A DNA stretch of 55,959 nucleotides from a virus, in IMG/VR virus record IMGVR_UViG_3300036791_000391, positions 1 through 55,959 of that record; one strand, 5' to 3'. The position numbers and the translations under genes were made by a program. Position 1 is the stretch's first letter. Each line of letters begins with the position of its first letter. The notes under the pieces were generated by a model. That model had not been told where the DNA came from. It saw only the letters and a list, made by a program, of their open reading frames with translations, and searched no databases. Shown here in pieces: positions 1 to 55,959 of the stretch.

Positions 1-367
1 CGTAGTAGTACGCGCCGGGCCAGCCCCAGCCCCAGCCGCCGAACGCCTGGCCGGTGCGCTGAATCCAGCCGCCCTCGAACCACTGGTACTGCGACGGGTC
101 GAGCACGTCCCCGTCCCCGGTCGGGTCCGGGTTCTCGATCAGCACCTCGGTCACGGCGGTCACGTAGCGCGACGGCAGCATCACGATGCCCTGCGATCCG
201 GTCTGCAGCTTGGTCAAGGTCACCGTCTTGGACGGGAACAAGTGCCAGCCGCAGTACGTACGGATCGCCGTGCCCGCGACGCGGAGGTAGTAGTCCTCGT
301 CGCCGGTCTTGAACGCCTGCCAGTCCGGATCTTTGGTGCTGAGCAGGTCGGGGACCGTCTTCGGCAT
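1..367 (-). CDS. Head-tail connector protein (partial, 3' end outside window)
   Basis: The reading frame starts at the CAT at 365-367 and stays open to the left edge. The first ~40 residues, with a DxxxxxLxxAxxxIRxYCGWHLFPS-like pattern (IRTYCGWHLFPS is visible), are typical of the short head-completion/adaptor proteins that follow the capsid gene in HK97-type phages. Later residues form beta-strand-like segments and an aromatic, glycine-rich stretch (GGWGWGWPGAYYY). It lies 3 nt after the upstream gene in the head operon. The family call rests on position plus the N-terminal pattern; the rest of the protein cannot be seen. Confidence 0.6.
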   Translation of the reverse strand, partial: MPKTVPDLLSTKDPDWQAFKTGDEDYYLRVAGTAIRTYCGWHLFPSKTVTLTKLQTGSQGIVMLPSRYVTAVTEVLIENPDPTGDGDVLDPSQYQWFEGGWIQRTGQAFGGWGWGWPGAYYY

Positions 368-370
368 CGG

Positions 371-874
371 TTACTCCGCTTCGGCTTGCTCCAACAGCGC
401 GACCAGGTCGGCCTTCCGTGAGCCCGGCGGGATCTCCACGCCCAGCGACTCTAGCTTGGCCCGAAGCTCGGCCACCGTGAACAATTCCAGGTCGGCCTCC
501 TCCTCCGCTTCGGCTTCCGGTTCCCCGCTCTCCTCCTCCTCCCCCTCGCTCTCGGCCTCCTCCGCTTCGGGCTCCGGCTCGGGGTCGGCCTTCAGCTCAT
601 CGGGCAGGCCGTCGAACAGCGACTGAAGATGCTCGGGCACCTCCTCACCCACGGCCCGGAACTGAGCGATAGCCACCCGGATCGACACGGCCCGCTCCGC
701 TTCCTGGTCGCGGACGTAGACCGTGCCTCTGGGGGCGGCCTGCTCCCGACCGTGGATGCCGTGCCCAGGCGGATCGGTGCAGGGCTCAACGTCCTCCTGA
801 TATCGACCGGCCAGAGCGTTGCGCTCGTCGTCGGTCAGTTCATCGGGCGGGAATGTGGTGCGTGTTTCGGCCAT
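371..874 (-). CDS. Acidic head-region protein with C-terminal SAP/Rho-N-like helix pair
   Basis: The product has 167 residues. Residues ~95-130 are an almost pure Glu/Ala/Pro acidic linker. The last ~35 residues (FTVAELRAKLESLGVEIPPG then RKADLVALLEQAE) form the two-helix LxxLGxxxxGxKxxLVxLL pattern of SAP or Rho-N-like domains, which bind nucleic acid in known families. It sits between the capsid and connector genes, where many actinophages have a similar small protein. A role in head completion or DNA contact is inference. Confidence 0.7.
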   Translation of the reverse strand: MAETRTTFPPDELTDDERNALAGRYQEDVEPCTDPPGHGIHGREQAAPRGTVYVRDQEAERAVSIRVAIAQFRAVGEEVPEHLQSLFDGLPDELKADPEPEPEAEEAESEGEEEESGEPEAEAEEEADLELFTVAELRAKLESLGVEIPPGSRKADLVALLEQAEAE

Positions 875-948
875 GCGACGATGCTAAATCGCCGCGCGCC
901 GTCAGCGCGTCAGGCGCGCGTTACCGACTGTGATGAGCTACACATCCA

Positions 949-1035
949 GCTAATTGCTACCGCGCTATCAATACGTGCTATTCTGACAGGAGATCGGCAT
1001 AGGGCCGGTCATGAACACCCAGGAGATTCGCACGC
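949..1035 (+). promoter_or_regulatory. Promoter/operator/UTR cassette A
   Basis: AATTG at 952 is followed by the dyad TACCGCGCTA, then TGCTATTCT as an extended -10-like element near 977-985. A UTR hairpin follows at 992-1009 (arms GATCGGC/GCCGGTC, loop ATAGG), then CAGGAGATTCGCACGC up to the ATG at 1036. The same order recurs at nine other places in the window. It gives the following rightward gene its own promoter inside the leftward head operon. Confidence 0.75.
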
Positions 1036-1656
1036 ATGATCACCGTCAAGGTCTACCTCAACCAGGCCAGCCACTTCCGCGCCTTCAACGCGTTCCGCGC
1101 CGAGCTGCAGCTGGCCGTCACGTTCGAGATCGACGCCACCGAGCCCGAGTTCGTCGTGACCGACGACCCGAGCCTGAGCAACGCCGAGTTCGACGTTCGC
1201 TACCGTGCCGCCCGCGACGAGCACAACACCTGGGTCGACCCGATTCTGAACCACGTCTACGAGCAGCTGAACGTCGGCGGTGACGTCTTCCCCGCCGAGC
1301 CGTACACCGTGGAGTACCGGATGGCCGGTAACCGCTCGCTCTCGGTGGGCGACCTGGTGGTCCTCGAATGGGACCGGGAGCTGGCCAACGTGACCCGCGA
1401 CGGTCGTCCGGTGGTCGTTCACGAGGTCGAGCCGTTCGCGGTCGAGCCGGTAGGCTTCAAGCGCACTAGCTCGGTGGCGATCCGTAAGGGCGTCGAGAAC
1501 TTCACCAAGAACGCGAGCAACCCAGACCGCTTCGTGCCGGTCCCGCGCACCGACCTGGCCGTGAACGACGCGGGCATGTTCGTCCTGAAGAACGAGCGCC
1601 CCGAGCCCGCCTTCACCTTCGAGTTCGTGCAGGAGGATCTTCGCAACGGCCTGTGA
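1036..1656 (+). CDS. Cassette-driven orphan protein, unknown function
   Basis: The product has 206 residues, no signal peptide or membrane segment, and no family I recognise. Acidic and basic residues are mixed and the C-terminus is FEFVQEDLRNGL. The ATG is fixed by the strong AGGAG of cassette A. It is a single-gene rightward insert between the leftward 115-aa gene and the acidic head gene, closed by the hairpin at 1663-1697, so it has moron architecture. High-level expression is inferred from the cassette. Confidence 0.8.
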   Translation: MITVKVYLNQASHFRAFNAFRAELQLAVTFEIDATEPEFVVTDDPSLSNAEFDVRYRAARDEHNTWVDPILNHVYEQLNVGGDVFPAEPYTVEYRMAGNRSLSVGDLVVLEWDRELANVTRDGRPVVVHEVEPFAVEPVGFKRTSSVAIRKGVENFTKNASNPDRFVPVPRTDLAVNDAGMFVLKNERPEPAFTFEFVQEDLRNGL

Positions 1657-1662
1657 GCCGCT

Positions 1663-1697
1663 GGTAAGCGCCCCCGGCCACGGTCGGGGCGCTTACC
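1663..1697. terminator. Bidirectional stem-loop between convergent genes
   Basis: GGTAAGCGCCCC (1663-1674) pairs perfectly with GGGGCGCTTACC (1686-1697), a 12-bp stem with an 11-nt loop. It follows the stop of the rightward gene and overlaps the stop of the leftward gene at 1693. Confidence 0.75.
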
Positions 1698-2040
1698 TAT
1701 CAGCAGGAGTGACCACGGTGTCGCCCTGATCGTGTGAGACCAGCCGACCCATCACGACGTACTTGCGGATCGGTCCCTCAGGTGGTCTAAGCAGGGTGAT
1801 GTAGCAGTCGTACACCCAGGTCCCTGCCGAGTCCGGTCCTCCAAGGGAGAGCAGTATTTCGCCAGTCTCGCCCGGTTGGTCAAGAACCTTGGCTCCCAGC
1901 TCGTCCAGCTCGGATTCCAAGTTGACGACATACAGCTTGACGAACTGCGCGTCGGTGCAGGGCTCACCCACCTCAACGCCGCCGTAGAGCAGGGTGCCAT
2001 CTTCAAGTGCGGTGGCGATGGGGAGTGGTTGATCTGCCAT
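1693..2040 (-). CDS. Hypothetical protein, 115 aa
   Basis: The start MADQPLP at 2040 was chosen because upstream in-frame sequence is arginine-rich read-through of the neighbour. Visible features are a central segment DAQFVKLYVVNLESELDELG (helix-like) and an alternating-strand C-terminal half. No family recognised. It lies 16 nt after the lipoprotein gene in the head operon. Confidence 0.75.
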   Translation of the reverse strand: MADQPLPIATALEDGTLLYGGVEVGEPCTDAQFVKLYVVNLESELDELGAKVLDQPGETGEILLSLGGPDSAGTWVYDCYITLLRPPEGPIRKYVVMGRLVSHDQGDTVVTPADR

Positions 2041-2056
2041 GAGGTGAATATAACGG

Positions 2057-2611
2057 TCACGGTGGGGGTTCCGGCGGAGGCGGGCCGGGCGGCGGCGGAG
2101 CCGGGGCGAGCCCGGGCGGGGGCCATTGGTCGGTGGGTGTCGGTCCCTGAATGGCCCACGGCACACCCATCCCGTCGGGAATGATGTCGGGGTCCGGGTG
2201 CGCCGGGTGATCCGGCTGGCCGGGGAACACCCGCCAGCAGTTCCAGATCTCCACGATCGGCGCGGCACCGCCCCACTCGCAGTGGACGTGCATAATCCCG
2301 AACGTGGTCTCCGTCAGCCTGACCGGGGTGAAGTCGAAGTCGCAGTAGCCGCCGCCCACGGCGAGGACAACACTGGCGGCGGCACCGACGCCGGGGCACA
2401 GGAAGATCGTCGCGGCGGCGGGCGTTAGCCCGGGCGGGCCGGGAGCGCCGAGACCCGGCCCCTGCCCGAGACCGGGATTGCCGCCGACGGGCACGATCGG
2501 CGGCGCCGGGACCGGCGCGGGCTGGGCGTCGGCGGCGGGACAATTACAGGCCGCGAGCATAACGAAGGACGCGCTGGCCAGGATCGCTCCGGCCAGCGCG
2601 CCCCTCATCAC
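2057..2611 (-). CDS. Secreted/lipoprotein-like protein with proline-rich tail
   Basis: The product has 184 residues. The N-terminus MMRGALAGAILASASFVMLA followed by ACNC is a signal sequence with a lipobox-like LAAC. Residues ~30-60 and the last 25 are proline/glycine-rich, and the middle carries four spaced cysteines that could form disulphides outside the cytoplasm. Exported phage proteins placed among head genes are often superinfection or host-surface modifiers; that role is only a guess here. Confidence 0.7.
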   Translation of the reverse strand: MMRGALAGAILASASFVMLAACNCPAADAQPAPVPAPPIVPVGGNPGLGQGPGLGAPGPPGLTPAAATIFLCPGVGAAASVVLAVGGGYCDFDFTPVRLTETTFGIMHVHCEWGGAAPIVEIWNCWRVFPGQPDHPAHPDPDIIPDGMGVPWAIQGPTPTDQWPPPGLAPAPPPPGPPPPEPPP

Positions 2612-2695
2612 CGCAGGGTAAGACTGGCCCGGGTGGATCAGTGTGAGGCACGCCAGCGCTCGATCTAAACGAACTTAACGACGCCATGAACGACG

Positions 2696-3229
2696 TTAAC
2701 GGTGCGCAGCACGCCAGGCTCTCATCCGCTCATTCTGACAAACCCGGCAGCCGCGACCCGGCCTGCCGTTAGCATTTACCCGCATGATCGTGTTCTCCGG
2801 GGTGAACTCATGACCGCTCTTGCACCGCGTCTTATTTGAGTTGTGATTCCGGCCATTAGTAACGGCGTTGATCTGATTACCGGGCCGGGTATCCCAGGTC
2901 AGGTTGTCCAGGTGGTTGTTTAACGGGTCATCATCCCAGTGGCAGCCGTCTCTCATACGAGTCGGGCACGGCCCACGGAACGCTTCGAGTACGGCCCGAT
3001 GGATCAGTAACGTCTTATTACCCGGCATCTTGACATACAGGTAGCCGGGGCTGCCGTTGACCTTCGTCGTACGGCCCGGCTTAAGGACCCGGCCCTGGAG
3101 CCTGCGAGTTGTGAGACCGCCCCATCGGTCACGCTGTGTCACCGTCCGATCAATACTCCTGATCTGCCCATGATCGCTAACCTCGGCTATCTCCTCATAT
3201 CCGACGACCGGAAGCCATCGCTCAACCAT
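2696..3229 (-). CDS. NUMOD4-HNH homing endonuclease
   Basis: The N-terminal ~45 residues match NUMOD4 (W.PV.GYE..AEVSDHGQIRS). The HNH_3-type core follows (LIHRAVLEAF, then DGCHWDDDPLNNHLDNLTW). The C-terminus carries a CxxxH...CxxC zinc-binding set (RCKSGHEFTPENT, GRGCRVCQNERMRAWR). Family members nick or cut DNA to spread their own gene. It stands free just after the major capsid gene, a usual spot for a selfish insertion in an essential operon. Confidence 0.9.
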   Translation of the reverse strand: MVERWLPVVGYEEIAEVSDHGQIRSIDRTVTQRDRWGGLTTRRLQGRVLKPGRTTKVNGSPGYLYVKMPGNKTLLIHRAVLEAFRGPCPTRMRDGCHWDDDPLNNHLDNLTWDTRPGNQINAVTNGRNHNSNKTRCKSGHEFTPENTIMRVNANGRPGRGCRVCQNERMRAWRAAHR

Positions 3230-3259
3230 TCTCTAAACATAACGCACGGAGATGACATC

Positions 3260-3298
3260 GTAAACTACGGCCACCCTTGTCAGATGGCCGTAGTTTAC
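3260..3298. terminator. Perfect 14-bp hairpin after the capsid gene
   Basis: GTAAACTACGGCCA (3260-3273) pairs with TGGCCGTAGTTTAC (3285-3298), leaving an 11-nt loop. It sits 26 nt after the capsid stop and before the HNH gene. No U-tract follows, so attenuation or RNA-end protection is as likely as full termination. The stem is AT-richer than its surroundings, as if it came in with the HNH gene. Confidence 0.6.
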
Positions 3299-3323
3299 TG
3301 TAACGTTCTGACCTGCTACTTCG

Positions 3324-4775
3324 TCACCATGTGGGTGCGGTCAGACCCGTGATCTGCACGACCGATTGAGGATACCTAGCTGCACTAAAGGCCAGATAAT
3401 TGTAGATCTGCAGCAGGACCGTCAGGTTCTGCGCCTTGGTCTCGGGAAGGACGCGAGCCCGAATTCCGGCCTCCCACAGCACGATGTCGCTGGCGCGCAT
3501 CACGAGCACCGGGTCCTCCGTGCCCGCGCCGCCGGTGACCGGCAGGTTTGGGTCGGTCACGACCGGGAGGCCCTGGATGCTGCCGACGACCTGCTGGGAC
3601 GCCACGTCGGTCAGCAGACCGGCGGCGTTCATCGGCCCGTAGGCGGTCGGCATGACCAGCGGACGCTGTTGCTGGTCGAGCAGCGAGGTGAACCAGCCCC
3701 ACCTGCGTGGGTGCATGACGATGACCTCGGGCGGCAGGAAGCGGGTCGAGTGGATCGTCTGGATCGCGTTCGCGATGGACGAGAAGAACCCCTTGATGTC
3801 GACCGTAGTCGCGGCGACGGACCCGATGTTCGGCGTCTGCAAGATGCCGAGGATCTGGCCGCTGGCCCCGGTACCGGAGATCACCTGGCCGTCCGTCTGG
3901 GCGGCGTGAGCCGCTACCAGGTCGCGGAACACCACGTCGTCGAACGCGATCGGCGATTGATCGATCAGCTGGATGGCCAAGCCTTGCTGGCCGCTGATCG
4001 TCCGGACCGGCGCGTTGATGAAGGTGTCCGTCAGGTCGACCTGAACGACGGGCTGGTTGTCGGCGGTCTGCACACCGACCTGGGTACCGGTGATCAGCTT
4101 CGGGATGTTGATCGAGTCGGTGCCGCCGGGCAGCGGTTGCCGCTGGACCAGGTTGGCCAGCGCGCGGCCCGGACGGGCCAGCTCGATGTACTGCGACATC
4201 AGCCAGGCGGGGGGTACCGCGTAGCCGCCGGAGCCGTCGACCCGGGATAGGTCTCGGAACTCCTTGTACTCGTCGCTGGTCTGCACCTCGGCGGCGTGCC
4301 GGAACAGCCGGTCGCGCGCCTCACCGGTGGTGTCCAGGTTCATCGAGTACTTGATGAGGTCCTGCAGGTAGCTCCGGTTCGGGTGGTTCTTCGGGTAGAC
4401 GTTCTGCTCCTTGACCCGGGTGATGACATCCCCGGCGGCGCGGATACGGGCCAGCCCCTTGCTGATCTGGCCGCTGCGTTCGACCTCGGCGCGGGTCTGC
4501 TCGATCCGCTCCTCCAGGCCCTTCAGCTCGTCGCCGATCTTGGCCATGTTGGTCATGTAGCCCCGGAGGTCCTTGTCCTCCTCGGCTTCCAGCGTCTCGC
4601 GGCCTGCGGCGCGGGCCTCCATGAGCACGGCCTCCGCCTTGCCCTTCAGCTCGTCGCGGTCCCGTACCAGCTTGGTGTGCCGCTTAAGCAGCTGGCCCAG
4701 GTATACGTCCAGCCCACCGGCTGGCTCCACACGTTGGTCGACCTCGCCGTTCAGCGAGTCAATTGTCGCGGTCAT
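3324..4775 (-). CDS. Major capsid protein, HK97 fold with delta domain
   Basis: The product has 483 residues. The first ~110 are a charged coiled coil (LLKRHTKLVRDRDELKGKAE onward), the scaffold-like delta domain usually removed by the S78 protease. From ~170 the HK97 capsid pattern follows: GSGGYAVPPAWL, then a P-loop-like TISGQQGLAIQLIDQSPI region, RDLVAAHAAQTDGQVISGTG, and a C-terminal AFSAARYPQSVVQITGL. The start has an AAAGGACGGAG ribosome site. It should be the most abundant virion protein. Confidence 0.93.
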   Translation of the reverse strand: MTATIDSLNGEVDQRVEPAGGLDVYLGQLLKRHTKLVRDRDELKGKAEAVLMEARAAGRETLEAEEDKDLRGYMTNMAKIGDELKGLEERIEQTRAEVERSGQISKGLARIRAAGDVITRVKEQNVYPKNHPNRSYLQDLIKYSMNLDTTGEARDRLFRHAAEVQTSDEYKEFRDLSRVDGSGGYAVPPAWLMSQYIELARPGRALANLVQRQPLPGGTDSINIPKLITGTQVGVQTADNQPVVQVDLTDTFINAPVRTISGQQGLAIQLIDQSPIAFDDVVFRDLVAAHAAQTDGQVISGTGASGQILGILQTPNIGSVAATTVDIKGFFSSIANAIQTIHSTRFLPPEVIVMHPRRWGWFTSLLDQQQRPLVMPTAYGPMNAAGLLTDVASQQVVGSIQGLPVVTDPNLPVTGGAGTEDPVLVMRASDIVLWEAGIRARVLPETKAQNLTVLLQIYNYLAFSAARYPQSVVQITGLTAPTW

Positions 4776-4806
4776 CGCTCCGTCCTTTGTGAGAGTTGCG
4801 TGGTGA

Positions 4807-4829
4807 ATCGGCGCGCGATTCGCGCCGAT
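4807..4829. terminator. Perfect 9-bp GC-rich hairpin upstream of the capsid gene
   Basis: ATCGGCGCG (4807-4815) pairs with CGCGCCGAT (4821-4829) around CGATT. It lies between the divergent capsid and methyltransferase genes. It could insulate them or be a protein-binding palindrome. Confidence 0.5.
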
Positions 4830-4844
4830 ATCGGTTACCTCGCG

Positions 4845-4913
4845 GTCCTCTCACGTTGTCGGGTGCCCGCTGAATCCGTCCCGATGTCCTCTCGCGTTGC
4901 CGGGCGCTGCCGG
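4845..4913 (+). repeat. Imperfect direct repeat upstream of the methyltransferase
   Basis: GTCCTCTCACGTTGTCGGGT at 4845 recurs as GTCCTCTCGCGTTGCCGGGC at 4886, a 41-bp period with most differences being C/T or G/A. No coding frame explains it. It occupies the space where the promoter of the rightward pair 4984-5939 should lie. Confidence 0.55.
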
Positions 4914-4983
4914 AACGGACCTGGCGATCACTGTAAGGCCGCGCCTCCCCGGATCGGCGCTACGACACGCTTACGCTTCCCCG

Positions 4984-5694
4984 ATGGTGATTCGTCAGGC
5001 GGTTGAGAAGCTGGAAGGACCGGAGTTCGTCGCCGCGCAGGCCCGGGCGTGGACGGACATCCGGGAGTTTGTCGAGGAGGCGGTGCTGCCGGTCGTGCAG
5101 AGCGAGACGGGCGGCAGCGTCAACGGGCCGGGCTCCTCCTTGGGGTGCACCACGGGGCTGGTTGCCGACCTGCCCGAGTTTTGGAGGCGGCACGGTATCT
5201 CTTCACTCCTCGACGCGCCCTGCGGCGACTGGACGTGGATGCAGCACGTGGACCTGACCGGGGTGATCTACGTCGGCTGGGACTGCGACGAGGAGCTGAT
5301 CCGGCGCAACCGGGAGCGTTTCGAGCGGCGCGGTGATGGCCGGATGGCGTGGTTCTTCTGCCGGAACATCCTGACCATCCACAAGCTGCCGATCATGGAC
5401 GCGGTCTTCTGCCGGGACTTCCTCGCCCATCTCCCGACCGAGCACATCGTGGACGTGCTGGCCAAGTTCCAGGCCAGCCGCTGTACCTACTTGATGGCGT
5501 CGAACTATCCCGGCGTGAGCAATGAATTCGAGTACCACCCGGAGAACTTCGCCTGGCTGGGCTACTGCGAGCGCCCGCACGATCTTGAGGCGGCACCGTT
5601 CCACCTCTCCAAGATCGACGCCCTGCCCGAGATCGCGGGACCGGGCGGGGTCATCTCCCTCCCGCACGAGCTGGCCCTGTTCCGGCTGAACTGA
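4984..5694 (+). CDS. Class I SAM-dependent methyltransferase
   Basis: The product has 236 residues from MVIRQAVEKLEG. Motif I is LLDAPCGDWTWM, the following acidic strand end is YVGWDCDEEL, and FCRDFLAHLP fits motif IV. The target is unknown; small molecules, sugar or protein are all possible, and no DNA-recognition domain is visible. It is the first gene of a two-gene rightward island inserted in the leftward head operon, so it probably has its own promoter. An in-frame extension to 4897 is open but looks non-coding. Confidence 0.85.
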   Translation: MVIRQAVEKLEGPEFVAAQARAWTDIREFVEEAVLPVVQSETGGSVNGPGSSLGCTTGLVADLPEFWRRHGISSLLDAPCGDWTWMQHVDLTGVIYVGWDCDEELIRRNRERFERRGDGRMAWFFCRNILTIHKLPIMDAVFCRDFLAHLPTEHIVDVLAKFQASRCTYLMASNYPGVSNEFEYHPENFAWLGYCERPHDLEAAPFHLSKIDALPEIAGPGGVISLPHELALFRLN

Positions 5695-5939
5695 TGGTCA
5701 AAGGCATCGTTATCGACGGACCGCATGCGGGCCGCGTGCTGGACCGGCTAGGAAATAACGCCTCGCCCCTGACGGTCATCCTGATGGACGGCGACTTCTG
5801 CTACCACGAATACGAGCGCGTCGAACCCGTCGGCGGCGTTCACCGCTACCGTTACCTAGCCCGGCTAGGCCGCCCTCGGTGGGCGATGTTCCAAACGAGA
5901 ACCGCCCCCGGCCCGAGAAGCGCGGGGGCGGTTCGATGA
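5694..5939 (+). CDS. Small basic protein coupled to the methyltransferase
   Basis: The ATG overlaps the methyltransferase stop (TGATG). The product has 81 residues. The first ~55 (GIVIDGPHAGRVLDRLGN, then YHEYERVEP.GGVHRYRYLA) look like a small beta-barrel. The last ~20 codons run through the terminator stem at 5899, so the C-terminus is unlikely to be folded. A similar arrangement with a sheared 3' end would look the same. Confidence 0.6.
   Translation: MVKGIVIDGPHAGRVLDRLGNNASPLTVILMDGDFCYHEYERVEPVGGVHRYRYLARLGRPRWAMFQTRTAPGPRSAGAVR
5899..5934. terminator. Terminator T1 (stem GAACCGCCCCCG)
   Basis: A 12-bp stem, 5899-5910 with 5923-5934, loop GCCCGAGAAGCG. On the minus side it is followed by TCTCGTTTGG, so it can stop leftward transcripts; it also closes the rightward methyltransferase pair. 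It is nearly the same stem as T2 at 6181. Confidence 0.75.
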
Positions 5940-5945
5940 TTGGCT

Positions 5946-6152
5946 CTACGCGGTCGTCTTGGCGAGGGACGCTTCCAGCGCGGCCAGCAGATCCGCGACC
6001 TCGGCCTCGGCCTCCCGCTCGACCGGGGCCAGCTCGCCGCCGCTGGCCTTGGCGTGCACCAGCTCGGTCAACCGCTCCGTGTAGGTGTCGGTGTGCTCGG
6101 CGGGCTCGAAGTCGGCGTGCATCGACTCGACCAGCGCCGCCTTCCGGCTGTG
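5946..6152 (-). pseudogene. Remnant of a Ku gene (C-terminal region only)
   Basis: The open frame ends at the TAG at 5946-5948. Conserved Ku C-terminal sequence starts at about 6152: RKAALVESMHADFEP, then DTYTERLTELVHAK and a final VADLLAALEASLAK. This is the end of bacterial Ku, which binds broken DNA ends and recruits LigD. The whole beta-barrel core is missing, and an in-frame TGA lies just upstream of the homology. A 58-aa peptide from the ATG at 6120-6122 could still be made. No frameshift is present in what remains. Confidence 0.7.
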
Positions 6153-6164
6153 AGGTGGGACTCA

Positions 6165-6262
6165 TTGCCACGAAACAAGAAACCGCCCCCGGTGGCAGGT
6201 CGGGGGCGGTTCTCCTTGCTCGCGCGAACGGGGTCACCCGACTAAGTCGCTCGGTCCGCGCA
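6165..6262 (-). ncRNA. Possible short RNA between promoter H and terminator T2
   Basis: The dyad promoter at 6271-6293 fires leftward. No start codon with a ribosome site lies before the strong intrinsic terminator T2, which is followed by TTTCTTGTTT on this strand. A transcript of roughly 80-100 nt is predicted. It may be a real small RNA or what is left after the gene between promoter and terminator was deleted. An AAGGAG remains at the foot of the T2 stem. Confidence 0.35.
6181..6211 (-). terminator. Terminator T2
   Basis: AACCGCCCCCG (6181-6191) pairs with CGGGGGCGGTT (6201-6211). In the leftward direction it is followed by the U-rich TTTCTTGTTT, a good intrinsic terminator. Confidence 0.8.
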
Positions 6263-6267
6263 AGGCT

Positions 6268-6293
6268 GACTCTACTCTACCGCGCTAGCAATT
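6268..6293 (-). promoter_or_regulatory. Dyad promoter H (core without UTR hairpin)
   Basis: Leftward AATTGCTAGCGCGGTAGAGT, the exact core found in the other cassettes. The GGC/GCC UTR hairpin and the GATTCGCAC start region are missing downstream. The core overlaps the end of the zinc-protein gene and supplies its last codons and stop (N-C-TAG). Confidence 0.7.
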
Positions 6294-6476
6294 AGCGTCC
6301 TTTTTGGCGTGCCGGGCTGTGCTCTCGGTCACAACCGGCTCGGCCTTGAGATCCCGGCAGTCCTCGTAGGCGTGGCTCCCATCGAGGTGCATCCAGACAC
6401 CCTTCGCCCCGACATACGGGGAGAACTTCCGGATCGGCTTCCCGCAATGTCGGCAGTCGGCGGTCTCGTCGCTCAT
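6285..6476 (-). CDS. Small zinc-ribbon-like protein
   Basis: The product has 63 residues. CRHCGKPI...VWMHLDGSHAYEDC gives C-C-H-C ligands for one zinc. Its ATG overlaps the stop of the transglycosylase gene (ATGA). A paralogue with the same spacing (CRHCGIPIR, WFHV, YRACRD) is encoded at 37947-38114. Function unknown. Confidence 0.8.
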   Translation of the reverse strand: MSDETADCRHCGKPIRKFSPYVGAKGVWMHLDGSHAYEDCRDLKAEPVVTESTARHAKKDANC

Positions 6477-7060
6477 ACGAACGGCCCCACTCGCCCGCCA
6501 CGACGGTAGCCGTGCGGCGGCATCGTGGGGTCGGCCTGCTGAACGTTGAGGATCGCCTGCTCGGCGGCGAGTTTTTTGCCCAGCCCGCCCTCGCCACGGC
6601 TCGGGGCGTCCGGTCCCGCATATCGGCTCTTGATGTAACGGATCGAGGCCCGGATGTTGCTGACCGGATCTGTCAGAGTTCTCGGGTCGATCCCCACCCC
6701 GGCGGCGGTGCTGGGTGTGACCTGAGCCACCCCGACAGCCTCGTTGCCGCCCGTGTTCACGTCCACATAGCCGTGCTGGGTGACGGACGGTTCCCAGTAC
6801 CCGGTGACCTGGCCCCCGGATTCCCGACCGATCAAGATCCTGAGCGGCTGCAGCCAGATAGCCGGGTCCACGCCCTCCGCCCGGCACGCGGTGACGATGG
6901 CTTCGAGTTCATCGAATCCGCCCGCCCTCGGCCCGGTTGCCGGGGCGTTCACGGGTCCTCCCGGCTGGCGCCGGATCTCGGCCTCGATCTCGTATCCTTC
7001 CGGCGCCTCGATGGTGATGTCCTGACCGTGCCCGGGAATGGGCACATCGAACGAGGTCAT
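6473..7060 (-). CDS. Lytic-transglycosylase (SLT) domain protein
   Basis: The product has 195 residues. Residues ~50-160 match the SLT/lysozyme-like fold: ILIGRESGGQV carries the catalytic Glu, EAVGVAQVTPSTAA is the G-x-x-Q-x-x-PxT motif, and DPVSNIRASIRYIKSRYG-like spacing follows. The family cleaves the glycan of peptidoglycan. There is no signal peptide, and it lies in the head operon, so a virion-carried or packaging-linked enzyme is more likely than the main lysin. Confidence 0.85.
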   Translation of the reverse strand: MTSFDVPIPGHGQDITIEAPEGYEIEAEIRRQPGGPVNAPATGPRAGGFDELEAIVTACRAEGVDPAIWLQPLRILIGRESGGQVTGYWEPSVTQHGYVDVNTGGNEAVGVAQVTPSTAAGVGIDPRTLTDPVSNIRASIRYIKSRYAGPDAPSRGEGGLGKKLAAEQAILNVQQADPTMPPHGYRRGGRVGPFV

Positions 7061-7263
7061 GCGCCCGGGATGGTCGGCGGGAGGACGTACATGACCCCGG
7101 ATTTGGCCTCGTTGGCATAGAGAGCCTTCTGCTGCTGGCGCGCGCTGTCAGGATCGGGATGGCAGCCAGCAATGCGGTCCCCGCTCGCGCCGCCGATCAC
7201 GGCCCACGGTCGGTCGGCGGGGCACCGGCTGGACTTCTCGACATTCCACGGCATGGCACTCAT
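7057..7263 (-). CDS. Small head-operon protein of the CxxxxxWAV...GCH type
   Basis: The product has 68 residues (start MSAMPWNVEK; MPWNVEK at 7254 is an alternative). The pattern MPW..EKS..CP...PWAVI....G...GCHPDPDSARQQ.KALYANE is seen in short proteins, or domains fused to the head protease, in many actinophages, function unknown. Its stop overlaps the transglycosylase ATG. Confidence 0.75.
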   Translation of the reverse strand: MSAMPWNVEKSSRCPADRPWAVIGGASGDRIAGCHPDPDSARQQQKALYANEAKSGVMYVLPPTIPGA

Positions 7264-7296
7264 GGTGGCACAGCGGTAGCGATTAGCCTCGCAGGC

Positions 7297-7530
7297 ATGG
7301 CTACTCAGGCGGAACTTGATAATTGGTACACCTACCACTCCCCCTCCGTCATTCAGGCTCGGCACTATTCCGAGATCCGGGCCAAGGCGAAGGAGCTGGC
7401 CGAGCTGTTCGACCGCGCCGCCCCGGGTTGCCCGGACAGCACCGCCGCGCACCGGAAGCTGCGCGAGGCCGTGATGGCGATGAACTTGGCCATCGCCTGC
7501 AACACCAACGGGGCTCCGTCGTCACCATGA
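7297..7530 (+). CDS. acb2: Acb2-type cyclic-oligonucleotide sponge (anti-CBASS/Thoeris)
   Basis: The product has 77 residues from MATQAELDNW. NWYTYHSP, HYSEIRAKAKELAEL, then CPDSTAAHRKLREAVMAMNLAIAC is the hallmark sequence of the Acb2 family. Known members form hexamers that sequester cyclic di- and trinucleotides and so block CBASS effectors. The aromatic Y/W cluster at residues 10-13 and lysines 30/32 fit ligand-contact positions. It is the first gene of a rightward island and its stop overlaps the next ATG. Binding of a given nucleotide is not provable here. Confidence 0.85.
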   Translation: MATQAELDNWYTYHSPSVIQARHYSEIRAKAKELAELFDRAAPGCPDSTAAHRKLREAVMAMNLAIACNTNGAPSSP

Positions 7531-8090
7531 AGGTCGCGGACCTGGGCCACGTCACCTCGATGCGGGTGAACGACATCAGGCCCTACGAGAAGAATCCCCG
7601 CAAGATGCCCGACCGGGCCATCGAGATGGTCTCCGAGTCGCTGAAGCGGTTCGGCTGGCAGCAGCCCATCGTGGTCGACAAGGAGAACGTGATCGTCGTC
7701 GGGCACACCCGGTGGACGGCGGCGCAGCGGATCGGCCTGGATATGGCGCCGGTCGTCGTCGCGGAGCACCTGACCGACGACGAGATCCGGGCCTACCGGA
7801 TCGCGGACAACCGCACCGCCGACTTCACCACCTGGGACTACCCCGAGCTGATCGCCGAGTTGGAGATGATCCCCGACGAGTTCGCCGCCGTGCTGGCCCT
7901 GGAGGACTGGCAGGGCATCATCGACCAGTTCGAGGAGGAGTACGGCATCAACGTGTCACCCGACGTGCAGGCCGACGCCGAGGGCGGCTTCACGGTCAAC
8001 GTGGTGTTCGTGGACAAGGAGAGCGCGGAGGCGGCGCAGGAGTACCTGGTGGACCTGGACGGGGTGCTCGATGTTCGTTACAAAGCCTGA
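7527..8090 (+). CDS. ParB/Srx-fold nuclease-like protein
   Basis: The product has 187 residues. It shows the ParB N-terminal signature: I.PYEKNPRKMP, then LKRFGWQQPIVVDKENVIVVGHTRWTAAQRIGL and YRIADNR. There is no helix-turn-helix partition domain. In phages, such short ParB-fold proteins occur beside DNA methylases and base-modifying enzymes. It overlaps Acb2 by ATGA and the next gene by 20 nt, so the three are one unit. Confidence 0.85.
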   Translation: MKVADLGHVTSMRVNDIRPYEKNPRKMPDRAIEMVSESLKRFGWQQPIVVDKENVIVVGHTRWTAAQRIGLDMAPVVVAEHLTDDEIRAYRIADNRTADFTTWDYPELIAELEMIPDEFAAVLALEDWQGIIDQFEEEYGINVSPDVQADAEGGFTVNVVFVDKESAEAAQEYLVDLDGVLDVRYKA

Positions 8091-9063
8091 GCAGCGCGCC
8101 GGGCTGCTCGTCGCCGTCGTCACCGGGATGCGGCCCAAGCTCGAGGAGCGCCCGACCGCCGGTTTCCTGGACGGCCTGGACGGCTTCGGGGTCCAGGACA
8201 TCGTGTGGGTGGTCTCCGAGCGGGACGCGCCCAACTACGAGCGCGACGGCCACCCGCTCTGCGTCTACCCGAAGGACTGGTCCTACGAGTACGCCAGGAG
8301 CCACTGGATGCTCGCCGCCGAGCCCAACCCGCAGTTCCTCGGCGCGTTCCCGGGCCGGGAGTGGGCCTGCCGGGAAGCGGAGCGGCGCGGCTGCTGGGGC
8401 GTGCTGCAGTGCGACGACAACTTCATCCGGATGGTGATGCCGCGCGACGGCTGGGCGGGCCGTGAGGTGGTCGCGCGCAACGGCGGGATGGCCCTGTTCG
8501 TGGACCTGCTGATCGCGGTCGCGCTGAGCACCAACGGGCGCATGGTCGGCGCGCAGCTCAGCTCGATCCCGTACGTCAAGTTGCAGCTGGCCCGGTCCGG
8601 GTTCCCCTACTCGTTCTTCATCGAGAAGGTCGGGCCGGGGCGCGAGGACTGGTACGGGCCCTACGAGGACGACATCACGCACGCGTTCCAGTACGGGTGC
8701 CGGGCCGACGCGGGCAGCTCGACCGCCGTGGTCGTGCCGACGCTCCGGTACAAGAAGGAGCCCGGCTCCAAGTCCGCGATGCGCTCGTACTACGACCACA
8801 CCCGGGCGGTCAGCCTGCAGCGGATCTTCCCCGAGGCCGCGAACATCACCATCAAGAGCAGGCGCAGCAACGGGATGGGCACCCCGCGCGTCTACCACCA
8901 GATGAGCCCCGGCGCGATCCGCAACAAGATGGTCGTCAAGGACCGTGAGCTGTTCCTGCAGGTCAAGGCCCGGATCGAGGAGCTGCTGCCGGAGTGGCGC
9001 GCCCTGAACGACGCCCGGGTGCGTGAGAAGGTCGCCCGCCGGGCCGCCCTGGCGCACGGCTAG
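8071..9063 (+). CDS. Glycosyltransferase resembling TET-associated (DNA-base) enzymes
   Basis: The product has 330 residues. AVVTGMRPKL near the N-terminus, WVVSERDAPNYERDGH, FLGAFPGREWAC and WGVLQCDDNFIRM (DxD-like metal site) form the GT-A-like pattern I associate with glycosyltransferases of phage base-hypermodification islands (TAGT type). A second half with YDHTRAVSLQRIFP follows. The acceptor could be a modified cytosine, but no TET dioxygenase lies in this window. The stop overlaps that of the convergent 9060-9194 gene. Confidence 0.6.
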   Translation: MFVTKPEQRAGLLVAVVTGMRPKLEERPTAGFLDGLDGFGVQDIVWVVSERDAPNYERDGHPLCVYPKDWSYEYARSHWMLAAEPNPQFLGAFPGREWACREAERRGCWGVLQCDDNFIRMVMPRDGWAGREVVARNGGMALFVDLLIAVALSTNGRMVGAQLSSIPYVKLQLARSGFPYSFFIEKVGPGREDWYGPYEDDITHAFQYGCRADAGSSTAVVVPTLRYKKEPGSKSAMRSYYDHTRAVSLQRIFPEAANITIKSRRSNGMGTPRVYHQMSPGAIRNKMVVKDRELFLQVKARIEELLPEWRALNDARVREKVARRAALAHG

Positions 9064-9194
9064 TAGTACACCAGCCCGCCCTGCACCACGGCGAACAGCA
9101 CCCCGATCAGCACCAGGATCAACCCGACCGGCCACAGGATGTGCCGAGCGGCGAAGATGCCGACGATCAGCAGGATGATGCCGAGCAGGATCAG
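9060..9194 (-). CDS. Two-helix small membrane protein (DUF6131-like), probable CTG start
   Basis: The product has 44 residues, nearly all hydrophobic: ILLGIILLIVGIF, then ILWPVGLILVLIGVLFAVV. No ATG, GTG or TTG is available. A CTG that overlaps the protease stop (CTGA) gives the same coupling seen elsewhere in this operon. Composition and length match actinobacterial DUF6131 proteins. The start codon is the weak point. Confidence 0.55.
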   Translation of the reverse strand: MILLGIILLIVGIFAARHILWPVGLILVLIGVLFAVVQGGLVYY

Positions 9195-10957
9195 GCGCGG
9201 AGCCCTTCCTCGAAATACTTCGACGCCAGCTGGCGCTGGTCGGCGTGGCGCAGGTAAGCCAGGCCGTCGCTCACGTTCTTGATGTCGGGGATGCCGGTCA
9301 TGTTGCGGAACGTGTGCAGCGCCCGGCTGACGTTGATCGGCCCGCCGCTGTTCAGCTCGATCAGGTCGTCGTCGATCTCGGAGTCGGGCACACCGTCCTC
9401 GTGCTCGTCCTCGTCGGAGTCCTCCTGGGCGGCGATGGCGCCCTCGACATCCTCGCCCTCGTAGTCGCCCAGCTCGTCGTCGGCGTCGGGGAACTGTCGT
9501 TTGGTCTCGTCGTCGTCCTCGTCCTCGTCGCCCTGGCCGCCGCCCTTCTTGAACGGTGGCGCCTTCTTGCCGCCGAAGTCGCGGAACCCGGACCCGGCGT
9601 CGGCGCTGGGCTGCGGGGCCGTGACCTCGTTCTCGTGGGCGTCGTCGTCGGCGTCCCCGGAATACACCTCGTCGTAGCCCGCGTCATGCGGATCCTGGGT
9701 GGTTCCCCGCCCGAACGGATCCCACACGTACGGGGCCAGCCCACCCAACCGGGCGTCCCCGGGCGCGGGCCGGGAACCCTGCTGCAGGGTGCTCGCCGGG
9801 CTGGATGGGAGCGGCGTGCGGCTGCCGTCGTACATCACGGCCCACAGCGTCGTCCCGCCATCCGCGTTGCGCACCATATCGACGTGGCTCACCCCGGCCA
9901 TCATCCCGTGGGTGTAGCTCGCGCTCGCGGCCTGCTTTCCGCTGTCCTCGCTCACGTCGTGTCCAGCACTCTTCATCGCGGCCTTGATCTTGCTCTTGAC
10001 CGCCGCGAGTTGGGTTGGGGTGTAACCTTTTTGGTTCTTCGGCATGTTGATGTAGCTCCACGCCGCCTGCACGTGCTTGGCGTCGATGGGGTAGCGCTTC
10101 ACCCCGTTGCCGCCCTTGGCCTGGTTCCCGCTGGCGTCCAGGTAGCCGGGGTCGGCGAAGTTGCCCACGTTCGCGTACGCCTTGGGCGTCTTAGCGCGCT
10201 GGTTCTCGCACGTCGCGCAGCGGCCGTCGGTCAGGTCGTGGTCGTCGTCGGAGCGCCACGCGCGCTTCGTCTTGGGCATTAGCCTGCCCACCGTGTCGGG
10301 CAGGCTGGCCAGCGCCACGGTGGCCCGGTGCACCAGGTCGGGGTCCAGCCTGCGCAGCTCGACCAGCTCCTTGTGGGAGAGCGAACTCAACGCCTCGACG
10401 CCCTGCTGCAGGATCGCCCTGGTGCCCGGGTTCATGCCGAAATTCACCACCGACACGTCGCCCTTGTGCAGGCTCACCTCGGTGATGGTCCGGTTGGTGT
10501 AGTTGTCGTCCCATACCTGGTCCTTGACCCGGAACGCGAACGACATCTCGTCCATGTTCGACCGGCCGTTGGCCTGCGGCTTCAGCTTCGGGGCCAGCGC
10601 CTGCACGTCGGGGTCGGAGCGGTCCAGGGTCGCCCGGATGCGCAGCCCGTGGCTGTCCCGGCTCAGGGCCAGCGTCCCGCTCTTGGTCCGGGCCAGGGGC
10701 AGGCCCTCGTGGTTGATCAGCAGCATCACGTCCGGGCTCTCGCCCAGTGTCCGGTCGAACGCGGTCGGGGTCAGGGTCTCCACCCAGCCGCCACGCTCCG
10801 GTCCCCCGTACACGTCGTACGGGGTGAACGTCGCCGCGTAGCCTTCCAGCACGTAGTTGCCCTCCGAGTCCTCGCGGAACTCGAAATGGGTGCCCTTGCG
10901 CTCCTCGCGAACATCGAGAATCCGGGCACGATTGCTGTGACACTCTTGGGTGGCCAT
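9191..10957 (-). CDS. Prohead protease (peptidase S78) fused to a DUF6582-like domain
   Basis: The product has 588 residues. The N-terminal ~190 are the HK97-type protease: YVLEGYAATFTPYDVYGG, LLINHEGLPLARTKSGTL (catalytic His), MDEMSFAFRV (catalytic Ser) and EVSLHKGDVSVVNFGMNPGT. Residues ~255-335 hold CATCENQRAK and YPIDAKHVQAAWSYINMPKN, a DUF6582-like module. An acidic linker follows, then a C-terminal helical end. The protease removes the capsid delta domain. The start has GGAG seven nt upstream. At about 3 times the usual length, the tail may act as a scaffold. Confidence 0.88.
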   Translation of the reverse strand: MATQECHSNRARILDVREERKGTHFEFREDSEGNYVLEGYAATFTPYDVYGGPERGGWVETLTPTAFDRTLGESPDVMLLINHEGLPLARTKSGTLALSRDSHGLRIRATLDRSDPDVQALAPKLKPQANGRSNMDEMSFAFRVKDQVWDDNYTNRTITEVSLHKGDVSVVNFGMNPGTRAILQQGVEALSSLSHKELVELRRLDPDLVHRATVALASLPDTVGRLMPKTKRAWRSDDDHDLTDGRCATCENQRAKTPKAYANVGNFADPGYLDASGNQAKGGNGVKRYPIDAKHVQAAWSYINMPKNQKGYTPTQLAAVKSKIKAAMKSAGHDVSEDSGKQAASASYTHGMMAGVSHVDMVRNADGGTTLWAVMYDGSRTPLPSSPASTLQQGSRPAPGDARLGGLAPYVWDPFGRGTTQDPHDAGYDEVYSGDADDDAHENEVTAPQPSADAGSGFRDFGGKKAPPFKKGGGQGDEDEDDDETKRQFPDADDELGDYEGEDVEGAIAAQEDSDEDEHEDGVPDSEIDDDLIELNSGGPINVSRALHTFRNMTGIPDIKNVSDGLAYLRHADQRQLASKYFEEGLRA

Positions 10958-11011
10958 CTAGCTCTCCATCCGGGTATTAAAATTGCCAGGCTTGGCAAAA
11001 CTTGGCGTCAT
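10958..11011 (-). CDS. Possible 17-aa peptide between portal and protease
   Basis: MTPSFAKPGNFNTRMES starts downstream of GGAGGTAGC (a long 13-nt spacing) and ends one base before the protease ATG. The interval also holds TTGCCA-GGCT-TGGCAA, a short palindrome. It may only be a coupling leader for the protease. Confidence 0.3.
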   Translation of the reverse strand: MTPSFAKPGNFNTRMES

Positions 11012-11039
11012 ATCGACTGAGCTACCTCCTGCGCCGGGA

Positions 11040-12443
11040 TTATCCTCGCGCGTTGCCGTTTCGGGGAGCAGGCGCGCCAACGGGGGTGACCGGCTGGTTG
11101 TTGCCGGGTCCGAACTCCCCGCCGGTGATCGGCTTGCCTGGCAACGGCTGCGGGGGCGTGGTGCCCGGCCTACCGACCGGCGTCGAGACCGTGAGCGGCT
11201 TGGAAATGACGCCGCCCGCCATCGGCTCGAAGCCCAGCGGCACGTAGTTGACGGGCTGCAGCGGCTCGTCGCCACCCTCCTTCAACGGCTCCATCTCCTC
11301 CTGGGCGCGGACCTCGTTCGGGGTGATCCAGAAGCTCATCAGCGCGGTCTTGTAGGCGTCGAACCGGGCCTTGATGTCGCCGCGCAGCAGGGCGCTGAAG
11401 TCGAACTTGACGAACTGGCCACCCGGCAGCATGTTGCTGAACACGCTCTCGATGCAGGTCGTCCACGCCCGGAACGTGTACGCCACCGCCGCCAGGTTGA
11501 TTTGTTCGACACCGGTTCCCCAGGCGGTCGTCTCCTTGGTGTCCCCGATCAGGATCGGCGGCACCCCGTACATGATGCAAATCTCGGACCGCTGGAACTG
11601 CCGGGTGGCGAGGAACTGGGACTCCTCCGGCTTGATCGACAGCGGCGCGAACTTGAAGCCGTTCGCCAGCACGGCGGGCAGCTTCCGGCCCTGGTGGCTT
11701 TTGATCCACTGCTGCTGAGCCTGCAGCACGGCGCCGTCGTCCAGATCCTGGTCGGTGCACAGCATCCCGCTTGGATTCGCGGACTCCTTGAACCAGCGAT
11801 ACCCGTACTCCTCAGCGGCCAGGTTCATCCCGATCGCGACCGCAGCCTGGCGCACGGGGCTCAGGCCCCACGGCTCGCCGGGCATCGTGAAGCGGCGGAC
11901 GTGCAGCATGTCGTTGGTCGGGATGGCTTCGCCCATCACCCGGTACACCGGGTCGAACCAGCGCAGGATATCGGGCCGTCGTTCCAGGAACACCACGTCG
12001 GGATGCAGCGGCATCACGGCGGTCGGGTAGTCATTCGGGCCGCGCGACGTGATCAGACCGTAGAAGTTGCCGCGCAGTGCCAGGCTGGTGACCATCTGCC
12101 ACTTGTACTGAAACAGGTCGAACCCGGGCCACGGCTGGCGGATAATGGCGGGCTGCGGTCGGACCTCGACCGGAATCCCTTTAGCGTCTCTCCGGTAGAC
12201 CTTCCACGGCAGCGAGGCGATGGTGTCGGCGAGGAGCCGCACGCAGGCCATGACTGTCATCACAGACATTGCCCTATGCACACCGACGTAGTCGTCCAGC
12301 ACACCGACAGCCGGAGGCGGCACGAACGCGCTTTCGGTCAGGGTGCGCTTCTCGGGCTCCCCGGCACGAAGCGACCCAAGCCGGGCCAGGACACTCATCG
12401 CTAACAGCCCTCCCACAAACGCACGCCGTGACGGATCACTCAC
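11040..12443 (-). CDS. Portal protein
   Basis: The product has 467 residues from the GTG at 12443 (VSDPSRRAFVGG). Signatures are MACVRLLADTIASLPWKVYRR, LRGNFYGLI, HVRRFTMPGEPWGLSPV and FQRSEICIMYGVPPILIGDT, all typical of HK97-type portals (SPP1/HK97 family). The dodecameric ring is the DNA entrance and head-tail joint. The C-terminal ~50 residues are proline/glycine-rich. Confidence 0.93.
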   Translation of the reverse strand: MSDPSRRAFVGGLLAMSVLARLGSLRAGEPEKRTLTESAFVPPPAVGVLDDYVGVHRAMSVMTVMACVRLLADTIASLPWKVYRRDAKGIPVEVRPQPAIIRQPWPGFDLFQYKWQMVTSLALRGNFYGLITSRGPNDYPTAVMPLHPDVVFLERRPDILRWFDPVYRVMGEAIPTNDMLHVRRFTMPGEPWGLSPVRQAAVAIGMNLAAEEYGYRWFKESANPSGMLCTDQDLDDGAVLQAQQQWIKSHQGRKLPAVLANGFKFAPLSIKPEESQFLATRQFQRSEICIMYGVPPILIGDTKETTAWGTGVEQINLAAVAYTFRAWTTCIESVFSNMLPGGQFVKFDFSALLRGDIKARFDAYKTALMSFWITPNEVRAQEEMEPLKEGGDEPLQPVNYVPLGFEPMAGGVISKPLTVSTPVGRPGTTPPQPLPGKPITGGEFGPGNNQPVTPVGAPAPRNGNARG

Positions 12444-12445
12444 GG

Positions 12446-12838
12446 TTAGTCTCGCGGGCCACCGAGCTGATTCGAGGTCGCCACGCCGAGCAGGATCAGG
12501 CACAACCCGGCGACGATGAGACCCAGCCAGACGTGGATCAGCCAGAATCCCGCCGAGAATAACGTCAGACCGATGACTTCCAGGCCGGTGGACGACAGTT
12601 CCCGACGATTCGCCCGAGGTTTGCTGGGCGGCTTAGGTGCTGTTTGCTGTGGGGGCTGTAACGGCTGCTTCAGCGCGTTTGCCCGCTTCCGGCGACGGAG
12701 TTTGCCGATGTTCACCACCGGGCTCGGCTCCTCGGCCTCGATATTCCTTGGCTCGGGCTCATCGTAGAGCCGCTGCATGCCCAGCCGCTCACTCACCGGG
12801 ATGGTGTCGTCGTACGGGTCGAACGGTTCACCAGTCAT
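12446..12838 (-). CDS. Small protein with two C-terminal membrane helices
   Basis: The product has 130 residues. Residues 1-75 are charged with a basic KLRRRKRANALKQ patch and a Pro/Gln run. The last 45 hold LEVIGLTLFSAGFWLIHVWL and LIVAGLCLILLGVATS. It lies between terminase and portal, overlapping the terminase end by 11 nt. Function unknown. Confidence 0.75.
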   Translation of the reverse strand: MTGEPFDPYDDTIPVSERLGMQRLYDEPEPRNIEAEEPSPVVNIGKLRRRKRANALKQPLQPPQQTAPKPPSKPRANRRELSSTGLEVIGLTLFSAGFWLIHVWLGLIVAGLCLILLGVATSNQLGGPRD

Positions 12839-14525
12839 AGCGGTGTCGCTCCTCCATGATGCTGTCGATCATGATGACTTTCTGCTCGCTCCCGGTCCCC
12901 TGCTTCTGCTCCGCCTCCGCCTGCTCCGCCTCCGCCTGGGCTTCCTTCTCCCAGCGGGCGATCTCGTCGTCGTCGGGCCAGTCGTAGACCTTCGACTTGC
13001 TCGGCGGCGGTCGGCCTTCCAGCCACACGGCGGCGGCGCAGGCGACGATGGGTGACACGTCCACGGGCGAGTTGCGCCGGTCGAAGATCCAGGCGTCACC
13101 GGTGCGGCGCGACACCCCGCTGGCGGCGGCGCGGTCCATCACCCCGGAGGGCCGGTGGAAGATCGTGTGGTCGCAGATGCCGTCGAAGAACAGCGCGCAC
13201 CCGGTCTGAAGTTCCAGTCCCGGACCCCACTCCACGACCTTCACCCCGGCCCGTTTCAGCTCAGGGATCAGGCCGCTCGCCGGGGCTCCGGTCTTCTGCA
13301 CCGCCACCCCGACGTAGTTCTCTTTGCGCTCGGCCAGCCAGTCGACCACCCAGTCCGTCCCCCGCGCCGCCTGGATGATCTCGATGTGCAGATTCCCGTC
13401 TTCGCGTCGGGCCGCGATGGCGACGTAGCTGGTGGTGCGCTGGTAGTTCACGTCGAGAGCCGCGTACACAGGCGATGTTTCCGCCCTCCTGCTTGTTCCG
13501 TCCATGCCGTCCTGCCAGTACTCGGCGGGGATCACACCCGGGTCCAGCGCGTCCACCGTCTGGCACAGGTACTCGGTCTGCCAGCCCGGCATGTTCTTGT
13601 ACTGCATGGTCTCGAACCGGCCCTGCAGGTCCTCGATGGTGAACTCGTTCAGCAGCCCGACGGCGGGGTTGGCCTGCGGCCAGTACTTCGGGTTGCGCGG
13701 GTCGGCCTCCGGCGGTGCGCTCCACTCGAAGTACCCGGTCTTGGTGGTCCGGGTGTCCCCCGTGGTGATCCGCCGCTTCGCCGCCTGCTGCTGGGAGAGC
13801 AGCACGATGGAGCGGGCGTCCCCGGCGTTGCTCGTGCAGAGCACCTGGGAGCAGGGGCGGACGGTGCCGGTCGGGGTGATGGCGTCCCAGGCGTCCCAGG
13901 TGTGATGGGTGCGCAGCTCGTCCAGCCACACCAGGTCCACGGAGAGCGACCGGGCTCCCTTGGTGTTCGCCGTGCAGGCCCGCCAGTACCGGCGGTTGGT
14001 CAGGATGGCCCGGTGCTTGCCGTTGGTCTCCTTGTGGTTGACCAGCTCCGGGGCCAGCGCTCTCGTGTCGCGGATCTCGTCCACGACCTCCTTCAGCGTG
14101 GTCTCCGCGTAGTCGAGGGTCTGCGCCGCGACCACCGCCAGCTTCGCGCCCGGCATCTTCCCGTTGACCCGGCCGACCTTGCTGTAGAACAGCCGCCACA
14201 TGCCCAGGCCCCGGCCCCATTTCGTCTTCCCGTTCTGGCGCGCGACTAGGACGACCAGGAACTGGAACCGGAACCCCGTGTGGTCGGGTTTCTTCTCCAA
14301 CGCGTGCCAGTACAACCAAATCTGCCACGGCAGCAGCAGCCAGCGGCAGACCACGGTCAGGAACAAGATGCACTCGCCGCCCCAGGACGTGCGGTCGTTC
14401 AGGCCGCAGCCGCACGGGCAGGCCAGCTCGCCGGGCCGGGCATCGCAGTTCTCCGGCAGCGGAGGGGTGAACAGCCGGGGTTTCGTGCAGCCGGTGACCG
14501 GGACCGGTTCGGTGGCGGTCGTCAC
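12828..14525 (-). CDS. Terminase large subunit
   Basis: The product has 565 residues from the GTG at 14525, which overlaps the previous stop (GTGA). The ATPase has Walker A VARQNGKTK and Walker B LVWLDEL with TSNAG as motif III. The nuclease half has ALDVNYQRTTSYVAIAA and later conserved acids. An N-terminal CPCGCG may bind zinc. The enzyme cuts and pumps DNA through the portal. The sequence is of the general HK97-like terminase_1 kind, but the packaging type (cos or headful) cannot be told from it. Confidence 0.93.
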   Translation of the reverse strand: MTTATEPVPVTGCTKPRLFTPPLPENCDARPGELACPCGCGLNDRTSWGGECILFLTVVCRWLLLPWQIWLYWHALEKKPDHTGFRFQFLVVLVARQNGKTKWGRGLGMWRLFYSKVGRVNGKMPGAKLAVVAAQTLDYAETTLKEVVDEIRDTRALAPELVNHKETNGKHRAILTNRRYWRACTANTKGARSLSVDLVWLDELRTHHTWDAWDAITPTGTVRPCSQVLCTSNAGDARSIVLLSQQQAAKRRITTGDTRTTKTGYFEWSAPPEADPRNPKYWPQANPAVGLLNEFTIEDLQGRFETMQYKNMPGWQTEYLCQTVDALDPGVIPAEYWQDGMDGTSRRAETSPVYAALDVNYQRTTSYVAIAARREDGNLHIEIIQAARGTDWVVDWLAERKENYVGVAVQKTGAPASGLIPELKRAGVKVVEWGPGLELQTGCALFFDGICDHTIFHRPSGVMDRAAASGVSRRTGDAWIFDRRNSPVDVSPIVACAAAVWLEGRPPPSKSKVYDWPDDDEIARWEKEAQAEAEQAEAEQKQGTGSEQKVIMIDSIMEERHRYDW

Positions 14526-14764
14526 GGACGGAGCATGTCCCACCGGGCCCGCCATTCGTGCTCGGGCTCCCACACCTCGAACTGCTCCTCCATCGCCGCC
14601 AGGGTCGGTTCCAGGACGTGCACCGGCATCTCGACCTCGCGGGCGTCGACCACCAGCTCCCCGGCGGATAGCTCCTCTCTCAGCGCCTCACGCATGGCCT
14701 TGATGATCGGGGCCAGCGCCAGCCACAGCAAGGCGTCCAGCGCGTCGGCCACCAGCCGCTTCAT
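14522..14764 (-). CDS. Small amphipathic protein upstream of the large terminase
   Basis: The product has 80 residues. A hydrophobic stretch ALLWLALAPIIKAMREAL leads into an acidic half ending EPEHEWRARWDMLRP. No family recognised. It is coupled at both ends (ATGA and GTGA). Confidence 0.7.
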   Translation of the reverse strand: MKRLVADALDALLWLALAPIIKAMREALREELSAGELVVDAREVEMPVHVLEPTLAAMEEQFEVWEPEHEWRARWDMLRP

Positions 14765-14835
14765 CGCTCAAGCCTCAAAAGTATTGCGCCCCAACAGAAT
14801 AGGGCGACTGCGAACCCGTCGACCAGGTAGTTCAT
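14761..14835 (-). CDS. 24-aa single-span membrane peptide
   Basis: MNYLVDGFAVALFCWGAILL followed by RLER. The ATG overlaps the small-terminase stop and the stop overlaps the next ATG. This exact coupling is the main evidence that it is translated. Confidence 0.55.
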   Translation of the reverse strand: MNYLVDGFAVALFCWGAILLRLER

Positions 14836-15365
14836 CGGCTGGCCTCCTTCCGGTGTGCCCGGAGCCGGTACTTGGTGAGGTCGTCCAGCGACTGGTAGGA
14901 GGGGCTGTCCTCGTCCAGCATGTCCAGCTCGTCGTCGGACATCGGCGGCATCAGCGCCGGGGTACGCTCCTCGTTCAGGTCGTAGAGACGCGCGAACTGC
15001 TCTAGTAGCCGACGGCCGATCTCGATGGCCTTCAGGTCGCCCTCCGCAGCCTTCGGCGCCGCCCGCCCGTACAGGAACTCCAGCCGCTCGACGTAGACCG
15101 TCATCGCGTGCTCGGAGAGCAGGCCCTGTCGGGATGCCGCCGACTTCAGCTGCTCCGCGATGATCTGGTGCACCCGCTGCTGGCTCAGCTGCACTCTCGG
15201 GTGCTTCGCGATCCAGTTCTCCGGCCTGGCCGCCAGGTAGTACTGCATGATCAGCGCGTTACGCTCCGCGCGCTGCTCCTGGGTCAGCCGGATCTTGCGC
15301 CGGTCCAGGCCACCGTCGGTCGTCCGGGCTTCGGCCCTGGTTCGGGGTACCGTCCTGCGGGGCAC
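14832..15365 (-). CDS. Terminase small subunit-like DNA-binding protein
   Basis: The product has 177 residues with a GTG start. Residues ~25-75 (RLTQEQRAERNALIMQYYLA then VQLSQQRVHQIIAEQLK) give a helix-turn-helix. A long helical part (YVERLEFLYGRAA, IGRRLLEQFARLYDL) suits oligomerisation, and an acidic C-terminal segment suits docking to the large subunit. The position two genes upstream of the large terminase supports the call. Confidence 0.7.
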   Translation of the reverse strand: MPRRTVPRTRAEARTTDGGLDRRKIRLTQEQRAERNALIMQYYLAARPENWIAKHPRVQLSQQRVHQIIAEQLKSAASRQGLLSEHAMTVYVERLEFLYGRAAPKAAEGDLKAIEIGRRLLEQFARLYDLNEERTPALMPPMSDDELDMLDEDSPSYQSLDDLTKYRLRAHRKEASR

Positions 15366-15402
15366 CGACTGAGTATGGCGCCCCTACCGGCCCGGATCGG
15401 GG

Positions 15403-16500
15403 CTAGCTCTGCGGCGTGTCCCGCTGCCGGATGATCTCGCGCATCAGCCAGGGTCGGCCCTGGGCGACGCGGTAGATGTCGATGAGCCCCGCGTTCCGGC
15501 TCCGGTCCCGGGACCAGCCCTCGGAGTCCGCGATGGCTCCGTGATAGACCTGAGCGTTCTGGTTGTGCTCGAAGGCGTACGCGTGTCCCGTGAGCCGACG
15601 AGCCCGGGACAGTGTGGAGACGATCATGGTGAACGCGGTGTCCTCCCAGCCCCACCCGATGAACTCCGGCGGCTGGCCCCCGAGCCGCCAGTACTCCTCC
15701 TGGGTGGTGATCAGGCAACCACCGACCCCGAGCACGCCCGCCCCGTCCCAGGCGGTCATGTACGGGGCGTTCACCAGCGCGGCCATCGGAGTGTTCAGGT
15801 AGTCCGTGCTCAGGATGCGGTACTGGTTGAACGGCCACCAGACACCCCCGGGATCGGCCACCGACCGGAGCACGTTCAGCGGGTCGATCAGGGTGTCCGC
15901 GTCGGCGATGATGACAACGCTGGTTGTCGCTTTTCGGACGGCGTTGTTCCGGGCCTGGCTGAGCGAGAAGATCGGGGTTTCGGAGTCGGCGGTGACCATC
16001 GGCCAGCCGAACATGGCCCAGAACCGCTGCACCCGATCGAACGCGGCCTGTCTCGACGGCGTGGGCCGCCACGGAATGCACACCGTGGCGGCCAGGCGAG
16101 GTCTCAGCTCCGGCATCAGCAGCGCGGGCTGGGCCAGGTTCAGGGACCGCTTCGGGGTGGACCAGCCGCGCTTGCGCGCCTCCTCGTCGGTGGCGAACAG
16201 GATGAGGTTCTGCCGGATGGGCCAGTCGATGCGCTGGTCCCACCAGATCCGGTCCCGGATCAGGTCGTACGGCTGGTACCCGAAGGTGGCGAAGATGCGT
16301 GCCCACCAGCTCGGCCGGTGATCGCCCACCGTCGCGAACGCGACGACACCCCCGGGTCGGCATAGCGTCTCCACCCGAGCGCGCGCGGTCCGCCCGGTGA
16401 AGCGTTCCCCAGGTTTCAGGCAGTCGAGCGTGAACACCGGGCCGACCAGCTCATCCAGGATCGGCACCACGGCAGCCACCGAGCCCTCAGAGACCGACAC
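15403..16500 (-). CDS. Family 2-like glycosyltransferase with a truncated methyltransferase head
   Basis: About 365 residues from GTG near 16500 (start uncertain; the frame is open to 16572). Residues ~20-110 look like the back half of a class I methyltransferase: LCRPGGVVAFATVG, SWWARIFATFGYQPYDLIRD, W.IRQNLILFA. Its SAM-binding motif I is missing. From ~130 a GT2 domain follows: CIPWRP, ARNNAVRKA, VVIIADADTLID (DxD), GGCLITTQEEYWRLGG, IGWGWEDTAF. A recombination joint inside the gene is likely. Confidence 0.75.
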   Translation of the reverse strand: MSVSEGSVAAVVPILDELVGPVFTLDCLKPGERFTGRTARARVETLCRPGGVVAFATVGDHRPSWWARIFATFGYQPYDLIRDRIWWDQRIDWPIRQNLILFATDEEARKRGWSTPKRSLNLAQPALLMPELRPRLAATVCIPWRPTPSRQAAFDRVQRFWAMFGWPMVTADSETPIFSLSQARNNAVRKATTSVVIIADADTLIDPLNVLRSVADPGGVWWPFNQYRILSTDYLNTPMAALVNAPYMTAWDGAGVLGVGGCLITTQEEYWRLGGQPPEFIGWGWEDTAFTMIVSTLSRARRLTGHAYAFEHNQNAQVYHGAIADSEGWSRDRSRNAGLIDIYRVAQGRPWLMREIIRQRDTPQS

Positions 16501-17122
16501 CACCACAGTGCAGATACTTCCAGGGCCCGGCTCCGGGCTCGGCCCGCCACACCGACCGGATCGTGGGCACATCCACTAGTCGCCATCCGGCCTCCACCAG
16601 CCGGAAGCACACATGCACATCCGCACCCCAGTGCTGGTAGTCGCCGTGGCTGTAGGGTCGGGTGGCGAGGGCGTCGGTCCGGGCCGCGAACACCCCGCCC
16701 TGAATATGACGGTTGAACAGGTCGGCGGGGAAGCCGTACGACTCCGGCGGGCCGCTGTCCTGCAGGCAGCCGGTCATCGCCACCTGATCGTCGGTGAACG
16801 GGGCCAGTAAGTCCCCGATCCAGGTCGGGTCGAATGCTTCCCCGTGGTTAGCGCACACGTACACCAGGTAGCGATGCCGGGCCAGGCTCACGGCGAAATT
16901 GATACCCGGCCCGTACATCAGGTTGCCCGGCGTCCACACGTACCGGTACGGCAGGCCGTTACCGGCGACTGCGGTGGCGAGCCGCTCCAGCCGGTCGGGG
17001 CTGTTGTCGATGACGATCAGTTCCGCGCCGTCGATCAGCCGAAGCGCGGGCATCAGGTCCCGGTGCAGCCGGGTCAGCGCGGCGTCCTCATTGCCGAAGG
17101 GCACCATCACGGCGGTCAGCAC
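16487..17122 (-). CDS. Family 2-like glycosyltransferase
   Basis: The product has 211 residues (GTG start, or ATG at 17107). MVPFGNEDAALTRL, ELIVIDNSPD, TPGNLMYGPGINFAVSLA and YLVYVCANHGEAFDPTW fit a GT-A nucleotide-sugar fold in which the usual DxD is replaced by N-H-G. GGVFAARTDAL and GADVHVCFRLVEAGW follow. It overlaps both neighbours. With 15403 and 17116 it forms a sugar-transfer and methylation cluster; substrates could be phage proteins or host glycans. Confidence 0.75.
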   Translation of the reverse strand: MLTAVMVPFGNEDAALTRLHRDLMPALRLIDGAELIVIDNSPDRLERLATAVAGNGLPYRYVWTPGNLMYGPGINFAVSLARHRYLVYVCANHGEAFDPTWIGDLLAPFTDDQVAMTGCLQDSGPPESYGFPADLFNRHIQGGVFAARTDALATRPYSHGDYQHWGADVHVCFRLVEAGWRLVDVPTIRSVWRAEPGAGPWKYLHCGGVGL

Positions 17123-17649
17123 TTGACCGCCAGCCCGTAAATGTCGCCCGGGGTGTCGGTGTCGATCAGCACCACCCCGAAGTCGCGCAGCCAGCGCCGC
17201 AGGTCGTCCCGGCTGACATTGCGGTAGAACTCCAGCATCCCGTCGCTGTCGACGGCGCGCAGCGGACCGCCGTCGACAGCGCTATGTGGCGCCCGGCCCT
17301 CCCCGGCGGCGGTCAGCAGGAACACCCCACCGACTTTCAGCAGCCGGTGCGCGTTGGCGCAGATCGCCTCGGCGACGGGGGTGTGCTCCAGGGTTTCGCA
17401 GCACACCACGGTATCGACGTCCGTGAAGACGTAGAACGGCCAAATGGCCGCGTCGGCGACGACATCGACGTTGGGACCGGGCGCGATGTCCACCCCGACA
17501 TAGCTATCCACGTCGCCGAACAGCGGGCGCACCGGACCGGAATACGGCCAGTCACCGGCCACGGTTCGGCTACCCAGCTCGATCACCGAGTGCCGTGGAT
17601 CGAGCTGGGCCACGGTGGATTCGATGAACTTGAACGCGCCCTCATGCAT
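17116..17649 (-). CDS. Class I methyltransferase (Methyltransf_11-like)
   Basis: The product has 177 residues. Motif I is VIELGSRTVAG, motif II YVGVDIAPGPNVDVVAD, then TVVCCETLEHTPVAEAICAN and LLKVGGVFLLTAAGEG. Small-molecule or sugar methylation fits its glycosyltransferase neighbours. It overlaps the next gene by 7 nt. Confidence 0.85.
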   Translation of the reverse strand: MHEGAFKFIESTVAQLDPRHSVIELGSRTVAGDWPYSGPVRPLFGDVDSYVGVDIAPGPNVDVVADAAIWPFYVFTDVDTVVCCETLEHTPVAEAICANAHRLLKVGGVFLLTAAGEGRAPHSAVDGGPLRAVDSDGMLEFYRNVSRDDLRRWLRDFGVVLIDTDTPGDIYGLAVKC

Positions 17650-18211
17650 CCGACGCCTCCCGCCATGCCCGTTCCAGTGCCTTGCACTGGCTCTCGATGA
17701 TCGGCCTGTCGGTCTGGATCACCACCGACTCGCCTCCCCGCCTGGCGGCGACCACCCGGCCCATCTGGCGGCCGGTGACATCGACGGCGGTCCCGGTGTC
17801 GGTATCCACCAGCACCGCCTGCCCGTTGATGTTGGCGATGCCCCGGTAGTTGTCGTGCAGCACTGCGATCACCTCCCCGGCCCAGGTCTGGACGCGGATC
17901 TCGTCCCTTTTGAGCTGATCAAGGCGCGTCCTCATGGCCAGCGCCCGGACCTCGTTCGGGCCGAATAATTGAGCCGATCCTGGCGTGATAGAGACATTTC
18001 CGACCGTTTCCTTCAGGAATAGCGGTGGAATCGGTGGATCTCCGGCCGGTGTAGGGCCTCCTCGATAGACGCCATCAAACGGCTCCATTCGGTGCACACA
18101 CGGCTGGGGGACGAACCTGTACATGAGCCAGCCGGTCACCATCCAGCCGGTCAGGCCACCGCTGATCAGCAGCATGGCGATGACGAGCCAGCCCGGGTCG
18201 ATCACCAGCAC
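17642..18211 (-). CDS. Membrane-anchored protein, unknown
   Basis: The product has 189 residues (GTG start overlapping the preceding gene). The first ~32 are hydrophobic (LVIAMLLISGGLTGWMVTGW), the remainder soluble and strand-rich (VQTWAGEVIAVLHDNYRGIA, GRQMGRVVAARRGGE). No family recognised. Confidence 0.7.
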   Translation of the reverse strand: MLVIDPGWLVIAMLLISGGLTGWMVTGWLMYRFVPQPCVHRMEPFDGVYRGGPTPAGDPPIPPLFLKETVGNVSITPGSAQLFGPNEVRALAMRTRLDQLKRDEIRVQTWAGEVIAVLHDNYRGIANINGQAVLVDTDTGTAVDVTGRQMGRVVAARRGGESVVIQTDRPIIESQCKALERAWREASDA

Positions 18212-18360
18212 AGGATCTCGCCGCCCTCCGGTTCATGACTGACCGGCACCCACCCGCCGAGGTCGTATCGGTAGGTTCGACCCGGTTGGTTCACCCAGCA
18301 GTAATCAAGCACCTCGGCGTCCTTTGGCAAGTCCTCGACCGTCTCCACGTACCCGATCAC
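18202..18360 (-). CDS. Small protein, 52 aa
   Basis: The GTG start overlaps the previous stop (GTGA) and the end overlaps the next GTG. The peptide runs MIGYVETVEDLPKDAEVL, then YCWVNQPGRTYRYDLGGW and a final GGEILCW. Codon use is the normal high-GC3 pattern of the operon. Confidence 0.6.
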   Translation of the reverse strand: MIGYVETVEDLPKDAEVLDYCWVNQPGRTYRYDLGGWVPVSHEPEGGEILCW

Positions 18361-18605
18361 TCGAAGTTCCCGGTGTGCTCACGGGCCTGTGCTTCCAGCT
18401 CGCCCTGGCGCTGCCACGTCTTGAGCGTGGTCGCGATCACGTCCAGCTCGGTCTCGTTCAGGTCGTTCGTGCTCATCACGCTCGGGTCGTGCAAGATCCA
18501 CCGAAACAGATTCAGCCGCTGCTGACGGTCGGTGATCCGGGCCTCCCGCAGCAGCGCGAAGACGTGCCGAGTTCGTCTCTGCCAGGCCAGGGTCTGATCA
18601 GCCAT
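18357..18605 (-). CDS. Small charged helical protein, 82 aa
   Basis: It is mostly alpha-helical by composition: WQRRTRHVFALLREARITDR, then DLNETELDVIATTLKTWQRQ. No family recognised. It lies 18 nt downstream of the WhiB gene. Confidence 0.7.
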   Translation of the reverse strand: MADQTLAWQRRTRHVFALLREARITDRQQRLNLFRWILHDPSVMSTNDLNETELDVIATTLKTWQRQGELEAQAREHTGNFE

Positions 18606-18623
18606 CTCGGTGATCCATGGGGC

Positions 18624-18989
18624 TCATGCCATGACCCGATTCCGTGGTCGTCGCTGACGGTTCAGCCGGGCCCGGATCACGCGGCGCTCCTTCTCGCTGG
18701 TGCCGCCCCAGATCCCGTACCGCTCATCCAGGTTGTGGTCCAGGCAGTCGGCGGTCATCGGGCACCGGCGGCAGATCCGGCGGGCCAGCTCGGCACCCGG
18801 GTTGTCGCCTTTGCTGGGGAAGAACGTCTCGGGATCGGACTCGGCGCACAGCGGCCGGAACTTCATCCAGCTGACGGGCAGCGGATCGCCGACCTCCTCG
18901 CCCTTCACGCCGCCCTCGATCAGCCCCGGCCCGGGCCGTATCAGCCGGTGAATGCTCCACGGCGGGTCGTCGTAGTCGTAGTAGCTCAC
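18624..18989 (-). CDS. WhiB-family iron-sulfur transcription regulator
   Basis: The product has 121 residues from a GTG overlapping the previous stop. The four cluster cysteines are in LCAESDPETFF, ICRRCPMTADCLDHN, followed by the G[I/V]WGG turn (YGIWGGTSEKER) and a basic C-terminus RARLNRQRRPRNR. WhiB proteins bind 4Fe-4S and the host sigma factor. Phage copies can rewire host genes and cause superinfection exclusion. It is confined to actinobacteria and their phages. Confidence 0.93.
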   Translation of the reverse strand: MSYYDYDDPPWSIHRLIRPGPGLIEGGVKGEEVGDPLPVSWMKFRPLCAESDPETFFPSKGDNPGAELARRICRRCPMTADCLDHNLDERYGIWGGTSEKERRVIRARLNRQRRPRNRVMA

Positions 18990-19198
18990 AGCCGACCCTT
19001 CCAGTGCATCCGCATCGAGATCAGGGTGAGCTTCGGCCCCTCGACCGGGCCATCCGGCCCGCCATCCATGCCGCACTTGCAGGTCCGGTTGTGGTACTGG
19101 CGCAGGAAGCCGAGCGCGACGGGCTCGGGCATCGAGAGCACCAGCCGGGCGAACTCGGTAGCGGGGATGTCGGTCCGGGCGAAATTCGGCTCGCTCAC
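18986..19198 (-). CDS. Small protein, 70 aa
   Basis: FARTDIPATEFARLVLSMPE is followed by FLRQYHNRTCKCGMDGGPDG (CxC). It is coupled to WhiB by GTGA and to the previous gene by overlap. Function unknown. Confidence 0.65.
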   Translation of the reverse strand: MSEPNFARTDIPATEFARLVLSMPEPVALGFLRQYHNRTCKCGMDGGPDGPVEGPKLTLISMRMHWKGRL

Positions 19199-19530
19199 GG
19201 CACCGGCTCCTTCGTCTCCCGCCAGCGCTTGTGGAACTCCTCGTAGTCGTCCAGCGTGGGCGGGTGGCCGTAGACCAGCATCTGGCGGCGGTGCTCACTC
19301 CCCGCGTACTCAGCGGAGAACGGCAGCTCGATGGTCAGGTCGCAGCCGCCCGGGTAGTGCTCGGTGTCCTCGTGGGTGATGTGCAATCTCATCCCCCACG
19401 GGCCACGGCGCAGGGTGCTCTCATACTTGCCATTGCTGAAGTACTCCGCGATCTGCTCCATCGTGTCGAACCAGACCGGGACCGCCTGGCAGAACGGTGG
19501 ACGCTCTTCATACGGCGTGAACAGGGACAT
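19195..19530 (-). CDS. Hypothetical protein, 111 aa
   Basis: A soluble protein with FDTMEQIAEYFSNGKYESTL and RLHITHEDTEHYPGGCDLTI; the C-terminus is PTLDDYEEFHKRWRETKEPV. Its start overlaps the previous gene by 23 nt. Confidence 0.7.
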   Translation of the reverse strand: MSLFTPYEERPPFCQAVPVWFDTMEQIAEYFSNGKYESTLRRGPWGMRLHITHEDTEHYPGGCDLTIELPFSAEYAGSEHRRQMLVYGHPPTLDDYEEFHKRWRETKEPVP

Positions 19531-19972
19531 CGGTCTCCTCTCGTTGTTTCAGCATCCGGCGGCGGCGCTCGGGCCTCTCGAACAGCCCGTCCATGTTTTT
19601 GGGCTCCCGCTTGGCACGGGGCGGTGAAGCCGGGGGCCCATCGAACGGGTCATCGCCACCGCCGCCGTCGGGGCCTCGGAACTCGATGCAGTGGAACCGG
19701 TCGCCCAGCGGGTAGGGGCCTTCACCGTCCCAGGTGTCGATCCACTCGGTCGGGGTTCGTCCGTTCAGCGCGCACAGGATCAGCGGGCAGCCGCCGGGGA
19801 AGTCCTTGGGCGGGGTCTTGCGTTTGCCCTCCTCGTAGCGCTGCCATGCCGTCTCGGCGGGATTTTGGCACGGCGCCCAGCACCAGTTCTCCATCCAGCC
19901 GTACCCTTCGGTCCCGTTACTAAAAGGACGCTCGTCTCGGGCGGTGGTGTAGATCTCGTCATAGCTGCGCAT
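19508..19972 (-). CDS. Hypothetical protein, 154 aa
   Basis: An aromatic, cysteine-containing N-terminal half (GYGWMENWCWAPCQNPAETA, PGGCPLILCALNGRTPTEW) is followed by a Pro/Gly/Arg-rich, probably unfolded C-terminus. No family recognised. Confidence 0.7.
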   Translation of the reverse strand: MRSYDEIYTTARDERPFSNGTEGYGWMENWCWAPCQNPAETAWQRYEEGKRKTPPKDFPGGCPLILCALNGRTPTEWIDTWDGEGPYPLGDRFHCIEFRGPDGGGGDDPFDGPPASPPRAKREPKNMDGLFERPERRRRMLKQREETDVPVHAV

Positions 19973-20147
19973 AGCGGCTCCCCTGTAGCAGGCCGATCAG
20001 GTTTCCGCCCCAGTCGAGGACTTCCCAGCGCGAATGATGATGCTCGTGCTCGGTGAGTGCCGCCGGGGAGTCGGTGAGCTGCCAGTTGACCAGCGCGTCA
20101 ATTCGCTCGATTACCTTCTGCTCGGTTGGTCCGAATCCGTCGGCGCG
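19959..20147 (-). CDS. Out-of-frame continuation of the 20098-20370 gene
   Basis: From ~20147 to the stop at 19959 this frame has the coding-type third-base pattern and a helical sequence (GPTEQKVIERIDALVNWQL, then WEVLDWGGNLIGLLQGSRY). It has no usable start codon. It probably belongs to the preceding gene through a one-base frame change. A CTG at 20093 would be the only internal start. Confidence 0.5.
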   Translation of the reverse strand, partial: RADGFGPTEQKVIERIDALVNWQLTDSPAALTEHEHHHSRWEVLDWGGNLIGLLQGSRYAQL

Positions 20148-20370
20148 CCGAGCCGACCATCTCGTGGCAGCTCGGGCAGCGGTAGTCGACGATGACCGTG
20201 ATCGAGCTATCCGCAGACCGGGCACGCCACATCAGCCCCAGCGTGTTGAACGGATGCACACAGACCTCCGTGAGCAGTTCGATCTCGTCGGAGGGGAGAG
20301 TCACCACGTCCCGCCGGGCCTGCCGGTCGGCCATCATCGCGATGAACTCACCGAAGGTCATCCGCTTCAC
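20098..20370 (-). CDS. Hypothetical protein with apparent frame change near its end
   Basis: The frame starts MKRMTFGEFIAMMADRQARR and continues through LLTEVCVHPFNTLGLMWRA to VDYRCPSCHEMVGSAR (CxxC). After that its codons lose GC3 bias and the product ends RIRTNRAEGNRAN, while the overlapping frame (19959-20147) takes over the bias. A real gene of ~135 residues with an indel or ribosomal frameshift is the simplest reading. Confidence 0.6.
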   Translation of the reverse strand: MKRMTFGEFIAMMADRQARRDVVTLPSDEIELLTEVCVHPFNTLGLMWRARSADSSITVIVDYRCPSCHEMVGSARRRIRTNRAEGNRAN

Positions 20371-20381
20371 TCGGGCTCCTC

Positions 20382-20780
20382 TCAGTCGGGCCAGGCCGCT
20401 TCCCAGGTGTTCTTCTCGAAGTCGAACTCACGGATCCGGTACAGGATCGGGTCTCGTCCCACCGGCTCGACCCGCAGCATCGAGTCGGTGAAGCAGAACG
20501 GCGGCTCGCGGTACCTCAGCGCCGGATGGCACAAATGCTCGCCATGGTTCCCGACCAACGGGAACCACTCCCCGCTGCCGTCCTTCCGTGCGCCCGGTCC
20601 CCGGTCCCCGAGCAGCTTCATCCCGACCACCACGGTCGGCATGATGGTGTTCTTCCTGGTCATCTCGCACAGCACTTCGTCCGCGATGTCGATGAGCGGG
20701 TCGGCCCGGTCGACGGTGATGAAGCCGTTCGGCCAGCCGTCCGGTCCGGGGCAATGCCAGGTCGTGATCAGTTCACCCAC
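20382..20780 (-). CDS. Hypothetical protein with C-terminal WPD tail
   Basis: The product has 132 residues (GTG start). Strand-rich: NGFITVDRADPLIDIADEVL, TIMPTVVVGMKLLGD, then MLRVEPVGRDPILYRIREF. It ends NTWEAAWPD-stop. Three other proteins in the window (35527, 38709, 39068) also end in W-P-D after a similar LYRI/VWxL strand. Confidence 0.75.
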   Translation of the reverse strand: MGELITTWHCPGPDGWPNGFITVDRADPLIDIADEVLCEMTRKNTIMPTVVVGMKLLGDRGPGARKDGSGEWFPLVGNHGEHLCHPALRYREPPFCFTDSMLRVEPVGRDPILYRIREFDFEKNTWEAAWPD

Positions 20781-21187
20781 CGAAGCCCATCCCGGTATCG
20801 TTGGTGACCGGTTCCAGATGGGGTGCGTCGAAGAGCTTGCAGTCGTTCTCGGGCTTGGTGTTCACCGCCGCGCCTTCCTGTATTCCTGTAGTCCTCGCAC
20901 GGCCACGGCCTCTCGCACTCCGCGCATATCCTGATCGGCTTGTGCAACCGCAGGACGACCATGCGTTCCGACAGCCGGGCCTGGAACGCGAGGTAGGCGT
21001 CCAGGTCCGGGCGGTAGTAGAACTTGCGACCACTGCGGCGCTCGATTCGCACGGGCGTGTACTTCCTCCGGGCGTCCGGCAGCCGACGCGGGTTCGCCGG
21101 TGGACGATCCGTCCACATAGGCAGGCTCTCCGGCCGCCTCACCCCGACGTAGACCATCGCCTCACGTGTCGGCAGCCACTCCTCCAT
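20768..21187 (-). CDS. Putative DNA-binding protein (helix-turn-helix 17/excisionase-like)
   Basis: It starts MEEWLPTREAMVYVGVRRP, with KYTPVRIERRSGRKFYYRPDLDAYL following. This is the order of HTH_17/MerR-like proteins: a helix pair, then a wing ending in a YxxxDLxxYL helix. ICAECERPWPCEDY adds a possible zinc site. In the last ~90 nt the third-base bias moves to another frame, where a 30-aa peptide from the GTG at 20865 (VNTKPENDCKLFDAPHLEPV) fits better. The true C-terminus is uncertain. Confidence 0.6.
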   Translation of the reverse strand: MEEWLPTREAMVYVGVRRPESLPMWTDRPPANPRRLPDARRKYTPVRIERRSGRKFYYRPDLDAYLAFQARLSERMVVLRLHKPIRICAECERPWPCEDYRNTGRRGGEHQARERLQALRRTPSGTGHQRYRDGLRWVN

Positions 21188-21393
21188 CACTTCCCGTACA
21201 CGTCCTCGCCGCTCACGTACCGCTCGATCTTCTCGACCCGGCCCTCCAGCTCCTCGACCGTTTTGGCCAGCTCGGTCCCACCGAACCGGGCGCGCGCGAC
21301 CTTCACCCGTTCCATGACCTCCAACCAGCGCCAGGTGAGCAGTCCGAACACCACCAGCGCCACAAGCCCGCACAGGATGATGACGGCGGGCAT
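21187..21393 (-). CDS. Single-span membrane protein with coiled coil, 68 aa
   Basis: MPAVIILCGLVALVVFGLLT is an N-terminal membrane helix; GTELAKTVEELEGRVEKIER is a heptad coiled coil. This is the architecture of small tail- or holin-associated proteins, but context gives no role. Confidence 0.7.
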   Translation of the reverse strand: MPAVIILCGLVALVVFGLLTWRWLEVMERVKVARARFGGTELAKTVEELEGRVEKIERYVSGEDVYGK

Positions 21394-21821
21394 CAGTAGA
21401 ACTCGATCGGTTCATTGGCGGCGTGGGCCGCCCGGAACCCGTCCACCAGCTTGCGGGCCTTGTCGGCGTAGACGCCGATGTGCCCGCCGCCGTCGAGCGG
21501 CAGCAGTGGGATCAGCTCCTCGACCCGGTCGGCGATCAGCTTCGCGTGATAGGGGTGCAGCACCCCGTCACCGTCGGAATGCACCAGCAGCAGCAGCAGC
21601 GGATCGAAGGTGCCGTCGCGCAGCGTGGGCAGCTTCTCACCCCACTCGCCCTCGATGTTGGCGCTGCTGACCGCGTTCCAGTCCACATCGACCGATTTGA
21701 CTCCCGGCATATCGGGGTCATCGACCAGCGGCAGCCCGGCTACCTCGGCCAGGGTGGTGCGGAACCGGGTGAACGCCGAGTAGGCGCCGTGCCATGCGTC
21801 ATGGCTCATATCCAGGCCCAT
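21393..21821 (-). CDS. Conserved phage protein, GLDMSHDAWHGAYS type
   Basis: The product has 142 residues. GLDMSHDAWHGAYSAFTRFR at the N-terminus, then FDPLLLLLVHSDGDGVLHPY and ADRVEELIPLL. I recognise the N-terminal motif from small proteins of many actinophages, function unknown. It starts 3 nt after the SPFH gene stop. Confidence 0.8.
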   Translation of the reverse strand: MGLDMSHDAWHGAYSAFTRFRTTLAEVAGLPLVDDPDMPGVKSVDVDWNAVSSANIEGEWGEKLPTLRDGTFDPLLLLLVHSDGDGVLHPYHAKLIADRVEELIPLLPLDGGGHIGVYADKARKLVDGFRAAHAANEPIEFY

Positions 21822-21824
21822 GAT

Positions 21825-22790
21825 TCACCTCGGGATCTGGATGAGCGGGGTGCCGCCGATCTGCCCCCAGCACCCGGCCGGGTCGCGACCTGCCTTCACC
21901 GAGTCGTTGACGCAGTTCGACACCGCGATCCGCAGGTCCGGTGGTGGCTGCATGGCACGCTGTTCAGCGGCAAGGCGGTACTGCTCGGCCGTCTTAACAT
22001 CCTGGGCGGCGTTCAGCGTCTCCTGCACCTTCTGGTTGTAGGCGTCAATACGCTGCTGGGTCGGCTGGTCGTAGAAGATCCGGGGAATCCGCACGTCCAG
22101 GATCTCGATCTCGGTGCCCACCGCATCTTGGAGATCCTTCTTCACCTGGCCCGCCAGCGTCGGCAGGTCGGCGCCCTGCGTCGGGGCCATCGCCTGCGGC
22201 GGCGCGCCGGGCGTGTTGGCCTGGGCCGCGAGCATGATCTGCGGGTTGAACGTGGCGAAGGTCTTGGCCAGCGCCACCTGGGCCTGCCGGTCCACCAGCT
22301 GCTGCTTGATGGTCTCGAACACGTTCTGACCGCCGTAGTCCTGGAACAGCTTCGGGGCGGCGCCCTCGCGCAGCCGCCAGTTCAGGTTCTCCGCGACATA
22401 GGCGTTGGAGTTGTTCGCCAGCCGCACGCTGATCGCCGCCGCGTTGTTATCACTGCCCTGGCCCTTGGCGGCGTCGTCGTAGGAGTTCGACTCAAACGCC
22501 TGCAGCTGGATGGTCTCGGGCAGCTCGGAGAGCTTGCGCCACGGGTTGTGCCACGCGATGCCGGGGCCGTGGATGCCCACCGGCCTGCCGAACTCCGTGA
22601 TGATCCCGACGTTGCGGGTGTCCACCCGGTCGTAGCAGGAGATGATCACGAACACCAGGCTGACGAAAGCCAGTACTCCGGTGACGATCACGCCGATGCC
22701 TCTCGCGTCGGCCGACGCGAACACCGTGACCGCCGCCGCGATGAGCGCGAAGACGAAGAACACGAGGGACGCGATGAACCATCCGGGCAT
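21825..22790 (-). CDS. SPFH/band-7 (prohibitin-like) membrane protein
   Basis: The product has 321 residues. Two N-terminal membrane helices (IASLVFFVFALIAAAVTVF; VIVTGVLAFVSLVFVIISC) precede the SPFH domain: RNVGIITEFGRPVGIHGPG, LNWRLREGAAPKLFQDYGG, IEILDVRIPRIFYD and an alanine-rich NAAQDVKTAEQYRLAAEQRA helix. SPFH proteins form ring- or cage-like scaffolds on membranes and can control proteases. In an actinophage it may remodel the host membrane or guard against other phages; that is inference. Confidence 0.88.
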   Translation of the reverse strand: MPGWFIASLVFFVFALIAAAVTVFASADARGIGVIVTGVLAFVSLVFVIISCYDRVDTRNVGIITEFGRPVGIHGPGIAWHNPWRKLSELPETIQLQAFESNSYDDAAKGQGSDNNAAAISVRLANNSNAYVAENLNWRLREGAAPKLFQDYGGQNVFETIKQQLVDRQAQVALAKTFATFNPQIMLAAQANTPGAPPQAMAPTQGADLPTLAGQVKKDLQDAVGTEIEILDVRIPRIFYDQPTQQRIDAYNQKVQETLNAAQDVKTAEQYRLAAEQRAMQPPPDLRIAVSNCVNDSVKAGRDPAGCWGQIGGTPLIQIPR

Positions 22791-22812
22791 AACCGATTCC
22801 TTTCGTTGGTGA

Positions 22813-23004
22813 TTACTCCCCGACCCGTTGCCGGGGAGTCGCCGCGCGCAGCAGCGCGAACGGATACGGCAGGGTGAGGTCGTAGCGCACCCGCCAGCGC
22901 ATCGGCCCGCACCACTCGACCCAGCCGTTGCTGGTCATCGCCAGCACGGAGCCCCGCCGCCAGCGCGGGTCAGCTGGCCCCTCGGGCTTGTGATGGCCGG
23001 TCAC
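22813..23004 (-). CDS. Small basic protein, 63 aa
   Basis: The GTG start overlaps the previous stop. TSNGWVEWCGPMRWRVRYDL is followed by PYPFALLRAATPRQRVGE. Strand-rich; unknown. Confidence 0.6.
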   Translation of the reverse strand: MTGHHKPEGPADPRWRRGSVLAMTSNGWVEWCGPMRWRVRYDLTLPYPFALLRAATPRQRVGE

Positions 23005-23192
23005 GGCACCAGCCCCTTGCGCCGAGCCCAGCTCACGATCTTCTGGTAGCAGTCGTCGCAGACCACGTCCACGTCGTCGGGGTCCTTCCCGAACGTCTTT
23101 CGGTACTCGTCCTCGATGTGCTCCTGGCTCCACCCGGGCTCGCGCTCGAACGTCCCGCCGCAGGCCGCGCAGGTGAACTCGTTCTCGCTCAC
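23001..23192 (-). CDS. Zinc-ribbon protein, 63 aa
   Basis: FTCAACGGTFERE and VVCDDCYQKIVSWARR give a two-CxxC ribbon with a helix EHIEDEYRKTFGKD between. GTG start and GTGA overlap on both sides. Confidence 0.75.
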   Translation of the reverse strand: MSENEFTCAACGGTFEREPGWSQEHIEDEYRKTFGKDPDDVDVVCDDCYQKIVSWARRKGLVP

Positions 23193-23665
23193 GACGGCCA
23201 CGGCCTCGGGTGTGCGGTGGCGGGCGCGTGCAGGACGTGCCGGGGTGAGCCGTCGTGGTTGGTGCCGATGCACATCAGCGGGAACACCCCCGGCAGTGGT
23301 GGGGCCGCCTCGACCGCCCGGGAGCGGCCCCAGGCCGCCACGGTGATCGGGTCGTCCTTGGCCCGGGACAAGTAGCTCAGGTTCTCCGGGCCGTACGGGT
23401 CGTCCACCCGCATCAGGTCGCCCGGGTCGGTCGCGCGGTACGCGAACCGGTTCCGGATGACGATCCCGGCGTAACCCCAGGCCAGCGCGTAGTTCACGCA
23501 GCGTTGCCCGGTCGCGCCGATCCGCACGTGCTCCGGGTCGTGATCGGCCGCGATCTCCTCCCGCGACGGGTTCAGCAGGATCCAGCCGCACACCGCGCCG
23601 GGAGCCCACTGGTACGTCAGCTCGTACTGGTACCGGTTGTCCTGCGACCGTGCGGCCCAAATCAT
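23189..23665 (-). CDS. DUF1643-family protein
   Basis: The product has 158 residues from MIWAARS. The family pattern is clear: GWILLNPSREEIAADHDPEH, CVNYALAWGYAGIVIRNRFA, YRATDPGDLM and ITVAAWGR. DUF1643 occurs in phages and bacterial accessory regions; its biochemistry is unknown to me. An upstream extension in this frame is non-coding. Confidence 0.85.
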   Translation of the reverse strand: MIWAARSQDNRYQYELTYQWAPGAVCGWILLNPSREEIAADHDPEHVRIGATGQRCVNYALAWGYAGIVIRNRFAYRATDPGDLMRVDDPYGPENLSYLSRAKDDPITVAAWGRSRAVEAAPPLPGVFPLMCIGTNHDGSPRHVLHAPATAHPRPWPS

Positions 23666-24156
23666 ATGTAGCCCAACGCATTTGACGGACCGAATTGGGT
23701 CACTGTCATGGTGATCTCGCCGGTCTCCTTGTTCTGGTCGTACTTGGTCACCGTGCCGACGATGATCTCCCCGTCCTTGGTCTGGAACCCCACCCGGGAG
23801 CCCTCGTGGATGCGTGGCATGTTCCGGAACGGCGTGGCGTCCTCGTCGGCGAACGGACGGCCCGATCGGGACTGGTGATCGCCGCTGTGACCGGCGGGCA
23901 GTGCGCAGGACGAGCCGCGCAGGGCGGGGAGCGCGCCGCTGTAGTGCGCCTCGCACGCCGGGCCGAAGACCGGGTTGGACGTGTGCCTCAGTGGCGCGCG
24001 CTCGATGTACTCCTGCGGGGTGACGATGGAGATACCCGGCCCCATGTACATCCCGCAGGAGTGACAGCCGATCCCGGTGCCCTCACGGATCATCTCGGCC
24101 CCGCAGTTCGGGCAGGTCATGTCCGTGCCACCCCGTCCCGCCGGGGTCCACGTCAT
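23662..24156 (-). CDS. Zinc-ribbon protein with GHxGDH motif
   Basis: The product has 164 residues from MTWTPAGRGG (overlaps previous stop). CPNCGAEMIREGTGIGCHSCG is a ribbon; ISIVTPQEYI follows; CALPAGHSGDHQSRSGRPF carries the C-x4-GHxGDH motif seen in other small proteins here. The C-terminal half (VGFQTKDGEIIVGTVTKYDQ) looks like an SH3-type barrel. Confidence 0.75.
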   Translation of the reverse strand: MTWTPAGRGGTDMTCPNCGAEMIREGTGIGCHSCGMYMGPGISIVTPQEYIERAPLRHTSNPVFGPACEAHYSGALPALRGSSCALPAGHSGDHQSRSGRPFADEDATPFRNMPRIHEGSRVGFQTKDGEIIVGTVTKYDQNKETGEITMTVTQFGPSNALGYI

Positions 24157-24368
24157 CGCGCCCACAGCACGATGATGATGCCGACCAGAGTGATGAAGAT
24201 GCCGGTCTGCGCGATCAGCATCCCGAGATACATCTTGCGCAGGTTCTCCACGGCGATGCGCATGTCGCGCAGGCCGTCGGCCATCTGTTCGTCGGGCCAG
24301 CGCCGCCGTCCCGCGGCCCCGGCGATGTACTCCTGCGGCGTGACGATCGAAACCTTGTCGTCGGTCAT
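24153..24368 (-). CDS. Small C-terminal-anchored membrane protein
   Basis: The product has 71 residues. VSIVTPQEYIAGAAGRRRW opens the protein and repeats nine residues of the next gene. DMRIAVENLRKMYLG is followed by a membrane helix LIAQTGIFITLVGIIIVLW. Confidence 0.75.
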   Translation of the reverse strand: MTDDKVSIVTPQEYIAGAAGRRRWPDEQMADGLRDMRIAVENLRKMYLGMLIAQTGIFITLVGIIIVLWAR

Positions 24369-24395
24369 CGCGGTCCCTCCTTCACTCGTCGCTCA

Positions 24396-24539
24396 TCATG
24401 GCCACCACCCGAAGAACCGTAGGAACCGCTGCCACGGGCCGGGCCGCGCCGAGCGTTCCGTTTCCTCGCGCTCGCACGCGGGGCACCACAGCCCTGGCCC
24501 GTCGACCGGGTTGAACCCGTGCTTGCAGTTGCGCGTCAC
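24396..24539 (-). CDS. Small zinc-binding basic protein, 47 aa
   Basis: A GTG start overlapping the previous stop. TRNCKHGFNPVDGPGLWCPA followed by CERE gives a C-H-C-C set. The C-terminus RFLRFFGWWP is amphipathic and aromatic. Confidence 0.65.
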   Translation of the reverse strand: MTRNCKHGFNPVDGPGLWCPACEREETERSARPGPWQRFLRFFGWWP

Positions 24540-24718
24540 GTGCGAAGCCAGCCCGTGAACTCGGTTTTGTTGAGAATCGGCGCGATGCCACCCCAACCGC
24601 CCTCGCCGATGGTGCGGGCGAGCAACGCGTCCATGTACGTGCTGAACGGGCCGAGATGCTTACCCGTCTGCGAGTTGATCAGGTGGTAGGGCGGGTTACT
24701 ATCGCCCATCTGAGCCAT
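24536..24718 (-). CDS. Hypothetical protein, 60 aa
   Basis: The start MAQMGDSNPP is preferred because GAGGGGGACGG lies about 8 nt upstream. YHLINSQTGKHLGPFSTYMD and ARTIGEGGWGGIAPILNKTE follow. An upstream ATG at 24745 is in frame. Unknown. Confidence 0.65.
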   Translation of the reverse strand: MAQMGDSNPPYHLINSQTGKHLGPFSTYMDALLARTIGEGGWGGIAPILNKTEFTGWLRT

Positions 24719-25085
24719 CGGGTCCGTCCCCCTCTCCGATGTCATTCGTCCTCTCCTCCGATATCCGGAAGCCGACCATGGAGAGCGATTCCAGGGCGCA
24801 GCGCGCCGCGATCCTGGCCCGGAACAGCCGGTACCCGGCGTCGCCGTCACCGTCGTCCAGTTTGTTGTGCGGGAACTCGGGATACGCCCCGGCGATGGCC
24901 GCCGTGGTGATGCCCCACGCCCGCTCGAATCCCTCCCGGCTGAGCCCCAAATCACGGGCGATCCGCACCGGGCACCCGTTGTGGCGCCACATCTCCCGTT
25001 GGATGGGAACGTCGGCGGACTGGAAGCCCAGCGAAACGCCGCACCCGTCCTCGTCGCAGAACACCTCGGTCATCTGGACGCTCAT
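24699..25085 (-). CDS. Hypothetical protein, 128 aa
   Basis: FCDEDGCGVSLGFQSADVPI, then REMWRHNGCPVRIARDLGLS and a helical middle; the C-terminus is Gly/Asp-rich. The start overlaps the previous stop by ATGA, or begins at MTEVF (25073). Confidence 0.7.
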   Translation of the reverse strand: MSVQMTEVFCDEDGCGVSLGFQSADVPIQREMWRHNGCPVRIARDLGLSREGFERAWGITTAAIAGAYPEFPHNKLDDGDGDAGYRLFRARIAARCALESLSMVGFRISEERTNDIGEGDGPDGSDGR

Positions 25086-25279
25086 AGCTGCGGCTTCGGT
25101 TCCAGCATCGTGTCGAACGTGGCGGCTTCCGGGTCGGTCGGCGGGCCGTAGGTGCTCAGCTCGATCCGCGCCGAGATCGCCCCGATGGCCGTCCGGAAGT
25201 CGCCCCGGAAGTCTTCGGCGGTCATCAGCTGCTCCACCACGACCCGGTTCCCGATCTCCATCGCGAGGGTCAGCTTCAT
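25082..25279 (-). CDS. Small protein, 65 aa
   Basis: MKLTLAMEIGNRVVVEQLMT, then AEDFRGDFRTAIGAISARIE. A strand followed by helices; unknown. Confidence 0.65.
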   Translation of the reverse strand: MKLTLAMEIGNRVVVEQLMTAEDFRGDFRTAIGAISARIELSTYGPPTDPEAATFDTMLEPKPQL

Positions 25280-25298
25280 TTCTGGACTTGATCCAGAT

Positions 25299-25499
25299 TC
25301 ATCGGATCTCCCGGTCGGGGTCTCGGTCGGGCCGCATCTCGACCGGCGGCTCGGTGGGTCGCCGCCCCGACAATCGGCGGGCCTCCTCCTGCCGCCGGGT
25401 CCGGGCCATGTCCTCGGGCAAATCGCGGAGCCGCTTCTGGCCCTCGGCCACCCGTAGATCGTTCCGTTCCAGCTCGTCACCCGGTCGTTTCTTCGTCAT
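25299..25499 (-). CDS. Small highly charged helical protein, 66 aa
   Basis: It is almost entirely Arg/Glu/Asp: NDLRVAEGQKRLRDLPEDMA, then RTRRQEEARRLSGRRPTE. Probably nucleic-acid binding or unstructured. It overlaps the previous gene by 23 nt. Confidence 0.6.
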   Translation of the reverse strand: MTKKRPGDELERNDLRVAEGQKRLRDLPEDMARTRRQEEARRLSGRRPTEPPVEMRPDRDPDREIR

Positions 25500-25950
25500 T
25501 TCGGTTCTCCTTCACTCGTTGGGTGACCCTGTCCATCGCGGCCTTGAACCGATCCTGGAAGTCGGGGTCGTCGATCCGGCCCTCCACGATCTCGTCGGCC
25601 ACCCCGATCAGCTTCGCCGGAGGCTTCTGACCGGCGTCCACCACCGCGATAATCGGCTTATCCAGCATGATCATGAAGCCCAGCTCGGTCGCGAATTTCA
25701 CGTCGGGCTTGTTGTCCCTCGGGACCAGCGAGACCGTGACCGCGCTGTCGTCGACCATCGGGATCAGCTCCGTGCGCACACGCTCGGCGTACTCAAGGAA
25801 GTCCGCGCCGCGAAACGGGTCGTCACCCTCGCCAGGATGAGCGATCCACGACTTCGGCCCGCACACGGCGCACACCACGATCACTCGCTCCGTCGCCTTC
25901 GTGTCCTTGACGTGCGCCGTGAAGTGCGGGCAGAGCACCAGCTTGGTCAT
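25477..25950 (-). CDS. Nucleoside deoxyribosyltransferase-like protein (tentative)
   Basis: The product has 157 residues. VTVSLVPRDNKPDVKFATEL followed by GFMIMLDKPIIAVVDAGQK resembles the substrate-site region of NDT-like Rossmann proteins (acidic loop, then E-xG-xxxxxxKPxI). The start TKLVLCPHFTAHVKD carries a possible C-H with CAVCG. The catalytic glutamate cannot be assigned surely. Nucleotide metabolism is inference. Confidence 0.5.
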   Translation of the reverse strand: MTKLVLCPHFTAHVKDTKATERVIVVCAVCGPKSWIAHPGEGDDPFRGADFLEYAERVRTELIPMVDDSAVTVSLVPRDNKPDVKFATELGFMIMLDKPIIAVVDAGQKPPAKLIGVADEIVEGRIDDPDFQDRFKAAMDRVTQRVKENRNDEETTG

Positions 25951-26207
25951 CCCCTGCCCTCCTCTCGGCCCATCTCCTCGATCACCGAGTGCCGGGACAT
26001 CAGCCGGTGCGCGGTGATCCCCTCGATCCCGCTTGTTGGCTCGGCCTCGTGCTCATAGATGCTCTCCAAGAACGCCTGTAACAACTCGTAGATCGGGCCG
26101 TGCTCCGATACCTCGATCTGTTTGCTCCCGAACCGGTTGGCCACCAGGATGGTCACAGTCTCGTTCTCCTCGTCGTGCGTGATCGTGATGCTCATCGGCG
26201 TGTTCAT
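25947..26207 (-). CDS. Hypothetical protein, 86 aa
   Basis: MSITITHDEENETVTILVAN and FGSKQIEVSEHGPIYELLQA, then an acidic helix. MSIT at 26195 is an alternative start. Strand-rich N-terminus; unknown. Confidence 0.65.
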   Translation of the reverse strand: MNTPMSITITHDEENETVTILVANRFGSKQIEVSEHGPIYELLQAFLESIYEHEAEPTSGIEGITAHRLMSRHSVIEEMGREEGRG

Positions 26208-26221
26208 GGTTTCCGTCCCCC

Positions 26222-26536
26222 TCAGTCCGGATCATGGTTGCCGTCCACGTGATTGATCAGCGAGTTCAGCGCGCAGCCCAGCGTGAAGAACGCGTGGCCG
26301 CCCATCGTGTCGCCATAGTTCTCCATCAGGTTCTGCGCGTTGCTCAGGTGCTCGCGGGCGTGCTGGACGCAATGGCACGTCTTGGTCTTGGTGATCCGCT
26401 CCGCCCACTCCTCCGTGGTCTCTCCCGTCACCGTCGGCGGCGGGCCGTGACGAACCGCGCAACCCCACGGACAGTCCTCATCCGGGGCCATATCCGTGCG
26501 GCTGCAGAAGATGCACGGCGAGAAGGTCTCACTCAT
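26222..26536 (-). CDS. Cysteine-rich N-terminus, helical C-terminus protein, 104 aa
   Basis: FSPCIFCSRTDMAPDEDCPW followed by GCAVRHG is a likely zinc knuckle. CHCVQHAREHLSNAQNLMEN and FFTLGCALNSLINHVDGNHD follow. Unknown. Confidence 0.7.
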   Translation of the reverse strand: MSETFSPCIFCSRTDMAPDEDCPWGCAVRHGPPPTVTGETTEEWAERITKTKTCHCVQHAREHLSNAQNLMENYGDTMGGHAFFTLGCALNSLINHVDGNHDPD

Positions 26537-26775
26537 CGCGCTCGGTCTGGTGTCGCTTTCAGGCCCGGCCGGGCCTGAAAGGTGATCCCGGTCATGGCGG
26601 GCAGCACCGCGATGGTGATGTGATCCCCGGGCCGATAGACCGCGTTGGCGATGACCCAGTTGCGCATCCCCTCGTCGTCCACGCCCTCATCGACCAGCTC
26701 GACATCGAGCACGGTCCCGTCGGCGCGGTGCAGGCGCACCCCGACCGGCTTGGTCTGCTCCGGCGAGGGCTTCAT
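26533..26775 (-). CDS. Small beta-rich protein, 80 aa
   Basis: VGVRLHRADGTVLDVELVDE, then MRNWVIANAVYRPGDHITIA and MTGITFQARPG form alternating strands. Both ends overlap neighbours by ATGA. Confidence 0.7.
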   Translation of the reverse strand: MKPSPEQTKPVGVRLHRADGTVLDVELVDEGVDDEGMRNWVIANAVYRPGDHITIAVLPAMTGITFQARPGLKATPDRAR

Positions 26776-26936
26776 CGGGTCGCCCTCCCGGGCCGTCCCT
26801 GCTGCATCCGCACCAGCGCGTACCGGACGCCGGTCTTACTCATCCCCAGCGCCTTCCCGATCTGCGCGTACGTGTAACCCTTCCGGCGCAGTTCCAGAAT
26901 CAGCCGGTCCTTCTCGGCGGCGGATCGCTCGGTCAT
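26772..26936 (-). CDS. Small helix-turn-helix protein (resolvase-type), 54 aa
   Basis: The peptide runs MTERSAAEKDRLILELRRKG, then YTYAQIGKALGMSKTGVRYA. The second part is a clean helix-turn-helix like the C-terminal domain of Hin-type invertases or small Cro-like regulators. It could be a local repressor, or bind the dyad operators; nothing in the sequence shows which site. Confidence 0.75.
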   Translation of the reverse strand: MTERSAAEKDRLILELRRKGYTYAQIGKALGMSKTGVRYALVRMQQGRPGRATR

Positions 26937-27577
26937 CTCGGCCTCAATTGTCCGGCCAGCCGTCTGGCCTCGGCCATTTCCTCCGGCGTGATGTCCCCGG
27001 CTCGCACCCGCCGGAACGCCCGAATCATCGGCTCCATCACCTCACGCTCCTCACCGGCCTCGATGGCGGCGTCGATCATCTCCACCATCTCCGGCGGCAG
27101 GGTATGGCCCAGCGCCATACCCGAGTACATCGCGTGCGCGAAGCGACCGCTCATCCGCTCGTTTTCGCCGGTCACCCACTCGCCCAGCGTGACGGCACCG
27201 TTCTCCCGGATGACGGGTGCGCTGTGAAACTGTTGACCACCGTCGGCCCCGGCGTGGATCACGAAGACGGTCTCGGCGCGCGCAGGGTGCTCCTCGAAGT
27301 TGCGGTTGCCCCACTCGGCGCGCTCCTCGGGCGTTATCCCGAGCAGCGTCCAGGCCATGGTGCCGAACACCGCCTCGGTGGCGCGATGCATGGCCAACGA
27401 CGCCATCATCACCTCCGCGATGGCGTCGCGCGGCTTGCCGAACTCCGGCATGTCCAGGGCCATGTAGACCCTCGCCTTGGGGCCATCGAACAGCATGAAC
27501 GGCATGAAGTCGTCGTCGCCGTGCAGGTCCGAGACCTCTCGGGTGATCTGCTTTCGGGCATCATCGAGCAGGCTCAT
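26933..27577 (-). CDS. Paralogue family protein, 214 aa
   Basis: DDFMPFMLFDGPKARVYMAL, RATEAVFGTMAWTLLGIT, AETVFVIHAGADGG and LPPEMVEMIDAAIEAGEE align in order with the protein at 51829-52491 (DDIMPILLWLGPHG, QATECVTVTTGYMAMV, AVILMCSDRRGRGG, MPPELVEIIEEGWEIG). No catalytic motif recognised. Two copies in separate operons suggest duplication with divergence. Confidence 0.8.
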   Translation of the reverse strand: MSLLDDARKQITREVSDLHGDDDFMPFMLFDGPKARVYMALDMPEFGKPRDAIAEVMMASLAMHRATEAVFGTMAWTLLGITPEERAEWGNRNFEEHPARAETVFVIHAGADGGQQFHSAPVIRENGAVTLGEWVTGENERMSGRFAHAMYSGMALGHTLPPEMVEMIDAAIEAGEEREVMEPMIRAFRRVRAGDITPEEMAEARRLAGQLRPR

Positions 27578-27625
27578 GTCCCCTCCGGCAGTGGGTCCAG
27601 GTATCGGGCCGACGCCGCCAGAACC

Positions 27626-27844
27626 TCACTTCAGCTGCTCTTGAATCGCTACACCGAAGTCGACCGGCCTGCAGAACATCGTGTGCTCGACCGCGTAGCG
27701 CATCGCGGTCAGCTCGGACCCGAACAGGATGAAGTTCTCCCCGAGCGGTTTGTCGTAACAGCACCAGACCCGGCGCCGATCCTTGGTCTCGGGCGCGGCG
27801 GTTTTAGCCGTTTTACCAGCGGTTTTGGTGGGTTCCTCGGTCAT
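27626..27844 (-). CDS. Small protein, 72 aa
   Basis: A Lys/Ala/Thr-rich N-terminal tail (TKTAGKTAKTAAPETKDRRR) is followed by VWCCYDKPLGENFILFGSEL and AMRYAVEHTMFCRPVDFGVA. Unknown. Confidence 0.65.
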   Translation of the reverse strand: MTEEPTKTAGKTAKTAAPETKDRRRVWCCYDKPLGENFILFGSELTAMRYAVEHTMFCRPVDFGVAIQEQLK

Positions 27845-28032
27845 GTTGTTCTTGGTTCTCCTTTCCCGGCAATCGGATCGCCGGTTACCTCCAACTCCCC
27901 GTACAGCACCGCGTCGAGCGCATGATGACGGTCGCCCCACCGCCAGCGCAGCGAGAGGCTGTAGGGGCAGTCGAACTTCAGCGTTCCGCTATGGCTTTCG
28001 CCCACTGGGAACGAGTAATGGGTGATCTTCAT
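27841..28032 (-). CDS. Small beta-rich protein, 63 aa
   Basis: KITHYSFPVGESHSGTLKFD, then SLSLRWRWGDRHHALDAVLY. Alternating strands; its stop overlaps the next ATG. Confidence 0.65.
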   Translation of the reverse strand: MKITHYSFPVGESHSGTLKFDCPYSLSLRWRWGDRHHALDAVLYGELEVTGDPIAGKGEPRTT

Positions 28033-28262
28033 TCGCCGATCTCCTTGGGCATGAACGCGTAGGTCGGGGTGTGGCCGCACTGCGGGCACTCGGTCTCCGG
28101 TTTGTCCTCACGGAAGAACGGCACGCCCTCCTCGTTGGCCCCGTCCGGGAGTCGGTGCAGGTGGAACCGGTGATCCGCCGCCCATGTCAGCATCGCCCGC
28201 CACAGCGACTCGTGGACGATCAGGATCTGGCGCGGCTCGAAGTCGGGGGCGGGGTCGGTCAT
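28029..28262 (-). CDS. Small protein with C-terminal CxxC, 77 aa
   Basis: RQILIVHESLWRAMLTWAAD, then FFREDKPETECPQCGHTPTY. One CxxC with a following His; unknown. Confidence 0.65.
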   Translation of the reverse strand: MTDPAPDFEPRQILIVHESLWRAMLTWAADHRFHLHRLPDGANEEGVPFFREDKPETECPQCGHTPTYAFMPKEIGE

Positions 28263-28723
28263 TCGACGGGAGCGATGTAGGCCGTGCTGAAGTCGACGGA
28301 GCCGGTCACCGTGTCCCCGGCGGTCACCGTGACCAGGCCGGTCAGCAGGATCGGGGTGGGAGCGCCCTCCCCGCCGTGCGTCTCGACCGTGGAGACGCTG
28401 ACGCTGCTGACGCCGGGCGCTCCGACGACGAAGGTGGCGCCCATCCCGTCGTCGGTGGGGGTGCAGGTGAGCACCGATCCGTCGCCGACCTCCCAGACCG
28501 GGGTCTCGTCCGGGGTGGTCGGGTTCCCCTCGGCGTCCTGAAACGTGACGGTCGCGGACAGGTGGGCTTCCGCCGCGTCAACGGTGATCTCGCCCATATG
28601 GGCCTCTCTTTCGGTTGTGAAGGTGATGACGCCACGGATTGTGTCGCCACCGGGGCTCGGGGGATGAATCTCGATCTGTCCCGAGACGTTGATAGTGAAC
28701 GTGACCCGCCACGGCGCGCTCAT
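28259..28723 (-). CDS. Ig-like (Big-type) beta-sandwich protein
   Basis: The product has 154 residues from MSAPWRVTF. Residues ~45-150 read as an Ig-like domain: SATVTFQDAEGNPTTPDETP, VWEVGDGSVLTCTPTDDG, ATFVVGAPGVSSVSVSTVET. Such domains decorate phage heads and tails. A second in-frame ATG (MGEITVDAAE, near 28595) has its own AGAGAGG, so two products are possible. Confidence 0.7.
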   Translation of the reverse strand: MSAPWRVTFTINVSGQIEIHPPSPGGDTIRGVITFTTEREAHMGEITVDAAEAHLSATVTFQDAEGNPTTPDETPVWEVGDGSVLTCTPTDDGMGATFVVGAPGVSSVSVSTVETHGGEGAPTPILLTGLVTVTAGDTVTGSVDFSTAYIAPVE

Positions 28724-28920
28724 CGACGGCTGGCCCACGTCTTCCCGCAGTTGCACTCGTGGTATGCGCCGGGACGCTGGAATGTGTTCTGCTCGAACAC
28801 ATTGATCAGCGGCTTGCCCGCCCCGTCCCGGATTACCCGGTCGGGCCTGATCGCCGGGTGGAAGACAATGTAGTGGCTCTTGACGTACTGGTGCCAGAGC
28901 CGGTTAAGCGCGCCGATCAC
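28720..28920 (-). CDS. Small protein, 66 aa
   Basis: MIGALNRLWHQYVKSHYIVF, then YHECNCGKTWASRR at the end (H-C-C). Overlaps both neighbours. Confidence 0.6.
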   Translation of the reverse strand: MIGALNRLWHQYVKSHYIVFHPAIRPDRVIRDGAGKPLINVFEQNTFQRPGAYHECNCGKTWASRR

Positions 28921-29267
28921 GGCTCCTCCATCAGGTCACGGTGCGCGGCGACCCAGCCCAGCACCTCGTCCCGGGACATCTCCCAGTTCTGGTTCGGGGG
29001 CAGGGGTGTGATCCGCTCGAACTTGAACTGCTGATAGAGCCGGGGATGGATGTTCTCGGCGGCGTCGCCTTCCAGCCCGAGCGCGTGGGTCAGGATGCTC
29101 CGGGCCAGGTCGGCGGGACCGGAGCCCGCGTAGCCCCACTCGAAGCCGTCCGGGGAATGGCGCTCGTTGTGTGGGAGCGCGAACGCGACCGCGCCGTCCT
29201 CGATCACCCCGACATAGACCCGGCCGGTCGGGTAGCGGCTCCCGATGTAACCACGCTGGACCGTCAT
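28917..29267 (-). CDS. DUF6166-family protein
   Basis: The product has 116 residues from MTVQRGYIG. Family pattern: VYVGVIEDGAVAFALPHN, GFEWGYAGSGPADLARSILT, HALG, then FKFERITPLPPNQNWEMSRD and VLGWVAAH. Widespread small phage/bacterial protein of unknown function. Confidence 0.75.
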   Translation of the reverse strand: MTVQRGYIGSRYPTGRVYVGVIEDGAVAFALPHNERHSPDGFEWGYAGSGPADLARSILTHALGLEGDAAENIHPRLYQQFKFERITPLPPNQNWEMSRDEVLGWVAAHRDLMEEP

Positions 29268-29491
29268 CTCACGGTCACCTCGATGGCCTTGATCAGGGGC
29301 GCGTCTAAGATCTGCCGCGCGAACTTCTTGCGCCACGCGTCCCGAACGGCCCCGGGCACCTGACCGAAGTCGTGCACCGTGAAGCCGTGGGCCCGGCCCC
29401 AGCGCCGGAGCGCCTCGTTGTCCGGTGACCCGTCCGGCTTGACCGGGTATGGGTATGCGGCCCCGGCGCTGACCAGCATGATCCCGGTCAT
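29264..29491 (-). CDS. Lsr2-like DNA-binding domain protein
   Basis: The product has 75 residues from MTGIMLVSAG (ATGA overlap). ALRRWGRAHGFTVHDFGQVP followed by GAVRDAWRKKF matches the C-terminal AT-hook-like domain of Lsr2, the actinobacterial xenogeneic silencer (IRxWAxxxGYxVxxRGRIPxxVxxAY). The usual R-G-R minor-groove loop is F-G-Q here, so DNA affinity may be changed. It may interfere with host silencing of phage DNA. Confidence 0.65.
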   Translation of the reverse strand: MTGIMLVSAGAAYPYPVKPDGSPDNEALRRWGRAHGFTVHDFGQVPGAVRDAWRKKFARQILDAPLIKAIEVTVR

Positions 29492-29922
29492 GGCCAGCTC
29501 GGGAAGACGAAGCACAGCCGGGCCTCCTTCCGGGCGGCGTCGTTGATCACCACCTCACAGGTCAGGCACGCGCACCCCCCGGAATGCCCGACCAAGGTGA
29601 TCCCGTGACAGTTCAGGTGTGCCGTCTTATAGCCCATCCCGATTGGGCGGCCCGGCTTGTCCTGCCGCACCAGTGAAGCCAACGCCGGTTCCCCGTTCTC
29701 CCCGTTCAGCTGGCCCAGCTCCGCGAGCGGCAGCCGCTTGTACCACCAGTTCCCGTTAGTCCGCGCACGCCACCCGAACCGGGCCCCCAGGGTGTCGTAC
29801 AGCTTCCCGTAAGTGATCGTCTTACCCCGCTTCGCGTACCCCACCAGCAGGTCATAGGTGAACATCAGCACCGGGTCCGTCCGGTCGATAGGTGGCTGCC
29901 CAGCCAGGAGTGGTGTGGTCAT
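29488..29922 (-). CDS. First gene of the long leftward operon, unknown
   Basis: The product has 144 residues from MTTPLLAGQP (GAAAGG upstream). FTYDLLVGYAKRGKTITYGK followed by YDTLGARFGWRARTNGNWWY resembles the opening of small nuclease or alkyltransferase-like domains (methylated-DNA-protein-like TxYGxLAxxxG). CACLTCEV adds a CxxC. Not assigned. Confidence 0.7.
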   Translation of the reverse strand: MTTPLLAGQPPIDRTDPVLMFTYDLLVGYAKRGKTITYGKLYDTLGARFGWRARTNGNWWYKRLPLAELGQLNGENGEPALASLVRQDKPGRPIGMGYKTAHLNCHGITLVGHSGGCACLTCEVVINDAARKEARLCFVFPSWP

Positions 29923-29929
29923 CGATTCA

Positions 29930-29990
29930 CCTTTCCGGGCGTGGCCCTGTGCCGTGCCCCAGCGCTTCAAACTCTACCCCACTAGAACGA
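29930..29990 (-). promoter_or_regulatory. Promoter/UTR cassette J (diverged copy) of the long leftward operon
   Basis: Leftward TTCTAGTGGGGTAGAGT (29971-29987) is a degenerate form of the dyad core with the same TAGAGT. The UTR hairpin GGC-ACAGG-GCC with outer CGGG/CCCG-type pairing lies at 29936-29960, then GGAAAGGTG before the ATG at 29922. The dyad symmetry is lost, so this operon may escape the operator control of the other copies. Confidence 0.55.
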
Positions 29991-30240
29991 GCGATGGCAG
30001 CAAAGTTTGGGGGTGTGTCTCCCGCCGGTGGGCCGTGTGTACCCGAGCTGCGGTGATGGGGGATTTGCCGTTACCGCCCAGCAAACCCGGGCCTAGTGGA
30101 GATGCGTTGGGGGCGCGTGCATTTGGTGATCGGCGTGTGCGTGAAATGTGTTGGGGGAGCGGGGGATTCACGGCTAAGCCGATTTACGAAACGGCAACTA
30201 GTTCAGGGGAGAGATACCGAGACGTCCTCTCTCGATGCTC

Positions 30241-30269
30241 CGTCGGCCGCGTCGACTTTGCGGCCGACG
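30241..30269. repeat. Perfect 10-bp inverted repeat
   Basis: CGTCGGCCGC (30241-30250) and GCGGCCGACG (30260-30269) flank GTCGACTTT. No T-run on either side. Confidence 0.6.
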
Positions 30270-30446
30270 ATGCGGGGGTGGTCGCGGCTGGGATGTACGC
30301 GGGCGGCGGCGGTTTGGCGGTGCGGCGTCGGCGGCTCCCGCCCGAGCTGCGGACCGACGCCAAATGCCGTGTGCCCCAATCGGATTGGTCGGCACCAGAG
30401 GTGTTCGGGCAGTACGCATTTCGTCGTCGTGTGGTGCGGGCGCGCG

Positions 30447-30488
30447 GGCTCGCTGGCGAGCCGTGACCTGTGTAGCGGATCGCGGATC
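30447..30488. repeat. Hairpin and tandem GCGGATC heptamers
   Basis: GGCTCG-CTGG-CGAGCC (30447-30462) is followed by GCGGATCGCGGATC (30475-30488), two head-to-tail heptamers. Three GGGTCG units recur at 30662-30683. The spacing is iteron-like but too few copies are present to be sure. Confidence 0.4.
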
Positions 30489-30915
30489 GCGTCACGCGGA
30501 ATCGGGCGGTCGGGTCGACGGCTAATGACCACCGACGCCAGTCCGACGACAGCCTCGGCACCTAGCTTCCCCAGGTCCGCTGGGAAGGGCACGGGGAGCG
30601 ACCGCAGGTAGTGTCCCGATGCGGTCCCGATCCGGGCGGACCACCCCCACGGCGTTTCGGCGGGTCGGGCGGGTCGCGGGTCGCGGACCGGCGCGGCGCA
30701 GCCGATCGGCTTGTCCACACGGCGTGAACCTCGCTCATCGAGGGCAGTAAGTCCCGCCGTCCCGGTGGGATCGTCTGCCCCACCCCTCGCGCCACTGCGT
30801 GTGGAGGACGGCGGGTTCGATCAATCCGGGTCGGGGGAGTACCTGTCCACGGCGGGAGTACCTGCCGTCAGGAGGCGGGGATTGTTGCCCTACCGGGGTC
30901 TCCTGGCCGGGAGGA

Positions 30916-30936
30916 CCCTGCCCTTCGAGGGCAGGG
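30916..30936. terminator. Stem-loop CCCTGCCC-TTCGA-GGGCAGGG
   Basis: A perfect 8-bp stem closed by a stable UUCG-like loop, 60 nt before promoter cassette B. No T-run follows. It may stop upstream transcripts from entering the next unit. Confidence 0.5.
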
Positions 30937-30997
30937 AGCTTCCGGGATTGTGGGGAGGAGATCGGCTAGCGGGCGGGGAGTGTTGCCGGGACTGGCT

Positions 30998-31076
30998 AAT
31001 TGTTAGCGCGGTAGAGTAGAGTCGTGCTCAGTACCCCGGCACCAGGCCAGGGACCAGCACACCAAGGAGATTCGCA
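30998..31076 (+). promoter_or_regulatory. Promoter/operator/UTR cassette B
   Basis: AATTGTTAGCGCGGTAGAGT at 30998-31017; UTR hairpin CCCCGGC-ACCAG-GCCAGGG; AAGGAGATTCGCA directly before the ATG at 31077. It opens the long rightward operon. Confidence 0.75.
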
Positions 31077-31166
31077 ATGAGCAAGCACCGAGCCAAGGCA
31101 CCGCTGTCCCGGGGCGAGAACTGGCAGCACCCGCACATGCTCGACTGGACCGGGATCGTGAACTGA
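31077..31166 (+). CDS. 29-aa peptide, first gene after cassette B
   Basis: MSKHRAKAPLSRGENWQHPH followed by MLDWTGIVN. Basic N-terminus. The strong ribosome site and the TGATG overlap with the next gene support translation; it may serve as a coupled leader. Confidence 0.65.
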   Translation: MSKHRAKAPLSRGENWQHPHMLDWTGIVN

Positions 31167-31456
31167 TGCCAACCCCAACGGGACTACCCAAGCCCGGTGA
31201 GATCTGGGAGAAACGGACCAAGCTGCCCGAACCAGGCGGCGGCGACCGGGTCTGGAAGGAATACGTGACCCGGTTCCAGGTGATTAGCCGAAGCCGTGGC
31301 GACTACTGGGCGATGCACGTCAAAGTGCTTAGCGGCGGCGGTATCGAGGAACGGGTCACCACGATGGGTGAGCGGGCTCGGCTCCAACACTGGGTGGACT
31401 GCGCCTGGTGGATGCGGAACGGCGAGCTGCACTACATCAAGGCGGGTGACTTATGA
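31166..31456 (+). CDS. Hypothetical protein, 96 aa
   Basis: A PxxGEIWEKRTKLP opening resembles small SH3-like domains, then YVTRFQVISRSRGDYWAMHV and a tryptophan-rich HWVDCAWWMRNGELHYI. Overlaps both neighbours. Confidence 0.7.
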   Translation: MPTPTGLPKPGEIWEKRTKLPEPGGGDRVWKEYVTRFQVISRSRGDYWAMHVKVLSGGGIEERVTTMGERARLQHWVDCAWWMRNGELHYIKAGDL

Positions 31457-31725
31457 CCGATCCCCAGCTGGAAGCGGCTGTCAGGGCCGAGGCCAAAAAG
31501 CGCAACGTTAATCCCGACGAAGTGTGGTGGATGGTGGACCACCCCGAAGCTGTCATGGCGGCCATCCTGGCTGATCCGGCGGTTGCGGACGCCGTGCATG
31601 ACGCGCTGCAGGAGGTTGGCGCTCGGGAGCGCCTAGCGAAGCACGAGAAGCGTCACCCTCAGTGGGCCAGTAACTGTAAGTATTGCGACGCGCGCCGGTA
31701 CTTCGATCGGGAGCAGCGACGATGA
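31453..31725 (+). CDS. Hypothetical protein with C-terminal zinc knuckle, 90 aa
   Basis: The N-terminal helices (EAAVRAEAKKRNVNPDEVWW) are followed by KHEKRHPQWASNCKYCDARR, an H-H-C-C set. Unknown. Confidence 0.7.
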   Translation: MTDPQLEAAVRAEAKKRNVNPDEVWWMVDHPEAVMAAILADPAVADAVHDALQEVGARERLAKHEKRHPQWASNCKYCDARRYFDREQRR

Positions 31726-32480
31726 GCGGCAACCTGCTGGTGATCGACTGGGATTACTTCTTTTACAACCCGCTCTACGCCGTCGATCACGAGGACAAGC
31801 GGTTCTGGCTGTTCGACTGGGGCCACAGCGAGACCGGCATGTTTACCGACCTCATCTGGCCGGTGCGCGGGGCGTCGTTCCTGAGCCACGACATGCCGCT
31901 GCCGGGTGTGGAGGTGCCGGAGGGCTGGTGGGACCGGTTCACCATCGCCGACGACGCGATCTGCGAGGTCTCCGACTCGAACATGTACTCGGGGGTGGTC
32001 GATGGCGGTCGAGCGTTCGATCACGTGTGGCTGTTCGACGCCCACCACGACCTGTACCGGATCACGACGCAGGAGCAGCTGAAGGAATACGCCAAGAAGG
32101 GCAACGTGACCTGCGAGGACTGGATGTTCGCGCATCACCTGCGCGGGTCGAAGCTGCACTGGCGCTGGCCGCGCTGGTTCAGCTACGGCAAGAAGATGCG
32201 CGCCACCGAGATCCCGAAATGGGTCGGGCTGGACGCCCGTAAGGACGATTTGGCTCGGTTCGATCCCCGGATGCGGTTCGACGCGGTGTCCATCTGCCGT
32301 TCCGGGGCGTGGGTGCCGCCATGGTGCGACGAGGAGTTCGAGCGGTTCTACACCTCCTGCCCAGCGGGTGAGATCGTCCAGGTGGACGACGTGGACCTGA
32401 AACGGCCGGTGGACATGGATGTTATGCGCGCCGACGCTGAGCGGATGAAGCAGGCGGAGGACGTGAGCGGTAATTGCTAG
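31722..32480 (+). CDS. Conserved phage protein with arginase-like DAHHD motif
   Basis: The product has 252 residues from MSGNLLVIDWDYFFYNPLYA. WLFDWGHSETGMFTDLIW and VWLFDAHHDLYRI are present. DAHHDL matches the metal-binding signature of UPF0489/arginase-fold proteins, and IDWDYFF fits the first strand. The missing third metal motif is not obvious. The final codons N-C-TAG are supplied by promoter cassette C. Enzymatic role unproven. Confidence 0.75.
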   Translation: MSGNLLVIDWDYFFYNPLYAVDHEDKRFWLFDWGHSETGMFTDLIWPVRGASFLSHDMPLPGVEVPEGWWDRFTIADDAICEVSDSNMYSGVVDGGRAFDHVWLFDAHHDLYRITTQEQLKEYAKKGNVTCEDWMFAHHLRGSKLHWRWPRWFSYGKKMRATEIPKWVGLDARKDDLARFDPRMRFDAVSICRSGAWVPPWCDEEFERFYTSCPAGEIVQVDDVDLKRPVDMDVMRADAERMKQAEDVSGNC

Positions 32481-32552
32481 CGCGGTAGACAAACCGTGCT
32501 AGACTCACCATGAGCCCGGCAAAAGGCCAGGCCAGACCCAGGAGATTCGCAC
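32472..32552 (+). promoter_or_regulatory. Promoter/operator/UTR cassette C
   Basis: AATTGCTAGCGCGGTAGACA at 32472-32491, GTGCTAGACT as extended -10-like element, UTR hairpin GCCCGGC-AAAAG-GCCAGGC, CAGGAGATTCGCAC before the ATG at 32553. The core overlaps the stop codon of the preceding gene. Confidence 0.78.
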
Positions 32553-33182
32553 ATGACCGTTCGCGTGTTCACCACCACCGGCCCGGATTCGGGCCACCCG
32601 TTCCAGACCATCGAGGCCGCCGAGGACTGGCTGCGCACCGAGCGCTACGTGGCCCGCCGCACCCAGCCCGGCAACTGGGTGCTCGCCCGCCTGGAGGGCA
32701 ACCTGTTCGCCTCCGTCGTGAACGAGGACGACTCCCCCGCCTGGACGCCGAACTTCGGCAAGCGCGGCGCGGAAGTCCTCGCCGAGGCGAAGGTCATGGA
32801 GGCCCGCATCGCGGCGCTCGAAGCCGAGCCGGTCACCTTCCCGTCCACCGAGCCCGCCGTGATCGACCAGCTGGTCAACCGGGCCGTTCCGCTCAGCTTC
32901 GAGAAGGCGGTCGCGAACTTCCGGGCCGTCCAGGCGCAGTTCGCCAAGTTCGGCGCGGCCGACACCGAGCCCAACGCGGTGTTCGCGGAGCTGCTGTGCG
33001 AGATCTACGAGCGCCGCCGGTACTGGATCCACGCGTCCGCGAAGGGCTGGCAGCTGTACGGCTCGAACGGGGCGGGAACCGCCGCGAAGGAGCTGCGCCG
33101 GGCCGCGAGCCTGGTCGCCCGGGCCGGGCTGCGGGAGCGCGGCGCGCTGGTCCGCTACGTTCGCGAGAACGGGTGGGCGTGA
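32553..33182 (+). CDS. Cassette-driven protein, 209 aa, unknown
   Basis: MTVRVFTTTGPDSGHPFQTI opens a strand-rich first 80 residues. Then come helices (LSFEKAVANFRAVQAQFAKF) and a basic C-terminus RAASLVARAGLRERGALVRY. No family recognised. Confidence 0.8.
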   Translation: MTVRVFTTTGPDSGHPFQTIEAAEDWLRTERYVARRTQPGNWVLARLEGNLFASVVNEDDSPAWTPNFGKRGAEVLAEAKVMEARIAALEAEPVTFPSTEPAVIDQLVNRAVPLSFEKAVANFRAVQAQFAKFGAADTEPNAVFAELLCEIYERRRYWIHASAKGWQLYGSNGAGTAAKELRRAASLVARAGLRERGALVRYVRENGWA

Positions 33183-33427
33183 TGATCGCGTACGTGATAC
33201 CGGCCCGGGGCGACGCGGGCACGGTGATCACCGGCAACGGCGGCTACCCGGTCACGGTGGCGGGCGTCGGGTCGGGGGGCGTGATCTACGTCCAGCGGGA
33301 GTTCCCGAACGGTCCCATCGAGACCTACACCCGGCGCATGTCGGGGCGCTATATCCAGTCGGGGAGGCCGGTGAAGGGCGGGCCGGAGTTACGGGTCGAG
33401 GGGGGAATGGGTGATGAGGGTGCTTGA
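33182..33427 (+). CDS. Small glycine-rich beta protein, 81 aa
   Basis: MIAYVIPARGDAGTVITGNG, then PVTVAGVGSGGVIYVQREFP. TGATG overlap with the preceding gene. Unknown. Confidence 0.7.
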   Translation: MIAYVIPARGDAGTVITGNGGYPVTVAGVGSGGVIYVQREFPNGPIETYTRRMSGRYIQSGRPVKGGPELRVEGGMGDEGA

Positions 33428-33584
33428 TTGGGCTCCGTGCGGGGCGTGCGATCGGCAGCTCGAACTCCGGGCCGGGGCGGACGCCTGGGGCGCCGAGGAC
33501 GACTGGGTGCACGTCGGTGCCGAGGGCGACTACGTGTACCGGGACCACCACCCGGTGCCGTTCAACGGTCGGGTGGCGATGTGA
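33414..33584 (+). CDS. Small CxxC protein, 56 aa
   Basis: MRVLDWAPCGACDRQLELRA, then GDYVYRDHHPVPFNG. C-C-H-H could bind zinc. Overlaps both neighbours; its stop overlaps the next GTG. Confidence 0.65.
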   Translation: MRVLDWAPCGACDRQLELRAGADAWGAEDDWVHVGAEGDYVYRDHHPVPFNGRVAM

Positions 33585-34066
33585 TCCCGTTCGCGATTCT
33601 GCTCGGCCTGGTGGGCTCGGGCGCGGTCGCCTACGCGGCGCGTGGGCTGTGGATCTCCCGGCCCCAGCCGCCGATAGGACCGTGTGACATGCTCTCCCCG
33701 GATGGGCAGCCCTGCTCGGGCACGATCGGGCACGTGGGCTGGCACCACAGCGACGAGGTGGAGTGGTTCGGCGACGCCTGGATGCTCCCCGAGCGGACGG
33801 TCGGGGCGCCCGTGAAGCCCGATATGTCGTGGATCGAGTTCGAGACCATCGGGTCGAGCCCGGCGAAGCTGATCGGCCTGATCCTGGGCATCCCCGCCGC
33901 CGCCCTGGCCGTCTTCGTCGGGATCGGCATCGCCATGAGTATCGCGAACGAGCCGCCGCCGCCCGACCCGCACGCGCACTGCGCGATGACCTCGGCGACC
34001 GTGAACGCCCTGAACCCGTACTGCCCGGACAGCCCGGACTATCACCCACGGAAAGGAAACAAGTAA
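33581..34066 (+). CDS. Two-span membrane protein, 161 aa
   Basis: GTG start. An N-terminal helix PFAILLGLVGSGAVAYAARG and a C-terminal helix LIGLILGIPAAALAVFVGIG flank a cysteine-containing loop (CDMLSPDGQPCSGTIGHVGW, then HHSDEV). That loop carries a C-x7-C-x4-GHxGxHH pattern like the other GHxGxH proteins. A Pro/His-rich tail ends the protein. Confidence 0.75.
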   Translation: MIPFAILLGLVGSGAVAYAARGLWISRPQPPIGPCDMLSPDGQPCSGTIGHVGWHHSDEVEWFGDAWMLPERTVGAPVKPDMSWIEFETIGSSPAKLIGLILGIPAAALAVFVGIGIAMSIANEPPPPDPHAHCAMTSATVNALNPYCPDSPDYHPRKGNK

Positions 34067-34290
34067 TGGACATCGGGATCTACACCGACCGAGCCACCCT
34101 GCTGAAGATCGCCGAGCAGATCCGCAGCACGTTCGCGGATTCCAGCGGGCACACCGACACCCTGGTCTACGGCCAGACCAATGAGTTGACCGATCCCGAC
34201 GAGGTGCGCATCACCTTCTCCAACGACGATTCCGAACCCGAGGACGGCGGCTACCAGAACGGTGGCGTGATCGTGGAGGTGGAGAAGTGA
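34066..34290 (+). CDS. Hypothetical protein, 74 aa
   Basis: MDIGIYTDRATLLKIAEQIR, then DEVRITFSNDDSEPEDGGYQ. Acidic; preceded by GGAAAGGAAACAAGTA. Unknown. Confidence 0.7.
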   Translation: MDIGIYTDRATLLKIAEQIRSTFADSSGHTDTLVYGQTNELTDPDEVRITFSNDDSEPEDGGYQNGGVIVEVEK

Positions 34291-34685
34291 CCGACTTCGA
34301 ATACCGCCGGATCATGGCCGAGAACGGCGCGTTCGGCGAATCACCCTTCGACAAGCGTGACTGTGTGATCCAGGTCGTCAACCTCATCAACGGCGGCAGG
34401 AGCGCGTTCGACGGGCAGTTCGTGGTCTCGTACGACCCGAGCCATCCCGGCGTGGAGCCCGGCACTGGGCGGCCGATGCTGTGCCATCTGGTCACCACGC
34501 CGAACGTGGACGAGGCGACCCGGTTCACCAAGATCGAGGCGATGGAGCTGTGGCGGTCCGTCGACACGCGCAACCCGGTCCGACCGGACGGTAGGCCGAA
34601 CCGACCGTTTACCGCGTTCTCGGTGGAGATCGGGCCGCCCGACGAGAAGATGGCCCAGCTCATCCGGGACTTGCCGCCGCTATGA
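34287..34685 (+). CDS. Hypothetical protein, 132 aa
   Basis: YRRIMAENGAFGESPFDKRD, CVIQVVNLINGGRSAFDGQF and MLCHLVTTPNVDEATRFTKI. Soluble mixed fold; unknown. Confidence 0.7.
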   Translation: MTDFEYRRIMAENGAFGESPFDKRDCVIQVVNLINGGRSAFDGQFVVSYDPSHPGVEPGTGRPMLCHLVTTPNVDEATRFTKIEAMELWRSVDTRNPVRPDGRPNRPFTAFSVEIGPPDEKMAQLIRDLPPL

Positions 34686-34852
34686 GCTGTACCTGTAAGC
34701 CCAACCAGTGGCTCAAGTCTGATCCGGACTGCCCCGAGCATGGCCATGAGCACTGCTGGCATCCTCGCCACGCTCATCCCGGCTCGGACTGCTGTATCTG
34801 TCAGTTTGGCTCACGGCATGACACATGGCCGGAAGAATCGGGGCGGCTGTGA
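34682..34852 (+). CDS. Cys/His-rich metal-binding peptide, 56 aa
   Basis: MSCTCKPNQWLKSDPDCPEH followed by GHEHCWHPRHAHPGSDCCIC. Seven cysteines and seven histidines in 56 residues point to one or two zinc ions. TGATG and GTGA overlaps fix both ends. Confidence 0.7.
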   Translation: MSCTCKPNQWLKSDPDCPEHGHEHCWHPRHAHPGSDCCICQFGSRHDTWPEESGRL

Positions 34853-35241
34853 GCTACCCGCCCAGCTTCACCTGCACCTTGTGCTGGCGCACCAGCTTCC
34901 ACCCGAAGGACGTGGAGCACGGATTCTGCGGGCACTGTCATAACTACACGCCGGGCGTGATCGCCGAGGATTCGACGTACCAGCCGGGCCGCAACATCAG
35001 TTACCGAACCGCATCGGCACTCGTCCACCCGGACGGGTCGGTTACCTTCGCCGCGCCCCACGTCCCCCACGACGCCATCGAGGACTGGGAGGCGGTGCTT
35101 CGGGTCGCCAAGATGGAGTCGGCCCGCATCTGCCGACAGGGGCCGTTGGGCCTCTACCACGAAGCTCCCGGCACCGGGCCGGGGTTCCAACCGGAAGGAA
35201 CCACGCATGACGACCATACGCACACCGGAGACGATGGTTGA
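34849..35241 (+). CDS. Zinc-ribbon protein, 130 aa
   Basis: GTG start (VSYPPSF). FTCTLCWRTSFHPKDVEHGF followed by CGHCH is a C2-C2 ribbon. The remainder, SALVHPDGSVTFAAPHVPHD and an Arg/Cys segment, is not assigned. Confidence 0.75.
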   Translation: MSYPPSFTCTLCWRTSFHPKDVEHGFCGHCHNYTPGVIAEDSTYQPGRNISYRTASALVHPDGSVTFAAPHVPHDAIEDWEAVLRVAKMESARICRQGPLGLYHEAPGTGPGFQPEGTTHDDHTHTGDDG

Positions 35242-35530
35242 GCTGGACCTGGACCCGGCGACGCCGACCCGAGAGCAGCTGCTGGCTGTGGTGGACCAGA
35301 TGCAGCGGGACTGGGTGACGCTCAACACGTTCCTGAACGCCACGGCGTGCAGCTTCGGCTGGTGCGAGGAGTACGAGGAGCGGCTTGACGTGTACAACGG
35401 GTATTTCGAGGTGCTGAAGTTGGAGCCGCGCCCACGTCGCGACATCGGGAAGGCGGGCGGCAGGTACCTGATCCCGAACCTGGATCGGCTGAGCATCCGG
35501 AAGCTGCTGTTCCCCGAGGTCCGTGAATGA
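35207..35530 (+). CDS. Hypothetical protein, 107 aa
   Basis: The ribosome site GGAAGGA fixes the start despite a 35-nt overlap. LLAVVDQMQRDWVTLNTFLN, then CSFGWCEEYEERLDVYNGYF. Helical; unknown. Confidence 0.75.
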   Translation: MTTIRTPETMVELDLDPATPTREQLLAVVDQMQRDWVTLNTFLNATACSFGWCEEYEERLDVYNGYFEVLKLEPRPRRDIGKAGGRYLIPNLDRLSIRKLLFPEVRE

Positions 35531-35808
35531 CCGACCGCCGGATGGACATCCACAAGGCCGAGCTGTGGTTCAACGCCAGCGTGTTCCTGGGCTGCGGCCC
35601 GCCGCCGATGGGTTGGGCGGTGGACTGGGACCGCATCGACCACACCACCAAGATCTGCACCGAGGCATGCGATCGAGAACGGTTGTGTGATGGTGGTTGC
35701 ATGGCCGGAATCCTGATCAAACACGTTGACTCGGGCCGTATTTGGCGATTAACTGGCGAACGCACCCGGCCACCCGATGAGATGTACCAGGGAAGGTGGC
35801 CGGATTGA
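35527..35808 (+). CDS. WPD-tail protein, 93 aa
   Basis: MDIHKAELWFNASVFLGCGP, a cysteine cluster (ICTEACDRERLCDGGCMAGI), then RIWRLTGERTRPPDEMYQGR and the terminal W-P-D. The end aligns with 38709 (VWLLSGLY...VYEGKWPD). Confidence 0.75.
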   Translation: MTDRRMDIHKAELWFNASVFLGCGPPPMGWAVDWDRIDHTTKICTEACDRERLCDGGCMAGILIKHVDSGRIWRLTGERTRPPDEMYQGRWPD

Positions 35809-36155
35809 TGACCTCAACCCCGATCTGCGGGTTCAACTGGAACCCGGGCGAGTGGCCCTACGCGGCGACGTGCTGCCAGGAGGCCGGGCACGACGGCCCG
35901 CACCGAACCCGGAACGGCAAGGAGACTCCCCAGCCGACCAGTACCATGCGCCGGTTCCTGCTGGACCGGCGCGAGGACGTGAGCGGCACCAGCGGGACCG
36001 GGCTCGTCGCGGAGGGTGTGGTCTTCACCGACGGCACGGCGGTGCTGCGCTGGACGGGCTCGAAGTGCTCCACCGTCATCTACGAGAACATTGTGGACCT
36101 GGTCGACGTGCACGGGCACAAGGGTAAGACCAAGGTCCGCTGGCTGGACGACTGA
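35808..36155 (+). CDS. Small protein with GHxGPH metal motif, 115 aa
   Basis: ICGFNWNPGEWPYAATCCQE followed by AGHDGPHRTRNGKE, the C..CC-x3-GHxGxH motif. The C-terminal half is strand-rich (GLVAEGVVFTDGTAVLRWTG). TGATG overlap upstream. Confidence 0.75.
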   Translation: MTSTPICGFNWNPGEWPYAATCCQEAGHDGPHRTRNGKETPQPTSTMRRFLLDRREDVSGTSGTGLVAEGVVFTDGTAVLRWTGSKCSTVIYENIVDLVDVHGHKGKTKVRWLDD

Positions 36156-36204
36156 ATCGGCGCGCCTCTCCCGTTCGGCTCGCCGAGGCCGCATGATATG
36201 GGGC

Positions 36205-36375
36205 ATGGCCGAAGCCGAAGAACGGGGTGTGATCAAGCACCCACCCACCGCGCTGACACTGCCCTGCAGCCTGCTGCAGCTTCATAACTGGATGAAGGAC
36301 GCACACATCAGCGCATCCGGCGCAGGAGCAGGCGCTCAGGTGACCGGCACCGCAACAACCCTGAGCGTCGTGTAG
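36205..36375 (+). CDS. Tandem paralogue 1, 56 aa
   Basis: MAEAEERGVIKHPPTALTLP, then CSLLQLHNWMKDAHISASGA and a strand VTGTATTLSVV. The next gene has the same layout (LTVPCTLQQLRAWLKSVDI...VSATATSITVA). A GGGG lies 5 nt before the ATG. Confidence 0.7.
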   Translation: MAEAEERGVIKHPPTALTLPCSLLQLHNWMKDAHISASGAGAGAQVTGTATTLSVV

Positions 36376-36387
36376 GAGGAGTCGGAG

Positions 36388-36561
36388 ATGGCCCAAGCCG
36401 AAGCACCCGAGGAGCAGCTGGTCACCACAGCGACCCCGCTGACCGTGCCCTGCACGCTGCAGCAACTCCGCGCGTGGCTCAAGAGCGTGGACATCGTGAC
36501 ACCGGGCAAGGAGAAGACCGTCACGGTGTCCGCGACCGCCACCTCGATCACGGTCGCCTGA
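36388..36561 (+). CDS. Tandem paralogue 2, 57 aa
   Basis: MAQAEAPEEQLVTTATPLTV, then PCTLQQLRAWLKSVDIVTPG, ending in VSATATSITVA. GGAGGAGTCGGAG precedes the ATG. Clear tandem duplicate of the 36205 gene. Confidence 0.75.
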   Translation: MAQAEAPEEQLVTTATPLTVPCTLQQLRAWLKSVDIVTPGKEKTVTVSATATSITVA

Positions 36562-36581
36562 CCTCTGTAACCAGCGCCACA

Positions 36582-36599
36582 AGCCCGGTCAACCGGGCT
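36582..36599 (+). terminator. Stem-loop AGCCCGG-TCAA-CCGGGCT
   Basis: A 7-bp stem with a tetraloop, followed by AATTGG of cassette D. It insulates the next promoter from the operon upstream. Confidence 0.6.
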
Positions 36600-36678
36600 A
36601 ATTGGTAGCGCAGTAGAATCCTGTGCTACCTTGGAGCCAAGATCGGCATAGGGCCGATCCCGACTCAAGGAGATTCCA
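36600..36678 (+). promoter_or_regulatory. Promoter/operator/UTR cassette D
   Basis: AATTGGTAGCGCAGTAGAAT from 36600, GTGCTACCTT as extended -10-like element, and the best UTR hairpin of the set, GATCGGC-ATAGG-GCCGATC (36641-36659), then AAGGAGATTCCA before the ATG at 36679. Confidence 0.78.
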
Positions 36679-36855
36679 ATGCGTCTTTCGCGCCCCAACC
36701 CGGCCCGTGGGCTCGCGCTCGTCGCGACCTGCCCGACCTGCCACAAGGACCGTAGGGTCACGTCGGTCTACGGCGGCAACATCGATGGCATCAAGGGCCG
36801 ATACGCCGTGCTCGCCGTCTGCGGCCACGTCGTCCCCCGGAGCGACGCCCGATGA
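36679..36855 (+). CDS. Small zinc-binding protein, 58 aa
   Basis: MRLSRPNPARGLALVATCPT followed by CHKDRRVTSVYGG and AVCGHVV. C-C-C-H ligands; basic. First gene after cassette D. Confidence 0.75.
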   Translation: MRLSRPNPARGLALVATCPTCHKDRRVTSVYGGNIDGIKGRYAVLAVCGHVVPRSDAR

Positions 36856-37284
36856 GCGCATTGGAATGGGCGGCCAAGGACGTTCCCAGTGACACCTTCC
36901 CCGACTGCGTCAGCCACATCGCCTATACCCGGGGCGGCTATCCCGGTCCGTGGTCCTATCTGGACGACATCCCCCGAAGGTGCCCGTGGCTACTACATCA
37001 ACGACTGGACGGACCCGGGCGATGGCGAGCACTTCACCAACCTGCAGATGTCCACCTACCAGCACGACGGCTGGATCAACGCCGAGGGCGACATCGTCCA
37101 TGACGACGACGACCGCGACCCGGAGGTCGAGTGGCAGGAGACGTTCGAGTGGATGGACGTGGGCGCGCAGGTCTTCGAGGGACCGGACAGCCTCGCCGCC
37201 GCCCAGGCCCAGGCTGAGAAGTGGGAGGCCATGGAGGTCGAGAAGTCCTTCCATCGGGACAAGTGGGAGCTGGTGGAGACATGA
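36852..37284 (+). CDS. Frame-changed gene, ~143 aa
   Basis: The frame from MSALEWAAKDVPSDTFPDCV reaches SYLDDIP at the C5 run 36971-36975. Beyond it the coding signal continues one frame over as EGARGYYINDWTDPGDGEHF, then WINAEGDIVHDDDDRDPEVE and VEKSFHRDKWELVET to the stop at 37284. Skipping one C restores a single protein. The product is acidic and unrecognised. Indel, sequencing slip or +1 frameshifting are all open. Confidence 0.65.
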
Positions 37285-37532
37285 AGGCGCTGACCTGGGA
37301 CTCGGCCCCGCAGGGTGACTGGCTAGCCCGCAGCCCGAAGTTCCTCGCGCGGTCGTTCCTGATCCAGGGCCTTGAAGACGGGCGTCGTCAGCTTCTCACG
37401 ATCACCAAGGGCGACGGCCAGGGCTGGGTGCCGCTGGCTACCTACGGCGAGATGGCCGACGCTCAGGACGCCGCCGCGTATTACGACTTCTGGGGACGGC
37501 TGCCCAACCACATCCCGAGGAGCGAATCGTGA
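37281..37532 (+). CDS. Hypothetical protein, 83 aa
   Basis: MKALTWDSAPQGDWLARSPK, then FLIQGLEDGRRQLLTITKGD. ATGA overlap with the preceding frame supports that frame as real. Confidence 0.7.
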   Translation: MKALTWDSAPQGDWLARSPKFLARSFLIQGLEDGRRQLLTITKGDGQGWVPLATYGEMADAQDAAAYYDFWGRLPNHIPRSES

Positions 37533-37699
37533 AGATTGAGCTGGAAGTGACCGGTGTGGGCTTGCCTGAATGGTCGGCCCGACAGCAGTTGAGGCCCCGG
37601 GATGACGCATCCAACGATCTCGCCCGAGCCTTAGCGAACGCGGGCGAGCGGATGCTCCACACGATGGGCTTTGAGCATGCAACGGTGGTGCGCGCGTGA
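37529..37699 (+). CDS. Small protein, 56 aa
   Basis: GTG start. MKIELEVTGVGLPEWSARQQ, then DLARALANAGERMLHTMGFE. A strand followed by a helix; unknown. Confidence 0.65.
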   Translation: MKIELEVTGVGLPEWSARQQLRPRDDASNDLARALANAGERMLHTMGFEHATVVRA

Positions 37700-37950
37700 C
37701 CTTGACGACGAAGACGAGGCTGGAAGCGCTGGCCACCGCCGAGGGCTGGCAGGTCGTGGAGGCGAGCCGGTACACGAGCCGGTTCGCGCGCGACGACGAG
37801 GAGGTCACCGTCGGCTATCAGCTCGGCGTCCGTGAGGGACGACCCGCGCTGAAATGGATCGCCCTGTCCCGCTCGGGCCAGCCCATCGCGCGCTACGGAG
37901 GACGTTCAGGGAACAAGGCCAAGATCGTCACCGACTGGCTGACCCGATGA
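37696..37950 (+). CDS. Hypothetical protein, 84 aa
   Basis: GTG start. LEALATAEGWQVVEASRYTS, then VTVGYQLGVREGRPALKWIA. The order helix, strand, strand, helix resembles double-stranded-RNA-like or Holliday-resolvase-like small folds, not assigned. Confidence 0.7.
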   Translation: MTLTTKTRLEALATAEGWQVVEASRYTSRFARDDEEVTVGYQLGVREGRPALKWIALSRSGQPIARYGGRSGNKAKIVTDWLTR

Positions 37951-38114
37951 CCCGATTACCCGTGCAGGAATCGGTCTGCCGACATTGCGGGATACCCATC
38001 CGGCTCATGCACGGCTACACCGGAGATCAGTGGTTCCACGTCCCGAAAGTGCCTCAGGCCAAGGCATATCGTGCGTGCCGGGATGTTTACGCCGAACCGA
38101 GTAAGGAGACCTGA
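37947..38114 (+). CDS. Small zinc-ribbon-like protein, paralogue of 6285-6476
   Basis: The product has 55 residues: VCRHCGIPIRLMHGYTGDQW, then FHVPKVPQAKAYRACRDVYA. Same C-C-H-C spacing as the head-operon copy. Confidence 0.75.
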   Translation: MTRLPVQESVCRHCGIPIRLMHGYTGDQWFHVPKVPQAKAYRACRDVYAEPSKET

Positions 38115-38236
38115 TGGGGCTGCGAGAGAAGTGGTCCACCGTGTGGCGGGTCGCGCTCAACATCCTGGCCGCGCTGATCGGCTCCCCGGAGCCGGTGATC
38201 CAGCCCGAGCCCACCGACGACGGGGACCGACCGTGA
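38114..38236 (+). CDS. 40-aa peptide with one hydrophobic helix
   Basis: MGLREKWSTVWRVALNILAA followed by LIGSPEPVIQPEPTDDGDRP. An amphipathic or short membrane helix, then an acidic tail. Coupled on both sides. Confidence 0.6.
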   Translation: MGLREKWSTVWRVALNILAALIGSPEPVIQPEPTDDGDRP

Positions 38237-38574
38237 GCGAGTACTACTCCGAGCAAGCGTTTCTGGACGCCTGGCTGCGCGGCGTCCAGATGGCCGGGCC
38301 ACGATGGTTCGGCGACGGCGGTGTCCCGACGATCCCGACCCCAACCAAGTACGACCTGGCCCCGCGCTACGACGACATCATGGCGAACCTGGGCGTGCTC
38401 TCCTCCGGTGAGGCCGCGTTCCTGGTGGCGATGTACAGCTTCTACAACTCGTACGCCGCCGCCGGGATGTGGAAGCTGGCCAGCGCCGCGCCGATGGCGG
38501 GGCTGGCCTCGTGCCTGGACGAGCCGCGCCGCCGGATCATCGCCGATCTGCTCGTCTCCTACGAGGGCTGGTAG
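38233..38574 (+). CDS. Hypothetical protein, 113 aa
   Basis: GTG start. SEYYSEQAFLDAWLRGVQMA, then EAAFLVAMYSFYNSYAAAGM and RRRIIADLLVSYEGW. Mostly helical; unknown. Confidence 0.7.
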   Translation: MSEYYSEQAFLDAWLRGVQMAGPRWFGDGGVPTIPTPTKYDLAPRYDDIMANLGVLSSGEAAFLVAMYSFYNSYAAAGMWKLASAAPMAGLASCLDEPRRRIIADLLVSYEGW

Positions 38575-38580
38575 GCCGGG

Positions 38581-38712
38581 ATGATCGTGCGTTGCCGATT
38601 CTGCGGGATCGAGCGCAAGGAGACCAGCGCGCTGATGATCCGGATGACCGATGGACAGTACCGATGTAAGGGAGCTGTGATGTGCCGACGCAGGGTCCGG
38701 GCGCTGCAATGA
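38581..38712 (+). CDS. Small zinc-ribbon protein, 43 aa
   Basis: MIVRCRFCGIERKETSALMI, then QYRCKGAVMCRRRVRALQ. C-C...C-C ligands and basic surface suggest nucleic-acid contact. Confidence 0.65.
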   Translation: MIVRCRFCGIERKETSALMIRMTDGQYRCKGAVMCRRRVRALQ

Positions 38713-39080
38713 CCCTCGGGATCATCCAGCCGCCCGGCGTGAGCGGCCCGTTTCAGGACTGCCCGCGCCTGTACTTCACCGACCGTTTCCTGTCCGACCC
38801 GCCGAAGTGGTGCCAGGTGGCGCTGCCGCCGGTCAAGGAGGCGCACGACTGGCTGTCCACGATGTGCGAGTGGGACGACACGACTCACCACCAGCTGATC
38901 GAGCTGGGCTACGACGCGATCCGGCGCAATCTGACGGACTACCAGGGCTGGTTCCTGTGGCCGCGCGGCACCAAGATCATCCACCAGTACCCGCACCATA
39001 AGCGCGCCGTCTGGCTGCTCTCCGGGCTGTACTTCCCGCTCACCCAATCGACCGTGTACGAGGGCAAGTGGCCCGATTGA
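38709..39080 (+). CDS. WPD-tail protein, 123 aa
   Basis: MTLGIIQPPGVSGPFQDCPR, then EAHDWLSTMCEWDDTTHHQL and AVWLLSGLYFPLTQSTVYEG with terminal K-W-P-D. Aromatic-rich; unknown. Confidence 0.75.
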   Translation: MTLGIIQPPGVSGPFQDCPRLYFTDRFLSDPPKWCQVALPPVKEAHDWLSTMCEWDDTTHHQLIELGYDAIRRNLTDYQGWFLWPRGTKIIHQYPHHKRAVWLLSGLYFPLTQSTVYEGKWPD

Positions 39081-39526
39081 ACGCCGGGTACAGCGGCGAG
39101 GAGTTCGTCGGCTATCTATTCGAGGGCAGCCCGGAACGGCGGCCCCGGCTCTGGTTCCTGGACCGTCACCTGATCAGCCTGACCGTCTGGGGCCAGAGCA
39201 CCCTCCGGCCGGATGGATGCGCGGTGATGACCATCCCGGGGCTGCCGCTGGCCGATATCGACGTGGGCAAGTGGACCGTGAACATCCCGTGGCGGCTGCT
39301 CGACCCGAACAACTACCCACCCGATGACGCCACTGAGGTCGTGCAGATGGTGCTGCCGGGGCTCCACGTCCGATACGACCACGCGGGTGAGGAGCCGTGG
39401 TCGGCGGTGTGGGAGCTGACCGACGTGACCATCCCGAGCGACCTAAGCGACGCTCGGCGCGGATTCGGGGTCACCACGTTCGGGCGCGACGACGACGTGT
39501 GGCGGTTGGGGCTCTGGCCTGACTAG
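39068..39526 (+). CDS. WPD-tail protein, 152 aa
   Basis: GTG start (TTG at 39077 is an alternative). EEFVGYLFEGSPERRPRLWF, VQMVLPGLHVRYDHAGEEPW, SAVWELTDVTIPSD and the end VWRLGLWPD. Consecutive with another WPD-tail gene. Confidence 0.7.
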   Translation: MARLNAGYSGEEFVGYLFEGSPERRPRLWFLDRHLISLTVWGQSTLRPDGCAVMTIPGLPLADIDVGKWTVNIPWRLLDPNNYPPDDATEVVQMVLPGLHVRYDHAGEEPWSAVWELTDVTIPSDLSDARRGFGVTTFGRDDDVWRLGLWPD

Positions 39527-39648
39527 CAGCAGCGCTCGACGCCGGGCTGCATGATCGTCCAGCGCGGGCCGAAGTGGAACCAGCGGCCCAGCAGGTAGAC
39601 GTGGACGCGGATGTGCCGGTGAACGAATCTCCTCAGCTTGACGATCAC
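39523..39648 (-). CDS. Possible 41-aa antisense-oriented protein
   Basis: GTG start. IVKLRRFVHRHIRVHVYLLG followed by RWFHFGPRWTIMQPGVERCC. Its stop overlaps that of the rightward gene. Basic and aromatic, good third-base bias, but no clear ribosome site or promoter. The remaining ~115 nt up to cassette E hold nothing I can name. Confidence 0.4.
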   Translation of the reverse strand: MIVKLRRFVHRHIRVHVYLLGRWFHFGPRWTIMQPGVERCC

Positions 39649-39764
39649 CGGCTCACGGTATCGGCCCGACGGCCCGACACGCCCGACCTATCACCGACTG
39701 TTCATCGTTCCCGCTGTGACCGAGAGCACAGCAAACATTTCGGCATCTCCTCAGCGCAACTGGC

Positions 39765-39840
39765 AATTGCTAGCGCGGTAGACTACTGTGGGCCATAGAC
39801 CCGGCAAGAGGCCAGGTCACGAACCCAAGGAGATTCGCAC
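39765..39840 (+). promoter_or_regulatory. Promoter/operator/UTR cassette E
   Basis: AATTGCTAGCGCGGTAGACT from 39765; UTR hairpin GACCCGGC-AAGAG-GCCAGGTC (39798-39818); AAGGAGATTCGCAC before the ATG at 39841. Confidence 0.78.
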
Positions 39841-40389
39841 ATGATCCACTCACCGAACCCCGCCCAGCTCGACGAGAACCGCGTCGATTGGGCCCGCAAC
39901 AGCAACGGGATGGTCAAGGCCCTCGTCGTCGTGGGCGACTACCGCGTCACCCTGACCGAGCGCCGCTTCTCGAACGCCAGCGCGCAGGACCGGCGCGAGT
40001 TCTACCAGACCACCCGCGTCTACGGCGCGATCGACGCGCTGGTCCCCGAGTTCGCCGCCGAGGAGCCGTACCAGGGCATCTCGATCCCGTTTGCGCCGGA
40101 GGAGCCGATAGACAAGATGCGCTCGTCGGTGTGGCGCGCGTGGAAGAACGCCACCACCGCCGAGGCCGCCAAGCGGCTCGCGAAGGTGCTCACCCACCTG
40201 TCCAAGTACGACGGCGTGACGGTGGGCGGCGACTCGATCCAGAGCATCAAGTTCAGCCAGAAAGCGGGCTGCACGATGTGCCCGTGCACGCCCGGCTTCG
40301 TGCTCGGCGGGACGGTCCGCAGCGACCGCGACGGCTTCACCGGCTACGGACGCAGCAACCCCGTCGACATCTGGATCGAGGTCGTGTGA
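39841..40389 (+). CDS. Cassette-driven protein, 182 aa, unknown
   Basis: NSNGMVKALVVVGDYRVTLT, helices VWRAWKNATTAEAAKRLAKV, then FSQKAGCTMCPCTPGFVLGG, a CxxCxC that may bind a metal. No family recognised. Confidence 0.8.
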   Translation: MIHSPNPAQLDENRVDWARNSNGMVKALVVVGDYRVTLTERRFSNASAQDRREFYQTTRVYGAIDALVPEFAAEEPYQGISIPFAPEEPIDKMRSSVWRAWKNATTAEAAKRLAKVLTHLSKYDGVTVGGDSIQSIKFSQKAGCTMCPCTPGFVLGGTVRSDRDGFTGYGRSNPVDIWIEVV

Positions 40390-40652
40390 TGAGAGTCGGA
40401 GTCGGAGTTGGCCTTGGTCGGTCCCGGGGCCAGGGGAATGTCCTGCACAGCGAAATGGTCGGCACCACGCTGGTCCAGCTGGTCACCGCGCTCACCCGGG
40501 GCACCCTCGGCTACGTGCTCACGGTGGACGGGGCCGAGGTGGGCCACTGGTGGATGTACCAGGCCCCGGACGCCTATCGGGCCTTGGCGCAGTGGCGGGA
40601 GTACCTCGCGCACGGCGGCACCGTCCAGGCATGGCGAGAATCGATCGCCTGA
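40389..40652 (+). CDS. Hypothetical protein, 87 aa
   Basis: VGTTLVQLVTALTRGTLGYV, then VGHWWMYQAPDAYRALAQWR. ATG overlaps the preceding stop. Confidence 0.65.
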   Translation: MRVGVGVGLGRSRGQGNVLHSEMVGTTLVQLVTALTRGTLGYVLTVDGAEVGHWWMYQAPDAYRALAQWREYLAHGGTVQAWRESIA

Positions 40653-40743
40653 CCCGCGTGTCACACCCCTGGACTAGCTTCAGGGGCGTGGCCCGGAGGT
40701 CAGGGGCAATCGGCCCCCAACCCCACATATCCGAAAGGCAATC
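40653..40743 (+). promoter_or_regulatory. Structured leader of the DUF932 gene
   Basis: Two hairpins in 90 nt: CCCCTG-GACTAGCTT-CAGGGG and, further on, GGGGC-AATCG-GCCCC. Then CCGAAAGG before the ATG. They may end the upstream message or act as an attenuator or protein site. Confidence 0.45.
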
Positions 40744-41922
40744 ATGATGAACACATCCCTCCCCACCCTTCCCGAGCGCACCCTGCGCAAGGCGGAACTC
40801 GCCGATCTGGTCGCGCTGCTGGAAGCGCAGCACCGGCAGAAGATCGACCTTGTGGCCCCGCTCTCCTCGATCCGCTACAACGGCGGGCAGATGGAGATCG
40901 GCGCGCTGGACCCCGTCATCGACGAGTCCGGCGTCACCGACGTGAACGGCCTGTACCGGCCCACCCGCACCACGGACTCGCAGCTGGGCGACCAGTTCGG
41001 CATCCCGCTGCGCTACATGGACAAGATGCGCACGGAGCACGTCGCCCTGCTCGACACCAACATCAACGAGTGGGCGGCGCGCGCACCCGAGGGCAAGAAC
41101 GTCCTCATCCGCATGATCTACGGCTCCGACGAGCGTTACCCGGGCACCAGCGGGATCGTGCGGGCCGTCAAGAGCGACCGCTACGGGATCCGGGACAACC
41201 TGGACACCGTGCTCGCCGTGCTCGACGGGATGCGCGAGGCCGGTCTTGAGGCGACCAACTTCGCCGGGGCCGACATCACCGACGACCGGATGTGGTTCCG
41301 CATCTCCGCGCCCGAGATCTTCGTTTCCGCGCCGGAGCTGTTGGAGGGTTACCGTGACCCGCGCACCGGGCGCACGTCCCGCAGCGTCGGCGACGTGGTC
41401 TACGCGGGCGTCCGGGTGGAGAACTCGGAGACCGGCTGGGCCTCGCTCAAGGTCATCCCCGAGATCACGGTACTGGCCTGCACGAACGGCATGACGATCA
41501 ACAAGGCGGCGCACCGCCAGGTACACATGGGCGCCCGGATGGACGAGGGCTCGATCCAGTGGAGCCAGCGCACCCAGGAGGTCGCCAACGAGCTGACGAA
41601 GAACCAGGTCAAGGACGCCATCGCGTCGTTCATGACCACGGACTTCCTCACCAGCGCGGTCGCGGAGATCACCCAAACCGCCATCACCGAGCTGACCAGC
41701 CCGGAGAAGGCGATCGAGGTCGTCGCCAAGAAGCTGAGCTATTCCGACACCGAGAAGGACGGCATCCTGGCCCACTTCATCAAGGGCGGTCAGCTCACGG
41801 CGGGCGGCATCCTGCAGGCCGTCACGTCCTTCGCCCAGGACATCACCGACGTGACCCGGGCGAACGAGTTCGGTGCGACCGGCATCGAGGCGATGGAGCT
41901 GGCAGCGGCCTCCGTGCGCTAG
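40744..41922 (+). CDS. DUF932-family protein (LGT-type)
   Basis: The product has 392 residues (or start at the second ATG, 40747). SQLGDQFGIPLRYMDKMRTE, RAVKSDRYGIRDNLDTVLAV, WASLKVIPEITVLACTNGMT and HMGARMDEGSIQWS match the DUF932 pattern found in phages and plasmids. Function is unknown, sometimes linked to DNA mobility or anti-restriction. A strong terminator follows, so it ends its unit. Confidence 0.88.
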   Translation: MMNTSLPTLPERTLRKAELADLVALLEAQHRQKIDLVAPLSSIRYNGGQMEIGALDPVIDESGVTDVNGLYRPTRTTDSQLGDQFGIPLRYMDKMRTEHVALLDTNINEWAARAPEGKNVLIRMIYGSDERYPGTSGIVRAVKSDRYGIRDNLDTVLAVLDGMREAGLEATNFAGADITDDRMWFRISAPEIFVSAPELLEGYRDPRTGRTSRSVGDVVYAGVRVENSETGWASLKVIPEITVLACTNGMTINKAAHRQVHMGARMDEGSIQWSQRTQEVANELTKNQVKDAIASFMTTDFLTSAVAEITQTAITELTSPEKAIEVVAKKLSYSDTEKDGILAHFIKGGQLTAGGILQAVTSFAQDITDVTRANEFGATGIEAMELAAASVR

Positions 41923-41935
41923 TCTCCCCCAGCCG

Positions 41936-41970
41936 CCAGCCCCGGGTTGTCCCTCGCTTCCCGGGGCTGG
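41936..41970 (+). terminator. Intrinsic-type terminator after DUF932
   Basis: CCAGCCCCGGG (41936-41946) pairs with CCCGGGGCTGG (41960-41970), 11 bp, followed by TCTCTGTG. Confidence 0.75.
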
Positions 41971-42016
41971 TCTCTGTGATCAAGGGCACAGCCGGGTTCC
42001 ACTGTGGGAACGTGCT

Positions 42017-42089
42017 AATTGCTACCGCGCTAGAGTAAGCTCAGGAGGAGCCCGGCAAAAGGCCAGGCCACAGCATCAAGGAGATTCGC
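42017..42089 (+). promoter_or_regulatory. Promoter/operator/UTR cassette F
   Basis: AATTGCTACCGCGCTAGAGT from 42017 (dyad in the opposite phase to B, C, E); UTR hairpin GCCCGGC-AAAAG-GCCAGGC; AAGGAGATTCGC before the ATG at 42090. Confidence 0.78.
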
Positions 42090-42932
42090 ATGAGCTACTA
42101 CGGAAACAGCTTCCAGTGGGGCGGCCCCGTTCGTCCGCGCCGCAACGGCCTGCACGACCGCAACGCCGCGTGGAGGGGCCAGCCGATGACCGACACCCAG
42201 GCCGCGAAGATCGTCAAGGAGCTGGGCCGCCGGGTGATCGAGCCGGTCGTCCGCGACGCGCTGCTCGCCTCCGTGAACTCGGGCGTGACCCGGGACGGTA
42301 ACCCGGCCACCAAGGGGTCCGCGTCGGACCTGATCGACTGGCTGCTCGCCAAGCCGTACACCTCGCGTACCGAGGTCAGCACCAGCGTCACCAAGGACGA
42401 CGAGCCCGTCCGGGTGGAGGGGTTCTACCGCTTCACCGACGGGCGGGTGTTCCGGGTCATGGAGAGCCAGCGCAACCCGGGCCGCTACTTCGCCAAGGTC
42501 GTCACGGCGCACGGCTGGGACTACGCGGGCGGCAGGGGCATGGTCTACCAGCTGACCGCCGAGATGCTGATGACTCCGGAGCAGATCGCCGAGTTCGGCG
42601 TCAACTCCGGGATCTGCGCGAACTGCTCACGTGGGCTTGAGGACCCGATCTCCAAGCACATCGGTTTGGGCACCAAGTGCGGCCCGGCCATCCTCGGGCG
42701 GGACAACTACAACGCCGCCCGCCGGGGCGCGAAGCTGAACCCCACGGTGGCGGAGCAGCTGGCCGCGATCCAGGCCGGGAAGGACGCGCAGCAGGCGCAG
42801 GCTGACCGGTTCGACGTGGACGAGTGGGCCCGGATGAAGGACGAGGCGGCCCGCTACGAGGCCGAGCAGGAGCGCAAGGCCGAGATCGCCAAATGGGAGT
42901 GGAAGCGGTCAGTCGAGAACTGGGACAAGTAA
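42090..42932 (+). CDS. DUF6011-domain protein
   Basis: The product has 280 residues. Residues ~100-150 are a strand-rich domain (VEGFYRFTDGRVFRVMESQR). ~170-205 (FGVNSGICANCSRGLEDPIS then KHIGLGTKCGPAIL) are the DUF6011 zinc-knuckle motif seen in phage proteins such as replicative or SWI/SNF-associated ones. A long charged helix with KDAQQAQADRFDVDEWARMK closes it. Probably nucleic-acid related. Confidence 0.8.
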   Translation: MSYYGNSFQWGGPVRPRRNGLHDRNAAWRGQPMTDTQAAKIVKELGRRVIEPVVRDALLASVNSGVTRDGNPATKGSASDLIDWLLAKPYTSRTEVSTSVTKDDEPVRVEGFYRFTDGRVFRVMESQRNPGRYFAKVVTAHGWDYAGGRGMVYQLTAEMLMTPEQIAEFGVNSGICANCSRGLEDPISKHIGLGTKCGPAILGRDNYNAARRGAKLNPTVAEQLAAIQAGKDAQQAQADRFDVDEWARMKDEAARYEAEQERKAEIAKWEWKRSVENWDK

Positions 42933-42959
42933 GCCACCCCGCGTGCGAAAATCGGAATC

Positions 42960-43070
42960 GTGAACCTGAAGCAGATCGCCATGTTCGTGGCGCTGTATTT
43001 CCCGATCATGGCTGGTCTATACGACCTGGCATATTTCGCGGTGTACGGACACTGGGCGCCGTGGAAATGA
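42960..43070 (+). CDS. 36-aa single-span membrane peptide
   Basis: GTG start. MNLKQIAMFVALYFPIMAGL followed by YDLAYFAVYGHWAPWK. Last gene of the rightward block. Confidence 0.55.
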   Translation: MNLKQIAMFVALYFPIMAGLYDLAYFAVYGHWAPWK

Positions 43071-43142
43071 GCGCGGGACCGGACTTTCGTACCAGCAGCA
43101 GCGGTCTGGGGATTACCCCGGGCCGGTTCTCTTTTGCCCGAG

Positions 43143-43226
43143 TCAGGGTCGGCGCGCCCACGGCAGCAGCTGGGCCAGCGCGATCAGGCCCACCTCGATC
43201 ACCAGGATGATCTCAAAGGTGTTCAT
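43143..43226 (-). CDS. 27-aa single-span membrane peptide
   Basis: MNTFEIILVIEVGLIALAQL followed by LPWARRP. Its ATG overlaps the HNH gene stop (ATGA). Last gene of the leftward block and convergent with the similar-sized membrane peptide at 42960. Confidence 0.55.
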   Translation of the reverse strand: MNTFEIILVIEVGLIALAQLLPWARRP

Positions 43227-43846
43227 CGCCGAACTGTATCGTTCTTTGACCACCAGCCATTGGCTCTCAGCTCCTCGTGTCGGCGTGCTTGACCTTTGCC
43301 GGTATTGCACGAATTGCAGCAGGGCTCAAGATTGTCCGGGTCATTGTTGCTGCGGTCATCATCCAAGTGGTCTGCCTGGATTAGCCGAGGATCGGCTTTT
43401 CTCGGGTCCACCACCATCCAAACGATTGTCTTACCGCAGCGGTAACACGGATGGGGCCCGGGGCCGATCTTGTCATAGAGCACCACACGGTGTTCTAGGA
43501 CGGTGCCGTTCTTTGTTGCCAGCGGATGAGCAGGCCGATGAACCCGACGGTACTTCCCGACCGGGGCACCGATGCCCGAGCCCCAAGCTGTCCTCTCGAC
43601 ACTGCCATGACGGTACTTCCGGTGGTAGTGCATCCCGCATAGGACGGAACCCTTGGTCCGAGCTAGCTTCCCGCAGCCATCGACTGAGCACGTCTGCTGG
43701 TCCTTCGGGAGAGCCGGATAGGGAGACCCGTACCGACGTTGATGCTCATAGTGCATCTTGCACATCTCACGAGCGCTCGCGGGCCGATCACAGCCGTCGA
43801 GGCTACAGGTCCCGAGCCGTTTTTTAGGTGGCATGTTCGGGAACAT
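43223..43846 (-). CDS. HNH endonuclease with N-terminal zinc knuckles
   Basis: The product has 207 residues. Two CxxxxC-x-HY units (CSLDGCDRPASAREMCKMHY; CSVDGCGKLARTKGSVLCGM then HY) precede an HNH core: EHRVVLYDKIGPGPHPCYRC, LIQADHLDDDRSNNDPDNLE and PCCNSCNTGKG. A stand-alone homing-type nuclease. DNA here is less GC-rich than its neighbours, as expected for a mobile gene. Confidence 0.88.
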   Translation of the reverse strand: MFPNMPPKKRLGTCSLDGCDRPASAREMCKMHYEHQRRYGSPYPALPKDQQTCSVDGCGKLARTKGSVLCGMHYHRKYRHGSVERTAWGSGIGAPVGKYRRVHRPAHPLATKNGTVLEHRVVLYDKIGPGPHPCYRCGKTIVWMVVDPRKADPRLIQADHLDDDRSNNDPDNLEPCCNSCNTGKGQARRHEELRANGWWSKNDTVRR

Positions 43847-43873
43847 ACCCCTATAAGAGTTACAAAACTACTC

Positions 43874-44257
43874 TCACCAAATTTCTGACGGTTCACCCAG
43901 GTCAAGGGCAGGATCATCCGTTCCCCGACGAACATTGCAGTCAACGTGACTTGGTCGGAAGTTGGTGGGGTCCAGCATCAGGTCGGGGCGTTCCTTCACC
44001 GGGATGGCGTGGTCGGTGGAGAACGACAGCGGGTGCGGGTAGCTCAGCCGGTAGTCGATCGGGTCGCCGTCCAGCCAGCAGCGCGCGCCCATGGTCCCGT
44101 CCTTGTTGCGGTGCGTCTTGCATTCCAGCCGGAAACGGGCAACGGCGTCCTGGTACTGGTGAGACGACCGGATGCGTCTAATCTCAGCCGAGCGCAGTTG
44201 GGCGGGCGTGCGGACGACTGGGGCTGTCTCCGGCGTGTCGTCGTAGACATCCGTCAT
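43874..44257 (-). CDS. HNH endonuclease, phage-type
   Basis: The product has 127 residues from MTDVYDD. CWLDGDPIDYRLSYPHPLSF, STDHAIPVKERPDLMLDPTN and FRPSHVDCNVRRG give the D-H...N...H triad. This compact HNH kind often works with the terminase. It is coupled to a probable virion gene by ATGA, hinting at a virion or packaging role. Confidence 0.88.
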   Translation of the reverse strand: MTDVYDDTPETAPVVRTPAQLRSAEIRRIRSSHQYQDAVARFRLECKTHRNKDGTMGARCWLDGDPIDYRLSYPHPLSFSTDHAIPVKERPDLMLDPTNFRPSHVDCNVRRGTDDPALDLGEPSEIW

Positions 44258-45147
44258 GCGCTGCGCACCACGCGGAGACCGGCGGGCGCGGGCGGCTCCC
44301 ACGTCTTGGTGATCGGCGGCTCCCAGGGCAGCCGCGCCAGGGCCGGGTCGGTGAGGCAGACCGGGGTCGCGTCGGTCGGGGCCGGGAACGCCCACGGGGC
44401 CAGGATGCCCGGCCCGCCGTTGTACGTCACCTGGTCGAACGTCACGTCGTAGATCAGCTGGGTCGTCCCGGGCACCACCTGGGACAGGTTCAGCTCGGGC
44501 TGGTTGGCGTTGAGCTGGAAGCCCTGGGTGTTGTCCATGTCGATCGTGCTCAGCACGCCGTTCCAGATCCGGGCCTGTAGCGGCGGGATGGTGATGGCGG
44601 TGGGCGCCATGATCTGCGGCCCGCCCAGCGAAGTCCCGTCGACGGTGACCTCACAGCCCTGGCCCTGCGCGTTCAGCAGCGTGCTGAATTCGGCGTTCAT
44701 GATCGGGATCTCGGTGCCAGCCAGGTTGCCCGCGAACGCCACCTGGTAGCTCTGCGGGTTGGGGCCGTTCGACACGGTGATGTCGCCCGTCGCGGCCCCG
44801 GCGGCGGCGATCAGCGCGGCCTGCAGCGCGGCGTTGGTCACGTTGTACGGCAGCGCGCTCGTCCAGGTCCCGAGCAGCTGCAGGGTGTACGTGCCCTGGT
44901 TCGGGTTGTTGACGATGTTGACGATCTGCAGCGCGTCGTAGGCGGCCTGGATCAGGTAGTTGTCGACCCAGAACACGGTGCCGATGGGCAGTCTCGGGGT
45001 GAACAGCACCAGCCCGTTGACCGGCTGGATGATGGGCTGATTCTGCGTGCCGGAGACCGACGGGTCGGCCACGGCGAAGTTATCACCGGAGATCGGGAAG
45101 AACACCAGGCTGACGGGCGAGGGCGCGGTCATGCGCCCCATCATCAC
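44254..45147 (-). CDS. Probable virion (tail/head fibre-like) protein
   Basis: The product has 297 residues (start 45147, or MTAPSPV at 45132). GTYTLQLLGTWTSALPYNVT, NAALQAALIAAAGAATGDIT, VSNGPNPQSYQVAFAGNLAG is the repeated-domain pattern of phage minor tail proteins (GxxTxxxxxxAxxxxxxxALxxL...V...Y.V.F.G). The rest is strand-rich. It is far from the main head operon. Confidence 0.7.
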   Translation of the reverse strand: MMMGRMTAPSPVSLVFFPISGDNFAVADPSVSGTQNQPIIQPVNGLVLFTPRLPIGTVFWVDNYLIQAAYDALQIVNIVNNPNQGTYTLQLLGTWTSALPYNVTNAALQAALIAAAGAATGDITVSNGPNPQSYQVAFAGNLAGTEIPIMNAEFSTLLNAQGQGCEVTVDGTSLGGPQIMAPTAITIPPLQARIWNGVLSTIDMDNTQGFQLNANQPELNLSQVVPGTTQLIYDVTFDQVTYNGGPGILAPWAFPAPTDATPVCLTDPALARLPWEPPITKTWEPPAPAGLRVVRSA

Positions 45148-45156
45148 CCCTGCGGG

Positions 45157-45420
45157 TCACTCAGCCCGGCAGCCACACCGGGGACAGCGCGGCGTGCCGG
45201 ATCGGGTGATGTGCCAGCCGCGCGACAACAGTTCCAGGGTGAGGAACACCTGACAGTCGCGGATCTCCATCGGGGTGTCGGTCCCCATCACCAGGTACAG
45301 CTGGCCCTCGCAACCGTTGCACCGGACCACGATCGGTTTCCTGTACAGCTCCGAGATACCCCAGACCTGGCAGAAGATCTGCAGCGTCCCGGGGTTATCC
45401 GCGAGGGTAGTGAGAACCAT
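45157..45420 (-). CDS. Zinc-binding protein, 87 aa
   Basis: VVRCNGCEGQLYLVMG and CPRCGCRAE provide two CxxC pairs about 45 residues apart. The middle is helical (CQVFLTLELLSRGWH). Confidence 0.7.
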   Translation of the reverse strand: MVLTTLADNPGTLQIFCQVWGISELYRKPIVVRCNGCEGQLYLVMGTDTPMEIRDCQVFLTLELLSRGWHITRSGTPRCPRCGCRAE

Positions 45421-45440
45421 CAGATCGTCCCAATCAAGCG

Positions 45441-45689
45441 CTACGACGTTGCGCGCAGTTGGCCGATGGTCCGCATCATCGAAATGATGCGCGGCCCGGT
45501 GTCGCGGTCCTCGCGATCCTCAGTTGTCGGGAACACCGACACCGGGTAGTTCTCGTCAAGGAGCGCCATCAGATCATCCCAGCCAAGTTCGGACACCACG
45601 ACGTCGGCGATAACGGCGAACTGCGTGTGCGGGCCTAAAGGATCGAACTCGCGCTCAAGAATGCGGGCGATGTGCGCTCTGATGTCCAT
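45441..45689 (-). CDS. Hypothetical protein, 82 aa
   Basis: MDIRAHIARILEREFDPLGP, then FAVIADVVVSELGWDDLMAL. Helical; unknown. Confidence 0.65.
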   Translation of the reverse strand: MDIRAHIARILEREFDPLGPHTQFAVIADVVVSELGWDDLMALLDENYPVSVFPTTEDREDRDTGPRIISMMRTIGQLRATS

Positions 45690-45721
45690 GTTTACTGTTT
45701 ACTGTCCTTCCAGTGGCGTGG

Positions 45722-46222
45722 TCACGAGTCGCCCCCGATCGGGCTGATGGGCGAGCTGGTCGGGCTGACGTTCTTCTGCTTTTCGGCGGCCCGGCGTCGG
45801 GCGGCGAACAGCGCCGCCTGCTTCGACGCCTCCACCCGCTCGTCGAACTCCTCGCGGTGAGCCTCGATCAGCCCGGCGATGGCGTGTAGCTCGGCGCTGA
45901 GCCGGTCCACCTTCACCACCCCGTAGGTGTTACTGGTCCGGTCGTAGTCGCGGTAGGTCATCATGCGGCCGCGCCGCATGTCCCGGGACAGCATCCCGGT
46001 CGGGTTGGTCTCCCACCGCGCCGAGTCCCGGGCCGCCGAAAAGCAGGTCATACACACCGTGAACGCGGTGCGCTGCTGCCCGTACTGTTTGAGCCGCCAG
46101 ACCAGTTGTTCCTTGGTGATGATGCTGGCCACGTCGCTGACGGCGCGTCCGCACTCGGTCAGCTCGTCGGTGCGCCACGGCAGCGAGTCGCGGATCACGT
46201 GGTCGCGCGGCTCGTCGGGCAT
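45722..46222 (-). CDS. Hypothetical protein, 166 aa
   Basis: Start MPDEPRDHVIRD (TGATG with upstream stop). CGRAVSDVASIITKEQLVWR, then FTVCMTCFSAARDSARW (CxxC) and a long charged helix AIAGLIEAHREEFDERVEAS. Unknown. Confidence 0.7.
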   Translation of the reverse strand: MPDEPRDHVIRDSLPWRTDELTECGRAVSDVASIITKEQLVWRLKQYGQQRTAFTVCMTCFSAARDSARWETNPTGMLSRDMRRGRMMTYRDYDRTSNTYGVVKVDRLSAELHAIAGLIEAHREEFDERVEASKQAALFAARRRAAEKQKNVSPTSSPISPIGGDS

Positions 46223-46404
46223 CACTCGACGCCCAACTGTTCGATGACCTCGTCGCGGGTGACCTGGCCGCTGTCGTACCGGCACAGGATGCACTCGCCC
46301 CGGTCGCCCACCGGCTGGCCGAGGAACCGGGCGGTGACGACGTGGCCCAGCATCTGGTGCAGGGTGGCGATGAACCAGCCGATGGTGTCGAGGCGCTTCG
46401 TCAC
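46222..46404 (-). CDS. Small protein, 60 aa
   Basis: GTG start (GTGA overlap). RLDTIGWFIATLHQMLGHVV, then GECILCRYDSGQVTRDEVIE. One CxxC; unknown. Confidence 0.65.
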   Translation of the reverse strand: MTKRLDTIGWFIATLHQMLGHVVTARFLGQPVGDRGECILCRYDSGQVTRDEVIEQLGVE

Positions 46405-46766
46405 GTGTACGCGTCCAGGTACGCGGCGGTGGACGTGGTCCACTGGTCCTTCCAGCCCCAGTCGTCCTTAACGTACTGCTTGAACTGCTGCTGGGTCAGC
46501 TCGACGGTGGTGTCGGTGGACCACTTCATCATGTCGATGGCGTCGTCGTAGTCGACGGTGTGGTTGTCGGGCGGCACGTTGCTGAGGATGCGGTGCAGCA
46601 TCTCGCCGCGATCCAGCTTCTCCAGCGCGGCCTCAAGCTCCTTGCGGGTCAGCTTGATGTACCCCAGCCGGGCCTTCTGGTAGGCGTCGGCGTGCTTGTC
46701 CCGGTTCTCCTCCAGGCGCGTCAGCAGCTCCTCTTTGTCGACCTGGATCGAAAATTCGCCTTTCAT
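46401..46766 (-). CDS. Helical charged protein, 121 aa
   Basis: Start MKGEFSIQVDKEEL with GAGAGG upstream. RLEENRDKHADAYQKARLGY, KLTRKELEAALEKLDRG, then LTQQQFKQYVKDDWGWKDQW. Unknown. Confidence 0.7.
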   Translation of the reverse strand: MKGEFSIQVDKEELLTRLEENRDKHADAYQKARLGYIKLTRKELEAALEKLDRGEMLHRILSNVPPDNHTVDYDDAIDMMKWSTDTTVELTQQQFKQYVKDDWGWKDQWTTSTAAYLDAYT

Positions 46767-46776
46767 GTCTCTCCTC

Positions 46777-47301
46777 TCAAATCGTCCCGAACCGACCGAA
46801 GTCGGGCAGTACCGGCTTGCCGTCCAGCCGACCGAACAGGTGCAGCACGTTGCTGGTGATGTTGATGTGCTCAGCGGTCGGCACGAAGCACTGGTACGCG
46901 TGCCCCTCACCGAACACGGCGTAGTGCATCAGCTTGAGATCCGCGTAGCCGGGTATCCGGGTGCGCATCTGGTAGCTGAAGCTGGCGTGCAGCCAGTCGG
47001 TTCCCGGGTCGCTCTCGAAGTCCAGGGTGACGATGATGCCCTTGCCGTTGCCGAGGATGAACCAGCCGTCCTCACCGAACGCCTGGGCCTTGTCCCACGT
47101 CCGGTCCCGCTCCCGCAGGCGGTGGTTGATGGCCTTGATGTCGATCAGCTCGGCGACCCGCCGCCCCATCGTCGGGTGGGGCCGATCACCCGCGACGTTC
47201 ATCTTGTAGATCAGCCAGTCGCGGAACTGCTCACGGCTCATGGTGGCCTTGGCCTCGGCGATCTCCGCGCGCCATCGGTCCCGGTCCTCGGGCTCAGTCA
47301 T
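46777..47301 (-). CDS. DUF7694-like protein, 174 aa
   Basis: An N-terminal helical part (EAKATMSREQFRDWLIYKMN) precedes WLHASFSYQMRTRIPGYADL, KLMHYAVFGEGHAYQCFVPT and HINITSNVLHLFGRLDGKPV. This matches the phage family that I know as DUF7694. Function unknown. Confidence 0.65.
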   Translation of the reverse strand: MTEPEDRDRWRAEIAEAKATMSREQFRDWLIYKMNVAGDRPHPTMGRRVAELIDIKAINHRLRERDRTWDKAQAFGEDGWFILGNGKGIIVTLDFESDPGTDWLHASFSYQMRTRIPGYADLKLMHYAVFGEGHAYQCFVPTAEHINITSNVLHLFGRLDGKPVLPDFGRFGTI

Positions 47302-47458
47302 TGTGGGGCCTCGGGTACAGGTCCGGGTCGCTGGTATCCAGGCTGACGTACAGGGTGTCGATATCGGTGTCGGTGTGATGAGCCGCTTCGTGCAGCGGCT
47401 TGCACTCGTCCAGCGTCATGGTCGGATGCCAGGGGCATCTCATGTCGCCCAGTCTCAT
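47294..47458 (-). CDS. Small His-rich protein, 54 aa
   Basis: MRLGDMRCPWHPTMTLDECK, then PLHEAAHHTDTDIDTLYVSL. Likely metal-binding. TGATG overlap upstream. Confidence 0.65.
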   Translation of the reverse strand: MRLGDMRCPWHPTMTLDECKPLHEAAHHTDTDIDTLYVSLDTSDPDLYPRPHND

Positions 47459-47868
47459 CAGTCCATCCTTCCGATCTCGTCGTGCACCCGAGCGGCCAGC
47501 TGTTCGCGGAGCAGATCGACCTGATCGCTGTTCGGCACGTCGGGGTCCACGATCCCGATGCGCTGGTTGGCCCACGAGAACCAGCCGTCGACCAGCGCCG
47601 TCATCGGGATGTTGCCCCACGAGACCGGGCCGACGATCGCGGTCGCCTGGCCGATCCGGGTCGCCAGCCCTTCGCAGCGACCGGACCAGCTACCGCCCTC
47701 CTGCCACCGCTTCTGCGGCTGGCCGATCCACGTCGAGCCCAGGAACGCGTTGTAGGCATCCCAGAGCAGTCCCCAGAGATAGGTCAGCTCGTCCTTCACG
47801 AACTGCTCGGCGTCCCCGAGCTGGTTGGCCCGGTACATGGGTAGCTCGACCATCGGTATGTCGGTCAT
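47458..47868 (-). CDS. Hypothetical protein, 136 aa
   Basis: QFVKDELTYLWGLLWD, FLGSTWIGQPQKRWQEGGSW, NIPMTALVDGWFSWANQR. Tryptophan-rich and helical; unknown. Confidence 0.7.
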   Translation of the reverse strand: MTDIPMVELPMYRANQLGDAEQFVKDELTYLWGLLWDAYNAFLGSTWIGQPQKRWQEGGSWSGRCEGLATRIGQATAIVGPVSWGNIPMTALVDGWFSWANQRIGIVDPDVPNSDQVDLLREQLAARVHDEIGRMD

Positions 47869-48122
47869 GCGATCATCTCCCGGGCCGCGCAGCGGAGGGT
47901 GTCGGGATCGGTACTGTCCACCGTGATCATCATCGACAAGCAGTGATGGCCGGGGCCGTACAGCTCGATGTTGACCAGGCCAACGGTCCCCTCGGCGAGC
48001 GGGTTACCGGTGTTGGTCTGCTCATAGACGAGCCATTCGCAGCCCTCGGGCAGCGGGGGCAGGCCGGTCAGTTTGAGTCGGCCGCCACCGATCCGGTCGA
48101 ACAGGTCGGTGACGAAACCCAT
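47865..48122 (-). CDS. Hypothetical protein, 85 aa
   Basis: GFVTDLFDRIGGGRLKLTGL, then LVNIELYGPGHHCLSMMITV. Strand-rich; unknown. Confidence 0.65.
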   Translation of the reverse strand: MGFVTDLFDRIGGGRLKLTGLPPLPEGCEWLVYEQTNTGNPLAEGTVGLVNIELYGPGHHCLSMMITVDSTDPDTLRCAAREMIA

Positions 48123-48283
48123 CAGAACGCCCTCGATCCGAGCCGCAGCGACAGGGCGTCGAAGCCGGGTGTATCCACCAGCTCACGGTGCTCCGCACAG
48201 CCCTGGTACTTCGCCCCCGGGACCACCACGGCAGCGGTGCGTTTACCCCGGTTCAGGCAGATCACGCAATGGATTTCGATCAT
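48122..48283 (-). CDS. Small C-H-type metal-binding protein, 53 aa
   Basis: MIEIHCVICLNRGKRTAAVV, then AKYQGCAEHRELVDTPGFDA. CxxC...CxxH ligands. Confidence 0.7.
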   Translation of the reverse strand: MIEIHCVICLNRGKRTAAVVVPGAKYQGCAEHRELVDTPGFDALSLRLGSRAF

Positions 48284-48462
48284 TGGCCACGCCAGTGCGC
48301 CATCATCGCGTGAACTTCCGCGTCGGTCCCGTAGAACACGTCGTGCGGCATCAGGTCCGGGCTGTACCGGGTCGCTACCCACCGCGAGCCCACCTGGTCC
48401 ACGCGGAGCAACCGACCGTCCCGGGCGATGGCGTGCCCGGTGTGGTGCGGGCTGACGAGCAT
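48280..48462 (-). CDS. First gene of a leftward sub-operon, 60 aa
   Basis: MLVSPHHTGHAIARDGRLLR, then VGSRWVATRYSPDLMPHDVF. GGAG precedes the ATG. Lies just after the inverted repeat at 48477 and the terminator at 48514. Confidence 0.65.
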   Translation of the reverse strand: MLVSPHHTGHAIARDGRLLRVDQVGSRWVATRYSPDLMPHDVFYGTDAEVHAMMAHWRGQ

Positions 48463-48476
48463 TTCGGTCTCCGCTC

Positions 48477-48503
48477 ATCACGGTAGATCTGGTTCACCGT
48501 GAT
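48477..48503. promoter_or_regulatory. Operator-like inverted repeat
   Basis: ATCACGGT (48477-48484) and ACCGTGAT (48496-48503), perfect 8-bp arms, 11-bp centre, 15 bp upstream of the 48462 start. The size and place fit a dimeric repressor site; it is unrelated to the TAsCGCGsTA dyad. Confidence 0.5.
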
Positions 48504-48513
48504 CCCTTCCAGG

Positions 48514-48551
48514 CACGCCGAGGCTCGCCCCTAGAGACCAACCTCGGCGTG
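48514..48551 (-). terminator. Terminator between leftward sub-operons
   Basis: CACGCCGAGG (48514-48523) pairs with CCTCGGCGTG (48542-48551), a perfect 10-bp stem, 15 nt after the stop at 48567. Confidence 0.7.
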
Positions 48552-48566
48552 TCATCTGTCCCGGTG

Positions 48567-48902
48567 TTACTCGCCGCGCTCCTCGTACATCAGCGCCGTC
48601 TTCTCAAACGCCTCGGCCACAGCCTCGTCGTCCAGGCCGCGGTCCTCGTCCAGCGAATTCAGCGACTGCGTATACGTGCGGCCGGTGATCTCCTTCACCT
48701 TCTCGGCTACCGCCGTTGACATGTCTCGCAGCGCCGCTCTCCACTCAAAGTGTGAATCGGTGTTGAACTCGTTGAGGGTGACCTCTTTAAGGCTGCGCAC
48801 CATGTTGCGGGTCGGCGTGCAATAACACACCCGCTCGTCCTCCCGCCTGCCGAACCGTCGAACACTGACTGCTGCCTGCCGGATCATCTCTGACTTCTTC
48901 AC
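48567..48902 (-). CDS. Hypothetical helical protein, 111 aa
   Basis: GTG start with GAGGAGAGGA upstream, overlapping the previous stop. MIRQAAVSVRRFGRREDERV, then EWRAALRDMSTAVAEKVKEI. Unknown; last gene before the terminator. Confidence 0.7.
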   Translation of the reverse strand: MKKSEMIRQAAVSVRRFGRREDERVCYCTPTRNMVRSLKEVTLNEFNTDSHFEWRAALRDMSTAVAEKVKEITGRTYTQSLNSLDEDRGLDDEAVAEAFEKTALMYEERGE

Positions 48903-49138
48903 CTGTTCCTCTCCTCGGCGGCACCGTGCCGCCGTAGCTTCCAGACACGCCGTACCCAGCCACGGATCAGCCGGTACTTCCGTTTCGGCCACATGAGGTG
49001 CCACCAGAGCCGGTCCCCCGGCTCAGCCGGGGCGACCAGCCAGGGCGGCACGTCGTAGATCAGGCAGATCTCCCTCTTGTTCAGCCTCCGCTGCTCCTCG
49101 AAGTTCGCTGCCGTGGTCGGCGGCCTCTGCTTGGGCAT
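48899..49138 (-). CDS. Small protein carrying a portal-like motif
   Basis: The product has 79 residues. ANFEEQRRLNKREICLIYDV followed by PPWLVAPAEPG closely resembles the portal segment FQRSEICIMYGVPPILIG of 11040-12443. The rest (YRLIRGWVRRVWKLRRHGAA) is a basic helix. It may be a portal fragment kept as a separate gene, or chance similarity over ~12 residues. Confidence 0.6.
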   Translation of the reverse strand: MPKQRPPTTAANFEEQRRLNKREICLIYDVPPWLVAPAEPGDRLWWHLMWPKRKYRLIRGWVRRVWKLRRHGAAEERNR

Positions 49139-49784
49139 CGTCCTCCTTCTCTGATCCGCGCTCGTAGACGGTGATGTCGTCGTGCAGTCCCCACCACTGG
49201 ACCGGCCGGTGTTCCGCGACCGGATGCCACTCGGCGTTCAGCAGGTCGTGCAGCCCCTCGTCGCCCGTGCAGCCGCCGCCGCTCTCGCCGATGTAGATGA
49301 CCTTGTGCCCCTCGTACGCGCGCAGGATGTCCTCGCCCGCGCGCTGCGAGTACGGCGGCCAGGCCAGGAACAGCACCCGGCCGGGGTGCTTCCGCACGGC
49401 GTCGGTGCCGTCCATCTTCTCGACCGACACCCAGCAGGTCGCGCCGACGTGCCACGGGTTGCCCTTCGGGCTCTCCGTGTGGGGCGGGTACTGGTCGTAG
49501 CTGGCCACGTCCACCCCGACCTGGCCGAGCACATAGCCCCAGTAGCCGGTGCCCGCCATCGGGTCCACCAGCCCGTCCGCGAGGCAGTGCACGGCGACGA
49601 ACGCGACGGTCTCCGGGTGGGTCACGGTCCAGGCGTAGCGCGCCACGAATTCGTTCCGGTCCAGCACCGGCTCGTACTGGAGGTTCTCCCGGAAGTTGAA
49701 CCGCTCGATCTGCAGGCCGCGCTCCCACGGCCACTCGCCAGGCTTCGCGTGATCCCTCACGTCGTCCCAGTACGGGTTGTGCAT
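49023..49784 (-). CDS. SAM-dependent methyltransferase, N6-adenine-like
   Basis: The product has 253 residues. VDPMAGTGYWGYVLGQVGVD is a motif I, and VLFLAWPPYSQRAG resembles the [D/N/S]PPY catalytic motif with W in place of the acidic residue. The N-terminal part (RFNFRENLQYEPVLDRNEFV) may bind substrate. The last ~38 codons overlap the 48899 gene in another frame and look less coding, so the real end could be earlier. DNA, RNA or protein target is not settled. Confidence 0.7.
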   Translation of the reverse strand: MHNPYWDDVRDHAKPGEWPWERGLQIERFNFRENLQYEPVLDRNEFVARYAWTVTHPETVAFVAVHCLADGLVDPMAGTGYWGYVLGQVGVDVASYDQYPPHTESPKGNPWHVGATCWVSVEKMDGTDAVRKHPGRVLFLAWPPYSQRAGEDILRAYEGHKVIYIGESGGGCTGDEGLHDLLNAEWHPVAEHRPVQWWGLHDDITVYERGSEKEDDAQAEAADHGSELRGAAEAEQEGDLPDLRRAALAGRPG

Positions 49785-50203
49785 CAGTCCCCCTTCAGGT
49801 CGGGATTCACCTCGATGAAGGGCATCGCCCCGGGCAGCGCGTTCCACAATTCGCGCGGCATGCAGAAGCTGGCCTGTTCGGTCCCGATGCCGAGCAGGAA
49901 CAGCTGCTCCATGACCAGGTGCTGCCCGGTCCACTGGTTGCCGTCCTTGTCGTCGCAGGCGTTCAGGAACGACCACCCGCCCCCACCGCCCGACTCGTGG
50001 GGCTGGAACTGATCGGGGAGTTGGGCCAGCATCCCACCGATCTCCCGGCGTCGGCGAGCTAATTTCTTCACGGCGAAGTGAGCGGTGTGCACGATGCCCT
50101 GCACGGTGATCGTCGGGTGGCTCTCCGCGCCGTGCGCGAGGCAATCCTCGAACACCCGGGTCACGTGCTCGGAGCTGAGCGGCGAGTCGCGGTGGTCGGT
50201 CAT
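49784..50203 (-). CDS. Hypothetical protein, 139 aa
   Basis: MTDHRDSPLSSEHVTRVFED, FAVKKLARRRREIGGMLAQL, then QASFCMPRELWNALPGAMPF. TGATG coupling downstream. Unknown. Confidence 0.7.
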   Translation of the reverse strand: MTDHRDSPLSSEHVTRVFEDCLAHGAESHPTITVQGIVHTAHFAVKKLARRRREIGGMLAQLPDQFQPHESGGGGGWSFLNACDDKDGNQWTGQHLVMEQLFLLGIGTEQASFCMPRELWNALPGAMPFIEVNPDLKGD

Positions 50204-50208
50204 CGTGG

Positions 50209-50292
50209 TCACCCGGCCCCGGCGCAGTCGGGGCAGATCAGCTCGCCCCAGAACAGGTCTCGGACTCGGCAGTTCGGGCAAATTCTGTGCAT
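50209..50292 (-). CDS. 27-aa zinc-ribbon peptide
   Basis: MHRICPNCRVRDLFWGELIC followed by PDCAGAG: two CxxC pairs 13 residues apart, a minimal ribbon. GAGGAGAGGA directly precedes the ATG. Confidence 0.65.
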   Translation of the reverse strand: MHRICPNCRVRDLFWGELICPDCAGAG

Positions 50293-50300
50293 TCCTCTCC

Positions 50301-50495
50301 TCACACTCGTCGTTGCGCTACGTCGCGCAGGTGATACTGCACGCCATCCGAACCCCAGCAGGTCAGACAGCCACACGCGTGGTCTCCTTTATGGCCCGGC
50401 CTCAGCAGGCACTCATGGGGACGGTCGATGGGTCGGATGGACCCACCGATGATGCATCGGTACTCCGACTGCCGCGTCTGAGCGCCGCAGATCAT
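50301..50495 (-). CDS. Small protein with GHxGDH metal motif, 64 aa
   Basis: HECLLRPGHKGDHACGCLTC carries C-x4-GHxGDH plus a CxC-x2-C. The N-terminal start is uncertain. Confidence 0.65.
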   Translation of the reverse strand: MICGAQTRQSEYRCIIGGSIRPIDRPHECLLRPGHKGDHACGCLTCWGSDGVQYHLRDVAQRRV

Positions 50496-50508
50496 CAGGT
50501 CAGCCGGG

Positions 50509-50739
50509 TCACCACGACAGGATCTGTGTCGAATCCAGGTCGGCGACGGCGTCGGCCAGGCCCTCCACGGAGTCTCGGGCCTCGGCCTCGGCGTCGGGTA
50601 GCTCGGGGACGTTCACGCCCTGCTTCGCCCGGTCCAGCAGCAGCCGGGACGACGCCGCGATGTCCATCAAATCCCCCACGTAGTCGTCTTTGCCGTTCTT
50701 GTTGCGCTGCAATCGTTTTGGCATTTGGATCCCCTTCAT
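50509..50739 (-). CDS. Small protein, 76 aa
   Basis: MKGIQMPKRLQRNKNGKDDY (basic), then an acidic helix EAEARDSVEGLADAVADLDS. ATGA overlap with the wHTH gene. Confidence 0.65.
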   Translation of the reverse strand: MKGIQMPKRLQRNKNGKDDYVGDLMDIAASSRLLLDRAKQGVNVPELPDAEAEARDSVEGLADAVADLDSTQILSW

Positions 50740-51101
50740 CCGGACACCGCCGCGTGGGCGTGTGCCTTGAACAAGCCGTGGTCGGTTCGCCACATCAGCC
50801 CCTTGGCTTGCATGTGATACAGCCGGTTATAGGCGGTTTTCTTGTCCATCTCGAAGTACTCGGCCACCTCCAGCGCGGTGACTCCGTCCTTGGCCCGGGC
50901 CAGGTTGATGATCTGCTCGGCCAGGTCGGACGTGGGTGGCGCCTTGGGCACCTTTTTAGGCGGCGGTTTCTTCTCGGGTTTCGAGGACTCGATAGCTTTC
51001 ATCGACGGCCGCTTGCGGGCCGCCAGCGCGGCATCGATGTGCTTGAACGCGGCGACCTCTTCGGGGGTGCCCTCGACCGTCAGGTCCGGATACATCTTCA
51101 T
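50736..51101 (-). CDS. Winged-helix DNA-binding protein
   Basis: The product has 121 residues. A Lys/Pro-rich linker (SSKPEKKPPPKKVPKAPPTS) separates an N-terminal helix from a winged helix: DGVTALEVAEYFEMDKKTAY (recognition helices), then NRLYHMQAKGLMWRTDHGLF (wing). A likely phage transcription regulator and a candidate for binding one of the operator types here. Confidence 0.75.
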   Translation of the reverse strand: MKMYPDLTVEGTPEEVAAFKHIDAALAARKRPSMKAIESSKPEKKPPPKKVPKAPPTSDLAEQIINLARAKDGVTALEVAEYFEMDKKTAYNRLYHMQAKGLMWRTDHGLFKAHAHAAVSG

Positions 51102-51325
51102 CGCTGTCCCCGTTGGCTGATCGACACCATCTGACCCATGTAGCCGGACCCGATGCCGGTGACCACGCCCCGGCTGTACCGTTCACGCTTCTCGGTCGTG
51201 TCGGCCCACCACGGCGGCGGCACAACCACGGTCTCCCCCACCACTAGTTCACCCTCGCCAACCCAGCGGTACGTTAGCTCCTTGCTGTCGCCGCCGATGG
51301 CGACCCGCACAATTTGCTCGGTCAT
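51098..51325 (-). CDS. Small SH3-like beta protein, 75 aa
   Basis: ELTYRWVGEGELVVGETVVV, then SRGVVTGIGSGYMGQMVSIS; the order strand-turn-strand with a GxVxGxGS motif resembles small SH3 barrels. Confidence 0.65.
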   Translation of the reverse strand: MTEQIVRVAIGGDSKELTYRWVGEGELVVGETVVVPPPWWADTTEKRERYSRGVVTGIGSGYMGQMVSISQRGQR

Positions 51326-51603
51326 CGCCGCTTCCCCCAGATCGCCGTCTCGTGCCGGAGCGCGAACGCGACATGGGCGCGGGCGTTCTGCGCGCCGTAG
51401 TAGGTGCGGCCCAGCCGGGTCGCCATATCGAAGGTGGTGTCGTCGTGCTCGATCATCGACACCAGCATCGACACGTCGTCGTCGGACCAGACCGAGCCCA
51501 CGTTGAACGCGCCCTTTTTGGACTTCTCGTTGAGGTACGCGGCGACGGACTTGCCGTACTTGCGCGCCTCGGCCTGAATCGACACGGCCTTCCTAGCGGC
51601 CAT
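51322..51603 (-). CDS. Myb/SANT-like helix-turn-helix protein, 93 aa
   Basis: Start MAARKAV. GSVWSDDDVSMLVSMIEHDD, then TTFDMATRLGRTYYGAQNAR resembles the W.xxE-DxxL...x..A..LGRT..a...R pattern of small phage Myb/SANT HTH proteins. Possible DNA-binding. Confidence 0.65.
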   Translation of the reverse strand: MAARKAVSIQAEARKYGKSVAAYLNEKSKKGAFNVGSVWSDDDVSMLVSMIEHDDTTFDMATRLGRTYYGAQNARAHVAFALRHETAIWGKRR

Positions 51604-51832
51604 CGTTCTCCTTATCCTCGGCGGCCTGAACCGCACCGATCACGGCGTCTGCCTGTTGCAGAATCAGCCTGATTTCCCGCTCCATGTGCCGCAGCATCTC
51701 GCTGGGCTTGGTCAGCCCGTGGGTGTCCGCCCGTTTAGCCAGCGTGCCGAACTGGGCCGCGAGCGAGCCCATCCCGGGTGTCATCGACGCCAGGCTGTCC
51801 CGGGCCATCTGGCATAGCCCCTCGGCGGTCAC
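51593..51832 (-). CDS. Small helical protein, 79 aa
   Basis: CQMARDSLASMTPGMGSLAA, then MLRHMEREIRLILQQADAVI. Unknown; overlaps both neighbours. Confidence 0.65.
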   Translation of the reverse strand: MTAEGLCQMARDSLASMTPGMGSLAAQFGTLAKRADTHGLTKPSEMLRHMEREIRLILQQADAVIGAVQAAEDKENDGR

Positions 51833-52491
51833 CGATCCGGCCCGCCCGGTCCGGTGAGATCCCGGTTGAACCCCTCCGCGACGTTCACGAACCGCTCGAT
51901 CAGGTTCTGCACCGCCTCCGGGCCGATCTCCCAGCCCTCCTCGATGATCTCCACCAGCTCCGGCGGCATCTCCCGGACGATCTCCAGGCCCAGCGCCATC
52001 GCCTCCCCGAACCGGCCACCGACCTTCGGGCCGACCTCCAGACGCGAATCGATCCAGTCGCCCAGCGTGGGCGGCTTATCCGGGTACCGAGTCAGCGGGG
52101 CGTGAACCATTCCGCCCCGGCCGCGCCGATCCGAGCACATCAGGATCACCGCCTCGGTCCGGTCGGGGCGTTCCCGGATCGGTGTGGTGACCGTGCCCCG
52201 GGAGACATCCACGTCGGGGTCGTCCCGGTCCACCATGGCCATGTACCCGGTGGTGACCGTGACGCACTCGGTGGCTTGACCCACGGCCAGGGTGGCGGTG
52301 ATCCACCTAGCGAGCTTGTCCTTGGCCTCGTCGTCCTTCATCAGCTCGCCCATCGACATCAGCCCGGGGCCGTGCGGCCCTAGCCACAGCAAGATCGGCA
52401 TGATGTCGTCGTCGGGGTCGGTCAGCCCCTCGACACACTCCCGGGAATGCGTCTTGGCGTGCTCGACCAAATCGGGCACGGATGGGGCCAT
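51829..52491 (-). CDS. Paralogue of 26933-27577, 220 aa
   Basis: Co-linear with the 214-aa protein of the other operon (DDIMPILLWLGPHG, QATECVTVTTGYMAMV, TLGDWIDSR, MPPELVEIIEEGWEIG). Here it is the first gene after cassette I, whereas the other copy is deep in an operon. No known fold recognised. Confidence 0.8.
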   Translation of the reverse strand: MAPSVPDLVEHAKTHSRECVEGLTDPDDDIMPILLWLGPHGPGLMSMGELMKDDEAKDKLARWITATLAVGQATECVTVTTGYMAMVDRDDPDVDVSRGTVTTPIRERPDRTEAVILMCSDRRGRGGMVHAPLTRYPDKPPTLGDWIDSRLEVGPKVGGRFGEAMALGLEIVREMPPELVEIIEEGWEIGPEAVQNLIERFVNVAEGFNRDLTGPGGPDR

Positions 52492-52560
52492 TTGGTTCCT
52501 TTCATCGGGACCGGCCTGTTGCCGATCCAGGGTCTGACTATAGCTAGCGCAGTAACAGTT
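52492..52560 (-). promoter_or_regulatory. Promoter/operator/UTR cassette I
   Basis: Leftward core AACTGTTACTGCGCTAGCTATAGT from 52560 (dyad TACTGCGCTA, -10-like TATAGT). UTR hairpin GGATCGGC-AACAG-GCCGGTCC (52508-52528), then GAAAGGAACCAA before the ATG at 52491. Confidence 0.72.
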
Positions 52561-52588
52561 GGCTAACCGATTCGATGATCTCCCCTTC

Positions 52589-52612
52589 GCGCCAGGACCA
52601 CCGCCCTGGCGC
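52589..52612 (-). terminator. Stem-loop after the DUF732 triplet
   Basis: GCGCCAGG-ACCACCGC-CCTGGCGC, a perfect 8-bp stem, 24 nt after the stop at 52637 and upstream of cassette I. Confidence 0.65.
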
Positions 52613-52636
52613 TCAGGCAGACCACGATCATCTCGG

Positions 52637-52972
52637 TCAGCTGTACTCGGGGCAGAAGTGCCACTCCGCACCCATCACCATCGCGATGATCTGCTCGGCG
52701 GTGTAGTCGTCAGGTGAGTACGCAAGTTCGCGCTCCACCTGCCGCCTGCTGTAGCCCTCATACCGTTCCGCGCAGAGCCGTGAGCCGAGGTCAGCAGCAT
52801 TCCATTGATCCTCGTGGCGGAGGCCCGCGTACCTCAGCTCGTCCCGGTAGTTGACGGCGCTGTGGTCACCCTGGGCACCGATGGTCGCGATGGTGGCCCC
52901 TGCGGGTGACGCCATCGCGATACCAAGCGAGACCATTCCGGCGGCGAGACCGCCCAGGATCACCCGGCGCAT
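52637..52972 (-). CDS. DUF732-like secreted protein 3
   Basis: The product has 111 residues. Signal peptide MRRVILGGLAAGMVSLGIAM then ASPAGA. The mature part has YRDELRYAGLRHEDQWNAAD, LGSRLCAERYEGYSRRQVE and a C-terminal WHFCPEY; two cysteines probably disulphide-bonded. DUF732 is a small exported family of mycolate-containing actinobacteria. Confidence 0.8.
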   Translation of the reverse strand: MRRVILGGLAAGMVSLGIAMASPAGATIATIGAQGDHSAVNYRDELRYAGLRHEDQWNAADLGSRLCAERYEGYSRRQVERELAYSPDDYTAEQIIAMVMGAEWHFCPEYS

Positions 52973-53367
52973 CAGACCGTGCTCCCATTGCTCGGTGGGC
53001 CGATTGGTTCTAGTGCGTGTCCGATCAGCCAGGGGCAGTACGCCCCCTCCGCTGCGCCGACAAAATACAGCGAGTCCGCAAGCGGTAGGAATCCGCCATT
53101 TGAGGTGGACCACCGGCCGATCCTCCGGGCCTCATCCGGCACAGTGATCCCGGTGGACAGGTCCAAGCAGACGTTGTGCGCGGTATTGATCAGGGTGTAA
53201 TCCTCCCCGTGCAGGGCAGTGAGCCCGTCATCAGCCATCGCCGCCAGGAACGCGGCGTCATCGGAGTCAGCGTGTGCAACACCGATACCAGACCCCATCA
53301 GGCCTGAGAAAGGTAAGACCGCAATACCGACTGCGGCCACTACCTTCAGGATGGTTACCCGGCGCAT
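52972..53367 (-). CDS. DUF732-like secreted protein 2
   Basis: The product has 131 residues. Signal peptide MRRVTILKVVAAVGIAVLPF with AHADSDD cleavage region. FLAAMADDGLTALHGED, AHNVCLDLSTG and a late AEGAYCPWL fit the family (D..FL..L...GI...G..VC..L...A...YCP). TGATG coupled to both sister genes. Confidence 0.82.
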   Translation of the reverse strand: MRRVTILKVVAAVGIAVLPFSGLMGSGIGVAHADSDDAAFLAAMADDGLTALHGEDYTLINTAHNVCLDLSTGITVPDEARRIGRWSTSNGGFLPLADSLYFVGAAEGAYCPWLIGHALEPIGPPSNGSTV

Positions 53368-53747
53368 CAGACGCTCCCCACCATGGTGGCGGGGCTCGGG
53401 GAGTCGATCACGGCCTGCCAGGCGGTGGGGCAGAACACGATGGCCGCGTCCTCCACCTGATCCAGCATGTTCTGGTAAGTCATGGGGAGGCTGGGCGACC
53501 AGTTGTAATTGGCGATCCGGTGGGCATCCCAACCGTTGTAGCGCATCTCAGCGCAGACCGTGCCCGCAAATCTAATGGCCTGTGACGTGTCGGTGACCGT
53601 GAGACCGTCGTTGTTCATCATCTGCAGATAGACCAGGGTGTCATGGTCGATGGGCGCAGCGCTCGCCGACCCGGCGAGGGTGATCCCGGTGGCCATCGCC
53701 CCCACGATCCCGAGGGCGGCGATACCGCCCCTGACACTGTTCTTCAT
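53367..53747 (-). CDS. DUF732-like secreted protein 1
   Basis: The product has 126 residues. Signal peptide MKNSVRGGIAALGIVGAMAT then GSASAAPIDHD. LVYLQMMNNDGLTVTDTSQA, AGTVCAEMRYNGWD and AIVFCPTAWQA. GAAAGGAAG precedes the ATG. First and best preserved of the triplet. Confidence 0.85.
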   Translation of the reverse strand: MKNSVRGGIAALGIVGAMATGITLAGSASAAPIDHDTLVYLQMMNNDGLTVTDTSQAIRFAGTVCAEMRYNGWDAHRIANYNWSPSLPMTYQNMLDQVEDAAIVFCPTAWQAVIDSPSPATMVGSV

Positions 53748-53799
53748 GTCGTGCTTCCTTTCAACCGGACCCGGCCCATTGCCGTGGTCTCGCGCCCTG

Positions 53800-53818
53800 C
53801 CCCGGGCTCGCACCGGGG
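53800..53818 (-). promoter_or_regulatory. Hairpin in the leader of the DUF732 triplet
   Basis: CCCCGG-GCTCGCA-CCGGGG in the ~100-nt gap before the triplet. May act as a partial terminator or attenuator. Confidence 0.4.
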
Positions 53819-53848
53819 TCGCCGCTAACGCTCAGGGCTCCTGCGCTG

Positions 53849-54013
53849 TCAGGCCATCACCTCCTCCCGGTTCCGGCGCACCCACGCGGGGAGCTGCGCG
53901 GAGCCGACGCAGTCACACTGGTCGGAGGTATCGGCCTGCGATGGCCATGTCCATACGAGCGCCGATGCTGCGACAGCGGCGCTCGCCAACCACACCTTGC
54001 CCTTACCGTTCAT
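53849..54013 (-). CDS. Small secreted protein, 54 aa
   Basis: MNGKGKVWLASAAVAASALV followed by WTWPSQADTSDQCDCVGSAQ: signal peptide, then a short mature part with CxC. The start overlaps the previous stop; an in-frame extension to 54043 is not needed. Confidence 0.7.
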   Translation of the reverse strand: MNGKGKVWLASAAVAASALVWTWPSQADTSDQCDCVGSAQLPAWVRRNREEVMA

Positions 54014-54159
54014 CGGATAACGCTTCTGTAAAGCGCCTTGCACTCGTGCCCGAAGCCGATGGCTTCGAGCGGGCCGTCAACGATGACTCCGCAATGCTCG
54101 CACTCGTAATCCTCGTATACGACGTACCCGTTCGTAATCCAGTCTGCGGTGTCCACCAT
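54010..54159 (-). CDS. Small zinc-knuckle protein, 49 aa
   Basis: MVDTADWITNGYVVYEDYEC followed by EHCGVIVDGPLEAIGFGHEC: C-C-H-C. GGAAGG precedes the ATG. ATGA overlap with the next gene. Confidence 0.7.
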   Translation of the reverse strand: MVDTADWITNGYVVYEDYECEHCGVIVDGPLEAIGFGHECKALYRSVIR

Positions 54160-54185
54160 TCCAACCTTCCTTGTCCCGTTCCTTG

Positions 54186-54221
54186 TCAAGCACTAATCGC
54201 GTACTTGGTGACATCGATCAT
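54186..54221 (-). CDS. 11-aa leader peptide of cassette G
   Basis: MIDVTKYAISA-stop starts at the exact ATG served by CAGGAGATTCGC. The next gene begins 27 nt further. A leader peptide or the stump of a deleted gene are both possible. Confidence 0.5.
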   Translation of the reverse strand: MIDVTKYAISA

Positions 54222-54302
54222 GCGAATCTCCTGGGGTTCTGGCCTGGCCCTGTGCCTGACTCTCCCCTGAGCTTAGCACAGCATTCTAGCGCGCTACCAA
54301 TT
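54222..54302 (-). promoter_or_regulatory. Promoter/operator/UTR cassette G
   Basis: Leftward AATTGGTAGCGCGCTAGAAT from 54302, the only perfectly palindromic dyad (TAGCGCGCTA). GTGCTAAGCT is the extended -10-like element. UTR loop GGC-ACAGG-GCC with weaker arms, then CCAGGAGATTCGC before the ATG at 54221. Confidence 0.75.
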
Positions 54303-54350
54303 AACCCGCCGTTTGCTGTGTCTTCCCCATCACAGTCCTATGCTGGTGTC

Positions 54351-54617
54351 GTGGTTAGCTACCGCGCGATGCACGCCCGGCTGGCGGTCGTGAAGGGACC
54401 GGCCAGGGCGCAGCGCTGCGCGTGCGGGCGGCGGGCCTCGCACTGGTCCTACAGCCGAGCCTGCCCGGATGAGTACTTCTCCCTCTCCGGCCCCTACTGC
54501 GCGCACCCCGGCCATTACAGCCCGATGTGCGGGCGCTGCCACAAGCGGTACGACCTCCGGGCCGCCCAGCTCGATAAAGCGTTGCACCGCAAGCCGAACC
54601 AGCTTCTACTCTGGTAG
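54351..54617 (+). CDS. HNH-like zinc protein, possibly leaderless
   Basis: The product has 88 residues from the GTG at 54351 (VVSYRAMHARL). KGPARAQRCACGRRASHWSY, then YSPMCGRCHKRYD: a C-x-C...W...C-x2-CH pattern of small phage HNH-related proteins. TATGCT lies 7 nt before the GTG with no ribosome site, consistent with a leaderless message. Confidence 0.7.
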   Translation: MVSYRAMHARLAVVKGPARAQRCACGRRASHWSYSRACPDEYFSLSGPYCAHPGHYSPMCGRCHKRYDLRAAQLDKALHRKPNQLLLW

Positions 54618-54626
54618 AACTCAGGG

Positions 54627-54893
54627 GTGACGAAGGGACTCCGAACCACCCATACCCTGACCCGGACGAGCAAAGGCGAGTGGGAGCTGTGCAGCGACCA
54701 TGCCCACGGGATCACCAAGCCGCTGACCACGATCCGGGCCGTGACCCCGGAGGTGGCGATGACCCGGGCCGAGGTGTGGCTCGACGTGAACGGGAACGGG
54801 GCCGTGCGCGGGGACTACTGGGCGAAGTCCCGGGGATGGTCCGACCGGTGGGCGTTACGGATCTCACAGCGACACGCCGACGGAGATGCTTGA
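54627..54893 (+). CDS. Hypothetical protein, 88 aa
   Basis: GTG start. THTLTRTSKGEWELCSDHAH, then MTRAEVWLDVNGNGAVRGDY. Strand-rich; unknown. Confidence 0.65.
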   Translation: MTKGLRTTHTLTRTSKGEWELCSDHAHGITKPLTTIRAVTPEVAMTRAEVWLDVNGNGAVRGDYWAKSRGWSDRWALRISQRHADGDA

Positions 54894-54924
54894 CACGCGG
54901 TAACGGCAAACCAGGCTCGGGGCT

Positions 54925-55194
54925 GTGACCGAGCATTGGCGTCCGACCGGCTGGCGGGCCTACGAGGTCTCCGACGAGTACCGGGTCCGGTCCCGAAGCC
55001 GGGTCGTTCGTGGCAGGAACGGGAGCAGTCGCTTCATCGCGGGTCGGCTGCTTACCCCGGTGCTCCGGCACGGCCACGCCTGCGTCGATCTCTGGCGTGG
55101 CAATCACCGCGCTCGGGTCAGGGTCGATGCGCTGGTGCAGGAGGCGTTCGGGGGAACCCCGGCGGTCGCGTTCGCGAGGGCGTTGCGCCGATGA
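54925..55194 (+). CDS. NUMOD4-only protein (HNH lost)
   Basis: The product has 89 residues, GTG start. WRPTGWRAYEVSDEYRVRSR, then RLLTPVLRHGHACVDLWRGN and RVRVDALVQEAFGG: a NUMOD4 DNA-binding module and the strand/helix that normally leads into HNH. The catalytic DHHN part is absent, so it is a truncated homing endonuclease or a free DNA-binding protein. Confidence 0.75.
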   Translation: MTEHWRPTGWRAYEVSDEYRVRSRSRVVRGRNGSSRFIAGRLLTPVLRHGHACVDLWRGNHRARVRVDALVQEAFGGTPAVAFARALRR

Positions 55195-55439
55195 ACGGAC
55201 CCCGGCTGGCCCGGACCGTGCTGTACCGGCACCCGTGCGACTGCGCCAGCTCGAGCCGACCGCTGGAACCGGGCGAGGAGCCCGAGCACCGGTTGGAGAT
55301 CGACGGCGTCGCGTTCCCGTGGCATATCACCGAGGACGGGGCGACGATCACCAAGCTGGGCGACGGGCTCTACACGGTGCGGGTCGAGATCTTGGTCCAC
55401 GACGTGGATACCGACGGGCCGATAGAGATGCCCCAATGA
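55191..55439 (+). CDS. Hypothetical protein, 82 aa
   Basis: VLYRHPCDCASSSRPLEPGE, then IDGVAFPWHITEDGATITKL and YTVRVEILVHD. Strand-rich with a CxC; ATGA overlaps at both ends. Confidence 0.7.
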   Translation: MNGPRLARTVLYRHPCDCASSSRPLEPGEEPEHRLEIDGVAFPWHITEDGATITKLGDGLYTVRVEILVHDVDTDGPIEMPQ

Positions 55440-55717
55440 GCGGCGGCGGCATCCGCGCCGAGTGGTTGGTCGAATGCTCAAGCTGCGGGATCGACGTGGA
55501 GCCGGGCCGCTGGTACAACTCCAAGGCCGAAGCGATGCAGGTCCGCAACCGGGCGGTCCATTCCGAGAGCTGGGTGCTGACCACCAAGGGTGATCTAATC
55601 TGCCCGGACTGCGCGGAAGGGCGGCCCCGAGGTCCCTTCCCCGGGGCCGCCCTGATCGGTGACCACCTATCCAACCCGTACACGATCGACGGTGTGCTCA
55701 TCTTGCGTGACGGCTGA
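55436..55717 (+). CDS. Zinc-ribbon protein, 93 aa
   Basis: EWLVECSSCGIDVEPGRWYN, then GDLICPDCAEGRPRGPFPGA: two CxxC pairs about 40 residues apart around a helix. Its stop abuts the convergent gene. Confidence 0.75.
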   Translation: MSGGGIRAEWLVECSSCGIDVEPGRWYNSKAEAMQVRNRAVHSESWVLTTKGDLICPDCAEGRPRGPFPGAALIGDHLSNPYTIDGVLILRDG

Positions 55718-55900
55718 TCAGTCCAGTCCCCAGCTGATCATCACCCCCTCCTCGACCGCCGCCTCCGCGATCACCCGAAGGATGTCCCGGGCCATGGGAT
55801 CGTCCTCGACCCAGATCGTGAAGTGGCCACGGAACGGCTTGTTCGCCGGATCGGTCCGTCGCTTCGCGGCGACGATCTTCTCACTCACGTCTCGCGCCAT
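55718..55900 (-). CDS. Small protein, 60 aa
   Basis: MARDVSEKIVAAKRRTDPAN, then GHFTIWVEDDPMARDILRVI. TGATG with the upstream gene. Unknown. Confidence 0.65.
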   Translation of the reverse strand: MARDVSEKIVAAKRRTDPANKPFRGHFTIWVEDDPMARDILRVIAEAAVEEGVMISWGLD

Positions 55901-55959
55901 CACGCCCCCTTCCGTGTGATGTGACCCGAGTAGGCATCCCCGGCGGCGATCATCACCTG
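55900..55959 (-). CDS. C-terminal end of a leftward gene (partial)
   Basis: Only the last 19 residues are in the window (AAGDAYSGHITRKGA at the end). Supported by coupling of its stop to the ATG at 55900. Confidence 0.5.
   Translation of the reverse strand, partial: QVMIAAGDAYSGHITRKGA

Follow-up and report, generated by a model that had tools for sequence, protein, structure and literature searches.

The locus and its setting

The locus described here adjoins the major capsid gene in the viral record IMGVR_UViG_3300036791_000391, the whole 55,959 nt of which is referred to below as the window and which is classified as linear and as a probable fragment. The genes encoded in the window include those for terminase, portal, head protease and capsid. 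Between a methyltransferase gene and a ParB-like gene there is a slot which contains a transglycosylase-domain gene, a small cysteine-rich gene, a truncated copy of a repeated leader, a terminator-like hairpin (T2), the remnant of a Ku gene, a second such hairpin (T1) and a small convergent ORF (5694-5939), the 3' end of which is overlapped by T1 (Table 1). The capsid protein is akin to that of cluster J phages, with 55% identity to prophiGD43A-5, 50% to Bipper and ~44% to cluster J mycobacteriophages. The nearest relatives are IMG/VR contigs: the sisters G001 (63.7 kb, capsid 85%) and G003 (97 kb, capsid 83%), whose loci are labeled L069 and L071, and G007 (101 kb, capsid 71%). A DNA-level search of phage records with the Ku region returned only unrelated tape-measure matches.

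Table 1. Features of the cargo slot and related elements in the window
Feature	Position	Strand	Remarks
Major capsid protein	3324..4775	-	Landmark adjoining the cargo slot
Variable cargo slot	5695..7528	.	Between ParB-like gene (from 7529, +) and methyltransferase gene (to 5694, +); adjoins capsid gene
T1, intrinsic terminator-like hairpin	5899..5934	-	12-bp stem; downstream of Ku remnant
Ku C-terminal remnant	5946..6140	-	Homology 6140-5964; ATG-initiated ORF 6122-5946, 58 aa
T2, intrinsic terminator-like hairpin	6181..6211	-	11-bp stem, 9-nt loop, T-rich tail TTTCTTGTTT; between leader and Ku remnant
Truncated leader copy	6268..6296	-	Promoter-like box GCTAATTGCTAGCGCGGTAGAGTAGAGTC, 29 bp, pointing to Ku remnant; lacks palindrome, AGGAGATTCGCA and start codon
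Small cysteine-rich ORF, 63 aa	6288..6476	-	End overlaps leader
Transglycosylase SLT domain cargo gene, 195 aa	6473..7060	-	Pfam PF01464, E 5.6e-6
Complete leader and 206-aa gene	949..1656 (gene 1036-1656)	+	Homologue (73%) at Ku-remnant site in L069
Complete leaders	949, 30995, 32469, 36597, 39762, 42014 (+); 54305, 52560 (-)	+ and -	Eight copies

A Ku C-terminus without the Ku core

Profile searches bore out the Ku identity proposed in the initial annotation of this DNA. The 58-aa ORF matches TIGR02772 (Ku_bact) with E 1.2e-9 over profile positions 200-259 of 259, and PHROG 4873 ('Ku-like DNA end binding') with E 5.7e-12. When the record was searched in six frames, the TIGR02772 match widened to positions 194-259 (E 3.4e-12), with no second match anywhere in the record. 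At the level of sequence, the Ku C-terminal remnant is confirmed as real. It comprises the end of the Ku core and the LigD-binding minimal C-terminus, and the first ~193 profile positions are absent; the score given by TIGR02772 falls far under its cut-off of 150 bits, and the core domain that forms the DNA-binding ring is not there. The Pfam Ku model (PF02735) does not match the fragment because it spans the core only, and the DNA-binding core is absent here. N-terminal regions of 20 Ku sequences (19 viral loci and the G003 Ku), used as tblastn queries against the window, found nothing credible, the best of many matches having E 0.03 over 20 residues. The annotation's description of a Ku end that lacks the DNA-binding barrel is therefore upheld, as is the presence of the C-terminus, with ~60-65 homologous residues and not quite the ~68 that it had given.

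What is left of the gene is well kept. The remnant carries the D..L.A.LEAS C-terminus and retains 10 of the 10 columns that do not vary across seven Ku C-termini, in a frame of coding-like composition with no frameshift, no stop and a third-position G+C of 0.97. Phylogenetically it joins a cluster of 13 phage Ku proteins (98/95 support) that excludes the bacterial Ku sampled, on an alignment of 67 columns only, which is too short to tell which phage Ku is closest; its branch length of 0.28 is about typical (median 0.24). Because the ten invariant columns are kept and the branch is about typical, there is no decay inside the frame, and this therefore points to either a recent truncation or continued selection. 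Upstream of ATG 6122, inspection by eye found no usable ribosome-binding site at a normal distance. It is possible that an intact Ku lies in the missing part of the phage genome; NHEJ circularisation would call for such a Ku together with short cohesive ends, and this fragment shows no intact Ku.

Elsewhere, Ku is usually found entire. A search with a C-terminal profile showed that 19 of 20 other viral loci carry a full-length Ku, and some relatives of the window phage encode an intact one; no bacterial Ku above 57% identity to the fragment was found. The intact Ku that the initial annotation looked for in sister phages does occur in G003, not at this place but ~57 kb from the capsid gene, and some of its neighbors there have homologues at 34-48 kb of the window, where there is no Ku. 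L033 was considered as a further sister and set aside: it has an intact Ku, but without the leader, and its Ku is distant (37%). Another Ku C-terminal end with no core upstream occurs at L208 872-1463, near the contig edge of an isolate prophage, where the frame continues into unrelated sequence; this is possibly host ku beside an integration point. One Ku-bearing relative, G030, encodes an ATP-dependent DNA ligase (111029-111565), the sole case among nine records tested.

Two hairpins with a shared stem

The remnant is flanked by hairpins whose arms, AACCGCCCCCG and CGGGGGCGGTT, occur exactly at 5900-5933 and 6181-6211, are identical over 11 bp and are the only exact arm copies in the window. 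On the minus strand both fold far better than shuffled sequence, T1 at -34.3 kcal/mol (z -5.1) and T2 at -32.6 kcal/mol (z -4.6), and terminator scans place the T-rich tails of both in minus-strand orientation. With such tails and direction, both therefore resemble terminators for transcripts from the leader, and may act as such. Where the initial annotation saw two near-identical terminators, it is the stems that are identical; the loops differ and the regions align poorly beyond the stem, with 77.5% identity over 40 nt. The exact hairpin was found in 19 other IMG/VR contigs, in one copy each, and because it is so rare, two copies within 300 bp are unlikely to be coincidence; T1 and T2 are likely to share an origin. 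An AAGGAG ahead of T2 was considered as a surviving ribosome site and rejected, since it belongs to the T2 stem. Searching positions 5600-6600 against Rfam gave chance-level matches only, and thus no known RNA at the leader-T2 stretch.

A repeated leader before start codons

Nine copies of the leader, an element that the initial annotation leaves unmentioned, were listed for the window, and the one at the Ku site alone is without the GGC..AGGCC part. A complete leader consists, in order, of the AATTGCTAGCGCG promoter-like box, the GGC..AGGCC palindrome, AGGAGATTCGCA or a variant of it (with AGGAG) and the start codon, so that the element is repeated, oriented and immediately 5' of start codons. 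The copy facing the remnant is 97% identical over 29 nt to that at 30995-31023 and breaks off after the promoter-like box: palindrome, ribosome site, start codon and ~194 Ku codons are gone, and T2 stands in their place. A sigma-70 promoter scan gave no match for the promoter-like box, with the terminator-like T1 present and T2 intervening. Counts of leader candidates are approximate, being made with a pattern of our own; they amount to 14 in G003, two in G001, one in G007 and 8 complete copies in the window, with 2, 1, 0 and 2 respectively in reversed-sequence controls. In G003 the intact Ku, of 270 aa, begins directly after a complete leader. The element common to the cargo genes, as judged by comparing these loci, is the upstream leader and not the terminators.

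A variable slot beside the capsid gene

The content of the slot differs in all four phages compared (the window, L069, L071 and L072), in agreement with the earlier proposal that cargo is swapped at this place. At the exact site of the Ku remnant, L069 has a complete leader, a 206-aa gene (8210-8827) and a different terminator, and it keeps just 37 residues of the transglycosylase-domain gene; L071 has a leader followed by several ORFs; and the slot of L072 is only ~450 bp. The Ku cassette is absent from the same site in all three, and an intact Ku was found in this slot in no relative. Together with its leader, the 206-aa gene appears to have moved between slots.

Some smaller rearrangements were also observed among these genes. 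The 206-aa gene, which in L069 occupies the Ku-remnant site, is found past the capsid gene in the window. The ParB-like gene is present in two tandem copies in G003 (L071 4776-5899), compared with one in the window. The cysteine-rich ORF at 6288-6476 (-) is related to another at 37977-38099 (+), with 46.5% identity over 43 aa (E 7e-6) and, at the DNA level, 89% likeness over 28 nt.

Origin of the remnant

We consider it probable that the remnant is a decayed cassette of leader, Ku gene and terminator. The repeated leader of this phage group would drive single cargo genes or small operons, and one slot for such leader-driven cargo adjoins the capsid gene. An ancestor of the window phage would have carried in this slot a phage-type Ku cassette ending at T1, the leader formerly being Ku's own; a deletion or illegitimate exchange would then have taken the palindrome, the start and the first ~194 Ku codons. 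This would have left the promoter-like box joined, via ~50 nt of unexplained origin, to T2, and would have isolated the Ku C-terminus between the two hairpins, presumably with loss of expression. Consistent with such a history are the restriction of Ku homology to profile positions 194-259, with the N-terminal part nowhere in the record; the full-length Ku in nearly all other viral loci; the grouping of the fragment with phage Ku; the intact leader-Ku arrangement of G003; the completeness of the eight other leaders, set against the copy that lacks its palindrome and has T2 next; the variability of the slot in the three relatives; and the lack of a usable ribosome-binding site at a normal distance before ATG 6122. 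Against it stand the undamaged frame with its ten invariant columns and typical branch, and the unaccounted source of T2 and of the ~50 nt that precede it. The ancestral Ku in the slot is a state that we infer, because no relative with an intact Ku there was found, and an assembly error at the hairpins would be an alternative.

The presence of T2 directly after the leader, and of two same-direction terminators with no complete gene ahead of the first, would be accounted for if the slot had once held two cassettes, a leader-gene Y-T2 unit upstream of a Ku cassette ending at T1, from which gene Y and the start of Ku were lost. Several ORFs do lie behind one leader in L071. This history needs at least one extra deletion, no relative carrying gene Y was found, and the shared stem suggests that one of T1 and T2 was copied from the other and that they are not independent terminators; we regard it as rather unlikely. 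The same stems had been read in the initial annotation as recombination points at which cargo is exchanged, and it is true that arms identical over 11 bp recur within 300 bp, are rare elsewhere and flank part of a slot whose content varies. Recombination between 17-bp repeats, with gene gain and loss between short repeats, has precedent in cluster O mycobacteriophages (PMC4351075), but those repeats are palindromes and not terminators, and the stems of the window are not common to its relatives. The sister with other cargo at the exact site has a different terminator, and the stem is missing from the 2.3 Mb of retrieved loci that were searched for it, an absence that the annotation itself had named as counting against its proposal. 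Exchange at the stems is, on these grounds, very improbable.

The intact state of the frame could instead reflect function, as a living small protein, a Ku C-terminal peptide on its own, which would bind host LigD and either recruit or block it. All ten invariant residues, the coding-like open frame with its high third-position G+C and a branch length close to the median argue for such a peptide, and work on subtilis and P. aeruginosa (PMC9638933) can be cited in its favor. Yet T2 intervenes between the promoter-like box and the frame, ATG 6122 has no ribosome-binding site at a normal distance, the other viral Ku loci are full length in 19 of 20 cases, and by our estimate chance alone would keep a frame of 58 codons open in roughly one case in four at this G+C, so that we find a living peptide improbable. 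Some phages integrate in protein genes and restore them via the attachment site. A gene 3' end with a terminator and without its 5' end is the look expected of a Ku attachment site that restores host ku after integration, and in L208 the 3' end of a Ku gene lies close to the edge of a prophage. Searches of the window (itself a fragment) and of eight relatives, however, gave no tyrosine or serine recombinase, integrase or resolvase; the fragment clusters with phage and not bacterial Ku, no bacterial Ku of higher identity than that given above was found, and the location is among head genes. This explanation, scarcely credible, was dropped for want of an integrase and by the tree.

Comparison with known phage systems and significance

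The mycobacteriophage Ku proteins of clusters O (Corndog gp87) and J (Omega gp206) belong to the same family as the remnant and, on a short alignment, to the same phage lineage. Those are complete genes, whereas here the C-terminal part stands alone and the record shows no intact copy. Cluster J Ku proteins end in an Lsr2-like tail (PMC3706429), in contrast to the remnant, which stops at the minimal C-terminus. The leader resembles the SAS/ESAS elements of cluster K phages, of which many oriented copies lie directly 5' of start codons, contain AGGAG and in many cases have an extra upstream element (PMC3203893); like them, it is repeated, oriented, AGGAG-containing and placed before start codons. 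It differs in being made up of the AATTGCTAGCGCG box, the GGC..AGGCC palindrome and AGGAGATTCGCA, not the consensus GGGATAGGAGCCC, and its upstream box is single and not paired. The Ku cassette further calls to mind the moron genes, which are single cargo genes with a promoter-like element and a terminator of their own, found in one phage but not in its sisters. It shares their pattern of presence and absence, but here the gene is truncated, and the promoter-like element recurs throughout the phage genome.

The Ku remnant in the slot of this soil-type phage is mostly a matter of ordinary gene turnover, which the repeated leader makes readable. The case indicates that phage Ku genes come and go as cargo among these large actinophages, and the leader gives a sequence tag for tracing cargo genes as they move or are lost. 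Were the fragment active, it would offer a natural example of LigD binding by a peptide detached from the Ku ring, and such a peptide would either recruit LigD to phage ends or, as a decoy, keep the host from joining DNA ends. For work on phage gene regulation, the leader family may be of more interest than the remnant.

What the first reader, a model, noticed from the sequence alone, without database searches (positions are those of the whole stretch)
52637..53747. Three tandem DUF732-like exported proteins in a phage
Three TGATG-coupled genes each have a signal peptide and the C...YCP/FCP family pattern but little identity, behind a small exported CxC protein. Host proteins of this type sit at the mycobacterial cell surface. 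A phage set of three could alter receptors or block superinfection, and may have been copied from the host.
Basis: partly seen in the sequence, partly recalled or inferred. Interest (0 to 1): 0.72.

Follow-up and report, generated by a model that had tools for sequence, protein, structure and literature searches.

The report
Phage cassette of three exported DUF732 proteins
A soil phage of probable mycobacterial hosts carries three neighbouring genes for small exported proteins of a family (DUF732) that mycobacteria make in many copies; single copies are common in such phages and two of those slow host growth when overproduced, but three in a row is new, and their job in infection is still unknown.

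Summary
Genes B (53747-53367), C (53367-52972) and D (52972-52637), minus strand, are TGATG-coupled. All three pass Pfam's DUF732 cut-off (24.2, 46.0, 30.2 bits; cut-off 22.4), with predicted signal peptides and paired cysteines ending in YCP/FCP. Gene A (54013-53849) is a fourth small exported protein.

DUF732 in phages is not new. One DUF732 query finds 554 phage records, nearly all single copy, often beside whiB. Of 56 other DUF732-carrying virus records scanned whole, none had three, and the four pairs lay about 2 kb or more apart. Three in tandem is unusual.

The operon starts behind a leader element found six times in the window. A relative phage (G372) keeps gene B's leader DNA (76% over 79 nt, E 4e-10) but has three unrelated exported proteins there. 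The place looks like a swappable cassette of exported proteins.

Copying from a host is unproven: the best host match is 41%, and neither one origin nor several can be rejected. Superinfection exclusion is untested. In published screens two phage DUF732 proteins, Troll4 gp76 and (by my assignment) Girr gp54, inhibit M. smegmatis growth when overproduced. I favour exported host-takeover proteins acting on the cell envelope.

The parts
54208..54306 (-). repeated promoter/leader-like element at the head of the cassette operon (AATTGGTAGCGCGCTAG ... CAGGAGATTCGC-ATG)
   Evidence: Five further copies in the window, 71-78% identical: 951, 30994, 32471, 36596 and 39765 (+), each ending at or next to a called gene start; also 76% over 105 nt in relative G384. 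That it is a promoter is inferred.
54010..54159 (-). small cysteine-rich (zinc-finger-like) protein, first full gene of the operon; its stop overlaps the start of gene A (ATGA)
   Evidence: ORF and overlap read from sequence; no Pfam match over cut-off
53849..54013 (-). gene A: 54-aa exported protein with a CDC motif
   Evidence: Signal-peptide rule; no family match, no phage match
53740..53817 (-). leader DNA and start of gene B shared with relative phage G372
   Evidence: 76% over 79 nt, E 4e-10, the best hit in about 260 kb of relative phages and directly upstream of G372's first exported gene
53367..53747 (-). gene B: exported DUF732 protein, 126 aa
   Evidence: PF05305 24.2 bits over cut-off 22.4; fold model pLDDT 82 best matched by phage DUF732 models
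52972..53367 (-). gene C: exported DUF732 protein, 131 aa, TGATG-coupled to B
   Evidence: PF05305 46.0 bits; helical model pLDDT 75
52637..52972 (-). gene D: exported DUF732 protein, 111 aa, TGATG-coupled to C
   Evidence: PF05305 30.2 bits

Best explanation
Shown: B, C and D are divergent members of the DUF732 family, in one coupled operon behind a leader element that the phage uses at five other places; the locus is shared with a relative phage that carries other exported proteins there. Inferred: the operon is switched on early in infection. The four proteins leave through Sec and fold outside the membrane, B-D as small helical domains held by one disulfide. There they act on the host envelope, most likely by mimicking or competing with the host's own DUF732 proteins for a shared partner. 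The result is slowed growth or a remodelled envelope that favours the phage. Three divergent copies may address several paralogues or hosts. An altered receptor or superinfection exclusion could follow but need not be the purpose.
For: Family membership and fold. Signal peptides on four contiguous genes only. Repeated leader at the operon head. Same locus in G372 with conserved leader DNA, three other exported proteins and a whiB coupled to them. In named mycobacteriophages a single DUF732 gene sits near whiB, typically in the region that follows repressor, cro and excise genes. Growth inhibition on overproduction: Troll4 gp76, listed as DUF732, toxicity index 4 of 5 (PMC7474061); Girr gp54, score 2, a 1-3 log loss (PMC11075535), which I identify as DUF732. 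A host DUF732 protein is secreted (PMC7921967). All 41 Mycobacterium genomes sampled carry 2-31 copies.
Against: I found no function for any DUF732 protein. Overproduced exported proteins can be toxic by jamming secretion, and the Girr authors warn of artificially high protein levels. No transcription data; the leader is not proved to be a promoter. Neither model matched a solved structure credibly. The disulfide and the host partner are inferred. The three are so divergent that they may not share one role.
Confidence: 0.45

Rival explanations
1. Superinfection exclusion or receptor masking: the exported proteins stay at the surface and block adsorption or DNA entry of other phages, as phage lipoproteins such as T5 Llp or TP-J34 Ltp do (from general knowledge).
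For: Exported, small, differing between related phages and sitting in a locus of exchangeable content, as expected of exclusion genes.
Against: I see no lipobox or membrane anchor beyond the signal peptide in A-D, and there are no adsorption data. Single-copy homologues in named phages lie in the rightward region that follows repressor, cro and excise, not on the lysogenic side of the repressor. I found no paper on exclusion by a DUF732 protein in the library searched.
Confidence: 0.2
2. Host envelope genes picked up by the phage and kept as passengers, or used for host fitness, with no role in infection.
For: Host genomes carry many DUF732 genes, including close tandem pairs about 330-490 nt apart. 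Most relatives of this phage lack the family: 11 of 13 records.
Against: No close host copy: 41% at best. Intact reading frames, tight TGATG coupling, and a phage leader element at the head of the operon. Several of those 13 relatives are short fragments.
Confidence: 0.15
3. Anti-defence: the exported proteins block a host defence that senses infection at the envelope.
For: Operon behind a repeated phage leader, differing content between related phages, small proteins.
Against: No match to a counter-defence family was sought. I know of no envelope-sensing defence in mycobacteria that involves DUF732.
Confidence: 0.1

Closest known systems
DUF732 (Pfam PF05305), host proteins such as Rv3067 and MSMEG_5766
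   Same: Signal peptide, about 72-residue domain, two conserved cysteines, the second in YCP/FCP; tandem pairs also occur in hosts
   Different: The best-scoring host matches of the three are only 41%, 39% and 31% identical, and the genes lie in a phage operon
Single-copy phage DUF732 proteins, often beside whiB (PHROG 658; for example Girr gp54, Shauna1 gp55, Raymond7 gp39)
   Same: Same PHROG family; C is 34-36% identical to the Girr and Raymond7 proteins; exported; in the region after repressor, cro and excise
   Different: Three coupled copies instead of one; no whiB beside them here (the window's whiB is at 18681-18857)
Exported cassette of relative phage G372 (22664-23861, minus strand)
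   Same: Same locus, homologous leader DNA, several small exported proteins in a row
   Different: None is DUF732; one has an HEVAH metalloprotease-like motif; whiB is coupled to the last gene

Membership tests
DUF732 (PF05305) | Score above Pfam's gathering cut-off (22.4 bits) | tested here: met
   B 24.2, C 46.0, D 30.2 bits; independent profile 32.3, 54.7, 33.0 against at most 7.9 for shuffles
DUF732 (PF05305) | Two conserved cysteines, the second followed by proline | tested here: met
   Invariant C and CP columns in alignments of window, phage and host members
DUF732 (PF05305) | N-terminal signal peptide, exported | tested here: met
   Met by a simple sequence rule only; export itself is not testable here
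DUF732 (PF05305) | Family fold | tested here: met
   For B: its model is best matched by phage DUF732 models (top: TM 0.70, probability 1.00, E 0.006). C modelled as five helices but not searched in that library; D not modelled
Superinfection exclusion system | Blocks adsorption or DNA entry of a second phage | not testable with these tools
   Needs an infection assay
Superinfection exclusion system | Expressed from a prophage or early in infection, with the protein at the membrane or surface | tested here: inconclusive
   Signal peptides predicted and a repeated leader at the operon head; no transcription data, and the record is probably a fragment
Phage growth inhibitor of the host | Slows host growth when produced | not testable with these tools
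   Published for two phage relatives only (PMC7474061, PMC11075535)

The most novel reading that the evidence does not exclude
Phages of this group keep a dedicated export locus: a fixed phage leader behind which different sets of small exported effectors (DUF732 triplets, a metalloprotease-like protein, other cysteine proteins) are exchanged, together targeting the mycobacterial envelope from outside the membrane during infection.
Probability: 0.3. Interest if true: 0.7.

Novelty: new variant of a known kind. Interest (0 to 1): 0.4.

Why it matters
DUF732 is a large exported protein family of mycobacteria with no function that I could find. Phage copies with a growth phenotype give a direct handle on it. 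The locus comparison suggests that phages exchange exported proteins at a fixed site, which would make the cell envelope a target during infection and not only at entry and lysis.

Tried and rejected
Close relatives of B, C and D in viral contigs: none. Gene A in phages: no match. Solved structures by sequence or fold: nothing credible; the best fold hits (PqsE, Z 5.3, and similar) are at the level expected for any small helical domain. A remote DUF732 relation of G372's 111-aa exported protein: no support, probability under 1%. A tRNA relic in the leader, suggested by a T-arm-like stretch in G372: no support from ARAGORN or Rfam. Special RNA structure between A and B: z-score -0.2. Sigma-70-type promoters near the operon: two weak matches, not at the repeated element.

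Full report
What is there. On the minus strand, genes B (53747-53367), C (53367-52972) and D (52972-52637) overlap as TGATG; gene A (54013-53849) lies 101 bases upstream of B and overlaps the stop of the small gene at 54010-54159. B, C and D are members of Pfam DUF732. The weakest, B, is only 1.8 bits over the cut-off, so I tested it in two further ways. A profile built from other phage and host members scores B at 32.3 bits against at most 7.9 for 1000 shuffles. The predicted structure of B (mean pLDDT 82) has phage DUF732 proteins as its best matches, TM 0.70. By a simple rule, A-D are the only clear signal-peptide proteins among about 120 called genes.

The record. It is a 55,959-base IMG/VR virus record, probably a fragment, with head protein, head protease, portal and large terminase on the minus strand at 3.3-14.6 kb. 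DNA matches in known phages are short. Thirteen viral contigs encode related terminases, 53-86% identical. The host is not identified. DUF732 occurs in all 41 Mycobacterium genomes sampled, 2-31 copies each, and in 29 of 148 genomes across the class, where most carriers have only 1-2 copies. Terminase relatives in genomes of the Mycobacterium family reach 50%. A mycobacterial host is likely but inferred.

How unusual. A single phage DUF732 protein as query finds 554 phage records, 518 of them named Mycobacterium phages. DUF732 is the most abundant domain in phage whiB neighbourhoods (PMC8612146). I scanned whole records with the Pfam model: 54 known DUF732 carriers and 13 relatives of this phage. 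Of the 56 records with a match, 52 had one copy and four had two, about 2 kb or more apart (G364, MooMoo, Stormageddon, Finch). None had three and none had adjacent coupled copies. The sample leans to cluster F1, because many records were fetched with an F1 query, and at least one phage (Shauna1) is in it twice.

Origin. B, C and D are 16-28% identical to each other. C is 34-36% identical to the Girr and Raymond7 proteins. The best-scoring host matches are 41% (B), 39% (C) and 31% (D). The tree has 81 columns and long branches. Holding the three as one clade costs nothing (p-AU 0.505), nor does holding B with D (0.503); one clade of all phage members has p 0.064. So neither duplication in the phage nor separate uptake is shown; recent copying from a sampled host is excluded. 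Host genomes do contain tandem DUF732 pairs spaced much as here.

Locus comparison. In relative G372 (97 kb, terminase 77% identical), homologues of genes on both sides of the cassette (51829-52491 and 54369-54617) flank a different set on the same strand: a 111-aa exported protein with two cysteines in its mature part, an exported protein with an HEVAH motif, a 70-aa exported protein, and whiB, the last three ATGA-coupled. None is DUF732. The DNA before G372's first exported gene is the best match of gene B's leader in about 260 kb of relatives (79 nt, 76%, E 4e-10; next best 0.022). Thus the place and leader are conserved while the exported content differs. This rests on one relative phage. 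Another relative, G373, has one DUF732 gene elsewhere.

Expression. The 99-nt element at the head of the operon (54306-54208) recurs five times in the window, at 951, 30994, 32471, 36596 and 39765, each ending at or next to a called gene start, and in relative G384. It looks like a phage promoter with a ribosome-binding leader; timing is not known.

Function. Two published screens bear on it. Troll4 gp76, listed as DUF732, has toxicity index 4 of 5 in M. smegmatis (PMC7474061). Girr gp54 has cytotoxicity score 2, a 1-3 log loss (PMC11075535); the authors report one transmembrane segment and no other domain. I find that this gene encodes a DUF732 protein (66 bits), directly before whiB, and that the 'transmembrane' part fits a signal peptide. 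A host DUF732 protein was found in an M. smegmatis secretome (PMC7921967). These results support exported proteins that affect growth; toxicity on overproduction can also be an artefact of secretion. I therefore prefer a general envelope-takeover role and hold superinfection exclusion as a rival.

Shown: reading frames, coupling, family, fold of B, repeated leader, different exported content at the same locus in one relative. Inferred: export, disulfide, early expression, host target, benefit to the phage.

Noticed in passing
window 951, 30994, 32471, 36596, 39765 (+) and 54306-54208 (-): Six copies of an element of about 80-100 nt (AATTGNTAGCGCGNTAG ... GGAGATTCGC) at or next to gene starts; also once in relative G384. 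Probably a phage promoter and leader used for several operons.
   Followed up: partly
G372 22236-23861 (L205 2236-3861, minus strand): A relative phage has, at the same locus, an exported protein with a HEVAH metalloprotease-like motif and two small exported cysteine proteins, coupled to whiB. Pfam gives only a sub-threshold Peptidase_M90 match.
   Followed up: partly
window 51829-52491 and 26933-27577 (-): Two proteins of the same PHROG family (phrog_11268, unknown function) in one phage; the first is the gene directly downstream of the cassette.
   Followed up: no
window 15403-17649 (-) and 4984-5694 (+): Galactosyltransferase-like and GT2 glycosyltransferases and methyltransferases next to the packaging and head genes; possible glycosylation of virion proteins.
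   Followed up: no
window 18681-18857 (-): The window's only whiB match lies far from the DUF732 genes, unlike most of the DUF732-carrying mycobacteriophages viewed.
   Followed up: partly
L218 1923-2270 (phage Girr gene 54): Girr gp54, reported as a cytotoxic protein with one transmembrane segment and no other domain, is a DUF732 protein.
   Followed up: yes
L005 3591-3782 (phage Tortellini gp46): A 63-aa exported-looking cysteine protein sits directly before the DUF732 gene, as gene A sits before B here; similarity between the two was not tested.
   Followed up: no
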